64,000 nucleotides of DNA from contig CAIIXF020000003.1 of assembly GCA_903813345.2 (NCBI GenBank), positions 20,662,931-20,726,930 on the forward strand, in the 5' to 3' direction. The notes under the pieces were generated by a model, which saw nothing but the letters and a program-made list of their open reading frames with translations, was not told the DNA's origin and made no database searches. This document shows, in pieces, positions 1 through 64,000 of this stretch; position 1 is the stretch's first letter; each line of letters opens with the position of its first letter. The stretch comes from Owenia fusiformis (taxonomy: Eukaryota; Annelida; Polychaeta; Sabellida; Oweniidae). Made by a program: the position numbers and the translations under genes.

Positions 1-1394
1 TACTTAAAGTTCTTAATCTGATCAGGAAAATTGAGTCATTATTCTTGTATTTCTAACACATTTTTAAAATTAAAGTTATGAAAAAATATTCCATTTTATC
101 TGATTAAATTATGTATCTATTTGGAGCGAAAACACACGTTGATCTTTGATCAAAACATCAAGTAATATGTTCGCATCTTCTTATATATATTTAGTGCAAG
201 TGAGTATCCATCCTTTTGTTGTACCATTATATAACTATAAGAAATGACATTTTAATTAACACACTTCCGAAACAACCCCGAGCCATGTTTGGAAGAAATC
301 CAAAGTTTTATCAGGCACACCAAACAGCGCCTCTTACAAATAAACATTCATATCTTTCATTACACAAATATCTAGTTCAAGTATTCATGCACTTGCCACC
401 GTTTGTATCGCAACCCAAGCCAAGGAATCTTAAAATTGATCGATCCTTTCGTTCTATTGGATCGAAGGCATCGAAAACTGGTTTAAACTGAGTTTGAGCG
501 AAAAATTGCGCATTTTATAAACAGTGAACCAGAGAAGAAGCGGCGAAGATAAGAAGACTTCAACCATCTATAACAGCTAGCATCACTGAGCTTGAGTTCC
601 AGAATATTGAAAACACTGGGATAACAAAACATACTTCAGCAAGTTACACCATCAGACAATTAAGAACAATTCACTCGGAGCATTTTCTGCATATTATATA
701 ACGCCTAGTCTACACATTGACAGGTAAATATAACAATTAAAAATCACTTATATTATTAGAGTAATTAATTTGATACTTATATAACTTGATTGGTGGAATG
801 ACATTTGAAGATTACGTAGATTATGTGTCATTTAATGGAAAATAAATCTAGGTTCTAACTTCTTCATTGGATATCAGTTTTATTTAAAATAAATTGATAT
901 ATATTATATTGATCATGTAAATGTTATTGTTGTGAATTTAATAACAAAGAGCTAAGCTAATTGGGGTGAATTTCACCTCTAAAAATGTTACTTATTCTAC
1001 AAGCGCATACCAATAACTATAAACAAACATTAGTTTTTACAGGCCGGGAAACCTCAACATCGTTAAAATGTCTGTCACTTATCTTGTTTAATATACTTTT
1101 GCCGGAGTTTGTACAAATTCAACGCATATTTCCTTGATAAATTATTTTAACCTATGGAAATATAATAGAGGCAAATACGGGGAAAATTGCATAACTCAAA
1201 CCACTAGCACTGTCGAGTTGATTGATAATTCTCCTAATGATGCCCACAAATACATCAATCAACAACCAGTATATGTAGCTACTACCGATAAACATTGAAC
1301 AAAATGCAATGAATTCCTATTTCAATATTCCAAACTTGTTGCGATGTGGAACTAGCTAGTTAATTGACTCGAGGCTACAGCAATCATCTTTAAG
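1..1394. other. No gene recognised (AT-rich)
   Basis: AT-rich non-repetitive sequence. The open frames here are short, begin with non-ATG codons or have no protein-like composition. I see no splice-bounded exon and no RNA gene. Confidence 0.5.
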
Positions 1395-1850
1395 AATAAT
1401 TCAACTTAATTTTTTGTATTCTTCAATTGAAAAATAGATACGTTGTTGAAAACAGGTCTAAATTAAATTATATGAAGCTACCCAAAGTTTTTGTCTTCTA
1501 CAATTGAAAAATAGGTGTTAAAAATAGGTCAGACAACCAATGGTTTTTGTTTTCTACAATTGGAAATAGGTCTAATTATACGAAACTACTTAAAGTTTTT
1601 GTCTTCTACAAATAGGTCTATATTGAATTATATGAAGCTACCAAAAGGTTTGGCTTTCTACATTTGGAAAGTAGCTGTTAAAATAGGTCTATATTAGATT
1701 ATATGAAGCTACCCAAAGTTTTTGTTTTTAACAATTGAAAAATTGTTGCTGAAAACAGGAATCACACGAAGCTACCTAGCTAACTTTTTGTTTTCTACAA
1801 TTGAAAAATAGGTGACGTTGAAAGTAGGTCTACATTAAGTTATATACAGG
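1395..1850. repeat. Degenerate minisatellite, about six units
   Basis: Units of roughly 60-110 bp share the core phrases AAAGTTTTTGTCTTCTACAA, TTGAAAAATAGGT and AGGTCTATATTA followed by TATATGAAGCTACC. Copies can be read near 1400, 1480, 1540, 1600, 1700 and 1790. They are diverged in sequence and length, so this is an old tandem array and not a recent microsatellite expansion. Open frames inside it are repeat artefacts. Confidence 0.7.
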
Positions 1851-4800
1851 TGCATCACATTTTCAAATTTGAGAGACGGACTTTAAGATAGATGTGATTA
1901 AGAACATGAATATAAGAATGTCAGAAAAACACACAGATAGCAGTGGAATAAATGGGTAGCATAGTTTTTAGCCGGCATTGGTAATGCTACCCAACAATGA
2001 ATGATTCATCACTTTATGAAGTAAACCCACAAAAACACTCTGATCAATGGCTTCCAAATGTTTTTTTGTGAATAGGTCTGCCTAAAGTCCCTGAGGGTTA
2101 ATTGTATGTCTGGCAGAATAGTACTTTTTTAAAGAAAGGCCAAAGAGGCATAGCCTTTCTGTTTTCCTTAACTAAAATTGCAAAATACACGATTGAAAAA
2201 GTTAAAGAAAAATAGCTATTCCAAAAAACGCAACAAAAATTGGTATTTTGTTTTTGTGATAAAAAATGATTAATTTCCGAGGTCTAATCTCTGGGTCATA
2301 GTTAAGTAACAAAGTAAATGCTATTCTTAGAGAAACAAACCATACTGTTGGCATTAGTATTTATATTTGAAATCCGAGACGAAAAGTGGTTTATGAAAAA
2401 CAGTGTTGATAATGGTAAAATGAATTCTAAAAGTGATACTCGGCAGATTTGGATACATGAATCCCAGCGTTATATCCGAGCCGATATAGATATATTTCAA
2501 AAACATTCTCAAGTTTCGCAACAATCAAAATTTGAATTGGATATTATTTATTAATTATAAATTCAATCGATAGGTACCGAGCTACCGAGTCCAAATCGAT
2601 CTAAATCTCTTACTCGGTTAAATGAATCATCGCGACTTCTTTTCAAATAATCTCCCTTCATCTTTCAATTTCACAACTAACTGCCCAATCACCATTCTGA
2701 GAAAACAACCAGAGGATCTAGAATAATGTAAATGATTCATGAAAGAAGTTTTCGATTCTTCTATCTATCTTTAACCTTACTGTAGGTCTCCCTCAGGGGG
2801 ATCAGCGTCAGTTCTGATCGGGTGAATGCGATACTAAACTAGCGCTAAATGTTTCAGAAATCTCATATCATGAAATCGCCCTCGCCCAAAATCCCCCTTT
2901 GCAAAATATTTTGAGTGAGCATAATGAATTTGTGTCATTACTTGTTTGATTCTCTATATGTTTGTTTGATCACATCGCCGATCCCAGGGTTTGGTATTCG
3001 AATGTCAACGCTCTCAGAGACATTGTGATGTATGATTGGAATTCAGATATATGTTTTCATGGAACTTGAGAAATGTAGGTGAATGGGATAGTTGAGACTG
3101 AAAATATGCGTGTCGAAATTGAGGATTCTCCGGGGGTTCAAAGAGCAAAAGTTATTGTTGATATGATTAAAGAATCTGACTTGATTGGTTGTTTAATCAA
3201 TTTCAATTGATTACTGGAGTTTGTATGTCATGCTACCCCGTGTGCTTCGAACTGTTTAGCAGATGTACTTTCTGCCATATTGAATCGTAGAGGGAATAAG
3301 AACGGATGTTGGGGTTGATCTCGCTCCTTCATATCACTGTAAATAGAGCTACCATGACAATCATACCATAGTATAACCTAATTCGCAAAGTCTATGTAGG
3401 TAGGTTCAAAATGTAGAACTCTCTTTCTGGCAAAAACCTCATTCTATCGGAAGTAAGAATTCACATTCTGAAACGATGTTATCTTGTGAACACATTGTGG
3501 GAATCCTTGTTGAATTTTATAAGTTTAGAATGGTACGATAGTCTGTTTATTTTCAACTCTTAAGAATTGGCCTCGTTCTTGAATAATAAGTCAAATTATT
3601 TGCCGAAATATCAGATTGTAGCATGTTTTTTTCAATTTAAAATAATTTGCAACGTGATAACCTTCATGGATCTGACATTCATCGTAAACACTAGAACAGA
3701 GTGACAGGCTCGTCCCATGCTGGTAAAGTAATTGGACCTGCGGATGCGAGCGACAAGGCATCTTCAGCGCCTATCTAGCCTGACTACCTGGCCGTAAAAG
3801 AGATAAATATACACAAAGCAGCGGAAAGGCCATCATGATAAACTGTGTCGTCTCATTTTTTCTCAGCAATTTGTCGATAGGAATTTCAATATTTGATGAG
3901 TATCAGAATGGTTGAAAAACAGTTTTTTTGCATAGCCGTTTACCACGATGGTATTAACTACGGAATTATAAAATCTAATTTTGGCAAATGAACATGTCTT
4001 GAATCTTGAATCTTAGAATGACATTGCTAGTGGTATTTAGCTGTGGCTTTTTTAAAATAAGTGAATTTAGGAGAGCATCTCAGTATGAAATGAAATATTT
4101 GAGAGAATGTGCTGGCAAAGGAAGAAATCTCCTTCATTAAGATTTAAGTTTACTCCTATCTTGCTACGTTTTGGTTATAAATAATGACGCTATCAAATTA
4201 AACCCCGTGATTGTACGTCATTTGGTTATAAGGTAAATACCTACACCGCGGTTGTAGCCTACGTACATGTGTAACTAGGGTAAATACCGACATTGCGGTT
4301 TCAACACGATATCATGAACGAATCTGCCAAGTGTAACGAGAATACCAGCGGGACTAAATAACAAACTGATGGTACGATCTTACAAATGATCTCATTCTGG
4401 CTATTTGTTCTTCCAAATGAAATGAATCAAAATGTAACATCGCGCCACGTGATAAGATCACCCGGAAATATTATTTCTACGTGTTATCTTTGGTGAAGCC
4501 AGATCCCCGACCCCTAATTTTGAATTTCCTTCTTTTAAGTAGCCAGTACTGATTAAAACATGTTTATGAATGACTTTCAATTGAAAGAGGCCTGGCTCTA
4601 CAGTTATCTAACTGATAGAGTTGGAATTGTTTATTTTTAGCCTTACGGTTATTTTGGTCTGATTCTTTAACTTGTTTTGACGTGGCTTCCAACAGCAAAC
4701 CCTATTGGCAACAGCATCGGAACCAGGATTGGTAAAAAATGGCACACCCTTCTTTATGCTATTTTTGTTCTCACTTTTTGTTTCACACGTGGACGTGAAT

Positions 4801-5792
4801 GTCTGTATCCAGCTTGACTGTGTTTGAGATATAAATATGTAGATGTTGTTACAATGTTTTGAATCACAAATCAATACCTTATTTCGTATATATGCATTAT
4901 CTCTGGGGTATCATTCGATGGACTCGGTGTAAGTCAAATAATGACTCAGGGTGTTCCGAATATGGGCTGTAAAGTAGCACGTTTTAAGATAACGTTTACG
5001 TGAATATGTAATATGTAACCACAGGAATTACTATCCCGCCCAATTGTTTATTTTCAAATGACCTAATTACAACGTTAACTAATTTCGTTATTTGTAATTA
5101 CTCAATCGGGCAAGTTAATATATAACCAGGAGGGGGGGGGGGACTCATTCCAAGAGTTCAGAGGACTATAAATCTACACGTTCGTGTACACGTTCTTCTA
5201 AAACGTGAAGCTTAATCTCTTTATTAGAAAATTAGCCGAAAATATTACTGACTCTCGATGCCATATTCGCTATTAAAATACGGATTTGTTTACAAAATGA
5301 ACATCATCTAAACCCAAAAAAGAAGTTATCGAGAAAATAATTAATCGTGCAATTTTGGGTTACCACATATCTCCTGAATTCAAACTCATTTTCAAACGGT
5401 GAAAAGTGATCTTTCTTTATGGTTACTTTGTTTGTTCTACCCCTTTGCCATTTGAATCGGACACGGGTTTAAGTAGTATGGGTCTGTATAATCAATGGCT
5501 TGTTTACGAGTAATGGATCTAAATGTTAGAAATTGAGGTCTTAGATCTTTCAATGTTAAGCTATACCTGTTTAATGTTGGGGAATCTCGTGTCAAAATAA
5601 CTCTAATCTGTTTCTCTGATGTATATTAATAAATACCCCTGCCGTTTTGAAACTTTAAAAATGTTCTAATTAATTATTCAACTGATAAAGTAGAAATTGC
5701 CAACATTTTTTACTCAGCATGTAACTGATTTTCAAGCAAGAAAAAAACTCAGGTTCGAGGTCATTGAGTGAGGGGAGGTAAATACACAGGTA
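1851..5792. other. No supported gene
   Basis: Nearly 4 kb without a frame or exon I can support. Minor landmarks are a short hairpin at about 2133-2160 (AGAAAGGC / GCCTTTCT), two imperfect copies of a GGTAAATACC-containing phrase near 4230 and 4280, and an 11-G run at 5132-5142. Short exons of an unrecognised gene cannot be excluded by eye. Confidence 0.4.
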
Positions 5793-6136
5793 CACAGGGA
5801 GATATGCCGAGTTCTAAAATCGTACTCATGGCATTTTATAATTAGCGCTAATTGAGTACTCATTTCAGTAAATATTAGTACAAAATGAGCACTTATGACA
5901 TGAGTACCGATTTATTGCATTTGTACTTACTAAATGACTACTCATATTATGAGTGATGAATTTCATTGATTTTTTCATTACTCAATGAGCACTCATACAT
6001 ATGCTGACTACTCAGTTAGTAAAAAATTAGTACTTAATCAGCAATCGTGGCATGAGTGCTCAAAAGCGCACTTTTGCCAGAGTGCTAATTTAGAACTAAT
6101 TTCGTACTAATTGAGTAATCGGCATATGTCCCTGTG
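5793..6136. mobile_element. 344-bp MITE with TA target duplication (Tc1/mariner-like)
   Basis: The termini are inverted copies of CACAGGGACATATGCCGA (one mismatch), and TA lies immediately outside both ends (5791-5792 and 6137-6138), as expected for Tc1/mariner-type transposition. It has no coding capacity. The interior is unusually rich in the words GAGTACTCAT, ACTCAT and GTACT in both orientations, so much of it can self-pair. The superfamily is inferred only from the TA duplication. Confidence 0.75.
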
Positions 6137-6199
6137 TATGACAGTAATTTGCCTTAATTATAGGGACTCATAAAAGCGTGAAACAGTAAGAGTTATGTC

Positions 6200-7089
6200 C
6201 ATTTATTAGTGTTCATTGTCACAGACTTTATTGCAATATTTTGTTTTAGACAAAAGAAGTTTTTACATGTATTCGTTTTAACTGTTTTCAATTTAAAGGA
6301 GCACGTAGGTTATCGCAAACAATTTCAAACGATTCTAACTTGAATTATGAATATTTTCTGATCATGAACATGGGTGTATCTTTTTGATCCATTCATTATC
6401 TTCAAGAAAAGTATATATGATGATTTAGTTAATCATACCTAAGTGTTATTGAAGGGGCAATGGACCAATCAACATACTTTTTCAAAAATGTTGACCTAAT
6501 TTTCACCAAAAATGCAACCTTTTATTTTATTGTTGAATGCATAATTAGAATGTGCTTTGAAACATGTTTGATTTCCTAAAAGGAAAAGCTGATTGCTCCA
6601 GGGACTTAAAGATACTGAATTTGGATGACCAAAATGAACTGAAACCAATGGAAAGCATGAGATTTTTCAATGGAGAAATAACATGGGGAACACTTATCTT
6701 AAAGCAATTACGTTTTTCTTTCAAGGACTATTTGATACATCAAAATAAAGAATAGTAATGCATTAAACATTGTAAAAAATGATTGCATTTTTGGTAAAAA
6801 TGGGGTCAACATCTTTGAAAAAGTATGTTGATGGTTTGATTACTAGTTAATATCTCCGAGTTTGTTTGACTTTATTATTACTGTATATAATTTTCTTTGA
6901 GATAATGAATTGATCTAAAAGATAAACCTGTCTTCATTGTCAGAAAATAGTCATAATCCAAGATATAATCTTCTGAAATTGCTTGCGATAACCTACATGC
7001 TCCTTTAGTGATCCTGGATGCAGTTTGCATTCGAAACGTCTAAAACAAAAAATTGTAATAAAGTCTGTGACAATGAACACTAATAAATG
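6200..7089. mobile_element. 890-bp foldback element
   Basis: Both ends carry inverted copies of CATTTATTAGTGTTCATTGT. The inverted match continues inward with interruptions: 6300-6345 pairs with about 6975-7015 (phrase GTAGGTTATCGCAA), and 6465-6525 pairs with 6775-6835 (phrase CAACATACTTTTTCAAA). Only about 240 bp remain as a loop. A 63-codon frame in the loop resembles nothing I know. AGTAAGAGTTAT occurs just outside the left end and again about 37 bp beyond the right end, so it is not a clean target duplication. Confidence 0.7.
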
Positions 7090-7142
7090 AATTTAATATT
7101 ACCAGACTATGAACTTATTTAATGTAGTAAGAGTTATAGTTG

Positions 7143-7380
7143 TTGGTCCGTGAGTGTCTGAACCATATCTTTGGTCCCAAGGTATTTTACGTCATTTCAT
7201 AAAACACAGAAATAAATAATGTCGAATTCGGTCTTATTTCGAAACAAAAAATTCAAAACACACAAGAAGTGATCAAGATATTAATTCAAATCTTTTGGAT
7301 GGCAGATTATGAAGTAATAGTCAGTCAACATTTTCAATGGTGTAATGATTTGGAACCCTGGAAGTCAATCCTCGTTGACA
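7143..7380. mobile_element. Decayed copy of the 46.7-kb MITE family
   Basis: The stretch 7219-7300 aligns well with 46830-46910 (shared phrases TCGGTCTTATTTC and CACAAGAA), and the right end GTCAATCCTCGTTG matches the family terminus CCAATCCTCCTTG. The left terminus has decayed and I see no target duplication. It is an old relic of the element described at 46714-47018. Confidence 0.6.
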
Positions 7381-9601
7381 TCTTTTATAACTTTCTGCTC
7401 CACAGTAACGTGACGCTATATATCGATATGTAACAATAGATCATCGATAGCAAAGGGAACATGACCTGGGTGCAGACAATGCCAAGAAAAGAGAAATGTT
7501 GCTCGCATTAGCGCCAATAATGAAAGAAAATGTCGACACGCTTTACTGAGCGCCAACGTGTAACCTAAAATGAGCTCTTAAAGGTCAACTTGAATACTAG
7601 TTAGACAGGAGTCTTGACGGGGAATCATAAATCTCAACAAAAGAGGAGGATCATTGGCTAATAAATGGAAATATCATAACTTATTAGTAAACAGATGAGC
7701 TGAGACTTGTCTGCGGCAATAATTACGAGCAAAGAGCAGACAACAAACACTGAGGTCATCGCCTTACTCAGAAAGTGAATCTCCACTTATGATAGAAATG
7801 GAAATTATTGAGCTGTTCGAGTTGATCTTGTGCCTGTAATACAGTATAAATGAATTTGTGAATGGGTATAATTCAAAGTGAATAATTAGGAAAGTAATAA
7901 AATTTAAGTACTCAGAGGCTTCACAAAGCAATTTCGTTCAGTGCAATATCCTTATTAAAAACATTCACTAACCCATACTCAAAATTCCATATTTGTCCAC
8001 TGCATATATTTTCTACATTTTTTCTACTGACATCAATACAAAATGCAAGCCTAATTTAAAAACTATTGCAATTTTTCGGATGTTTGCCCCCCTTTAGAGC
8101 CCAATTATTTGGCCTATATTATGTTACGCTCGCACTATTTACTTGGCAGTTTTGCAACCAGAGGCTTAAAACTTAAAGTGTATATAAATAAGTTGTATGG
8201 AATTTTATGTGAAAATGTTTATCACATTATACTTTATTAACAAGCACAAATGTGCGTTTAACTTAAATCTTGAAAACTTCTTAATATTGGGGATTGGAGG
8301 AAGCAGGGAATAAAGAAAGTGTATCTCCAAAACTTACCGAACTTAATTTTGGGGGATTTTTAGAAAAAATGAAAAATTCATGATTGTGGGATTTTAACAT
8401 TATGCTGTCTTCGAAGTACATTATTTCTAGCCCACCCTATTTCTAGATTTATCTTTCTAAAGTTTAATGAATTAACAGCACTACGTTTCAAAACTTAAAG
8501 CAACTCATACAATGGAGACTTTAGAGAACGGACATTATTAAAATCAATGCAAGATATACGAGATGTCCATACAGTCTCTTTACAATGGTTAGAAATTTCG
8601 CGTTGTAATTGTAATGTAGACGTTTTGGACACCCTGTATAAATAATATAGGTACGTTATGTTTACATGATCTCTGTTTTAAAGAGTTTAATGTCAAAATA
8701 CCCTCGACTGAAACGGAAATTGCAGTTCTGATTTCAGTTTGGTATTAACCTAATATAAGGCGTCTGAAACTGGTTTCAAAAGAAGTGTGGTAAATATTGG
8801 TAAAAGTCACAATGAACTAGTAGATCCGATTCATGTTATTCTACATCTTTATCAGTGAAGTAAAACTGTGGTTTTCTGTGTAGATGATAAACTTTTGCAG
8901 TGTTTTCGTGACAAGGATAATGATTGATTCCAAATGCATTAATCGAGGTTCCAGATCATGAGGCTCGGTGCAACTTGGAAACAAATGAATTGCCTGTGTT
9001 TATGTTACAAATGAGCAGGCCTTGGTTTTGACTTATGATCATGACCTCATAAAACCATGCCATATTATCTAGTTAGCCATCCATATTGTTCGGAGCTTAT
9101 CTATGATGAAGTATTTGGTAGGCAGGGCTTGATAGGGGCACACCTCTATACTTTTTCTGCATGACCTCACCACACAACAACAAACAGGAGAGATATTGGA
9201 GTGTTATATTTCCAACCCATTATCCAACTCGTAAACATACACTATCTGCCACAAAGTTAATAACGACTAAAGCGTAAGATATACTTTCCCAGAAATTGAG
9301 ATAGATTATCATTTTTATCTCTGGTAATTAATTAAGCAGAACACTTAGTAGATTTTGAACAAAAGCGTCTTGTGAAAGGTGAATTATTGATGGTATTATC
9401 ATCCTAAACCAAGCTCTTATTTCAGACCAAGGCTACATGAACAATCAACAGCTCAGGTCGTGAAAGATGAGTGATATTTAGAAAAAAAGAAGCTGCAAAA
9501 TTTATCCCAGGTGAAAGCCTACCCTACTTCAGACAAATGAATAATGACCTTTCCATGCTAACACAGCACATTGCCCACAGATTCTTTTTGCGTATTTCCA
9601 G
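7381..9601. other. No supported gene; probably intron or upstream of the 9.6-kb exons
   Basis: The exon beginning at 9602 starts with an acceptor in phase 0, so earlier exons of that gene must lie upstream. I found no convincing partner here. A candidate 31-bp exon at about 9427-9457 (acceptor TCTTATTTCAG) does not keep the frame. TACAGTCTC...CACCCTGTA near 8565-8640 looks like a fragment of a mariner-type terminus. Confidence 0.4.
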
Positions 9602-9671
9602 ATTAAAATGGAGCTGATAGACCATCTTAAAACTGACAAGTGGGAGAAAGCTGACATTAACGAGCAAAAAG
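9602..9671 (+). CDS. Penultimate coding exon of the 9.6-kb gene
   Basis: A 70-bp exon bounded by AG (9600-9601) and GT (9672-9673). It encodes 23 residues plus the first base of a split codon and is rich in K, D and E. Confidence 0.6.
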
Positions 9672-10175
9672 GTATGGGTCGTGCGCCTATTGAATACATT
9701 AAAATACCGAAAACTCAAGTTACCCGTCACCAAAAATGTGCAGACAAAAATGTTGAACTCCCCAACTACAAATAAGCTATTACTTTTCCCATATTTCCAT
9801 ATCATTACACATGCTTTTGTTGTAACAAAAGCACGAAGCGATGTAGTGGCCAACGAATATACAATTCTAATGCTAAACATATTATTTGTAGTGTTCATCT
9901 AACATTTATTTCATATTCTAGGATTTAGCGAGTATAGAGTGTGCCACCGGAAGTTGGTTGCTGATGGCCACTTCCTGTACATGGTGCAACCATTGAATGA
10001 ATGGGGTGAACAAGAGGGTGAACCATGCCAGGCACATTTACACGAAGCTGCAGGGAAAAAAGATCCAATTCATGGTATCAACAACATATTCTTTAAATTA
10101 GATGGAGCTGCTGGGGACATGAAACGAGGAGTAATTGGGGTTGATGTTGAAGGCGATTGTGTTATAAAGAAATAG
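9602..10175 (+). CDS. Host gene, last two coding exons (unknown protein, 3' part)
   Basis: Exon 9602-9671 follows a strong pyrimidine-rich acceptor (TTCTTTTTGCGTATTTCCAG) and ends at donor G|GTATGG, leaving one base. Exon 9922-10175 follows acceptor TTCATATTCTAG and starts with two bases that complete a glycine codon, so the phases fit. The joined segment is 107 residues ending at a TAG stop. It starts KMELIDHLKTDKWEKAD and continues with YMVQPLNEWGEQ and a C-terminal NNIFFKLDGAAGDMKRG. The composition is soluble and protein-like, with no membrane segment. I do not recognise the family. Upstream exons are missing, so the N-terminus is unknown. Confidence that this is a real spliced gene is moderate to good; function is unknown. 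Confidence 0.65.
9922..10175 (+). CDS. Last coding exon of the 9.6-kb gene
   Basis: Bounded on the left by AG at 9920-9921. Two bases complete the split codon, then 83 codons run to the TAG stop. The composition contrasts clearly with the surrounding AT-rich DNA. Confidence 0.65.
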
Positions 10176-10225
10176 TTCCGACAACGAACGAAGAAATTAA
10201 TATGATGTACAGTGTAAAAACGAAC

Positions 10226-10231
10226 AATAAA
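10226..10231 (+). promoter_or_regulatory. Poly(A) signal AATAAA
   Basis: An AATAAA hexamer about 50 bp after the stop codon at 10175, in the position expected for the end of that transcript. Confidence 0.55.
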
Positions 10232-13200
10232 TTATCTCAAACTATGATTAATGACACAAAAATTGACGACAGTGATATAACACAATGTAAATAGGTACAT
10301 GTTTGATATCTACAAGATGTATAAACAACCCAAAAGTTTTTTTATTATCCACAATAGGTGTAATAACTGATTTTGAAAAGAACAAATTTAGAATATGCGT
10401 AACATCTGTATGTGTTCCCGAAATAATTGTTGTCGGGTTAGTTTAACACCTTGCACTGTATCTTACGTGTTGCACTTTTGTGTGCGTATCAGTTAGATTT
10501 TAGAATACATGTACATCGTAGAGCATAATTAGACATCATTCTCAACAACTCAATAACCTTTCCAATAAACCCTGCCACCTTGTGGTACATCAAAGAAGTT
10601 ATGATGTATTGGCTAACTTGATGATGTCATAGGTGATAGGTAGCAATCTGTCCAAACAAAAATAGGACTTATAGCTAACTTTAAAAAGGTACAACAAATG
10701 ACACCTTCATCGCAAAGATATCATTTCTTTGATCTACAAAAAGGCAGGGAAAGGACTGTTAGGCTAGGGTTCTGATAAGATTAGCACTTTTCCCTTTCGA
10801 TCCCCAGTTGCCCATCATGTTTGATAGTGTCTTATGTTATTGGGCACTTAGTTATATTTTATAATATTTAGTGACTCAGTTGTAATTTATCTCAGATATG
10901 CGTAAAGTCATTCTGTGATTGGTTAAACACACGTCACATGACGTAGACTATCCTGTGACGAAAGAGAAACACAAACGTGAACAATAGTACAAATATTTCA
11001 TTCTATTGAGGGGAATACCTGGACCAATGTTTAGAGTTCAATTATATAATCATCTCGACCTCTGGGCATCTAAAAACATTATATACCAGTAAAAGATCTA
11101 GATAAACAGGTGTTCCCCAAACTAGAACTTTTTGTATATCTTTTGACTTTAGGGTATGTTCATATCATAAACGATATGTTTCTTTTTCTGGTAATTGATG
11201 TCAACCCCACTGAATTGAAAATATTGGTTTAAATCCAAAACCGAGGCCTATAAAATAAATTTTTCGTTTTGATATATCTTTAATAATGTATAATTTATGC
11301 ATGATTGTAAATAAATTCCCGTGTGTATTTTATCATACTTTTATATTTATTACATATAATTATCATTTCATTATATAACACGCTTTCACTGTGTTCGCAT
11401 TTTATAAGCACCTGTTCCAATCACAAACAAATTATCATTCATCTCGCCAAAGTATTAAGAAATATATTATTTACATTAAGAATTTGTTTTGTTTTTAAGA
11501 AATAGAAGACATTTAAAGTCAAAATGACACCATATAGTTAAACACAGTATTGGAAAGTGAAAACTAAGTACAAGTCCCTCGCTTCGTTGCCATCTGGTAA
11601 ATGATATTACCCATAATGTGAAATTGTTTCAAACTCAAATCAGACACGACACCGATCGGTCAACAACATTATTAAAAGGGCTAAAAGAAAACATGACCAC
11701 TTCCCGGGATGACATAATAAAACCAATACATACAGACCACATGAATATACATCTGTATTCGTTGGAGTCTTTTTTCGTGTAAAAACAATTTTCAAAGAAG
11801 AGCAGTATATAAAGGATTGGTATCGATATGGAGGACTAAATTCAACAATGTTTTTCTCTTAAACGAATTATTGAAAACATTCTGTAAAGAACACGGTCCT
11901 TTATGTAATGTTGACTGATTGACAACAATTTAATAATTTATATATATTACATATTTCTGTTTTTGTTAACATTTTTTGTTTTTTTAGTGCAATTGTTTTT
12001 TGTTCCTTTTTACCATTTCTTGAGAATGAAATAGAATATCTTTCCGAAGCTTGTTTTAACAAAATAGCATATGCAACATTTTCTTAAACTTCCCAATATT
12101 ATAGTTGTACAAAAGAAATTTTGGTTGATTTTAACAAAAAGTATTCAAAAAATTCAAACAGAAACCCCCGTAATAGATAAAAACTAAGATAAACCTTTAA
12201 TTTCATGAACAAGATACTTTTTCCTAAATCAATCAAACTTTCCTTTGTATAATTACAATATTGAGAGAGACACCTTGTGTTTATGTCATTTTGTTCCAAT
12301 GAGGTTCGGATAGATGTTTCATTTCATTCCGAACATATGATACCAAGAACAAAGGAAGTGTCCGATGTGTTTTCTAAAACAATATAGAGAAAAGTATATT
12401 TATTCAAATTATATTGTTACCATTCAAAAGATGACCATTAAATTGACAATGTGTAAAATTTTCAGAATTTTTTGATGACTGGTTTAAGAGAAAAATGTGT
12501 TCAAAAAGATTGCCATATCGATACCCATCCTTTGTGTTAAGTAATCCAGTTATGGCATGTCCTTATCAGACTTATGGAATTTACGCCATTTTGAGAAGCG
12601 GTAACGATAATACCTGAAATCATACAAGACGTAAATAGAATGGTGAATTTCCGGCACGTTTCTGTTCAATTCACCTTGATGAATTGCACAATCACACTTG
12701 GTATTTGAATGCTATTTACAATGCTGGTATTCAGATTGTTGAATGTTACCTGTATTTGTTGCATCATCGTCCATCTATTTGAAGTCTATCTTTCGCTTAT
12801 CTAAGCATCCAATTGAACCAGTTTCCATGGAAATACCTCGTTTATCTATGACTTGTTATCAGTTTGTGAAATGAATTATGTTTCCAAGGCAACTTGAGCA
12901 AAACGCACAAGTTTGTTAATTGGACAATTCATTTAGATCCTTGGGCCCCATTAACATTCTATATATTATTCTGTTTTGTTGATTTGAAAAACGCCATGTC
13001 AATATGTAAGCAGAAGTGCCAGAAGAGGAATTGAAACAACAATGCTATATTACAAAGCATAGCAAGAAAAAATAAAAAATATCAATCAGTCATCATTTAA
13101 TAAACCCCAGACATCCCAAACTTATGAAGACACAATACCCAACATCCCCCTCTTCACAATTTAGGAATCATGACAATCCTGTCTCAAATTATTTTCTTAA

Positions 13201-13522
13201 TGTTACACCCAGTGTATTCCTTCGGGCATAAGTATTTGAATCAAAATTGGACAGATTGATAATTACGAAATATGACATCAAAGGTGGCAGGGTTTATTGG
13301 AAATGTTTACTAATTAAATTACAAAAGAAAACAATTGACACGATTTCTTTTACTATTATTCGTCTTGCATCTGGTAGGTCCTTAGTTACAATGATCTTAT
13401 TAATAGTGATATTAATTATTATGCAGCAATCTTGAAGAAGTACAGTGAACCAAACTGAATTTAATGTCTGTGTAGAATGCAAAATGATGCAAATAGTTTC
13501 AGTTTGATATTAAAGATGGCGA
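10232..13522. other. No supported gene
   Basis: AT-rich intergenic sequence. All frames are short and of low-complexity composition. I see no tRNA, no splice-bounded exon and no clear inverted-repeat element. Confidence 0.45.
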
Positions 13523-14310
13523 TATTACAGAAAGGAATTTTTGTTTTGCTTTTAGGTGGCCTAAAATGCTGCTTATTTTTTGGTGAAGCCACTCAGTTAA
13601 ATTACGATTACTCTATACCCTGATGTCCAATCAACATCATTCGAGTATCTATGTGTTCCTGACACGTTTGGGCATCTGGTAATGACAACATCAACTCAAT
13701 GTTTGCACGCGAAATTGACGTAATTCATTACTGGAATCGGGCAGACAAAAATATGTGATATTCTTTCAGAATTGTTTATAATACATATAATCCCCATATA
13801 AAACACTGGCCTACGTGACATGTAATAACATGTTCAAACTGAAATATAGAAAATTTTCAGCATAACATTTGCTTCCGTGTCCTGTATGCCCCTCTACCTG
13901 CTCAATAAGGCAATGTATCGTCAAATAAAACCTTAGCCAAGTAGATTCGAGTCTCTGGAACACTTTTGCAAAACGTCTTCACAAGCAATTTTGTTTGTGA
14001 ATCTCAAATTTTGTCTTCCCGATATCAGTCATGGATTACGTCAATTTGGCGTGCGTACTTTGCGTAGACGTTGTTATTCCTGGACGCGCAAACGTGTCAG
14101 AAACACATAGATACTTGAATGATCTTGATTGGAAATCAGCTGGCAGAGAAATCGTAATTTTACACGAAAAAATAAAAAGGCTATACGCCTCGTTAATGGA
14201 ACAAGAATGGACATCGTTTCAGAAACATCTTTTCTAGTTTCCAGATTTTTCTGAAACGATGACCATCCTTGTTCCATTAAAAGCAAAACAAAAATTCCTT
14301 TTTGTTGGTG
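13523..14310. mobile_element. Non-autonomous inverted-repeat element, about 0.78 kb
   Basis: The ends are inverted copies of AAAGGAATTTTTGTTTTGCT. Further inward, 13628-13680 pairs with 14085-14145 over about 55 bp (phrase ACACATAGATACT). A small inner hairpin at about 14195-14280 repeats GGAACAAG and CTGAAACGATG in both orientations. The frames of 68 and 79 codons here are just the two strands of the repeat. I could not fix a target duplication. A related terminus (AAAGGCATTTTTATTTTGCTT) occurs at 29247. Confidence 0.65.
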
Positions 14311-14322
14311 CATACATAGAGA

Positions 14323-14462
14323 TTATCCTATATGAGGTTCAGGATATTGGGATTATCCCGAGGGAAATATAATATATTTGCCCGAGGGCCGCAGGTCCCG
14401 AGGGAAAATATATTATATTGGCCAAGGGATAATCCCAATATCCTGAACCGACTATAGGATAG
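14323..14462. repeat. Palindrome with GC-rich loop
   Basis: The arms run from ATCCTATATGAGGTTCAGG to CCTGAACC...TATAGGAT, with about 50 paired bases each side including GATATTGGGATTATCCC. They close on a short GCCGCAGGT loop flanked by CCCGAGGG. It is the first of several palindromes of this style in the window (see 26.4-29.0 kb). Confidence 0.75.
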
Positions 14463-14464
14463 TA

Positions 14465-14817
14465 TTCCATACCTGATGAGGCTTCAGGGACATATCAACC
14501 GGGAATATATTCCATATCCGGGCAAATATTTTTCGTATGTCCCGCTCCAACGGAGCTACGGGACATATAAATCGTATGTCCCGTTAAAAAAAAAAATTAT
14601 GTAAAAAAATTTTGAAAAAATATTGAAAAAAAATTCTGAAAAAATATGTAAAAAATGTGGAAAAAATGTGAAAAAAAGTTTTGGACAAAAAATTTGAAAA
14701 AAAATTTGGAAAAAATTTGAATTTTTTTTAAAAATGATAACATATTTTGCAAGTAAACACACCAGAGCATATGGGATACATGCTTATTATTTCAAACCTC
14801 ATCAGGTATGGAATACA
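14465..14817. mobile_element. Foldback with long AT-rich loop, next to the LINE tail
   Basis: Outer inverted ends TATTCCATACCTGATGAGG are followed by a small inner palindrome (GGGACATA / TATGTCCC). The loop at 14584-14740 is built from runs of A with phrases such as GAAAAAATTTGAAAAA. The same architecture recurs at 28688-29037. The right end lies only a few bases from the 3' tail of the LINE, so one inserted next to the other. Confidence 0.7.
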
Positions 14818-15002
14818 ACAGTTATTTTTTTTTTTAGTTTTTATGGTTTCTTTATTTTACTTTACAAAATTATCTACAAATGACAGGGCCGAGGCTGAAA
14901 TCAGCATTATTGGCCCTGTTAATACAAAGTTTATTCAAATTTACATAATAGCAACAAAATGACTACCAACATATATGTATGCATGGCAGGAATGTGTTAA
15001 AA

Positions 15003-17273
15003 CTATATAATTATATCAATGCATTCACACAAAAAGGATGTAAAATGCTTCAATATTGAAGAATTGCATGTTATGCTAACTCCATCTCTGCCATACATTA
15101 AGATATTCAGCTTTTGCTCTATAGAGCATCCTGTAAAGAAAATGTTCATTTCTGGCATGTTCCTGAGTTCCCCCCAAAGTTTCTCTCTTATAACATTCAA
15201 CAGAGGGCATTTGAAGATTAGATGCTTTGTAGTTTGTTGTTTAAAACCACAGATGCATTTGGGACTGTCAATACCTTGAAAATTATGTTGAAAAAGATGA
15301 CCAGTAAAAATGAAATCACATCTTGTTCTATTCAGTAAAATTTCTTCTTTTCTTGTAAGATCCAGGTTTGTGGTTGTTAAATGCTTCATTGTTCCTGAAT
15401 ATTTACGTAAATTGGTTTTGAAAGTGACTCTTGATGGTGCACTTTTTAGATAATTTGGAATGGCTTCCCATTCTCTTATGGCATTTATTATTGGTGACTT
15501 TTGTGAACGTGCAGTTAACTTTGGAATAGTGTATTCTCTTGATTTTCTCAAGTTAATATTATGTTGCTTATTTTGATAACTATCAAAAATTTTTTGAACA
15601 TAAGTTGGGACCAATTTCTGTCTAACATCATACATTAAACGTAAACGTTTCTCCTTTCTCCGCTCAGACAGGGTATTCCAATTTAGACATTTCAAAACCT
15701 TTACAGTAGATGTTCCATGAATGCAGCCACTTACTAATAATGCTGCCCTATAATGAACTTGGTCTAGTTTCATAATATTATACTTGGTAGATTTTTCAAA
15801 TAATATACTTCCATACTCTAAGTTTGGGAGAATAAATGATAGATACATCTTCTCTAGGTGTTTAGCTCGAATCTTGGTCTTAAGAACTTTCAATGGATTT
15901 AACATTATATTACATGCTTTTATGATATCCTGTAAATGGGCTTCAAAATTCAAATGCTCATCTAGAATGACTCCTAAGTGTTTATGAGTTCTGGTTCTAT
16001 TAATGACCTCATTTCCTAGGTAGAGGGGAGGGTATAAGAAATTGCACCTCCTTGAGCCTTTAAAAATCATATCTTGACTTTTAGAAGGTTTAAATTTAAG
16101 CTTCCATTTCTGTGACCATTCCCATAAATTATTTAAGTCAGCTTGTAAATGCTGGTTCTGTTCAATGATATTAGCTTTCCTATTAAATGGCATAAAGATT
16201 GAACTATCATCTGCATAAAGGTAAAGTTGACTATGATTTATGACTTCATGAAGGTCATTTATATATAACAGGAAGCAAAACGGCCCAATTATGGATCCCT
16301 GCGGCACGGAACTATTTATGAAGTATTCATTTGAGATTGCTGATAATTCTCCATTAGCTTTAACTTGAAGTCTACGATTGAAAAGATACGACTGCAAAAG
16401 TTGAGTTATAGTATCTGAAAAGCCATATGATTTAAGTTTTTTTATCAAAAGGAAATGCGGAACGGAATCAAACGCAGATTCTATATCAAGAAACACTCCT
16501 CTGACATCATGATTTTTGTCAATGTAATTGTCAATAAGATCAACAATCGTTAACAGTTGTTTTTCCGTACTATGTCCTGGAAGAAAACCAGACTGATTTT
16601 GATACATTAAGTTGTTGTCTTTAACATATTTAAACATGTTATTATAAATAATACGTTCTAGCAATTTAGAAACATTACTTAACAAGGTAACTGGTCTATA
16701 ATTTTTTGAATCACCCTTTGATCCTTTGTTTTTATATAAAGGTACTACAGTTCCCAATTTCCAACAGGTGGGAAAAACTTGTTTGTCTATTATTATCTTA
16801 AATATATCAAAAAGAGGTTGATCAATACTATCACAGCACATTTTTAACATTCTATTTGAAATGCCATCTGGCCCCCCTTGTTTTGAGACATCAAGACTTT
16901 GAATAAGTTTATTTATGTCTCCCTTAGTGAATTCAATTTTATCAAAAAGCATGTCAGTTTTCAAAGGTATTTCTGGTGATTGAGTTTCATCATAGTCATG
17001 ATGGAATTTAGATAAAAATTGATTAAGCAAAAAGTTTGCATTTTCTGAGCTGTTTTCAGCCACAATACCATTGTCAAAAGAGAGAAATGGTATGTCAGAA
17101 CAGAATTTTTTCCCAAGTAACTTTTTAATGGCAATCCAGTAAAATTTGTTATTAGATGTATGTGTTTCTAAATTATTGCAAACAGAATCTTGATAAGATT
17201 TCTTGGCTTTCTCAATAACCTCCTTAACAACAGACTCTTGTCTTTTGTATTGATCATAAATTACTGAATTTTT
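15003..17273 (-). pseudogene. LINE ORF2, reverse transcriptase half (frameshifted from the endonuclease half)
   Basis: An uninterrupted 756-codon frame. In order it has the RT fingers region (QGGPDGISNRMLK, NYRPVTLLSNVSKLLER), motif A with the first catalytic Asp (FLDIESAFDSVPH), motif B (SSVPQGSIIGPFCFLLYIND), the catalytic YADD box at 16207-16218, and motif D/thumb (HLGVILDEHLNFEAHL). The last ~100 residues contain a C-x-C...H...C zinc-knuckle-like segment (CICGF...HLIFKC). The enzyme would copy element RNA by target-primed reverse transcription. All catalytic residues remain. The frame opens only at 17273 because it is out of phase with the endonuclease frame, differing by one base in an A6 run at 17269-17274. 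Codon and base use match the rest of the element. Confidence 0.92.
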
Positions 17274-18730
17274 TCAACCTTAAATTTCCTGTATAACTTG
17301 TCCCGTTTGTTTATTGAGCTTTTGACTTCCCGTGTCAACCATGGCAAATCTTTAGAACGGATTATTTTAACTTTATTCGGAATATGAGTATTAAATATTG
17401 ATAAAATTGCCCTAGTAAAATTATCAACCATCTCATTTATATCTGAACAAGACATGATTTGTTTCCAGTCATACTGTGAAATTGCTCTATTCAAGTGAAA
17501 AACATTACAATCGCTACACTGCCAGATTATTCTTTCTGAAGTTAATTTTTCATTATGCCTACATATGTTCAATTTGCCAAATAAGCAACAATGATCTGAC
17601 CCAATTGGTGGTTTAACAGATGCTTCAAGTACATATCCAGGTGAATCACAGAAAAATAAATCTATGCATGAGCGGCTGTTTCGAACACACCTAGTTGGCT
17701 CATCGATCAATTGTGAATAAGAATGTTGTACTGAAATATCATACAATTTATTACCTTCGACCGAATTAACATCATCTACCCACCAATTTTTGCTTCGTGC
17801 GTTAAAGTCCCCTGTAAACATCACCAGGTCGATTTTTTGGGAGTTTGACACTTTTTTAAGATTTTCACTCAAGCAATTTAGATAATGTTCACGCGTTATA
17901 GGATTCTGAGAAGGTGAACGGTAAAAAGCACCAAATAAAATATTTTTCTGTTCAATACGAGCTTCAATCCAGAGACAATTTGTATCATTAGCATTTAAGT
18001 CATCCCGAACTTTAAATTTAATGGAATCTTTGACATAAATTATGATACCACGCCCAGATTTGTTATAAAGAGAGTCGTTTAATATATGAAAACCATCTAT
18101 GTTATATTTTGAAATGTCTAAATCAGTACCTGTCTCACAAAGGCCAGCAATAGATATGTTTTCTCTCTTAATAAATAGCTTTAAATTTTCGAATCGAATA
18201 CCATTGTCAGCAGATAAACTATTTATATTTGTAAACATTATATTCACATTCTCAAGCTGACTAAATGGACCTGGATTAGGTTTGACATCAAAAGCCACCA
18301 ATAGCAAACTCCTAAGTACATCTTGCTGAAATGCAAGATTTATATATAATGAACTTCCAGGAATAAGTAGCAAACAGCCCACAGAGAATGCAAAAACACT
18401 TAAGGATCTTGGATTAAGCTTGTGCTTGAAAGATGAGACAATAATTTTGATAATAATGCAAGGTATTGAAAGAATAGTTGCTACAAATAGCAAAAAGAAG
18501 GTTAAAACAAAATCCCAATGCCTGTATAATAATATGTAATGAATCAATAATAAAAGTTGAATTCCAAGCAAAATATCTTCAATTCGTATATTGACTTGTG
18601 TAATACTATACAATAAGTTGATTAATATCCCAATAAAAGATAATCTTCCTTTCTTTGATTGAGAGTGAGAAATCCCATGATTGTTAAATGCACCTATTCT
18701 TCCCCTCCATAAAGCTATTTCAATGCACAT
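17261..18730 (-). pseudogene. LINE ORF2, 5' half: hydrophobic leader, 2A-like motif, AP endonuclease
   Basis: The first ATG is at 18730, after an in-frame stop further upstream. Residues ~30-135 form about four hydrophobic stretches (for example IQLLLLIHYILLY, FVLTFFLLFVATILSI and VGCLLLIPGSSLYINLAF). They are followed by DVKPNPGP at 18265-18288, matching the 2A ribosome-skipping consensus D-V/I-E-x-N-P-G-P except Lys for Glu. The rest is an APE-type endonuclease: the N of FTNINSL, AGLCETG with the metal-binding Glu, YRSPSQNP, GDFNARSKNWW, SCIDLFFCD and the terminal GSDH signature. The frame ends at TAA 17261-17263, where the RT continues in another phase. It nicks target DNA in the life cycle of such elements. 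Confidence 0.88.
18265..18288 (-). other. 2A-like ribosome-skipping motif (DVKPNPGP)
   Basis: Encoded between the hydrophobic leader and the endonuclease. The upstream residues LLLVAF are hydrophobic, as in known 2A sequences. In active 2A peptides the Gly-Pro bond is not formed, so the leader would be released from the enzyme. The canonical Glu is Lys here, so activity is uncertain. Confidence 0.6.
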
Positions 18731-18742
18731 CGAAAGTGTCAA

Positions 18743-19718
18743 TGGTGGAACCCCAGAAACATGCCTTAGTGAACAGAACTTTCATACAGGTATAAAAAGC
18801 AAAACTCCTTTGCCAAGCAAAATATATAATTTCAGTCCAAAAATTGAGACTAAATGATAAATAAAACTCAGATATCATATAATTAACAAGTGGATTTTAA
18901 TCAACAATAACGATAAAGTATAGTCACAATCTCAAACATTATGGCTAAACATGAAAACACTCAAAGTATTTGCAATTTTTTGTGCAAATTAGCACAAAAA
19001 GCCCTTCACACATTTTGATTAAATTGAGTTATATTCAAAGATACCACCCAGTATCAACTTTCAAAAAGTCAAATCTAGTCTGTGTTAAACTCTGTATCAA
19101 AACCAAATAATATAGTAAAAATGAAAACATAACCAGTGAAACCTGTCTAGTGTGAACACATTTGTAAACAACATGTAATGAGGAAGAAACAGCCTCAATA
19201 ATACATTTGAATCCTGATGAGGGCTACTTAATACATAATGCACTGATGCACTCAGACTAAGCAATGTGTAAATGTGTAAATTGAAAAAACATAAATGAAA
19301 AAATTCCCATAGGATTTTCTTACAAAGCTGTTTACATACACAGGTTTCACTGTAGTCTGTTCAATGTTTTGCATGACTCAACCTGATTGGTCAGTATCTC
19401 TCAAACAGTCTACCTAAATTGATCTGTATTAGGTGATTTTAGCCACTCTGGAAGTTATCTGAAAAAGTTCACTGTTCAAAACATTGTATGATTCAATGTA
19501 AACACAATGGAAACTGTAAAGTGGGCTGGGCTATATAGTCTAATAGTTTAAAATTCAGCCAATCACAGTATGCGCCTGGGTTAGTAGGAACAGAACACTA
19601 CATGTGTTGTTTGGATAACATGTACCAAAGCACATATTTGTAAAACCCTTGCAAATGAGATTTTGTCCAAATCAAAAAGCAATTTTCGCACATTGCACTA
19701 AAGCCAGTTCATATTGAT
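18743..19718 (-). other. LINE inter-ORF region
   Basis: Non-coding by inspection. With 21971-22132 it makes up a roughly 1.1-kb spacer between ORF1 and ORF2, longer than usual. A 219-bp inverted-repeat element within it explains part of the length. Confidence 0.5.
19134..19352. mobile_element. Short MITE in the LINE spacer
   Basis: It begins CAGTGAAACCTGT and ends ACAGGTTTCACTG in inverted orientation. GTTTACA and TGTAAAC lie a little inside the ends. No coding capacity. I could not see a convincing 8-bp target duplication, so assignment to hAT is only a guess from the CAGTG terminus. Confidence 0.5.
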
Positions 19719-19728
19719 TATATCCTGT

Positions 19729-21960
19729 ATGTATATCGTCGCGTGAGAATAACTTTGTACTAACTGCCATTTTCAAAAAAATTGAGATAGACATGGAATT
19801 TTACTATTTGAAACATAGGCTTTCATCTCAGATACATGCCCCATCTCAATTCCCTCTCATTAAGCTAGAATTCAGTGTGAAATTGTACCATCTCCAGACA
19901 AACAGCTTATTTCTAATTTCAAATTGTCATATCTGATATCAACTGTTTCAACCAATCAACTCTCTAAGAATTGGTCATGTGACTTGTAAAACTTGGAGTT
20001 ATAACAATCTTATATTAAAACGAAGTATGCCAATATGCATGTTATTGTATCTAGAATGAAATAATGTTTTGTAACACAATACCATGCCAGTTTGCATGCC
20101 TGGCCTTTCATGTTTTAGTTTTAGAACTATTACAAGTAGATCAAAAAATAAAATGATACAGTATGTGTAATCCCATGCATATTCAAATTATATGCCCTCA
20201 ATTACTCTTTGTATTATGGATGCTCATCGGATTATTCATGGCCACATGATATGAAATAGAATTACTAATTTCCTCGAAAACCTAAATCCTTGCTACCAGG
20301 GAAGATGAAAAGTACAAATGACCAGTTAATTAGATCATGTGAGCAGTCAAAAGTACCCTTTATCTTCCCTGCTACCAGGTCTTATAGGGGTTTGAATGGC
20401 CAAATGCAATAGAAATGCATATACGAAGCTGTCATCATTAAATATTGGAAATGAAAGACTACTTATTTGTTTCTTCAAATAGAGTACATAATAATAGGTT
20501 ATATACTCGATATAGTAATCAAAACAAATAGTAACTGTCATATTTTGCACTACATTGCTCAAAGGCAATCACTGTCTGTATACTATTGAAATCTCTTTCA
20601 AAATGATGTTTTATAGTTTGTGGAAAAAAGCTAAATCTATTTTAACTAGCTTTAACTTTTACTGACCATACACTTTATCAATAAGGAGTTATCTTTATGT
20701 TAGTATAGTCCCTTAAAACACTTATTTTATTTTTTCTTCATCTATGATTTACTTTGCGCTTTTCACTGAACATCTGGGATCTTTTTATTAGTTATTTTAT
20801 TACTAGTATGTTTTTCAGATTTGTCCTTTCTTTTGCATTTTTGGGATCATTGTTTTTAGATCATCTACATTTTATTTTGGAAAAGTAACAAATTGGTTCA
20901 ATTTCTTTACAAAGAGCCACTCTTAGTCTCCACTTCTACAATTGCTTCAATTCCCAATTGTACTCCACAGAGTAGCAAACAACAGAAAATGAATGGATAA
21001 TGATAGCTGCATCCCAATGAACAAAATGTGATTACCTAAATCGAGGCTTCATCACTTTCATTAATCTAAAATGAATTAGAAATTATTTTTCTATTTTCAA
21101 ATTTTTTCCATGTGCATGTAATAAAAATTGGTTATGTCTTAAGCCCTAAGGATCTGAAACCTGGTGGTCAAAATGGAATTACGGACCAGTTGCAATGTTA
21201 TTCTCCTATACCCAGTGAAAAAATCAACTGGTCTGTATCAAAAATAACCTGATAATGACCAGCGGACCCTTAGGGGCTACATTGTAATGTGCTGGGAGGT
21301 TTAGGCTACAGGGTTTATACCGAGGGAAATATGTGGGGGACCGTATTGGCATCATTGGTTTCAATGCATTGTACTTCTGCCTTAGTTTCAAAGGCAATAA
21401 ATTCTTTTTGAAGGGTGTCCTGAGATTCCAAAATTAAGAAATAATTGTACTTATTTGAGAAATTAATTTTAAAGTTTTATAAATTGAATTTTCTTTATTT
21501 TATTAAATAATATTCTTTGGTTTTTGAAGATTTTTTACAAAGCAAAACATTATTTTTCATTCTAGATACAATAACATGCATATTGGCATACTTTGTTTTA
21601 ATATAAGATTGTTATAACTCCAAGTTTTGCAAGTCACATGACCAATTCTTAGAGAGTTGATTGGTTGAAACAGTTGATATCAGATATGACAATTTGAAAT
21701 TAGAAATAAGCTGTTATTCCGGTGGGAAATTGTATCAACTCCATTTCCATAGTTTTAAAAAAGGATCTTGTAAATTGTTTCAAGGTATGATATTTCATAT
21801 AAGATATCTCTAGGGTGAGACCAGGTGACATACAAAAAATCAAGTTTCACATAGCAATACTAAGTAAGATACAGACCTCTAAACTTTCAAACCTTGATTT
21901 CTCAGTTCCGTAAAAATGTGAGATAGTACAAAGTTATTCTCATGCGACGATATGTAGATA
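19729..21960. mobile_element. 2.2-kb long-TIR element with 10-bp target duplication (MULE-like)
   Basis: Exact direct repeats TATATCCTGT lie at 19719-19728 and 21961-21970. Inside, inverted arms share CGTCGC(G/A)TGAGAATAACTTTGTACTA at the ends, and a long inner block (19905-20070 against 21541-21715) matches at high identity. The outer parts of the arms have diverged or been replaced (about 110 bp on the left, about 200 bp on the right). Long TIRs with a 9-10-bp duplication are typical of Mutator-like elements, so that superfamily is the best guess. There is no transposase frame. A hairpin with arms TACCAGGGAAGAT/ATCTTCCCTGCTACC sits at about 20293-20383. Confidence 0.7.
21142..21278. repeat. 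Small hairpin element inside the 2.2-kb element
   Basis: The ends AGCCCTAAGGATC and GACCCTTAGGGGCT pair, followed inward by CTGGTGGTCA / TGACCAG. The span of 137 bp suggests a minimal MITE. No target duplication could be fixed. Confidence 0.45.
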
Positions 21961-22132
21961 TATATCCTGTTTGTTACAGTAGATATAATACCATGTCCAG
22001 AATGTTATTTGAATCCACAACCTCACTGAAAATATGATCTCATTATGTAGAACCCTTGGAACCCTTACAAAAAATAAACATCAACAAAGTTTGTGTTCAG
22101 ATCATCAGTACATCAGTACTGAAAGAAGTCAA

Positions 22133-22749
22133 TTAAGCTTCATTGAATAAATTGACTCCAATGGAATCAGTGATCTTGAATTCTTTAACCCTACCGTCTT
22201 TGTTCTTAGCAAAGATCTTGCCATTAGAAGACCAAGTTTGTTGAACTTCCTCATTTTGTTTCAAGTCGTACATAAGTTTTCTGTTGAGCGGGCTAAGATC
22301 CTCGTAAACCACAACTCCTGACTGCTTCAAACGTTTCTTGTTGCGAATAACTTCTTCCTTCTTTGGTCGGAATTTCATTTTAGCGATAATGGGGCGTGGC
22401 TTGTTTCCTGTAGAGCGTCCCACTCTGTGACTAACCTCAATGTCATCAGGCACTAGGGAAATTTGCATTTTTGCTGACAATGTGGTAGATATAAGTTGAG
22501 AACAATTCTCATTTTGGGTCTCGGGAATACCCAGTACACGAATAGTATTCTTGCGACTGTATTGTGCATTATGGTTACAGCTATCTAATAGGGACATAAC
22601 TGTTCCCCTTGTGGCAATGCTACCCTGCTCAAGTGATAATACTCTCTGTTTTAGTTCCAAGTTCTCTTTCTCTAGGTGCGATACCCTACCCATAATATTC
22701 TCGATTGCATCACCCACAGCCGTGGTGACAATTGACCTGAGATCCTTCT
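22133..22749 (-). pseudogene. LINE ORF1, C-terminal part (coiled coil plus RRM-like domain)
   Basis: It begins at the TIR-element junction. The first residues form a heptad-rich coiled coil (NIMGRVSHLEKENLELKQRV). An RRM-like/L1 ORF1p core follows, with RKNTIRVLGIPE, DDIEVSHRVGR, RPIIAKMKFRPKKEEV and VVVYEDLSPLNRKLMYDL, ending at TAA 22133-22135. In the L1 ORF1p family this protein trimerises and coats the element RNA. The other half lies at 25987-26272. If the inserted element and one TA are removed, the halves are one base out of frame, so a further indel has occurred. Confidence 0.85.
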
Positions 22750-23103
22750 TAGTGGGGGGAATTTACCCCTATCTTAGGCAGAATATTTCAGATGGTGATA
22801 CAAGTATAAACTTTGGCTTTTCTGCTTGTTAAAACCTTTTTCTAAAAATCTGTCCCTGTGATCGACGGAATATTTCACTTCTTCCCCCCAAAATCCAAGA
22901 TGGCCGACAAAGTATGACTTAAATAACATGTAGGGTGGGCAAATTTTTTTATCTTTGGAAAATGCATGCTCTAATGGTGAAATGTTGTTCTTTAAGGTGA
23001 AAATAGTCATGTGAATTTTTTTCAAATTTTTAAACTGAATTTTAGCCCTCTCCAATGGCCCCAAAGTGTGACGATTTGACGTAAAATCGGAAATAATGTT
23101 CAT

Positions 23104-24486
23104 TTTCTAGGTTCAAATAAAGAATGCAATGACAAATAACATTAATTATTATTTAAAAAACATCTAATAACTTTGCCTGATACTACAATATGAAGATTTC
23201 AATTATTGGAAAATTGAAAGTATTTTTTAAAAAGCGTTGAAAGTGCCCTACCCCATAAAATTGGAAAAGGGAAGTTGTGGTCAATTTTATCATTTTGTAG
23301 GATTAAGTTAGAAACGTGTATCAACAGAAAACAAATAAGTATATTCAGACCATCTTCAAAGGTAACTGGATATTATAATATGATTATTATAACCATATAG
23401 GACACAACATATTTTATATATGTGTATGATTATATGTTTATGTAGTACATGTATCACTATGTAATGTAATGTAATCATAAAATAGAGAGGTTGCTATGAT
23501 TTCATCAGAGTATGATTAGACATGTTTATCTCTATGTTTAGAGCTGTAGTATACAACATACACACATAACACATAATACTGTTATGAGCTCAAGTCAAAA
23601 TAAATAATTAGGAGTCAAGCAAGGTTCATTCCTGACACCCTCATTATTTTGTATACTCACAAATTGGTACAATGGATACTCTATTTAATTTAATGAATTT
23701 AACATCATTGGTACTACTGTTCTATAATTAGGAATATACATTCACTAATTAACAACAAAATCAGTTTTTAAAAGTCATTATTACATAGGAGCTGTTAAGG
23801 TTCACTTTTGACACCCTTCTTATTCTTTACACTTACAAATGCACTAATTTACAACAAAATCAATTTGTGTAAATTGCCAAAACAACTGAAGTTGCCAAAA
23901 CCACATTGAGTACTGAGTGAGTTTTTGCAGATTTATCAATGTATTTACCATGTTTTACAACTACAACACCATTACTTTGACAGCAAGAAAATAATTGCAG
24001 AATTTTGACGTGAGTTTAAACAATGGAGTATCATTGCTTGTGGCACTATTGTCCTTCAGGTTTTGTTGTGATTAGCAGCTTTAGTCTTTTTGTCAGTTTA
24101 ATTTCCATTTTTTCTGCTTCTACCCCTAAAGCTGCATACAAACTCAGAGAGGTTGGAAAACAGGTTGATCAAACCTCACTCAGTTATTCAGCCAGCTCTG
24201 CACAATGCAGCCATAGTCATCATTTTTCTGTTTGGCCTATTTCTAAGAGAGCCTTGTTCCACTCCATTGCTGTAACTCCAGCAGAATTTAACAGCCAGGA
24301 AAGGAACTCTCATATTGTTCTGATGTGATGATAATCAAGTCAATTGGGCAATAAAGGAGTCTCATTGTAATAGTCATAACAATTAGTCACCTTCCAATCT
24401 GTTGCCTGAATCACATATGTTGCTTTAGGACTCTTTAGGCAGTTTGGAGTACTTGTGACAATTGGGTCAATATGTTGGATGTTCTT
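23104..24486. other. Interior of the 3.2-kb element, no intact gene
   Basis: AT-rich sequence with two loosely repeated stretches. A phrase near 23625 (GTTCATTCCTGACACCCTCATTATT) recurs diverged near 23800, followed in both by a CACTAATT-AACAACAAAATCA phrase. The strand opposite the 24023-24328 frame may be the downstream end of the RT debris but is too broken to assign. Confidence 0.4.
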
Positions 24487-25065
24487 TTAGGCCATCCTGC
24501 CTTGCCTAGTTGGTTGGGTAAGTTTTGTGTCATTTAGTGTTCTATAAGGAAATGACAGGGAGCTTCCAGGAGACTGCAACATTTGATATGATTCCCAGGT
24601 TACTAGGTTTTTTAGTTCAGTGAAGATACACAGAATGGCTATTTCAGTGTCATTTGCTAGAGTGACCCCATCAATCCATGAAAATGTGATACTAGTATGT
24701 TGGATGTGGGTTACCATTTCTCATTTTAAATTCATTGCACTCCTTGTGGCTCCTTTCAGAAGGATGTTCATAGCTGTCATGAATAGTAATATGCAGCCTG
24801 CCGTGATTCCCAACTCTAAAGGCTGCCAACCAGTGGTGATTGTTTCAGTCAAGAATCTCAACTGAATACCTTCAAGGTGCTCTATCTCAAGGCCAATCAC
24901 ATGTTGAGGAACATTATAATGCTTCAAAGCTGTTGAGTTCATTAGTGTGGTACACTTCTGCCTTCGTTATATCAAGCCATACAATTGGCAAGTTGGTTTT
25001 GTGTTGCTTTGTTTCTGCTATTAGCTGTGTTATAGCTGCAACATCACTTGGCCTTTACTGTTGAC
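24487..25065 (-). pseudogene. Reverse transcriptase fragment of a second retroelement
   Basis: Three pieces in shifted frames, read in order on the minus strand, give an RT palm. Piece one is QLIAETKQHKTNLPIVWLDI, with the motif A Asp in WLD. Piece two is LKHYNVPQHVIGL followed by TTGWQPLELGITAGC, the region of motif B. Piece three is WIDGVTLANDTEIAI, in the position of the YxDD box but reading IDG. This resembles a divergent RT family I know from cnidarian and mollusc genome predictions (pattern WLDLANAYGS ... WQPLEVGIAMGC ... MDDVT). Frameshifts and loss of the second Asp show it is dead. It belongs to a lineage different from the surrounding LINE. Confidence 0.7.
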
Positions 25066-25986
25066 CTCACTGTACACAACTCGGCACGGGGCTCTAAACC
25101 CAGCAAGTCTCTAGACATGTTTTTACTTGCTTTTGTAAAAAATCTGTACTTAAATGTACAGTTTTGTGCAATTCCACATGTAATTCTGTATAATTGATAA
25201 GTTCTTGTCTACCTGCCCTTATTTCATCATACTATCAAGAGATTGTGATAATAATGGACTAAGGTATAACCTTGGAAGACTACTTCAATGTTTGCATTGA
25301 TACTTGGTTGACAATATTCTCATTCAAACTTGAAATATATTCTTGAATTATGTCTTAGATATTAAATGTATTAGAGAATGTTATGATGAGAGGGCCAAAA
25401 TAGAACCTTGAAGAACTCCTATAAAACTCTTTTTGCCAGAAAATAAGATCATACCATTTCTAATGTCTTAGTACCGAGTGAACCTATTTTTTAACCATAT
25501 TATCTCTATGTATGAATCTAAATTGTCATTTTTACCGAATTATGTACATATTTTGACAACCTTAAATTTTTAACTGAATTGGTATTGGTGAAATATCAAC
25601 ATTATTCAAGAAAACAAGTTTAATGACTAAAGTTGTTGCAAAATAAGAGTGCTCCCAAAATAGAACCTTGTAGAATCCCTATATAAAGTCATTTTGCCCA
25701 AATTCAGCTCATTAATGAATGTAACTGTATTTCTAGATATAATGTACAGGCTTTAGGACTGAATCAATATAATTTTAAACCATATTTATCTTTATATATG
25801 AATCTAGAGTGTCATTTGTATTGAATTACACATATACGGCAGCCATCTTGAATTTTTTCCTGAAATAGTGTTCAGTTTGATCGATCACAGGGACAGAATT
25901 TTTTCAAATAGTTTAAATAACAGATTAAGCCAATAAATTTGCTTGTATCACCATTTGAAATATTTTCCACTAAATTCCCCCCACTA

Positions 25987-26272
25987 TCTGTATATTTGAG
26001 ACTTCTAGGGACATTTTAGACATGAAATCCTGCATGCTGTTTTGTAAGGCTTGAACAGAACTTGTTGGTGTACCATCTTGGGATACAAAACTATCAAAAC
26101 TCGATTCAAATCTGTCCCTTTTAGCTGGGGGCATCATAGATGCTTTAGAGGATGACACTGGGGTACTACTCACAGTTACGATACTTGCAGCTTCTGTACA
26201 TATATCAGAAGGTTGCGACTTCAACTGCACATGTGCCTCAGTCAAAAAATCCTTTATGTTTTGCTGACTCAT
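25987..26272 (-). pseudogene. LINE ORF1, N-terminal part
   Basis: ATG at 26272 in a good context (GCCACTATGAG), then MSQQNIKDFLTEAHVQLK and a Ser/Thr/Pro-rich stretch, ending at the 3.2-kb element near SLEVSNIQI. Low-complexity N-termini ahead of the coiled coil are common in L1-type ORF1 proteins. It is truncated by the insertion. Confidence 0.75.
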
Positions 26273-26447
26273 AGTGGCTCCAATGTTCAATATAGTGTTC
26301 CAAAATGTTCAATAATATGTGCCTGTATAGTTTATAGTAATGATATATCCATATATATGTGTGTATCCACTGTAAGTCCTGAGTAAATTAATAAAATAGT
26401 GGACCAAAATATTATTTTACTTTAGCTGGCGGCCATCTTGCACGGTC

Positions 26448-26562
26448 GGTTTGGATACAGGAAATATCCTTTGGGATATCCAATACATCTTCCCTTGGTC
26501 CCTTCGGTCCCTCGGGAAGATATATTGTATATCCCTCGGGATATTCCCTGTATCCAAAACCT
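26448..26562. repeat. Palindrome at the LINE 5' edge
   Basis: The arms GGTTTGGATACAGG...CCTGTATCCAAAACC close on TCCCTTGG-TCCCTTCGG-TCCCTCGGGA. They are about 50 bp with scattered mismatches. A half-copy with the same CCTGTATCCAAAACCTCCCA end recurs at 29080-29101. Confidence 0.75.
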
Positions 26563-26576
26563 CCCAGTGCATAACC

Positions 26577-27066
26577 CCTATTTATCCCATACTTGGACGT
26601 GTTACAGGTACATAAAGCTGGTTTGTAAAAACTTATATTTTCATCAGCGAGGAGATGCTTTACGTCCCGCTCTGAGCGATCTGCCCGCTACGCCATAATC
26701 GCCGCTCGCATATTTGTTCATAATTTGTAACGGTCGCGTAATGACTGTTTACGACAATGGAAAAAACACAGACAATCGGGATCTGTTTGATGGTTTAAAA
26801 AGGGAAGGAGCATCCACTTAATATCCACTAAAAAAATCTGCCCACGGCCATGAAAACAAAACTGGACATGAATATTCTAAAATGTTTCCACGATTGAACA
26901 ATGTGAACCAGATGACCAAGATTGGTATGGGATAAACATATTATCCTATAGTATATCTTGAACCTCATATAGGATAATCTCTATATCTGCCCGCTGATGA
27001 AAATCTAAGCTTTTACAAACCGGCTTTATGTACCTATAACACATCCAAATATGGGATAAACTGTTT
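26577..27066. mobile_element. 490-bp foldback
   Basis: The 85-bp arm at 26577-26665 (TTTATCCCATACTTGGA, GGTACATAAAGC, TTTTCATCAGCG) is mirrored at 26985-27066. The loop includes GC-rich GATCTGCCCGCTACGCC and a short ATTATCCTATA...TATAGGATAAT palindrome at 26939-26976, which matches the outer arms of the 14323-14462 palindrome. Confidence 0.7.
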
Positions 27067-27400
27067 TATCCCATGGTTACAAGGACATGAATCTAATATC
27101 ACATGAAGATATATTTGATATGTGGATCAAGATATCATATTTTATCCAAAAATTCACAAACCATAGAATAACACTTTTAAATTATCGAATATCACGTCTT
27201 AAAAATTGATATTCGATGGTTTGAAAACTGATATTCGATGGTATCGAATTTTTCCAAAAAAAAATCTTTTTACATTTTTTAATCATTTTCAAAAAAATTT
27301 TTTTTTAAATTCAAAAATTTCAAATTTTCGCTCAAATCATATTTTTCAACTTTTTTCGCAGATGATGACTTATCCATGGGAAAAACGGACAATCCTATGA
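27060..27400. repeat. Foldback with AT-rich loop
   Basis: The weak arms TTATCCCATGG and CTTATCCATGGG enclose a loop (27245-27350) of A/T runs (CAAAAAAATTTTTTTTTAAA). The same kind of loop is seen at 14584-14740 and 28784-28930. Confidence 0.45.
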
Positions 27401-27417
27401 TTATTCAAGAATATCAA

Positions 27418-27655
27418 TTATATCCACTCATGGATACAAATATCTTCACTCATTCGCTGCGCTCACTCATGAAGATATCAATATCCACACATGGATATAA
27501 ATGGTATTTTTTCAAAACCATAGGATAAATAGAGGATATCATATGATTTATGAGTGATATGATTTTTATCCACGAATGAATATGATATCTGCACGAGCGA
27601 GCGTAGCGAGAGAGTGCAGATATCAATATCCATGAGTGGATTAAAATCATATCAC
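27418..27655. repeat. Two adjacent palindromes with GCGAGCG-type loops
   Basis: The palindrome at 27418-27498 pairs TCATGGATA...GATATCTTCA with its inverse around a CATTCGCTGCGCTCAC loop. The palindrome at 27553-27655 pairs GTGATATGATTTT...GATATCTGCAC with its inverse around GAGCGAGCGTAGCGAGAG. The stems are related (ATCCATGAGTGGAT), so the two look like diverged copies. Confidence 0.75.
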
Positions 27656-27976
27656 GAGTAAGTCATAGGATGTTCTTTTTATTCCATAGTTAAAGTCATC
27701 ATCAGAATCGTCGGAAATTAAGTAATTTAAATCGAATTTTCCAAACGATCCGGCGATGTTGACACTTAGCCTCGTTTTGAGTCTGAAGTAGCAAAAATCC
27801 ATAAACCATCGCATACGGCGCCGTATGTCATGACTAAAAAACCGTATGCTATGGTTAAGTGAAAATTTGTCAAAAATATCAAATTTTATCACTGATTACA
27901 AAAATACCGTTTTTATTTTCACATGTTATCCTATGAATATCATGCTAACTATGGAATAATCCTATGTAATAGTATA
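27656..27976. other. Unique spacer between palindromes
   Basis: No gene supported. It contains a short GC-rich patch (CATACGGCGCCGTATG) that is itself a perfect 16-bp palindrome at about 27809-27824. Confidence 0.4.
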
Positions 27977-28145
27977 CAAATAGTGACTGCCATTGAGGGC
28001 AATAGTGTAAATTATTTCCCCGAGCGAATATCCTCTACAATGTACTATTCCCGAAGCCGCAGGCTGAGGGAATAGTACATTGTAGAGGATATTCCCAAGG
28101 GGAAATCATTTACACTATTGGTCGAAATTAGGCAGTCACTATTTG
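27977..28145. repeat. Large near-perfect palindrome
   Basis: A stem of about 77 bp (CAAATAGTGACTGCC...ATCCTCTACAATGTACTATTCCC) pairs with its inverse around a 15-base loop (GAAGCCGCAGGCTGA). It is the most regular palindrome in the cluster. It is flanked by AT-rich DNA with no unambiguous target duplication. Confidence 0.8.
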
Positions 28146-28687
28146 TTTTATTATATACCCTATACTGACTCTTGTCCCGTTTGTCCTCTGCGAAGGCCAA
28201 AAAGGCTTAGAAAGCCCCCTCCCCGGGTCCATTGTTAGCATTATAAGGTGTGACGTCATCAGATGCTCAACAGAAATTTTTGCCTCTGAGACTCTCACTT
28301 GACAAATTCAATCGCGTTTAACACGCGGAATAGATTATCATAACACTTGAAATTACACAGACGTATTGAGCTTAGGGAACTTTATACACGTTGCTTATAT
28401 TGTATCGTTCACGCACGTCTGTCATGGTGAACGGAGTTGATTTGTGTTTGTGCTCATCCTCCATTTTCTGTTTTTCGTCTGCGCAGTGATGATGCGCAGA
28501 CGTTTCCAAGGGTAAAATAACTTGCAATTATGACGTCAGCGGGCAATAGTTCAAATGTATATTCCCGCTGACGTCACATTTGAGGGAATATAACTTTCCG
28601 AGGGAAATAGTAAATCTATTTCGGAACACGTGACTAGGTATTGACCAATCAGGATTAGTGTTACATATTGGGTATATAATAATATTT
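28146..28687. mobile_element. Composite inverted-repeat unit
   Basis: The ends TTATATACCCTATA and TATTGGGTATATAA are inverted. Inside lie the hairpin GTCTGCGCA-GTGATGA-TGCGCAGAC at about 28478-28501, and a second inverted pair GACGTCAGCGGG / CCCGCTGACGTC at about 28532-28576. Whether this is one element or several short palindromes is unclear. Confidence 0.5.
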
Positions 28688-29037
28688 CATACCTACTGAG
28701 GTTCTAGGTACATAAAGAGCGGGAATATATAGTGTATCTAGGGACCGGGATGGATACACGCTGTATTCATCCCGGTCCTGCTCCTGAAAAAAAAATTAAA
28801 AAAATTTCTAATTTTTTGGAAATTTTTTTTCTAATTTTTTTCAATTTTTTTTTTAGAATTTTTACCAAATTTTTTTCAACATTTTTTTCATTTTTTTTCA
28901 AATTTTTCAACATTTTTTTCAATTTTTTCAAATGTTTTGAAAATCTCGCAAACTTTAAGACCAAGAAAACGCCTAGTACCTTAAGAATGATTTGGAATTT
29001 TGGATCTTTATAAGATATGATGTACCTAGAACCTCAG
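28688..29037. mobile_element. Foldback with AT-rich loop, second copy
   Basis: The outer ends CTGAGGTTCTAGGTACAT / ATGTACCTAGAACCTCAG enclose an inner palindrome (ACCGGGATGGATACA...ATCCCGGT) and a loop of T runs at 28784-28930 (CAAATTTTTTTCAACATTTT). The order of parts matches 14465-14817, so both are members of one family. Frames in the loop are low-complexity artefacts. Confidence 0.7.
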
Positions 29038-29156
29038 TGAGGTCCCTCGGGAGATACACATATTTCCCATGGGATAAACCCTGTATCCAAAACCTCCCAG
29101 TACATTACCCTTATATATAGAGTCCCTCCTTTTAGCAGAGCTTGGATCCTTTACTG

Positions 29157-29375
29157 TAAGAAACCCTTCTCACAGCTGGGGACCCAAAAGCCGCTTAAAC
29201 GAGGGACTCTTATCTGTACAATAAAGCAATGCACCGACAGAAAGGCATTTTTATTTTGCTTTTAACGGAACAAGCTTGAAGAAAAACGATGCAGTATGAG
29301 ACTCACAATCCTTGATTTCCAAACACCTAGTAGGTCTAAAATTCAAATAAACGGTCGTAGTTGGCACCCAGCGTT
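29157..29375 (+). repeat. Dispersed repeat, inverted partner at 38.1 kb
   Basis: About 215 bp match the reverse complement of 38070-38272 (shared CAGCTGGGGACC, GAACAAG(C/T)TTGAAGAAAAAC, GTGAGACTCACAATCCTTGATTT once orientation is corrected). It may be a terminal repeat of a 9-kb unit or an independent copy of the family. Confidence 0.65.
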
Positions 29376-30560
29376 TAACTGTGGCGCTTAATTTGGTACA
29401 CACCCTGTGTTCAATGGGGATATAAGAATTGAGCTTTAGTTTACAAAATTTATTTCACGAAATAAACAAACAATGCTTTCAGTCTAAAATTCTTTATTCA
29501 AGTAAAATTGCATTGTCAGCCAACAAAATAAATGACTGTATAATTTGATTTGTTTTTTGCCATTGTCCATCTTAATTTTATTTACAATCTTTAGCAGACT
29601 AAACGTTATTTGATCTTGGTATGTATTTCATTATTGGATTGCCGTTCCCGAGAGAGCAACTTCCACAGTCAAACTCATACACTCGATTCGTACACATGTT
29701 TTTCACATATATCTACAATGAAAAGCAAATTGCCCGATTGTCCTTAGAGGTCAAATGAGATATATTCGATATATGAGTTATATACATATTACGTACATTA
29801 GAGTTTATGTTACATTCACACATAGCTAGCTAGGCAAGGCTTAAATCCTTAAATATATCCAATGATTGGTATCAGACTCAAACATTAGTCTAAAACTGAC
29901 AATTACATAACTATGCAGAAAACGGTATAATTATGAAATTTGAAAGCTGAAGAACTGTTTCAATTTTAGAATATTTTCGACTTTTACCATTCCTTGTCAA
30001 GTCTATTTTCTAAAAATCCCAAAGTGCACACAGTATTTCAGAAAAATAAATTCATTATTCCTCATTTTGCACTTCGAATCCTAAATAACGTCACCAATTA
30101 TAACATGTCACGGATCTTCTATATGGAGACATTTGATGGAATTACACCACAAAATCCGTTAAAACGTTTTAGTGGAAGGCGCTTTACAAAATCGCCATTC
30201 TGATTGCACCAACATTTCTAAAGCGTCTTAGGAATTATATTTTGGAATTACACCTGTTTTTTCTAAAACGCCTTTCGTGCACTTTTAACGATGTAGTTAT
30301 GGATAATATCCAGCATACATGTATGTGTACATCTCCTGTAAATGTATTCTTTTTGCATCTAAGACAAAACTGATCTTCCATAATTTGATTAAAAATGCAT
30401 GACTTTGCATACTTTTTATTTATCTTTTATTAATTATGAGAAAACATAATAAAAGGGTAAAAGAAAAATATGTACATATTCTCTGAAGATAACACTTGAT
30501 TTCGATGTGACCTGGCGACCATCATCCATTTTTCAATTTAGATATGAGGTCTTATTTCGT
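29376..30560. other. No supported gene
   Basis: AT-rich, with no exon or repeat boundaries visible. The last ~400 bp contain AAAACG(T/C)(T/C)TT...GCGCTTTACAAAA phrases that resemble the decayed outer end of the foldback that follows. Confidence 0.4.
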
Positions 30561-30854
30561 TTAGGGCAAATGTTAAAAACTAGTAAAAAACCGGTTAAGG
30601 CGTCTTACAAAAACCGATCGGTATTACACTGCACACTTAAAGCGCCCAACGACTTATGCCGTTTACTAGTGACAATAGTCCCTGATCTGGACCCTCTGAA
30701 AAAAAGTTTTGTTGTCCGGTACTTTCCCACATAAAATGATTGTACCGTTTGAAAGAACAGACTTCCCTCTTAAAGAAAACACCTCTTCTATTGATGTAAA
30801 CAGGGGCAAAAGGCTCCAAAACGGGGTTAGACAAGGTGGCATTCTGAAGTCTCA

Positions 30855-31785
30855 CTTTCTTGTCATCACGATTCCAGGTAAACCATCAGACGGATTTACT
30901 TCAAATTTTCACACATGTTACATGGTAAGAAGTTCTAGAGCTGATTAACTTTGCGGTGGCCATCTTGCATTCTGGTGGCCATCTTGGATTTTTTTCAGAT
31001 AAATATTGTCATCGCGATTCCACAAAAACCACATAACAGATGTACTTCAAATGTTCACACATGTTACATGGTAAAAAGTCCTAGACCTCATTATTTTTTG
31101 GTGGCCATCTTGCATTCTGGCAGCCATCTTGGAAGTTTTAAGATAAATCTTGTCATCACGATTTCATGAAATCCAAACGGATTTACTTCAAATTTCCACA
31201 CATGTTACATGGTAAGAAAATATAGAGGTGAATAACTTTTCGGCAGCCATCTTGCATTCTGGCGGCCATCTTGGAAATTTTGGGATAAATCTTGTCATCG
31301 TTATTCCAGGAAAACAACCTAACAGATTAACTTCAAATTTTCACACATGTTACATGGTATGAAGTTCTAGAGCTGATTAACTTTTCAGTGGCCATTTTGC
31401 ATTCTGGCAGCCATTTTGGAAGGTTTATAGATAAATCTTGTAATCACAATTCCAGAAAAACCACTTCACAGTTTTACTTCGAATTTTCACACATGTTACA
31501 TGGTATGAAGTTCTAGAGCTGACTAACTTTTTGGTGGCCATGTTGCATTCCGTCGGCTATCTTGGAAGTTTTTAGATAAATCTTGTCATTACGATTCCAT
31601 GAAAACCATGTAACAGTTTTACTTCAAATTTTCACACATGTTACATGGTAAGAAGTTATAGAGCTGATTAACTTTCTGATAGCCATCTTGCATTCTGGCG
31701 GCCATCTTGGAAGTTTGTAGATAAATCTTGTCATCACGATTCCAGAAAAACCACTTTACAGATTTGCTTCAAATCTTCACACTTT
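30855..31785 (+). repeat. ~146-bp tandem array, left arm
   Basis: About six units. Each has TTCAAATTTTCACACATGTT, a GGTAAGAAGTTCTAGAGCTG segment, two GGCCATCTTG boxes and a TCTTGTCATCACGATTCCAG segment. The CACACATGTTACATGG starts fall near 30910, 31057, 31199, 31342, 31488 and 31633. Confidence 0.85.
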
Positions 31786-31839
31786 ATACATTTACATTCA
31801 CAATGGTCCCTTCCTGGTATATTTTTTTTAGGTTTTATG

Positions 31840-31985
31840 ACTGTTAAATTCTATAGTCTTGTTAAGACCACTTTATAAACAGGTTTATTATTACTTTTAT
31901 GACTGTTAAATTATATAGTCTAGTTAACACCACTTTATAAACAGGTTAATTATTACTGGTGTAACTAACACAAGGAAAAAAAATA
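31840..31985 (+). repeat. Two tandem copies of a 67-bp unit
   Basis: ATGACTGTTAAATT(C/A)TATAGTCTTGTTAA..CCACTTTATAAACAGGTT(T/A)A occurs twice in a row at the inner edge of the left arm. Confidence 0.75.
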
Positions 31986-33230
31986 TAATTAATTTATTTG
32001 ATTTTATATAACATGAAATTATTTTTTCTTTTCGATAAAACATTGCTTATTAGAAATATATTTAGTTGAAAACTTAGAGTAAACAATCAGTTCTTCTATC
32101 ACAAAGTTTATTTTGGTTCAGTAGATTTTTCTATACATTATTTTTATGTCACCACCACTAGTGATTGCGTGACATATTGTAATAGCTAGTTTATCTTTAA
32201 TTGAGACTGTTCAGTAGTTAATGTGTACTGTATACTTAACAAGGTGTGGTGACATTTTGCATGTTTCTGCATCGTCACTACTATTGAAAGCTTATGTTGA
32301 TATTGTAGCAGTGTTTTTTAAGTTCTTTTTGTTGGTACAATTAGTTTCCAAACCCTATACTAATATCGATCTGACACACAGTTTTAGTGCAGGTTTAAGT
32401 GATTTTTGTTGATTATTAAACGCAAAGAGCACATGTGTCTCAAACTCGCAACAATGTGGATACAGAGCCCATTCACATAGTTTGACATGCTGGTGCTCTG
32501 AACCAGCTCGTTAGTTAATATCTGACTAAGAGACAGCTTGCTTTCCCGATGAAGAAATGTTATCTGCAGCTTTTATGAGTACTATAGTATCTACAACTAT
32601 TTTTGATCTTATGAGTATTGGATATCATTATTTTCAATTTTTCTTCAACATGTATTTTAATGACTTCAGTATGAATGGAATGTCCCTCGGAGTTGTGGTC
32701 GTTGATGAGGAATTGGTCATTGAACGGTGTGGATGCTGTTTATTCCCATATTAGATTATTGTCTTGGGATATTCAGGTTTGATTTTTGTTTGCCAGTTTT
32801 ACACTTTACAGTTTGCTTTTCCCACTAGGTTGCTTTACACTTTTTTCCTTTCTCATTTGTCATTTTTGTTTATATTTAGTAAGGATATGATACGCAGGTC
32901 TCTCCTTCTGTGTGATCACCTGTCCAGAAGATAATTCAACTGCATGAAGAACATTTCGTTGACATGATGCACAGTGAAAGGTTTTCCACACATTAACATT
33001 TTCGTTTAAAAGAGCTTTAATTCCGTTATATACTCAGATCAAGGCCAATTTAGCATACATTTCGCTCTCAAAAATCGCTTTGCAATAATGGATTTCAAAG
33101 AAATGTTTGACGTTTTCAATAATCTTTTTTCTTTTTGATGAAATGTAGTTATTTATTCTAAAAATCAATCGATGTCATACACAAAATTCATTTAAGTGGT
33201 ATAAAGTACAGAAGCAGAGTAAAAATATGT
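31986..33230. other. Core of the foldback, no supported gene
   Basis: A frame at 32557-32754 has a cysteine-containing C-terminus, but nothing identifies it. A short stem (ATGTCAC / GTGACAT) lies at about 32145-32174. Confidence 0.4.
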
Positions 33231-33231
33231 A

Positions 33232-33960
33232 TTTTAGAATATCACCATGTGTTACCCCATTGTAGCGCCTCTTACCCATGTTTCTATCAACATAAAACAT
33301 GATATAATACACCAAATATGCATTTATGTCAAATTATGTGGTTTAAAATACAGAAAAATAGATAACATTCTCCTTAGAATACCACCTTGTGTAACCCCAC
33401 TTTACTGCCTTTTGCCCCTGTTTATATCAATATAAAAGGTAGCATGTAACCTTCCTTGTAACATGTGTAAAAGTTTCAAGAAAATCAGTAAAGTGGTTTT
33501 CCTGGAATCACAATGACAAAATTCATCAAAAAAACTTCCAAGATGGCCGCCAAAATGCAAGATGGCCACCGAAAGGTTAATTAGCTCTAGAACTTCTTAC
33601 CATTTAATATGTGTGGAAATTTGAAGTAAATCCGTTTGGTTTTCCTGAAATCGTGATGACAAGATTTATCTTTAAACTTCCAAGATGGCTGCCAGAATGC
33701 AAGATGGCCACCGAAAAAATAATGAGGTCTAGGACTTTTTACCATGTTACATGTGTGAACATTTGAAGTACATCTGTAATGTGGTTTTTGTGGAATCGCG
33801 ATGACAATATTTATCTGAAAAAAATTCCAAGATGGCCGCCAGAATGCAGGATGGCCGCCGCAAAGTTAATCAGCTCTAGAACTTCGTACCATGTAACATG
33901 TGTGAAAATTTGAAGTAAATCCGTCTGATGGTTTACCTGGAATCGTGATGGCAAGAAAGT
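33232..33960 (-). repeat. ~146-bp tandem array, right arm (inverted)
   Basis: About three and a half inverted units of the left-arm satellite run from 33440 to 33960. They are preceded by two short copies (33232-33300 and 33375-33440) of a unit containing CCTTTTGCCCCTGTTTA, which also occurs at 33966-34040. Confidence 0.8.
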
Positions 33961-34260
33961 GAGACTTCAGAATGCCACCTTGTCTAACCCCGTTTTGGTG
34001 CCTTTTGCCCCTGTTTACATCAATAGAAGAGGTGTTTTCTTTAAGAGGGAAGTCTGTTCTTTCAAACGGTACAATCATTTTATGTGGGAAAGTACCGGAC
34101 AACAAAACCCCTTTTCTAGAGCCCTTTTGGAAATCAGATCGGGGACTACAAGGGTTCTTGGAGTTTTAGAAAAGCGCTTTTGTAAAACCGCAATCGTGAT
34201 TACACCTAATTCTTAAACCTGGTTAAAACCGAAGAAGCTTTTGTAAAACGCCATGTGTAA

Positions 34261-35250
34261 TTCTCGAAATCGTTGTTCCCTCTTCAAAAGAGGAGACGCG
34301 AAAATCTTTCCTTAAGGTCAAAATATTTCCCATGATGCAGTTCGCAGAGGAACAAATTTATACTTCCTTGTTTTCCCTCATAGGTTTAACATGGGGATTT
34401 TCACACCTATTTTTCAATCGATATATTCGTTCGTATTCCCGTACGAGAGTACAGAAAAAATTATGGGAAACGATTGATCTCTTATTAATCTTGATATAAC
34501 AGCTATTTTTTCATTGTATTGATTCATGGCGTGGTGAAAACGATGATTTAAAAGTGAGAAAATATTCCGGAAGAGAAGGCCACGTGATCAGTTGACTAGT
34601 CGCCATATTGGAAAAAACAATTCCATTCGACTTTCAATACTCTCATGCCAATCTTACCGCACTACAAACTGCAACATCGATGCATTAACTGAATAAAATT
34701 ATTCATCTTCAAATTACATTATAGAGTTACGTTGAAAACCCACAAACAACTGAGCAGTAGACTAAAGAAGACGCGTCGCTATTATCTCGGTCAATCTGTT
34801 TAGTGGTCCGAAAGCAAATCTATAGTACTCGTTTCCGAATTTTGTTGTTCATTGTACAATCTTTATTGATTAAACTATTAAAGCAATGACAAAGAAGAAT
34901 ACTTCCGATGGTGACATTGTTTTATTTAGCATCCGGGTGTAAAAATAAAATTGCGTAATTAGTTTGATTTAGAACTTTCGGGTCAGGCAAATAGCTACGC
35001 GAAATGCATAGTGTAAAAATATTGACCAATCAAATTTTGTCCTTTTTGAGTGCTTTTTCAGTGCATATTTGCGAACGTTCTGATTCAAAAGGCGAATCGT
35101 GAAAGGGAGAATTCCAGCAATTGTATTTGAGATCGTAAGGAATATTGGAAGGTCATTTGTACATGTTGTTTCGACAACCCCTAGCTAAAATGTGTAGATC
35201 TAATCCTACGAGTATAGTGCAAGTATATGGGAATGATTAAATGGTTTAAA
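34261..35250. other. No supported gene
   Basis: No exon, RNA or repeat boundary recognised. Confidence 0.4.
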
Positions 35251-35854
35251 GGCTTACTTAAGAAAATAATGTGGCATTTAGAACAGTGGGTTTAATCGAC
35301 GTGATTTTATGTACACTCATTTTCGTCCTTACATTTTCAATCTGCCAGAAATCATATAATTGTCCAATTCCTATGAGCTTGACTGTGACACCAGTCAAAT
35401 GGCCAGGTCCCATGGTTGGCCGGAAATACCTGTCCCAACTGAAAGTAATCATTAAAAATTTAACAAGAAAAACAGCAACTCCATGGAGTAGCAAATCCCA
35501 CCGAACAAAACACGTTTTGCTTATCTTGAAAAGCCATCTTGAAAATTTCTTCTTGAGAAGAGCTTCTTTGTCCCTAAGCATCAACATATAAAATGTAAAC
35601 CATACCCATCAATTAGCATTTGAGTTATCAAAGATTACATTCCTTTTTTATGAAAAATGGTGGCCAGTTTGAAATTCAGTCGCCATCTTGAAAATTCTTT
35701 CTTGAACAAATCTACTTTTTCTCTCGGCATCATCATATAAAATTTGATTCAAATCCGTTCACTGGTATTTGAGTTATTAAATAAAAGATTAACTTTTTAC
35801 GAAAAATGGCCGCCATTTTGATATTGAGAAGCCATTTTGAAAATCTCTTCTCCA

Positions 35855-36114
35855 GGGTCGTGGGTTCGATCCCTACTCGGGTGGACTGACTTTTTCACAT
35901 CAGCCCTTAGCACAGGATTTCATTCTGTATTTTCATTAAATAATACTATTTCTCCTTGGGGAGAATGGCCCGTGGGAAAGTCCACGTGACATCATGAATA
36001 GAATGATTGACAACCTGGAAAGACAAGCGAGGGGTCGTGGGTTCGATCCCTACTCGGGTGGACTGACTTTCTCACATCAGCCTTAGCACAGGATTTCATT
36101 CTATGTTTTCATTA
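35855..36114 (+). mobile_element. SINE-like tRNA-derived repeat, dimer
   Basis: GGGTCGTGGGTTCGATCCC, a perfect pol III B-box/T-arm sequence, occurs twice 177 bp apart. Each is followed by CTACTCGGGTGGACTGAC and a tail ending TTTTCATTAA. The segment between (35940-36030) would carry the 5' half, with TGGCCCGTGGGA as a poor A-box candidate. The first copy lacks its 5' half. It is not a functional tRNA because no cloverleaf can be folded. Confidence 0.6.
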
Positions 36115-36171
36115 ACTCTTTTGTCCCTAGGCATCATCATATTAAATTTGAACCAAATCCGTCAACTAATA

Positions 36172-36720
36172 CAAGGGTCGTTCGAAAAGTTTTGCACTAA
36201 TGCTTCTGAAGAGAAGAGATTTTATTATTTTTACATGAAATTCTTACGGATGCAGTATCTCCTATCTTACATTCATATCTGAAATTTCAGGAGCATACGC
36301 AATATACTTCTTGAGATACATTGACTTTAAAATGTGAACCAATGGTCTCATGGTCCATATGACGTCATTAAATTGAATTAATTTTTTGAATGCCTTGAAA
36401 GGCTGAAATTATTCGGTCAATCTGTGTTCTTTGAACAGTTAGTCAGGTTATGTTATAATTGACTTGTAATCAATCAAAATATAGAGTTCTTATGTAGTCT
36501 TCCGTAGCAGGAATGCATTACTTGTAGCATTCTGTCCACCAGTCTTTGAAACCATGTCTGAACCACTCCTACCTATAGGATGTAAAGCCTTCTGATAACT
36601 ACAGCTACCTTCAATACATTTCCCTTTGTCTAATTCCATCTTGGAATACTTAGCAATCCCTATAGGAGTCATCGTATGCAATGTCTTCATGCATGAATGA
36701 TTTTAACTTGTGTAATTCGG
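36172..36720. mobile_element. Possible mariner 5' end
   Basis: ACAAGGGTCGTTCGAAAAGT resembles mariner/IS630 termini and sits exactly where the satellite unit is interrupted. No matching inverse terminus is found at the other side. The frame at 36490-36690 is not confidently transposase. Confidence 0.4.
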
Positions 36721-37069
36721 TTTTCCCATTCTTTAACAATGTATTCTGCCATATTCAATTCTCCAATATTTCATAAATTGATGTGAGAACTTTGACAACG
36801 TCATAAAATCAGGCGATTTGTTCAAGTTGTTTGAAGAGTATGTTTACGGACATTCTTTAGCATTTCCAAAGAAAATAAGATGAGAAGTTTATGTAAGTAA
36901 CTTTGGGCATGTTTAGTGGTATTGTGCTTTAAATATTACTTGTTTTCTCTTTAAAATGATATGGTCCGTGCCGCCATCTCCTTGGTTACCATATTTGAGT
37001 CTTTCTTGGACAAATCTGCTTTGTCCCTAGGCTCATCATATAAAATTTGAACCAAATCCATTCATAGTA

Positions 37070-37465
37070 ACGGTCATTATTCTTCCATCAATCCTAATCC
37101 TTCAAAGTAGTTACCAGCATTTTGTAAGCATTTGTTATGCATTTTCACCCAGTCCTGAAAGATGTGATAGGGACCGTCTTTGCCTTCAAAATGTGATTCA
37201 TTCCAACTGTTGTGGGGTTGTACCACACAGACTATATTCCCCAGACTTAGCTGGCTATGATTTCTATCTTTTCCCCACAGTGAAGAACAAATTACGAGGT
37301 ATCCAGTTTGAGGACAGTAATGAGATCATTCGGGAATTCATACACCAAGTTACGAAGGAGGCAAAGTATCACGTCTTTCAGGACTGGGTGAAAATTCATA
37401 ACTAATGCTTACAAAATGCTGGTAACTACTTTGAAGGATGGAAGAATAGTGACAATTACTATAAT
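37070..37465 (+). pseudogene. Mariner-type transposase C-terminal remnant, with inverted 3' end copy
   Basis: 37193-37405 encodes PHRLYSPDLAGYDFYLFPTV followed by KNKLRGIQFED and VFQDWVKIHN. This is the mariner signature around the last catalytic Asp (YSPDLAP-D-x-LFP). A stop follows HN, after which CLQNAGNYFEG continues the family sequence, so the gene is broken. The reverse complement of 37070-37170 encodes the same C-terminus (FQDWVKMHNKCLQNAGNYFE). Two 3' ends therefore face each other about 200 bp apart, which implies a rearrangement. Confidence 0.8.
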
Positions 37466-37551
37466 CATGAATGAATATACTTAATGAAATAAAACAACCT
37501 ATTACAATGAATACAGTGCCCAAACATCATATAAAAGTACTGTTGATTTTG

Positions 37552-38551
37552 AAAAGGTCCATGCGCAGTATGGCAAGTGATTTTAGACAGTCATATCTTT
37601 CACCATGGGTACTTTCTGGCCATCAATACAGTTGTTTTATTAAAACAATATGTTTTCTTTCAAGTGAAGTCCCCATGATAGTAAAATATCAATCAAACTA
37701 TCTGGAAAATTATGGATTAGGACCCCACCTTGGCACTTTTTTAAAAATGTTAGGGTCATTTTTTAAAAAGAGGATCTTGTTTTTCTCAATTTAAACATAT
37801 CAAAAGTTTCTTCTACACTATATTAACATTTTCTGAAAAGGGGATGCGTATTGAAATGCGTGAAAGTTAAAATCCACATATCCCATGTTATTTTCCCATA
37901 GGAAAAACTCGTGCTATCCATTGTTTTCAGCCTAACTTTGGTCATCGAAAATCATATCTTCAAAACTAGCCTTTCAATACCATTCTACTTTTGAAGAAGT
38001 TTTAGACCCCTTGATGAATAATCTTTTCATGCAATCACGCGGTAGTATCTCTTCGGGACGTATGGAAACCACTCCGTCCCGAAAAACCGTTAATTTGAAT
38101 TTAAAACCTACCCCAGTGTTTGAAAATCAAGGATTGTGAGTCTCACACTTCACAGTTTTTCTTCAAACTTGTTCCGTACAAAGCTTCACAGAAATACCTT
38201 TCAGTCGATACATTGTTTTCGTGTACAAAGTACCTCGTTTTAGCGGCGTTTTGGTCCCCAGCTGCGAGATAAAGCAAATTTTCATAACTTTCAACTGTAA
38301 GTCAAGTTATCTCGCCAGTCTTTTACCCATTCTCGCTCATAATTTCAGAATGGACTCCCATTACAACCTTCCATCGCTACGTTTTGATTTTTGGGCATCA
38401 AACGCAGCAGTTTCTAAATCATCCACACATCGATTGATATTTTTTCACCATCGGTACTTCACTTGAGAGAAAACATTCATGGTTAAAAAGTATTCATGGT
38501 TAAAGATGTGACTTTCTAAAATCACTTGCCATACTGCACATGGACCTTTGG
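37552..38551. mobile_element. 1-kb foldback
   Basis: The arm at 37552-37720 (GGTCCATGCGCAGTATGGCA, CAAGTGATTTTAGA, TCAAGTGAAGT) is mirrored at 38395-38551. The loop includes the 37870-38020 segment, related to 42434-42545, and the 38070-38272 segment, related to 29157-29375. Confidence 0.7.
38070..38272 (-). repeat. Dispersed repeat, inverted partner of 29.2 kb
   Basis: Reverse-complement match to 29157-29375. It lies inside the loop of the 1-kb foldback, which favours a family of independent copies over a 9-kb element. Confidence 0.6.
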
Positions 38552-41500
38552 TATTTTTCCTAAACTTCACCTTGTTGCGCCACCGGTTACCATGATGGTA
38601 ACAAAAATAATAGGATTATAATGATGTCATAGAACAATGGTGTGATCCTATATATTTACGTTATATTGTGTGAAAAAAACAATAGAAGAATAAAAAATGG
38701 CAAAAATAGAGCCAACGGTCCAGAAATTCCTGATCACCTCGCGTAAATGCTATCTAGGGGTCATTTAAATGCGAAATTGTAGCCAAATATCATCAAAAAC
38801 TGCTATTTCAGCAAAAACATTAAAGGATCCGTACCTATTAGTCTACCTATAAGAACTTATTGAAAGAGGTAAAATGGAATTCCAGAATTATTTTCATGCA
38901 ATTTGAATCTTTATTAAGTATATTTTCAACAAACCGCTAAAATAGTGTGAAAAATATGGTAAAAAGGTGTTTTTAACAGTGATTCTTAAGACATGTCATG
39001 TTGACTCTTCAAATGAGTAATTTTGACATATTTTCACAGGACCTTGATTAAAATCTTGAGTTTTGTAGATAGACTTAATTTCACTTGTCAATATAAAAAC
39101 TACAATGTGTCCTAATCTACTAAGCTTCATTTCATTTCATGACCTTCTCCATTCGTTGACATATTGAGGTACTTCCACAAGCCAGGCTCCCTCTGAATTT
39201 ACCTTTATTGTTTAGTATTAACACTATTTCATAATTCAAACATGAAATAAGAAAGTATCCTAAGTGTGGAAGATACACAATATGAAAGCATAGCAAAAAT
39301 TTTAGTTTCAAAAAGGAGGCCATATTGAAATTGCCATTATAGTCAAGAATCCATTCTGCCTTGAATGTATTGCTTAAGGTAGGAGGTGCAACATAGAACC
39401 TTCTACAGAAAATAGAAAATATTTGGTAGACATTCTGGACTGAACCTTCCAACAAACTCTGTCATTTAGAATATCGATTGTGTCAACGTATCACGCCACA
39501 GAGACATCCAACCCGGGTTCCCATAGATAATTCTGATTAAATTTTCAATGATAACAAGAGAAAGAAAACATGTGTCATTTGCAATTAAGCATTGCCAATT
39601 AAATCACAGGTAACTTAAAATATGTTTTTCAAAAATCTGTTCATGGGGTATACATCGATTGAAGAATGGTCAACATACTTAAAATGATCATGAATGAAGA
39701 CTAACATACCCCTAAAATGATATTTAGAATGATTTGTATCTATGCCAAACTTAAGTGCACTGAATGACCTTAGATTTAATCCAAATGACCTTATTTCATT
39801 TTTATGTGTTAATAATTGATAAAAGTAACTATTTCCATATCATTTTCAATGAAACCTTAGGGGGCTTCAGGTACATTAGGTAACAGATCCTTTGTTCATG
39901 AAAATATTAATTCCCTCTTTTATGCCTCCGCCCAGAATATGTTTCACACTAATAAACTTCAATTCTGGGCGGTTTTGAGTAGTTTTAATAAATTCTCGAC
40001 ACTTTTATATGTGACTACTACAGGCATGGTCACTCACTGTTTGTTCTCTCTGTCAGGGCCAGGATTGTTTAGGGTATACCATGGTGAAATGGCGAGGGAA
40101 ATGTGAAATCGAATGGCAACAAGTCTGCTGGTCTCTGAGCCAGGCTCGTCATCTGTCAATATGTATACCCGATATACCAACAGTTAGGTTGTCGCTTTAA
40201 CACAGAGACTGCCTTTGCAATGTCTTTTTGAACATGGGAACCAATACTCTGTTCTGCACAAATGAAAAAGTTATCGGCCATTGTAGCAAAAGATCAATCT
40301 TTCAAAAGTTTTTATGAATAGAAAATAATTACTATACATTACATACATATATATATATAATGTATGTATATATCGATTGGCCTATTTCGTTCATATTTTA
40401 ATGAAACTGGGATTTAATTAGAGAGATACTAACCTACAATGGATGAGATAATGAGAACGCACACTAACACTTTAATGAACATCTTGAATTATTGGGTGTA
40501 CTTGTTCCTTGACGATTTTAATCTGAAATTTTAAAATAAACAAGATTGCTTATCAATATGCATAAATGAAGTAATCAATGATTTCACATGACGTATTCAA
40601 ATAAAAAACAACCCTTGTCAAAATTAAATGCATATTTTTTGCATTATTGTGCAAAACAAAAAAGTAATTATCTAAGTCAATCCCGTGTCACGACCTACCA
40701 TTAGGTAGTATCTCGTTCATTTGCTATGAAAAAATCCATTACATAAAGTATACCTTTCTTGACTAAAGTACAAAAAGATTGGCTCTATAAATCTAGGAAT
40801 ATATCCGTCGATCCACATTGCAGATCACAAATATTTTCTTTCAAACATATTACAAATATTCCAATAAAGATGCCATGTAGTGATTCTTTCGATTTCATCA
40901 TGAACCCCCTTCTTAAAGTCCCCGATAAATCGGGCTACGTATACCGCCGTGTTTACATTAGGGGATTAGAAGAGTTTATTTTTTATTTAGGTATGCAAGC
41001 TACGTATATCAATATTAGGCCTTCATTCATGTACTCGTGTGCATGTAATCAGCATGCCCTTCAATATTATGTAAACCAGGCTATTCAAGTACTGTATAAT
41101 GTACACTATTTATGTGTGTACTACATACAATACAATTCCCTGGGAAACAAAACACAAATACTTTTTATATGTTCAAAATGAGCCATTTGATTGACGCAAA
41201 CACTAAATAGCTTCATAAATAACATCTACAAAGTATATCTAATAGTAATTTTCAATTTCAATGGTGAAACTTCCCTGGTTACAATTATATGGGAAATCAT
41301 CACGAGACGAAGATCGTTCGCCTTCCTGGTTTACCTCTGAATCGTGTACCTGGTAATCTCTTTATATAGTTTAGCGAGAGCGGTGCGCCTGCGCAGTTTT
41401 AAACTTTGGCGCACACTTTATACACACTATTGAATATTAATATTATATATTGTTTAAGAAATTTATTTAAATTATTTCTTTTAGTTAGCTTGAAAACATG

Positions 41501-42433
41501 TACATAAGTTGATATGTAATTACAAATAAATATTATTCATAAAACTAGCTTACATTCTAGTTTCTACATTTCACTTTATATATGCAACTTACCTTTTTCT
41601 GTGATCGTGTGCGGGGCTTTGAATTTACATTCATATTTATTGGCCACAGTATGGTGTACGTGTAGTTACAGGCATCAATGACACTACGTACATGTTGATA
41701 CACATATTCACATGGGGACATACGTGAAGACTTCAAGAGACAGAAAACGTCGACAAACTAAAATAAAAGTTGTTTGTAGGAAAGCAGATGTAACTCTACG
41801 TCTGAAAACAGCCCCCCTTTCCACAGCTGTCGTTTCATCGTTCCCAATCAAAATGTTACAATTATGCGAAAAGTAATAACAATACCTTTTATCTGTCATA
41901 TATTTAGATTGATAAGTCATCCTAAAGTGAAAGATCAGTTGCTTTGATAAACATTGTACAGTAGTTTTTTTTATTTCGTGTGGGTTGGATGTATATACCG
42001 TCCATTTTGAGAATTGTTTCGTTTTTAAACTTATATTGCCTCTTATGATTTCTGGTATCTCTGACTGTACCTTGGCATTGCAACAAAGTGAACTTCAACC
42101 ATTTATTTTTCTCATAAAAAATTATACCTAACATAACGATTGTTGTAACTTGTTTTATAGTTTGTTTTGTAAAATAATGGGTCCATTAATGTAAATATCT
42201 ATTGACAATATCGCTAGTTTGTTAAATTAATATGTAGCATACATGACATGCGACATTATCAAAACATCTAGGTACATGAATGGATGCGAAGTATTGAAAA
42301 TATAGAAACAGACAAAGCGTTGGTCGTGTTTAAATTATAGTAAAAATCAAGTAATATCATTAAGTGTGTACTTTTTTTTATTTTCTGGGGGAAGGGGAAA
42401 TCGTATAGCAATGCAATAAGGTTAATAAAAACG
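38552..42433. other. No supported gene
   Basis: Nearly 4 kb. The longest frame (40759-41181, 140 codons) begins with a non-ATG codon, has no recognisable domain and has an AT-driven composition, so I do not call it. Landmarks: a TA/TACATA microsatellite at about 40337-40373, and GTGCGCCTGCGCAGT at about 41384-41398, which matches the NRF1 site consensus without an adjacent gene. Confidence 0.4.
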
Positions 42434-42545
42434 ACATATCCCATGTTATTTTCCAATAGGAAGAACTCCATGCAGTCCGTTGTTTTCAGGCTTCTGGTCA
42501 CCAAAATTGGATATCTTCAGAATCAAGCTTGCTATAAAATTCTCT
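42434..42545 (+). repeat. Copy of the 37.9-kb repeat
   Basis: ACATATCCCATGTTATTTTC and the following ~100 bp match 37876-37985 in the same orientation with moderate divergence. It is a solo copy of that repeat family. Confidence 0.6.
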
Positions 42546-42872
42546 CTTTTAGTGGTTACTGACATAGTGTGGGAGAAACTTTTCATATAACTGACATGAG
42601 AAAAAAACGGGATCTTCTTTTTAAATGAGGAAATTTGAGGAAAAAAAATTGAGGAAAAACCGAGGCTACTAATCCATTATCAATCTATATAATCCAAATG
42701 ACATTTTTATTATTTTTTGTGCTCAATTGAAGATAAATATTGTTCTAATGTAAAACGAGGAATGTGTGGTCTAACAAAACTCCAAAATAAAACTGTCAAA
42801 AATTGTTCGTGATACACTACTACGTGGTCCTTTAATTTTTTTAGCAAGAAATATTGTTGAACTATACAATAA

Positions 42873-43419
42873 CACTGGTGATCCGCTCGATTACGCTGGT
42901 TACCGGAACAGTTTGTTTCTGTAACAAAATGTCGGAACGTCGAAGGTACGATTTTTCTTCTTTCCTTATTTCACGCATTGTAAGCAAAATCCACACGACA
43001 TTTTTTCTCACAAATGCACAAACGTGTATAAGTTACATATGTTTTAGAAAATGTACATGTTTGCGCGAAAAATAGCTCAGAACACAACAGGATCGTCGAT
43101 TTCATTCCTCACTTAAGTTACATAAACGATATGGGTTAAAAGTGCAGATCTTAACTGTTTTTCGAAATACCGTTTGTGTAACTTAAGTGAGGAATTAAAT
43201 TGACGATTTTGTTGTCTTTTGGATTATTTGTTCGCAAATATGTACATTTTCTTAAATATATGATACTGATACACGTTTGTGATAAAAATTTCCTGGAAAT
43301 TCTGCCTACAATGTGTGAAAAAAACGAAAAACGAAAATCGTACCTTCGATGTTCCGACATTTTGTTACCGAAACGGTTCGTTTTGGTAACCAGCGTAATC
43401 GAGTAGTGGATCACCAGTG
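42873..43419. mobile_element. 547-bp near-palindromic MITE, 5-bp target duplication
   Basis: The termini are inverted CACTGGTGATCC, with exact direct repeats AATAA outside (42868-42872 and 43420-43424). The arms of about 230 bp match nearly throughout (for example TTACGCTGGTTACC, AAAATGTCGGAAC, ACTTAAGTGAGGAAT), leaving about 60 bp of loop. The apparent frames on opposite strands encode the same peptide because of the symmetry. A CAC terminus and a 5-bp duplication fit Transib-type (RAG-related) or perhaps Chapaev-type elements, but the terminal heptamer is not canonical. Confidence 0.8.
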
Positions 43420-43590
43420 AATAAGGACTAGGGATCAACTAAAACGAATACCTTATGTAATTGTTTCGACATGGCTGGCATGGGCAATTTATGTCTGATG
43501 TGAAATCACATTTTGAAACAAAAACGTTTAGTTTTAATGTATAGTTCTGAGCTTCGATTTTAATTTAAAAAAAGGTTTTGTCAATGTTTT

Positions 43591-43621
43591 TAGATGGCGC
43601 AATTGTAGATTGCGCCATCTA
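43591..43621. repeat. Perfect 13-bp stem hairpin
   Basis: TAGATGGCGCAAT, a TGTAG loop, then the exact inverse. It lies about 420 bp beyond the stop codon of the large minus-strand gene, possibly in its 3' untranslated region. It is GC-richer than its surroundings. Confidence 0.7.
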
Positions 43622-43705
43622 AATTGCAATTGTTATGTTCTTTTGTTACAGGTTAGAAGTAGAGACTGGGTAACTTGGCAACTTTTTCAGATACTCATGA
43701 TATTT

Positions 43706-43711
43706 ATTACT
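43706..43711 (-). promoter_or_regulatory. Candidate poly(A) signal for the large gene
   Basis: AATAAA on the minus strand about 330 bp after the stop at 44042. Nothing else fixes the transcript end. Confidence 0.3.
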
Positions 43712-44041
43712 GTTTTCAAAAACACAATTGACATTCAATACATGACGCTCTCAAGAGCATATTTGTTGGTTTTAACTGGACAGAAGTGGGCCATAAAAAT
43801 GGAGTAAATAAAAACCTGAGAATGACACGTACCATGTCTGTTGGAAATTATTTTAAGTGTAAAGATATTAATACTTGGGAACAAGGACGTAGGTCACAAA
43901 AACACGAATTTGATACTAGGTTTTTGATACATAACTCGATAAGACAGGATGCGGCTTTTTGGAATAAGAACGTGATGTATTGATTTGGAGAATATAGTAA
44001 CTGGATGGAATCCTTTTTGAGATCTACGACATGAACAAATA

Positions 44042-45425
44042 TCAAGTACATTTGGCATTAGCAGTTTTGGGACGTTTCTTGGCAGATTTAAGTCTTTTCT
44101 TTTTGCCATTTTGTCCCGCTTTTTCAAGCTTGGTTAAATCTGTGAGGGAATGTCTCCTTTGCGAGAAGTAACTTTTATGTGGAACAACTAGTGCACGACC
44201 ACTTGGACGCTTTGATCCTGTGTTTGAAACGGAGCTCTTGGCAGTGTTTGGGCGACTTGTACCACCACGGTTAGGATCTAAATCCAGTTTTTCAAGCTCT
44301 TTCTCTATATCCGCATGTATAGGTGTGTTGGGCCTCGGTCGTAAATCCTTTGTTGAAGGGACGCTACGTTGACCCGTCGAGTATGTGGCATGTCCGGATT
44401 TTGGACGGCCGAGGATAACCCTATTGGCGTTAATACGCTTAGCATTGCTATTGCTACGTTTACAACTATTGCATGACGATGGCCTGGGTTTTCGTGATGA
44501 TTTGGCATCCTCTTCAGTACCCTCAGCCCGACTGTGGAACTCATAGTTTGTATTAACACATTTCCCATCACAGTATTTTTGAAAACAATGAACACATTGA
44601 TTCGAAGTTGCTCGTTTTACTGGACAGTCTCCTACGCAAGATAATTGCACACATCTTGGACAGCATTTCCTATCCTTTGGTTTTGTGCTTATTGGTCGGA
44701 CACCTTTAGAAAGTTTGTAATCACTGCGTTTTTGTTTGATTGCATTTCTTATTCTCTCTCGACGAGCTCTTTCCCATTCTTCGGTCTCTACTTGTAGCTT
44801 TTCAAGGAGGACTATCCGGTCAATAATTTTTTCATCTTCTTTGATGGGGGGTCGTAACTTCGTTTGATCCCGCCAATCAAATTCTATTTGACTGATCTCC
44901 CGATAGTCCAATCTATTTAATTCGATGGGTAACGCTGAGGTAAATTCATATGGAGGAATTTCTAAACGCATGGCATCGAAGTCGAATTTGCGTGGGTCCT
45001 TTAATCCTTGCGCTAAACAGAATGAATCTAAGATTTCAGGTCTAAGTTTCAAATCTGGAATATTTGAGTTTTTAATTATGGGTGGCTCTTCGTCATTTTC
45101 ATTGTCAGACATATCACTAGCGCTGATTCTACTGAGACCACTATCGTAATCACTGTCGCGTCCAGAGGATTTCAAAGATTGGGAAGTAAAGTGATTCTTA
45201 TCACCATAAAGGCACATTGATTTGTTCAATGTTTCATCATCCTCGTCAGCTAATTCATAGACGATTTTGGGGGACAGAGTATCGTACTCGCCACGTTTTA
45301 GAGACTCGTTGGTCTGTGTCATAGGCTGTGGTATCGCCGAATGTGGTCTCGTTCTCGCGAGAGTTTCTCTCGATGACAAAGCTCGCTCGCCTATTGGTAC
45401 GTATTGCGCACATGCAGTCTTTGGC
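44042..45425 (-). CDS. Exon 6 (last coding exon), large gene
   Basis: It follows acceptor TATTTTGTACTTTCAG. One base completes an Arg codon, then PKTACAQYVPIGERALSS leads into 460 codons in all. It holds the acidic segment, the charged helix, the cysteine cluster and the basic R-P-rich tail, and stops at 44042. Confidence 0.85.
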
Positions 45426-48400
45426 CTGAAAGTACAAAATATACTATAAAAGGTTGTATCGAAAACACAAAAAATAGAACAGCTATTTGATCAGTTGTAC
45501 ATGCATGAGTTTCGGATAATGAAAAATTGGCGGTAATTTGGTCTGATTTGTCACACTTCCCCCACCCAGCAAAAACTATCGTCTTCACAAAATAAATATT
45601 GTCACAATTAATACGATCATTTATTTTGTACGTTTGAACACGGCCAATATTTCCGAACTCAAATTATAAATACAGACAAATTGGCACATGCACTTCTCGA
45701 CTCATTGCGTGCATACTGTTCTCTAGCTACCTTTGCCTCCCCGTAGAACTAACGTATTTTCCAAGATTCGACACAGAAAGTGCGTATGAAGACTTTTTAC
45801 GTGGTGTGGTAAGTAGCAAAGGTGTTCCTGTGATCTGAATTTTCTCCAATGGCATCATTGTGTACGAGAACGACATATAAAGATCCTGCATCCTCGAACA
45901 AGAAATTCGTGTATTTGTAGGCCTATTCTACGTTGACTGGTACAAATTGAAAGGGAGCCTTATAACGTATCTGGCCATGGGCTGATGTAATTCAATCATG
46001 TTTCGTTTAGTTATTACATGTTTCGTCCAATATTCAAATTACAAGTTGTTAGAAGAAAAGTATTCAAATGCTGAGTCTATTTTTCTTATATTGAACAGCT
46101 ATTTCCAATGCCAGGTCGATTTGTCGCATCTTCTTTGTTAGTTGTTTGCCATTGAATTGTGTGATCTGCGGCTGATTTTATTATTGTATTTTCGTTGACT
46201 GATCAATCTTAGCTATTGACTGTGTTACTTCCTATATCATTTTAATTGTTGCTTAACCTCATTGGGTTTGTCCATGTCAAGTATTTTCTTCGCTACGTGT
46301 GCAATGTTCAACTATTTATATCCTTCTAAATATTTTATCTTGCTTATTGGAAGGTTTAGAACTTCCACATGTATTATTAATAAGATGCCTTTAAGTATTG
46401 TTCCAATAGGTTACTGTTATTAGTTATAACCATATCAAGCCTAGTAGTTCGAAGCCAATATTTCAATAAAGATGTCTTAATAGAATTAATGTCATATTAC
46501 CCCAGGTCTAGTCGATGAAAATGATTTCTTAGGCAATTATATTCTTAATGCTAGTTTCTCAGTAAAAATAATAACCTAAATGTCAGTTCTATCTTCGAAT
46601 TGCATAAAATAATATCATTGGCTTTGATCGTTAAATATCGCTTACAGAAATCGCTAAAATGATTGTTGTGTCCGATATTATACGTTATTACAGTTTCCAG
46701 TTCCTGTAAGTTCCAAGGAGGATTGGCTCCCAGAGTGCACCACCGATATTCTGTCCCATATATGGGTATGTCGTAATACAAAATTCGAATTCAAACAGCC
46801 GCCATTTTGTTCACTTCAACATTTAAATCGTGAATTTTGGTCTTATTTCCAAACGAAAAATTCCAAAACTCACAAGAAATGATCGAAATATTGGTTCGAA
46901 TCTTTTGAACTGTTTATTTTGAATTTATAGTCGGTTTTAATTTCAGAAAATAACGACATTTCGACGTTTTCATTGTTGGAAAATATCGAGTTTCGATCCT
47001 GGGAGCCAATCCTCCTTGTGTAAGTTCATAATCCATTGTTAAGCTTTAATTAATCAATATATGAGGTCTATTGTGTAACAACCATTCAAATTGAAACATA
47101 TTGGTTCATTTGTCTGATAATGAAACTACGCAATCTTCTGTAATTATTTCAACTGAAATAATACATTAATTAAATAGTACGAGTATCTTGTATTAGGTCC
47201 TCGGGTCCTTGTTACGTTATATCCAGTAAATATCCAGTTTCCCTGTCGATATATCGTTGTTTGATGTTTGCCGATTGATGATGACTGTTGATTGATGAAT
47301 TTTGATTGATGATTTGACTACGCTTTTTAACACATGCTCGATTTCTCCAATCTTGTATATTTTAATTCACGATCACTTTCATCATTGTGACATCGAAACC
47401 GAGAATAAAGTTCCAGCAATATTAGTTTTCTTTCATATTACTTTTGAAATTATTATGAAATGAAAATAGTAATATGACGTGCACGAACCTGGGGACAATT
47501 CGGGAAATACGGGCTAATCTCAGCTTTAATCGTTAATATCTGCCTTATTTAAAAAGCTAACTATATGCATTATATATCATTTTGAAGTATTTTTTATTCG
47601 CATTTCACTGAAATTATTTTTCCTTAAAAAGTGTGATGGGATCTACCATATTTTTTAAGTTAAATGTACTCCGACATCGTCAAATACGCTGTAAGGCGTA
47701 ACATTTCACGCTTACACGGTTCGTTGAAATCAGGATAACTTTTGAAATACTGATCAGAATTTTACTAAAATTTCATATTTTATTCATTGAAACATGTGCT
47801 TTTATGACGTCACAATTGCCTAGCGGCTACAGTTCAAATCGTCTTATATGAACGCTTTTAAGATTTTCAAAATTGTGTAAGGTTTTGAAGGCGAGGGAGA
47901 CAAGCAATAAGTTCACCTTTATTTAACCTTCTAATTTAGGTCTGATTTCAAAAAAAATTTAACTGCACAATATTGTCATGGCGAAATTTACAAAACAATA
48001 ACCGATTTCTTTATTTTTCAAATAATAAGAGAATAAGAGTTGCTTTTAGAGACTTGAAAAAATGTAACGCATCGATTTTTTACCACAAATACCATACATA
48101 TCAATTTTTACTAACGCCCCGAGTGGATTTCCTGACCGTTTTTCAAAAATCAAAAACATTTTAGAAATATTGTCCTCGAGATCTTCTTGCTCTGTGAATT
48201 TCACCAGGATTGAATAAGAATAAAGCATCTTATTTTTAGGTTGACTAAACTTGACAAAATGTAACGCTTGCCTTTTTTACGTTATAATGCTGATTGCGCC
48301 CTATACTGGCCATTGTATTGTTTTGGTATTTTGACGCCATAATGTTACTCTAATTGTCCCCAGTTTCGTGCGACGTGTATAACAGGTTCACAACGAAACG

Positions 48401-51400
48401 TTCTTGTTTTGTTTGACTTGCATCGAGGTCCGGAAAAGACTAACGTGCGAGCTTATGCAAATAGTCCGAACTTTATTTTCCCAAGCAATTGCAATCATTA
48501 AAAGAACGCAAATGGCCAGAAGGATATTTCATTGAGATTCTATATTGACGATAAGTAATGTCAAATGCGAACATATTGTTGACTAAAATCTTTCAATTGA
48601 GCTCAATATTAAGACAATATATTGATTAAATATTCTTGCAGATTTCTTAATTCATTTGGAAGAATGTATGAAGTAAAGTGGAATCTCGGTTTACACCAAG
48701 TTTGGAAAAGGAAAAAAGATACAAAGAATTTAATTTTGAAGTGGCACATGACCATTGTTTATTCAGAAAACGTCAAATAGGTTTAATGTGAAAGGTCATC
48801 AAGAAATGTCATGGCTTCGCATGAACAAACTCACCTTAAACCTGCGCGCAGAGTCTAGTTATAAACTACCGAAGACGAAACTCTCTTTTAAGAAGCGAAG
48901 TCGAACGAACGCAAAGGTAACTCACCTTGGTTTATGCGTATGCTCTCTGTGAACCGTGTTAGGCACAAAACCTGACGTTTCAACGTTATGGGGGCGACAT
49001 CTATAGTAACCGTCATCATCCAGTTTTTCAGTGCCCTCTAGCGGGGACCAAGTTTTCTTTTTGAATGCTTTGAGACTGGAAGCCAATTGAGATCTGTATA
49101 ACACTGGAATAGTTTCTCCCTCTTTCTGGTTTATCTTCTGAAAATACCCAAAATATGTGAGATATATACTAAATGAATGAAAGATAATTCAAAAATCATA
49201 TTCCAGCGGAGTAAATGTATTCCTTTTTGGATTCTGATGAAAATATATCGTTTTCAGCACGGTATCGGAAATCCAGTGTTGCGTTAGTACATTGAAACGA
49301 GGTCGCTGTTGATTGGATTGAGATATTGCATGACGAACAATCATTCAGTTTGCCTAACCAAGGTCCCAAACTAAATTACAGAATGAATAATTCAGTTTTG
49401 CAATTAAAGAATGGGGGCGATGTCTATTTAATTAGTCTGGGTCATAAACCTGTATGAATTCGGTTGATAAAAGGCTAGACCATCGACATGAGAGTAGACA
49501 GAGAGTATCAATGCATAAGGCAATAGATACAACTACAGTACACCGTGTTAAAAGTTTGATAAATTGTAGTTCTAAAACCCCTGGCCCATGTTAAGACCAC
49601 TGCTATTAGACACTGAGTTATGAAATGAAAGCAATTGGATAATAAGCATTGACTTTATCTCAGTGATATAAGAGAGCTTAAACACATTGATTGCACGCAT
49701 ACTATTATTGAATAATGTGTGAGTGCTGCAGTTAATTACCTTAAACCCCTAGTAGTTGTATAATCCCCTTGCCTATTATGAAATCCTTGCTATGACACTG
49801 ATTTATGAAATGAAAGACTCTTGGATAATAAGCATAGATTTGTATCTCACTTAAACACATTGATTGCACGCATACTATTATTGTATAATGTGTGAGTGCT
49901 GCTGTTCATTACCTTAAACCCGTGGCTATTAGGGCGATATCGGTCCCCTGTTATATCTCCTTGAACCGAACGTACTTGAGCCTGCAGCCTCCGGAACTCA
50001 GACTACAATAAATATTATTTTGTACATGAATTTCCGTGTCATCAACATCTTTGTTTTTTTAAATATGAGTGTCGGTTACCTATCAAATGGAGCAGAGCAA
50101 AAGGATACGAGAAAAAATTTCTTCTTACAAGAATACTATTTACTAATGCTGATTACTACAATGAGACGGGCTGAATAAGATTGAGACAACAATGCAAAAT
50201 GAATTATACATGTCATAGTGACTTTTAACTTCATATTTTCTGGAGAGGTTCGCGCATTCCCCTACCTTCGTTATTTTATACATGGCCTGTGGTGATGTGT
50301 TTTGGACTTCAGAGGCCTCATCATCTTGTAGAGCTGACCAGGTCTGCCACTGATAAGTATCCTGTAAGGCACCAATTGCAAATGATTCAAAAAAATGTTG
50401 ATCAAGCTTCTTGCATACCAGGAACTAAGTGAATGCCATTCACTGAATGGTTTCTGCCGTGTGTTAGGGAAGGAAGGGATTTTGCTCATCTCAGCTGGAA
50501 TACAAAGTCAGTGCCGGTGTAAAAGGGTAGGAGGTCCTCTCAAATTATGGTCCTACTCTCCATTGATTTATATGGTGACCTAAATACAACCCTTTCCCTT
50601 ATTATCTTATACACAATCAGGGTCAGTAAGGGCCGTTAAGAAAGGGGACCATAATCCCCAGGGGACCATCATTCCTTTCACAACGGGTTTGTCTGATTTT
50701 TAGAAGCGATAGAGCAAAATAATTTCCCCAAATGACTTTTCGAGCTGCAAATCTACTATGAAATAAGGCAATTACTCAGATGCGAGTAGGTAGTTACCAG
50801 TTTCGCCACCAGGTGGCTGATTCGGGGGAAATAACATGGCAGGGTATAACAAAATTTCCCTTAAACTTGAATATTCATCAGTTTTAGTGGTTCACTTTTC
50901 ATATTACCCTAATGTATGTGATAGTTATACAAATTAAAATTTGTCCAGTAAAAGAAAATATTATCTGCCCAACACAAGAAAATATATTTCACTTTTTGTG
51001 GTTTAACAACATGGGCTCTTTGGGGAACCTCCCCGACCTAGAAGTCACATTTTCAAAGAAAATTAAATTTTCAAAGTTGATAAACTCTTTTCAAAACCAC
51101 ATTTCTAGATGTAATTTTTCATGTAGATTCCAAATATGACATCACTTTGACTGAATTGTGAATTTTTAAAGACGTAAATCAAGATTATTTCTACTCGCAT
51201 CTAGGATATTGCAATTTACTTCTGCAATCGAGTTGCTAAGACTGTCAAACGTCTGAACGTAGGAATGATCAAAATGTTAGTATCCCAGATTCTAAATATG
51301 ACGATCCAACGATCTTGAGTTTTCATGACTGTGATATATTTTATCTACCCATTATAAGAGAGATGGTTGTTAAGAATAAAGCACCTGTAATTGTATTTGG

Positions 51401-54400
51401 ATTCTAAATAGCTTAGGCAAACATGCGGTGTTTGACCTTGCAACATTTGAAATATTGACCATTGATATTGATCCTTTGATACGTCTAGAAACGGTACTAT
51501 ATTAGGATGCCCACCAATCTTTTCCCAATTACGTTTTCAATACAAGACATTACTTTGAGATACATAACCAAATAATCAGATGGAGCTGATGAGGACAGAT
51601 TCATCATTCAGTTCTCATCATTAATCTCTTCTTTCACGATTGGGTGAAATGCACCTGACGAACCAATTAATGCAGTGTTTCCGTACCTTATCAAGAGTTT
51701 GTCTCTGCGGTGTGGTCATCTTGTTATTGGTGTCCCCTTTAGATGTGCCATTACCATGGAGCCACCCATGGGCTGTGGTCCTCCTTGCCCCATCTCGTAC
51801 CCATCCGTGGTCCTTGGGTGGCGATCCCCGTAGTCCCAATCCTGATCTGTAAGACAAAACACTCATTCCTGAAACATTCAGATTGTCTTCATATCCTTTA
51901 TCGTCACCGTAGGGACCGTGTGCCCTTAAGTCCGTTTCAGACGATACTCGTCCTAGGCGTAATTTGGGAGATTTGGGAGTCCCGTGTCTTTCCTCGGCTC
52001 CATTTTGTGTCAATGTACCTGTTCCTTTGGTGTTAATATATTGATCTTGGTTTATGATATTTGGATTGTTCCACCATTCTTGACTACCTAGAATGAACTC
52101 GAACTTTCGTCTGGGTACTGACATACTATTATAATCAATAGACTTAAACCATTTTTATTATTGATTCAACAGTTTTATACATTTAAATTATCGAAGTGCA
52201 TACTATTAAAGTACGTTGAATGAATGTATTCATAAGTTTTCATCGCTGGGACAAGTCACGTCTATATATTAAGTAGGCTTTGAATAAATACTTTATGTGT
52301 GTAAATACAATATAAAAGGCCTATTCTTTGACGTGCATTCGATCTCGGCCGTTCTTTGGAAACGATTGTACAAATAACATCGGATTAACTTTGTCGGGTA
52401 AGATCGACTGAATATGGATTGACTGAACAAATACACAGCGATAAAAATCTCAGCTGATTTATAAAAAATGATGAAATAAAAAGTCTTTATGTTGTGGTTG
52501 CTATAGTTACATTTTGATAATAACCGCAGGTAAAATGTCACGATGACTTATTGGTCGTGTTCTTTCATCTCTCACATTGAACAGCTATAGAATGGTGAAT
52601 TGGTATCAATTTCTGATGTATCAAAATAAAATTGTCTTTATTATTATCATACATTATTTTTCAGAATATTTTTATAATAAAGAAACAAAATTTTCAATTT
52701 GTTTTAAGTATTGGATTAATTATTAGTTCAATATTTGTATATTGTAATCAGCAAGTGCACTTTAAACGTACAATTTTTACATCGTTATTGTAGCTAAGTG
52801 CTTCGGTTAAGACTCTACATACACTTAGGGGATATAAAAGTGGACATCGACCTATCGAATTAATGGGTCGGACTTAGTTGCGCAGCATCTCGTAGTTTTC
52901 TGTCATAGGTGTGGAGGTGCGTTTGTCAAGAGGAATAAGACCACACCGGAATAGCCTGACAACGGTAGAGTCAGATACCGTTGTCTCAAATGGCGGACAT
53001 AACCGTAGCTTCAATTAGATCTTCATGAATTGTATGTTTAATAGAGCACCTAGACTAAATTCCTTTGGACAAACAATCAATCAAAGTTTCTTCATCCTCA
53101 TTGTACAGTTAATAATGTTCCACCATCGAAATAAAGTCTTTAATTTAACCAATCAAAATGAGATACGGGACAACGGACACTGTAATTACCATATGCCGTT
53201 GTCTTTCTAAATTACTCAAGTTCAGATTCCGTTGTCATTGACGATATCGAAGACGTTATATTGTGGCGATTTACGACCCAATTTGATCAAAATTGGGATT
53301 TCATATGAAACATCATCACAAAAGCTAATACATGCACAGAATTAGCGACGATAAAATCCCATGAAATGAGGACCAAGTGATTAAAGAGTTGAACCGAAGG
53401 TTATGTCCGCCATTTGTGACAACGATATCTGACTTTACCGTTGTCAGGCTATTCCGGTGTGAAGACGATATTCTGGTCTGGATCTAAAAGCCTTGTGTGA
53501 CTATTGATTCTAATTGTGAGCCACCTGCATCATTCAATCAAATCTGACCTCTGGCTTATTAGTTTATACTTACCCAGGGGCAGAAAGGACCATATAGAAG
53601 ATGGTGGACGGATGGAGGACAATCGACGGTGACCATAATATCTCTGACACCGGCTGCATAATGAATGTAACCAACCAATACATTTTCGGCAGTTTTGAAA
53701 AGTGCACCCGGGTACGTCTTTTATTTCATAACGCGCGGCGTTCTCATGAAACTGTTTTCAAGGCAATGGCATGTTAGAGTAATTAAAGTGATAAACGTTG
53801 AGTGGTAAAACGTGATCATGTCCCTGACCAAAATATAGACTTAACTTTTGTACCTATATTTGCTTTTTACTGGTGCCCCGAGTTGACCGTAAACGTCTTG
53901 AAATGCCCCTGCACTAGGACGATATGGGATGGTTATGTTTGTTACTTGGGTCATCATGTCGAGGAAGCGTCATTTAGCGCCATCTTTGTTTCATTAATAG
54001 TTCTCATGTTTCATCCTTTTTATCGGGCTGGTAAACAAGATGTCGATACACTGACAATTCTCTCCACTGTTTTAGAGAAATTCCATGTTTCCACAATAGT
54101 TTATTTTATTTAGATCTGCATATCTTGTCAACGGCAAAATTTAGGAATCGGGCACTTTGATTCTAATGTTTATGTATCTTTACTCACTTATATATCTTTA
54201 AACTAATTAAGATGTGTTTTAAAAAATTGAAATGGTTCAAACACTCAGTGTGGCGTTCTGAACACAGTCTCGTTGTCACAATATAAGTAAACTAAATTGC
54301 AATCGTAAATTTTGAAGTAAAATATTTGATCTTCATTGTCATTTTATAGCACACTTTAGATAATGGTACATTTATCTCTGCCACTGATTTTATTGTTACA

Positions 54401-56945
54401 TTTTATCATGTCTGATTTCTGTATCACGCTCTTTACTTAGCCCAGAACTGTTGTTCATTAGCTGGCCATTCCTTTAGCCTACGTACATGTAGCTAGCTTC
54501 TTTGGAATTTTAGATATCATATAGTATCATAACTTTGATGAAATTGTGTAGTCGCATTGTACCCGCCATGTACCGTTTACTTGAGATGTCTCTCAACATA
54601 GATATACGAATGGCATGATCATCCCCTATTAAAAATCTTTTCATGGCTAAAAAACAACATCGAACATCATTTTTACCCCCGTAGCCACTGGAGTTCAATA
54701 TTATATAATAGACTGATGAATGTGTCCTTGTTTCTACATGATCATATCCAAATAGGCATTAATGGTATCCAAGTTCTCTCTCCGGTAATCTTTATTAATC
54801 CAAAAATCTAAACGATTCTACCCTATTAAGCATCTTTTCATGTCTAAAAACAACATCGAACGTCATTTTCACCCCCGTAGCCACTGGAGTTCAATAATAT
54901 AGACTGATGAGTGTGTCCTTGTTTCTACATGATCATATCCGAATAAGCATTAATGGTATCCAAAATTGCGCTTACAGTCATTAAAACTAAGTTCTCTCTC
55001 CGGTAATCTTTATTAATCCAAAAATCTAAACGATTCTACAATCATCCAATATGAAATGTTTGAGATTGAAAATACCAAGTTCGGCGTTTCCATTTATCAT
55101 CTTGTCCAAGAATGCACTGTAGGAATAACATTCAAAGTATTGCATAGTTTCGAACATTTAATACCATGTACGTGATTTATTGACCTTGGATAATAAAATC
55201 AAACAACATTTGAATATCATGAATTGTGTAAACACCTTTATATAAACACATTTGTAACAAACACACAAAGTTACTTAATGTTTGTTTTAGGTGATTAAAT
55301 ATTGTTTCTGGCACGTGATTTACTCAATTAATAAGCATTTAATATCTTAATAACGGCCATCGTCGGAAAACGGCATCACCAGGGAGTGGTGGGAGTGGTA
55401 ATCCCTAATATACAGGGTGACACAAAAAGTGTCACCCACATAATGTTGGATATAACCTTTTTGTCCGTATGATTCCCGACGTGTACAGGACTTTTTTGTC
55501 TGCGTGATTTCTGATCATGACTTGTTCTTTTGCACAATAAAGCAAGATTCCACGGAGCAACTCCATAGGAAGTTTTAGATGATGAACTCAGCTGGCTGCA
55601 CTTTTATGACCGTTACAATTAAATATGTGGTTAAATGTCGTCCATTCCATTCCAGGCACACTGGTTGAGCATGGTCTGAAGGTGGTTAATTTTACGAACA
55701 TCGTAAGGTGTTCGTATGACGTCATACGAGTGCGCGGGCTTACGTAACCTTCATGAATACAAAAAAGGCGGTCACGCATCCGTTACGTCAGGTTCGTGGC
55801 CATGAATAAGGCTGTACTGGTAAAGTTATTGACCACATTTAACATGATGAACCCTCCAGATTTTTTTTATCTCTGAGGGTACTTGAAAGATCATTTGTAT
55901 GTGATAAACCCCAAACCAAAGAACATCTGAAGATAGAGTTCACAAGGATGAAGATAAGGACCATTGATTTCTGTGGGGAATGTGTTTAATAAGGTCGCCA
56001 ATAACGTTGCTCATAGAATCCAGGTGTGCCTGACATTTTGACCACATCTTATAACGCTCATAAAAGTAATCTGAACTTGGAATTGCGACATGGAGTCTAG
56101 TTCTAATGTGCTAAATAACAAATCAGAAATCATGCAGACAAAACTAAGCCATGCAACATCATGTGGGTGGCACTTTTTTTGTTACCCTGTACTTTCTATT
56201 TTAGCCATAAGTTGATGAATTAAAATGGTGCATTGTGTAAATGATTCAAGGGGTTCGGCAGAACTTCGTTAAATTCGTTAGGGCACGCGCCATTGCCCAT
56301 TTGCTTTAGGCTGAGATTTATAAAAATAACTATGTAGGGTTTCAAATAAATATGTTCTTCCTCAAATAAATATGTTCTCCCTTTGTAGGCATACTCTTTG
56401 TGAACTGATTATGAAATCAAAAATTGCGAACTTTGGGACATTTATTTCAGTGAGAAAATCAGGAAGAATTTCGCGGAAAATTACATCATACTTAACAGTT
56501 ATGTCTTAATTACTTCAAGAATGAAGATATACAATTACAGTTCTAATTAACTAAGGGAAATGATTGAAACCTGATACTCAAGCTCTTTTACGTAGATGGA
56601 CGTCGAGAAAATGAGATTTGCTTACCCATACACTAGTATATCCTTTGCAGTTAGCTTCCCATTTTTGTATTGTTTGGACACTGGAACTTCTGTGCTGTCA
56701 ATTTTGAAGACCTCATTGGCACCAAACGACACACTCCTTCTTGCCTTGTTAGGATCAGCCTCGCTATTCTTATAGGCATCTGAGTCAGCATATATGTTAT
56801 CATTGGCCTTTATGTCATTCTTTATATAACGGTTTTCACAGGGTACAGGGTGGGGTGAATACTTTGGTCTGACACCCTGTACACACATCTCTTCGACGTC
56901 AAGTGCGATGATCTGAGGGATTGACCTACATGGCGAGCTCCACAT
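44042..56945 (-). CDS. Six-exon host gene, uncharacterised 846-residue cysteine-containing protein
   Basis: Model on the minus strand: exons 56945-56626, 52125-51687, 50361-50266, 50002-49913, 49137-48926 and 45425-44042. All five introns are GT-AG and all junction phases agree (2, 0, 0, 0, 2). The ATG at 56945 is the first after an in-frame TAA. No signal peptide or membrane segment is visible. Landmarks: KARRSVSFGANEVFKID (about residue 70-85), an acidic DSDYDSGLS segment (~477), a long charged helix VETEEWERARRERIRNAIKQ (~600), a cysteine cluster CCPRCVQLSCVGDCP ... CVHCFQKYCDGKC (~640-677, possible zinc binding), and a basic tail with several R-P-x-(T/S)-A words. I do not recognise the family. 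The first exon is the least certain because exon 2 also has an ATG one base after its acceptor. Confidence 0.8.
46714..47018. mobile_element. 305-bp MITE with 9-bp target duplication, in intron 5
   Basis: The exact direct repeats TGTAAGTTC (46705-46713 and 47019-47027) flank inverted termini CAAGGAGGATTGGCTCCCAG. A 9-bp duplication fits Mutator-like elements. A degraded relative lies at 7143-7380. Confidence 0.8.
47475..48377. mobile_element. 903-bp TIR element with TA flanks, in intron 5
   Basis: The termini share GCACGAA(C/A)CTGGGGACAATT as inverted repeats, with TA outside each end. Several internal copies of AAAATGTAACGC occur in both orientations. No coding capacity. Classed with TA-target elements by the duplication only. 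Confidence 0.65.
48926..49137 (-). CDS. Exon 5, large gene
   Basis: 212 bp between acceptor TTTTCAG and a consensus donor AAG|GTGAGT. It encodes KINQKEGETIPVLYRSQL ... RCRPHNVETSGFVPNT and leaves two bases that pair with exon 6. Confidence 0.85.
49560..49990 (-). repeat. Tandem duplication including the exon 4 donor
   Basis: Three related blocks about 170-180 bp apart, at 49566, 49748 and 49912. The 49748 block repeats the exon 4 end and donor (GGTTTAAG|GTAATT) and the following ~130 bp (TTGATTGCACGCATACTATT, TGTGTGAGTGCTGC). The third has lost the GT. Confidence 0.8.
49913..50002 (-). CDS. Exon 4, large gene
   Basis: 90 bp (30 codons, phase 0 both sides): SEFRRLQAQVRSVQGDITGD then RYRPNSHGFK, ending AAG|GTAATG. 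Its 3' end and donor are copied in the adjacent intron. Confidence 0.8.
50266..50361 (-). CDS. Exon 3, large gene
   Basis: 96 bp (32 codons, phase 0 both sides): DTYQWQTWSALQDDEASEVQ then NTSPQAMYKITK. Acceptor GTGCCTTACAG, donor AAG|GTAGGG. Confidence 0.8.
50362..51686. other. Intron 2 of the large gene
   Basis: No repeat or additional exon recognised. It contains a CCCCAGG-rich patch at about 50640-50670. Confidence 0.5.
51687..52125 (-). CDS. Exon 2, large gene
   Basis: 439 bp. One base completes a Gly codon, then MSVPRRKFEFILGSQEWWN and a Gly/Ser/Asp/Arg-rich stretch ending QRQTLDK at donor AAG|GTACGG. The ATG at 52124 could instead be the start of a shorter isoform of 739 residues. The acceptor (GATTATAATAG) has a weak pyrimidine tract. 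Confidence 0.75.
52942..53461. mobile_element. 520-bp MITE with 5-bp target duplication, in intron 1
   Basis: The inverted termini CACACCGGAATAGCCTGACA continue for about 70 bp (ACAACG(G/A)TA, AATGGCGGACATAACC). They are flanked by exact AAGAC repeats at 52937-52941 and 53462-53466. Internal GACAACGG words recur. It has the same CAC start and 5-bp duplication as 42873-43419 but an unrelated sequence. Confidence 0.8.
54600..55045. repeat. ~200-bp tandem duplication in intron 1
   Basis: The block with CCCCTATTAAAAATCTTTTCAT, CCGTAGCCACTGGAGTTCAA, TTCTACATGATCATATCC and TTCTCTCTCCGGTAATCTTT occurs twice with few differences. The second copy has a 34-bp insertion before its last part. Confidence 0.85.
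55413..56189. mobile_element. 777-bp TA-flanked TIR element, in intron 1
   Basis: The inverted termini CAGGGTGACACAAAAAGTG / CACTTTTTTTGTTACCCTG extend into CCCACAT(A/G)ATGTTG. TA lies outside both ends. CAGGGTG(T)-type termini are common in the Tc1/mariner group. No transposase. Confidence 0.75.
56626..56945 (-). CDS. Exon 1, large gene
   Basis: ATG at 56945, 106 codons plus two bases, donor TGG|GTAAGC. It encodes MWSSPCRSIPQIIALDVEEM ... KQYKNGKLTAKDILVYG. The phase (2) fits the exon 2 acceptor. It could also belong to a different gene. Confidence 0.6.
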
Positions 56946-58999
56946 CCTCGGAGAAGATATACGTACCTCTTACCAGATTACTCTGTCCGTTTAACTTGCA
57001 TTTCGAATTCAAAGTTGGTCTAACTGTCGCTGGTATCGGCCACTTTTTGTCGAGTCTTGGAGATGAATAGTGGTCGTTTTTTTCCTAGATGTGTATGTAC
57101 TTCCTGATTTCAAAAGATTGTAATGTATTGTACATCGTGCGATAACTTATCATGAGTCAGTCTATCCTTAAAACGTTTTTTTGTCACGAGTTAACAGAAT
57201 GTTAGCTGATGTACCGTTGATAGGATATATGACTGACAATGCTTATCAGTCAAATACATTATATGAATAGGCACTTCAATATGTTTTGCTTTTATTTTTC
57301 TTATTTGTCATGTCTATCAAATTAATGCCTTTCTTCGCAGTAGGTGTAATCTTCTTTCAGACAAGGGGATAATCCTCTTCCGGCATTGAAAAATCACGTC
57401 TGATTTGACATTCAATTATTTACTTTCAATATTGAGCGTCGGAAATGAATGTTACGAAGGCATATTCAGTTCCTTAATGAGAAAATTCCATACTAATTCA
57501 TACGATTTTTATAACTCTGCAACTCCGTCATTAAGGTACAGTAAAAAATAAAGCTCGGTTCTTGCACAACACGGATTTAAGTACATGCTTTTAGAGGATT
57601 ATTACTTAGAATTGTCTTTATTTACTAACCTACTCAAGATTTGTATCATTTTGCAATATTATTGTTTGCTTTGTTATTATCCTTAATTTATATTAATCCA
57701 ATGGTCAAATAAATATCTCTGTTGTATGAGATAAACCATTCCTCGTTTGATAGTGCAATGTTCTGCATTGCTTCGCAAATGTACGGTAAGTGATATTATA
57801 TACACTTCAAAATACCTGTGTTATCAAAGTATCTGTTTCCTTGGCTTGCACCATATAAGAAACTATGGACTCACTTTCTCTCGATGTCATGATTATTCAA
57901 AGATTATTAATCCTAGAATTATATCGGCAATTCATAATTGATTGTTATATCACGCTCTTCAGAAAAATATTATCGAGTGAGGATTACATTAGTTTTCCAG
58001 ACAAATCCTTTATTAATTGCACGATTCATAAACTCCAGATCTAGATTCACTTCGTGATGTAGCTCCAATAGCAAATTTCCATTTACATAATTCATAAGTG
58101 CTGGGTATTATATGTACGTAAAACGTGCTAATCGCTGTAACTATCTGATGCCATGTTTTCTTATAATCCTGACTAAGTGACAATTCAGAATAATTGGTAT
58201 TCTCACTCAAGCCTAAATGTTCATATTCTCAATAATGATCATGAAAACCTATATTCATGACACACTTGTTTAATTATTAACTTTATATCTAATACAGTGA
58301 GGCGTTGATGCATTCTATGTTGGTAAAAGCTAAGTAAGAATGGAATGTAAAAATGGAGATTTGGTGTGATGCAATGAAAAAGTAAAAACTGAATATGAGA
58401 GAGAATGAAAACCACGATATTATGAGTGTAGAATACAAAGTAATAACCAAGAATGGTGTTCACTAAGACAGGGTTTACTGTGTAAGATATACGAGAGCTT
58501 GTGTTCAAGTTAGCTATATACAGACTGAATAATTTTATGACACAATGACAGGTAGCCACCAAGGTCTCTCAGAATGAGATTGAATCCGATGTCCGATGAA
58601 TCCGATGCTTCTTGCACATTTCGTGTTCGTGGCCGTTACATGGGTTAGCCTTTTAACAACGTTCTTCATTCTAATTGATATTTCATGCTCTTTCATTTTC
58701 AGTTACCAATATAATTGATATTTTAATAGGACCAGTATGTATAATGACAGAACAATTATCCCGACAAATACGTGGAGTATATTTAAAAGATATGTGTACC
58801 TATGCAAATACTCGATGTTAAGACATACCTTTAAAGGATTTAAAGCAAATGTAATATCTTATTGTAATATTGATAAGCAGATAGGCAGAAAAAGGTGGGA
58901 AATTATGGGTACTAGATTAGATTAGACTACTGTGGTTAGATGCCTTAAAAAAGAATATGATGGAAAATTGTGTGACTTCTATGATATTAAGCATATTGT
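56946..58999. other. Upstream of the large gene, no second gene recognised
   Basis: It should contain the promoter of the large gene, but I see no decisive core element. Short frames near 57747, 58239 and 58737 lack protein-like features or splice support. Confidence 0.4.
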
Positions 59000-59000
59000 A

Positions 59001-59880
59001 GAATAGAATAGAATATTTATTGAGTACATTCACACCCCTGAGGGTCAGGTACAAGAAAGTGCAGTACACAAAAAGAATATATATGATTTAACACTAGACT
59101 ACTATATACTACATATAATATATGCTTACTACTGTAAAATATGTATTACTACAAAATGCTTTTTTGCGCAGCAGGAATTAGCCTTTCTAAATTAAGTATT
59201 GCTTTCTAAAATTCGGAAGGCATCACTAATATATTTTGCAACCTTGATGCAATCTTGATTTATACAAGTTAAGAGGTATATAAATTGATTTGTTTGTGCT
59301 TTTGCCGTATCAGACAATTCAGTTTGAAGTAATAATCTTTCATTTTGATATTTTTTACACTTCATCATAAAATGTTCTTCATCATCAATAATATTGCAAT
59401 GGACACACAGTCTTTCTTCAATTGGGGTTTTCTTTGGTTTAGTATATCTCCCTTGCTCAATTTGGAGGTTGTGAGCACTTATTCTCAAACGTGTAAAGTT
59501 TCTTCGCATATCAAGTCTGTCGATTATATTTAAATAATGTTCATATTTAAAATCTTTCTTGAGGGTTCTGTAGGTTCGTAGTTTATTGCCGTTATCATTT
59601 TTCCTAGTGTCAGTGTTTAATTTATTCTTCCAGTACCTGTCAAATTTTAGTTTAAGTAATGATGTACATCTTAAGGTATCAATTGTAGAATCCACAGATT
59701 CAGAGCAATTTTCATTAATAGAGCAAATTATTTTGTTTACGTTTGAAACCCATGAGTTTTCTTCTAGTTCTTTGGAGCAGTCAAAAGCTGCCTTGATTAG
59801 AACATTTTTTGTATCTTTAATGTGATGTAAAAAGTTGAGAATGTATATGTTAATGTAACTGCTTTCAAATGTTTTTTTCT
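59001..59880 (-). mobile_element. 5'-truncated LINE copy ending in a pentamer repeat
   Basis: The 3' end on the minus strand reads GTACTCAATAAATATTCTAT followed by TCTATTC units, i.e. (ATTCT)n at 59001-59017. This is the non-poly(A) tail style of CR1/L2-group elements. The 5' end is truncated within ORF2 near 59880. Confidence 0.75.
59192..59870 (-). pseudogene. C-terminal end of a LINE ORF2
   Basis: About 226 codons, all downstream of the catalytic palm. They contain LRTYRTLKKDFKYEHYLNII, RRNFTRLRISAHNLQIEQGRY and a CCHC-like LCVHCNIIDDEEHFMMKCKK. This combination is the C-terminal region of CR1/jockey-group RT proteins. Sequence and tail type show it is unrelated to the 15-kb LINE. The frame is intact over this span, so the copy may be relatively young. 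Confidence 0.8.
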
Positions 59881-59931
59881 ATGAATAAAAAAAAGGAATA
59901 AAAAAGAGTTTAATATATAACTGCAAAATGA

Positions 59932-60279
59932 TTTTTTGCAAGGTACAAAGAAAACATCAAATTAATCAAGAAAAACAATTTTATCCTTTTGGTTATACCC
60001 ATCCACAACGTTGGTATTTCAGGCGGCGTTATAACAATCACCAAGAATATACGGGCAATATACGGTATAATTAAGTATTATATATCACTATACAATATAT
60101 CATCCAAGGCTCACCGTGGAGTTGATAGTGCTCTGAGGGGGTTGAGCTCAATCAGAATGTCTATTCAAATGCACATGGCAACCCTGGGATGGCAAAACAG
60201 AGCATTGTCTCAGGTCATGACTATCATAAACAAGTATCATAAAAAGCTCAAGACACATACTTTTGCAATGGTTATTTAA
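59932..60279 (+). other. Unidentified open frame
   Basis: A stop-to-stop frame of about 115 codons with a fairly protein-like C-terminal half (AHRGVDSALRGLSSIRMSIQ, MATLGWQNRALSQVMTII). The N-terminal half looks better in another frame (FYPFGYTHPQRWYFRRRY), suggesting a frameshifted relic. No ATG fits well. I do not recognise the family. Confidence 0.3.
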
Positions 60280-60699
60280 AAGGTACTAAGAAGACAACTA
60301 GGGAACTACTTTCTAAATGTTCGTTACAATTTTACACTATTTTCATAAGAAATATTCCATGCCATTCTTATGAAAATCCTTTGATTCTGATGTGTACAAG
60401 AATAGTATCTGACAAGATTACTTTTCAATTCTAACGACACAATCTCAATTCATCAATATTTGGAAAGAGATTTCATGTTTTCAGAAGATAATGTTGGAAT
60501 AATAAAGGAGAAATTGGCATCAAGCAAAGCTTTTTGAAGATTGCTTCCATAGGTTTTAGACTTTATTTCTGCGGTCACTTGGATTGTCTATTCAAGGATC
60601 TTCTTTTTGAATAATAAAACAAATGTACGTTTACTATGTAACTGTATTGTAATTGTTTTTTTGCAATTGCTCTAACATGTTTTTTCTTCTCTGAAATAA

Positions 60700-62960
60700 A
60701 AAAATTAGTACCATGGGTACTGGGCTCACATGGTAACAGAAAAAAACGGATATAATTTTTTGCTGATTTTTTGTTACAAAATTATTCCAAGCCATTTGTC
60801 TCTCAGTCAATTAAAATGGCTGAAAAAAAACGGATATAATTTTTTGCCAATAATTTGTAACAAAATTATTTCATACAACTACTCTTTACAGTGACATGGC
60901 TTTTTGCAATGCAAGACACCTGAAATTATTTGTAAAGCTAGGAAATGGGCCAAAATTGAATTTCGCGAGACAAAAATGGCGACCATTTTAAAATCAGGCA
61001 AGCTTTTGAACCAGGAGACATAGGGGAGTTTTTTGTATTGATGTTGAACAAAAATAACTTGAAACTGGAATCCTATCGACAGAGGTTTTAAGCAAATGGT
61101 CCAAAAGAGGATTTCGCGAGACAGATGGACAAATCAATGTTAACTAAAATGGCTGAAAATAAAAAAAAACGGATATAATATTTTGTCGATTTTTTGTAAC
61201 AAAATTATTTCATACAACTACCTTTTACAGTGACATGGCTTTTTACAATGCAGGACAGCTGAAATTATTTGTAAAGCTAGGAACTTGGCAAAAAGTGAAT
61301 TTCGCGAAACAAGAATGGCAACCATTTTGAAACAAAAAATAGGCGAGCTTTTGAACCAAAAGTCATAGGAGAGTTTTTTGTATTGATGTTGAACAAAATT
61401 AATTTAAATGGGAATCCTATCGACAGAGGGTTTAAGGTAAATGGTCCAAAAGTGGATTTTGCGAGACAGATGGACAAATCAATGTTAACTAAAATGGCTG
61501 AAAATAAATAAATGGATATAATTTTTCGCTGATTTTTCGTAACAAAATTATTTCATACATCTACTCTTTACATTGACATGGATTTTTACAATGTAGGACA
61601 CTTGAAATTATTTGCAAAGCTAGGAAATGGGTCAAAAGTGAATTTCGCGAGACAAAAATGGCGGCCATTTTGAAAATAGGCGAGCTTTTGAACCAGGAGT
61701 CATAGGGGAGTTCTCTGAATTGATGTTGAACAGAAATAACTTAAAACAGGAATCCTATCGACAGAGGTTTTAAAACGTGCCACAGAAAGTGGATTTCGCG
61801 AGTCAGATAGACAAATCAATGTTAACTAAAATGGCTGAAAATAAAAAAATGGATACAATTTTTCGCTGATTTTTTGTAACAAAATTATTTCATATATCTA
61901 CCCTTTACATTGACATGGATTTTTACAATGTAGGACACCTGAAATTATTTGTAAAGCTAGGAAATGGGTCAAAAGTGAATTTCGCGAGACAAAAGTGACG
62001 GCCATTTTGAAAATAGCCGAGCTTTTGAACCAAGAGTCATAGGAGAGTTTTTTGTATTGATGTTGAACAAAAATAACTTAAAATGGGAATCCTATCGACA
62101 GAGGGTTTAAGGTAAATGGTCCAAAAGTGAATTTTGCGAGACAGATGGACAAATCAATGTTAACTAAAATGGCTGAAAATAAATAAATGGATATAATTTT
62201 TCGCTGATTTTTCGTAACAAAATTATTTCATACATCTACTCTTTACTTTGCAATGGATTTCTACAATGTAGGACACTTGAAATTATTTGTAAAGCTAGGA
62301 AATGGGTCAAAAGTGAATTTCGCGAGAAAAAAATGGCGGCCATTTTGAAAATAGGCGAGCTTTTGAACCAGGAGTCATAGGGGAGTTTTCTGAATTCATG
62401 TTGAACAGAAATAACTTAAAACAGGAATCCTATCGACAGAGGTTTTAAAACGTGCCACTGTTATTGACAGAAAGTGGATTTCGCGAGTCAGATAGACAAA
62501 TCAATGTTAACTAAAATGGCTAAAAATAAAAAAATGGATACAATTTTTCGCTGATTTTTTGTAACAAAATTATTTCATATATCTAATCTTTACATTGATA
62601 TGGATTTTTACAATGTAAGACACCTGAAATTATTTGTAAAGCTAGGAAATGGGCCAAAAGTGAATTTCGCGAGACAAAAGTGACCGCCATTTTGAAAATA
62701 GGCGAGCTTTTGAACCAGGAGTCATAGGGGGGTTTTCTGTATTGATGTTGAACAGAAATAACTTAAAACAGGAATCCTATCGACAGAGGTTAGCTAGGAA
62801 ATGGGCTAAAAGTGAATTTCGCGAGACAAAAGTGACGGCCATTTTGAAAATAGGCGAGCTTTTGAACCAGGAGTCATAGGGGAGTTTTCTGAATTCATGT
62901 TGAACAGAAATAACTTAAAACAGGAATCCTATCGACAGAGGTTTTAAAACGTGCCACTAT
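60700..62960 (+). repeat. ~340-bp satellite, about 6.5 units, dimeric higher-order structure
   Basis: AAAATGGCTGAAAATA-type starts fall at 60813, 61146, 61491, 61828, 62166 and 62513 (spacing 333-347). Each unit has TTTTTTGTAACAAAATTATT, GAATTTCGCGAGACAAAA, GGCGAGCTTTTGAACCA and AATCCTATCGACAGAGG. Units alternate between two subtypes, so 61491-62165 matches 62166-62840 better than neighbouring monomers match. The last unit is truncated and rejoined at 62791. Confidence 0.9.
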
Positions 62961-62964
62961 TGTT

Positions 62965-63033
62965 GACGGACAGACGGACGGACGGACAGACAGACGGACA
63001 AGTGAGTGATTGCAAAAGCTCACCATGTGAGCT
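62965..63033 (+). repeat. GACGGACA run and terminal hairpin of the satellite
   Basis: A GACGGACAGACGGACGGACG-type microsatellite, then AGTGAGTGATTGCAAA, then the hairpin AGCTCAC-CAT-GTGAGCT at 63017-63033. This combination closes many repeat units in mollusc DNA as I remember it. A diverged GGGCTCACATGG lies at the left end of the array (60723), so the array may be the body of one element. Confidence 0.65.
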
Positions 63034-64000
63034 AAAAAGTAAATAAAAAACTTGATAAAATGTCACTATTTGTTTGCAATTACAAAAGTGTAACAATTTG
63101 TTAGACTTATACTGAATGCTGTTCACAAAAAACGCTGGCTACAAGTTTTAATGAATTTGTGTAGAGATAAGTTTTTAAATCTCTGGTAAAAATAACGGAT
63201 CTTTATTTCGAACATTCTTTAATCTATATCTCCACACGTACAAGAAGATCTTTTCAATTTGACTGGGGTATACTATCTCAAATCTACAGCTATGTCACAG
63301 ATTCATCCAATGTTTTATATATAGAGGACTAAGTATCCAATCCATCAGTTGATTCATTGCTAGTAGCGTAAAGTTGATTTACAATACAGAACATACCAAG
63401 TGATATCTTAATTGAGAACAATGTAAAAGATAACACAGCATTCACTTCAAAACTACACTTTATCTTTTATAATAGTTTAACATTCAATACATGTACAAAG
63501 AACATATACTGGGCATAAAATGTGTACACCCATTACACTAAAAGTAAAATGGCCCATATAATTTATCAAATTGCATATTTCATATATTTTAGAAAAATAA
63601 GTTTCAAACTTTACATTAAGTTGTTTGGCATGCTCTTTTGCATAAGTTGACAGCAGTTACTCAAAAGTGAGTGAAATCTTTGTTCAGCATTATTGGATTT
63701 TATACAGGAGAGGACATATGAATGAACGTTTTTCTCATTTTTTCCAAAGCCATGTAAAATAAAACTAAAACTTAAAATACACATATTGGTGATAGACCTG
63801 AATATTTGTAACATTTCATTGATTTCCCATAGCCTTACAATCATATACACAAATGGTTCACAACATCAAAGCAATAAATTGTTTCTCAAAAACATTATAA
63901 CACAATTCTACATTCATGATGACACACTGAGGTTTTAAGCTGGGCTACTGAAAGAACCATTCACCTTAATTTAGTTCATAATATTATTAAATTAACAATA
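63034..64000. other. No supported gene at the window end
   Basis: AT-rich. A 79-codon minus-strand frame at 63611-63850 has no recognisable domain. It could be 3' untranslated sequence of a gene beyond the window, but nothing shows this. Confidence 0.4.

Follow-up and report, generated by a model that had tools for sequence, protein, structure and literature searches.

The first residues of a LINE second open reading frame (ORF2) in the annelid Owenia fusiformis raise the question of whether a retrotransposon can place a membrane protein of its own in front of its enzyme, and of what such a protein would do. The window, as the whole stretch of DNA analysed is called here, comprises 64,000 nucleotides of contig CAIIXF020000003.1 (assembly GCA_903813345.2, positions 20,662,931 to 20,726,930 of the forward strand), and all coordinates below are positions in it. 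A sequence-only reading of the window had described an ORF2 of APE type that opens with about four hydrophobic stretches and passes directly into a 2A-like (StopGo) motif. It had also noted that Lys replaces the usual Glu of that motif, so that the skip might be weak and membrane-tethered and free enzyme might be made side by side.

The ORF2 of the window copy consists of two frames of the minus strand, which run from stop to stop over 18781-17261 (506 aa) and then over 17273-15003 (756 aa) (Table 1). The first matches the Pfam families Exo_endo_phos_2 (3.7e-13) and Exo_endo_phos (1.2e-7), and the second matches RVT_1 (1.2e-32). The leader has its first Met at 18730 and closes at 18269 with residue 154, the Gly of NPG, and the Pro that would follow the skip is encoded by 18268-18266; the limits originally proposed for the leader agree with this start and with this codon. 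Frames, Pfam matches and span predictions likewise bear out the description of the ORF2 of an APE-type LINE in which a hydrophobic leader with several predicted spans stands directly before a 2A-like motif. The window copy itself is defective, with its ORF2 split over two frames, its ORF1-like pieces lying apart and a stretch with inverted repeats between the ORFs. The distance from ORF1 to ORF2 is 3.4 kb in this copy versus 0.8-1.4 kb in seven other copies, and about 3.2 kb of other sequence (22763-25969) parts the two ORF1-like pieces. A copy on another contig, 99.5% identical to the window over 2.4 kb, holds a single frame of 1259 aa, and the match between the two ends 333 nt upstream of the leader start. 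Two further open frames of the minus strand were observed elsewhere in the window. One of 482 aa (44042-45490) has a FAM217 match above the Pfam cut-off (1.2e-8) and is probably a host gene exon; the other, of 228 aa (59192-59878), has a Cys/His-rich end that resembles by eye the C-terminal end of a LINE ORF2 and gave no Pfam match at 0.1.

Table 1. Location of the parts of the LINE copy in the window
Feature	Position	Strand	Basis or remark
Leader, 154 aa, Met to Gly of NPG, first part of ORF2	18269..18730	-	Frames and genome relatives
N-terminal motif WRGRIGAFN, seven codons after ATG	18683..18709	-	Family form W/Y-R-x-x-I/V-G-x-F
Predicted span 1	18521..18589 (aa 48-70)	-	delta-G -1.02
Predicted span 2	18443..18511 (aa 74-96)	-	delta-G -2.48
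Predicted span 3, marginal	18341..18409 (aa 108-130)	-	delta-G +0.08
StopGo/2A-like core DVKPNPGP	18266..18289	-	Predicted skip between Gly and last Pro
APE-type endonuclease domain	17591..18229	-	Pfam PF03372 and PF14529
Second ORF2 frame with reverse transcriptase	15003..17273	-	RVT_1 at about 16718-16035
ORF1 C-terminal piece: coiled coil, then L1-ORF1p-like region	22133..22762	-	Four-ORF1 profile versus LINE-1 ORF1p, 3e-4
ORF1 probable N-terminal piece	25970..26308	-	Like L071 ORF1 start: 34% over 67 aa, E 8e-7 (one comparison)
Probable later insertion (probably DNA element), long inverted repeats, between ORF1 and ORF2	19733..21953	.	Arms 168 nt (97%) and 41 nt (90%)
3' untranslated end into A-rich stretch	14833..15003	-	Homology with two other copies stops at 14833 and 14838

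The nature of the element follows from its domains and its ends. PF14529, PF03372 and PF00078 are all above the Pfam cut-off in ORF2, that is, the APE endonuclease and the reverse transcriptase (RT) of a non-LTR retrotransposon. The 5' break lies 333 nt before the leader start in one of two other copies of the window's subfamily and 506 nt before it in the other; both, the two examined, end A-rich and have direct repeats at their flanks (10 and 12 bp). The element is an APE-type LINE, with the features of 5' truncation, A-rich end and target-site duplication present in these two copies. Among the few LINE RTs in the PDB, the best match of the RT is of LINE-1 ORF2p type, a match that leaves the clade undecided. 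An L1-like ORF1 lies upstream of ORF2 in the window, and inspection by eye recognised one in seven of the 12 upstream stretches that were fetched; the other five comprise a 5'-truncated copy of the window's subfamily (L072) and four stretches without a frame of at least 110 aa. A profile built from four of these ORF1s matches LINE-1 ORF1p chains (3e-4), and Pfam Transposase_22 appeared at 0.17, below cut-off, in one of the four only. Type-II ORF1s, with coiled coil, RRM and CTD, are described in the CR1 and L2 subgroups of Jockey-superfamily LINEs (PMC4120745), and the ORF1 found here would be type-II in the classes of that paper. The idea that the leader substitutes for ORF1 was ruled out by this separate L1-ORF1p-like frame upstream, in the window and in the seven stretches.

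The window's own genome was searched with the leader and the start of the endonuclease, and 150 of 260 candidates were scored. At least 147 matches were obtained, many of them in open frames of more than 1200 aa. Among 60 loci that were read, one is without the core motif and 12 failed the N-terminal pattern through point changes, internal stops or 5'-truncated leaders, leaving 47. From these, 29 representatives were picked by hand and joined by seven of 20 copies selected through their endonuclease, which gives the 36 subfamilies treated here. All share one plan. The start lies seven codons before the motif W/Y-R-x-x-I/V-G-x-F. A basic arm is followed by two closely spaced spans, a loop that is again basic and, usually, one more span; a short leucine-rich tail then leads into the StopGo/2A-like core, and the endonuclease comes directly after. 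The leaders measure 135-160 residues (154 aa in the window) and are 20-69% identical between subfamilies, with R9 and G13 of the N-terminal motif invariant in the 29 aligned leaders. In a subset of 35 pieces the motif is present in 29 and missing in six (L034, L035, L055, L058, L059, L060).

The 36 subfamilies were taken by the N-terminal motif pattern, so the frequency of the motif among them is not independent evidence; closer to such evidence are the copies selected by the endonuclease. A search with the endonuclease only (150 scored of 796 candidates) supplied 20 copies with long frames (1142-1278 aa) that were absent from the first list. The core is present in 20/20 and the whole leader in 18/20, and the two copies without the N-terminal part of the leader have the shortest frames (1142 and 1190 aa). 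In those 18 leaders three spans are predicted in 14, two in three and one in the remaining leader. A predicted membrane leader followed by a 2A-like core is a trait of a large, diverged LINE family. Relatives that lack the leader, or carry it decayed, had been named beforehand as the outcome that would speak against it; what was found is a leader that recurs, intact and under selection.

The comparison of related copies, which the sequence-only reading had proposed, did reveal purifying selection on the leader, with dN/dS well below 1 in the informative pairs. The three most informative pairs give leader values of 0.39 (L032/L042, bootstrap 0.22-0.63), 0.22 (L040/L048, 0.12-0.35) and 0.28 (L038/L045, 0.11-0.68), and the endonuclease values of the same pairs are, in this order, 0.09, 0.09 and 0.13. 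The leaders of the window and L006 give 0.42 (0.17-0.69). Over all 11 pairs, nine leader values lie at 0.22-0.60 and two are zero solely through silent-site saturation, with the endonuclease at 0.00-0.36; the endonuclease value is below that of the leader in eight of the 11, and hence the leader evolves faster. The leader value of L015/L018, a pair with few changes, is not significant (interval 0.04-1.28). Very young pairs show no constraint (L017/L021 3.09, L032/L037 1.28, with few changes each), as expected after insertion. From the recurring plan, the copies chosen by their endonuclease and the dN/dS of 0.22-0.39, it follows that the leader is a selected part of the protein, constrained though faster-evolving than the endonuclease.

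Membrane spans were predicted with the Hessa/von Heijne delta-G scale at a threshold of delta-G <0.5, and Kyte-Doolittle windows served as a second measure. Both give the same spans in the window leader, and the earlier count of about four hydrophobic stretches has to be lowered to about three, the third being marginal. Across the 36 subfamilies three spans are predicted in 26, two in seven and one in three, with span 3 marginal in several. Chance hydrophobicity of AT-rich DNA was ruled out as the whole explanation by the rest of the first frame (336 aa), which is free of spans at a nearly equal GC (0.32, leader 0.31), and by the other five frames of the leader DNA, four of which lack spans altogether and one of which has a single weak span; in the RT frame (756 aa) there is no span either. 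The count alone is not beyond chance, since shuffles of the window leader reach the observed two strong spans in 27% of 300 trials. Over the family the mean is 2.66 spans per leader versus 1.39 in shuffled sequences (29 leaders), and the average hydropathy profile over the 29 subfamilies has an SD of 0.87 versus a mean of 0.18 and a maximum of 0.32 in rotation controls (n=200), so that the placing of the hydrophobic stretches along the leader does exceed chance.

Topology was considered in 28 leaders with three placeable spans, for which the threshold was relaxed to delta-G 1.5 where needed and L042 was dropped. The mean number of Lys plus Arg is 5.2 in the N-terminal arm, 0.4 in the loop between spans 1 and 2, 2.2 in the loop between spans 2 and 3 and 0.5 in the tail, and the charge bias places the N-terminus inside in 28/28 leaders, or in 20/28 when the arm is not counted. 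The topology prediction suggested for this leader therefore returns a multi-span protein with its N-terminus inside and usually three spans; judged by these models, the leader is probably an integral membrane protein with a positive-inside bias. Structure prediction of the window leader alone is all helical (pLDDT 60, pTM 0.35), too poor for a fold search. Pfam searches of the 29 leaders returned six families, each in one member only and at best with E 0.0015, which were taken as chance. A leader profile gave five matches in the PDB, all to membrane proteins (best E 0.0017); some of the five match only or also at the 2A end, and there the match is probably due to left-over 2A tags. Seven matches to the leader pattern in viral contigs included no relative.

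What would such a protein do? We lean, with moderate confidence, towards a reading in which the leader is a small membrane protein encoded by the LINE, made as the first product of ORF2, that docks the LINE RNA at the ER or nuclear envelope, and in which StopGo frees the enzyme. The ribosome would first make the basic N-terminal arm with its WRxxIGxF motif and then spans 1 and 2, upon which SRP would dock the ribosome on the ER or the nuclear envelope, together with the LINE RNA that it carries. Then, 80-107 residues past span 1, the nascent StopGo sequence would free the leader at NPG with span 3 still in the exit tunnel, and the same ribosome would continue to yield a free endonuclease-RT (EN-RT) beside its own RNA at the membrane. 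The distances bear on this order of events. In the 28 leaders span 1 ends 80-107 residues and span 3 ends 9-29 residues before the skip site, so that at the skip spans 1 and 2 would be outside the ribosome and span 3 would be still within the tunnel. A conserved leader and a likely skip signal before the enzyme suggest, as far as sequence can tell, that these elements are translated at a membrane of the cell, from which their retrotransposition may benefit. Least secure in this order of events are whether StopGo works in the Lys lineage, whether span 3 inserts and what the element gains.

The release step depends on the core. Its expected form is (D/G/C/N)(V/I)ExNPGP or that of a variant of established activity; the window has K14. 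In the 36 subfamilies p12 is D in 35 and G in one, p14 is E in 19, H in 14, K in two and Q in one (L053), p16 is N in 31 and H in five, and p19 is P in 34 and Q in two. P at p17 and G at p18, both demanded by the search pattern, occur in 29/29 representatives. Natural HPGP cores were seen in L027, L054, L076 and L080-L083, and NPGQ cores in L029 and L039. E14Q mutants are, in other systems, 56% or 26% active, and K14 and Q19 are absent from the active variants named in the StopGo sections of the same paper (PMC12846837). The two Q19 subfamilies may have lost StopGo.

Several cores depart from the usual form (K14 plus F11 in the lineage of the window, Q14 in L053, Q19 in L029 and L039), and these departures could also be taken as purposeful. 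StopGo would then be deliberately incomplete, and a tethered fusion of leader and EN-RT would be made together with free EN-RT, both being used; the 2A signal sequences of sea-urchin NLR genes offer a precedent (PMC4981915). A mixture in which some enzyme is tethered and some free is just one of the options, and a use of both forms by design seems unlikely to us. H at p14 or p16 is >95% active in natural contexts (PMC12846837), and the subfamilies with H14 (14/36) and H16 (5/36) match those variants, which supports StopGo in the family and in many sisters of the window's subfamily; the LLLLSG-like upstream class that the paper names for StopGo points the same way. Moreover, if all three spans insert with the N-terminus inside, an enzyme left unskipped would end in the ER lumen, a point in favour of efficient skipping. 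Without insertion of span 3, the unskipped fusion would be a tethered enzyme on the cytosolic side.

As to the Lys itself, the endonuclease tree unites the two Lys subfamilies (window and L006) in one clade (100/98) whose nearest relatives have Glu, and Lys at p14 arose once and was kept afterwards. Weak skipping from this Lys is possible, as had been supposed, and activity could be lower in the Lys lineage because Phe stands at p11 in addition to K14; the other 27 representatives have Gly or Asn there. K14 and F11 occur together in this lineage and only there among the 29, and one might go further and propose that its motif no longer skips and that the fused leader anchors EN-RT to the membrane. 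That appears quite improbable in view of the octapeptide, which between the window and L006 differs by three silent changes and a V/I exchange only. It has been kept while silent sites came near saturation (pS 0.62 in the leader, 0.82 in the endonuclease), and this argues that the core of the Lys lineage still does something.

Another reading would retain StopGo and dispense with the membrane: the leader would be hydrophobic only as a nascent-chain context for StopGo, or by its composition, and would be degraded after release. It is known that StopGo makes use of upstream sequence rich in leucine, the LLLLSG-like class being one that has been named (PMC12846837); composition by itself still yields one to two spans in shuffled leaders. 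We nevertheless rate this reading as very unlikely, given that some 140 residues separate the conserved N-terminal motif from the core, a distance too great for a role in StopGo only, and given the conserved span positions, the charge bias and a dN/dS well below 1.

The reading that we favour has the leader translated from its own start, and the start codon varies within the family. A codon other than ATG occupies the conserved position in 10/36 subfamilies, several of them multi-copy: GCA in L017 and L019-L021, AGG in L029 and L039, CGG in L030 and L031, ATA in L036, L038, L045 and L047, GGC in L049, L050 and L075, AAG in L053, and GGT in L054, L076 and L077. Another in-frame ATG lies nearby upstream or two codons before the motif in L038, L039 and L049, and one codon earlier in L076; six of the 29 representatives have no in-frame ATG from the upstream stop to the WR motif. 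Splicing could account for the start codons that are missing, but inspection by eye found no consistent acceptor. A noncoding motif, GGNATNGGNTAA or GGTATNGG, is present within 30 nt before the ORF2 start in 10/36 subfamilies (L017, L033, L040, L042, L048, L052, L053, L076, L083, L087) versus 0.14 on average, and never more than 3, over 1000 mononucleotide shuffles; the motif had first been noticed in these same sequences, so that the comparison is not blind. That the leader is normally untranslated, with EN-RT starting further down and the upstream frame a leftover, would accord with the subfamilies that lack an ATG but is extremely improbable, since 22 of the 29 representatives have no Met between the skip site and the endonuclease motif, so that the enzyme frame needs the start of the leader, and since the leader dN/dS is below 1.

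Among the closest known systems are the APE-type non-LTR retrotransposons of Odon 2013 (cited in PMC4981915), in which 2A-like sequences are reportedly linked with one-ORF elements. These LINEs are similar in that their EN-RT frame reportedly carries a 2A-like core near its N-terminus, and differ from the present family, which has a separate ORF1 and, before the core, a multi-span leader of 135-160 residues with a motif of its own. Among the titles and abstract openings listed by full-text searches none reports a membrane leader in a LINE ORF2, a mention in Odon 2013, Luke 2014 or Rao 2025 being possible. For elements with an ORF1 of their own, a LINE ORF2 headed by a conserved multi-span leader that bears its own motif is apparently new. 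In Jockey-superfamily LINEs ORF2 can begin with additional domains (PHD), but the word transmembrane does not occur in the main text of the paper that describes them, nor such a leader in its Table 1 (PMC4120745).

Membranes have already been proposed in LINE biology (PMC3905857, PMC5478143). The ORF1 esterase of the CR1/L2 element ZfL2-1 binds membranes, and its authors argue for membranes in LINE retrotransposition; unlike the leader described here, it is a peripheral lipid-binding enzyme in ORF1 and not an integral leader of ORF2 (PMC3905857). The location of the L1 particle in the cell and its route to the nucleus are open (PMC5478143). If the reading favoured here is true, a multi-span membrane protein encoded by a LINE would make the location of the LINE particle and its route to the nucleus testable. 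The wider picture, a whole LINE clade with its own integral membrane protein, SRP anchoring before the enzyme is made, insertion coupled to release and assembly of the particle in cis at the nuclear membrane, is possible but doubtful; in it StopGo would sit just after the last span, and pull on spans 1 and 2 may help to set the rate of skipping. The placing of a retrotransposon RNA at the ER during translation, proposed here, is known from Ty1, whose RNA is docked at the ER by SRP; Ty1 differs in being an LTR element with a translocated Gag, and StopGo does not figure in the abstract of that study (PMC3945221).

The family also adds natural diversity to StopGo-like cores, with H, K or Q at p14, H at p16 and Q at p19. 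In sea-urchin NLR genes the 2A signal sequence is an N-terminal signal peptide of about 26 aa in a host immune gene, and it resembles the LINE leader in that a hydrophobic targeting part at the N-terminus closes with a StopGo core (PMC4981915). The LINE leader, unlike that short signal peptide, has about 150 residues and several spans (154 aa and about three predicted spans in the window). A leader of this kind would link StopGo in LINEs with 2A signal sequences, two themes that have been treated separately.
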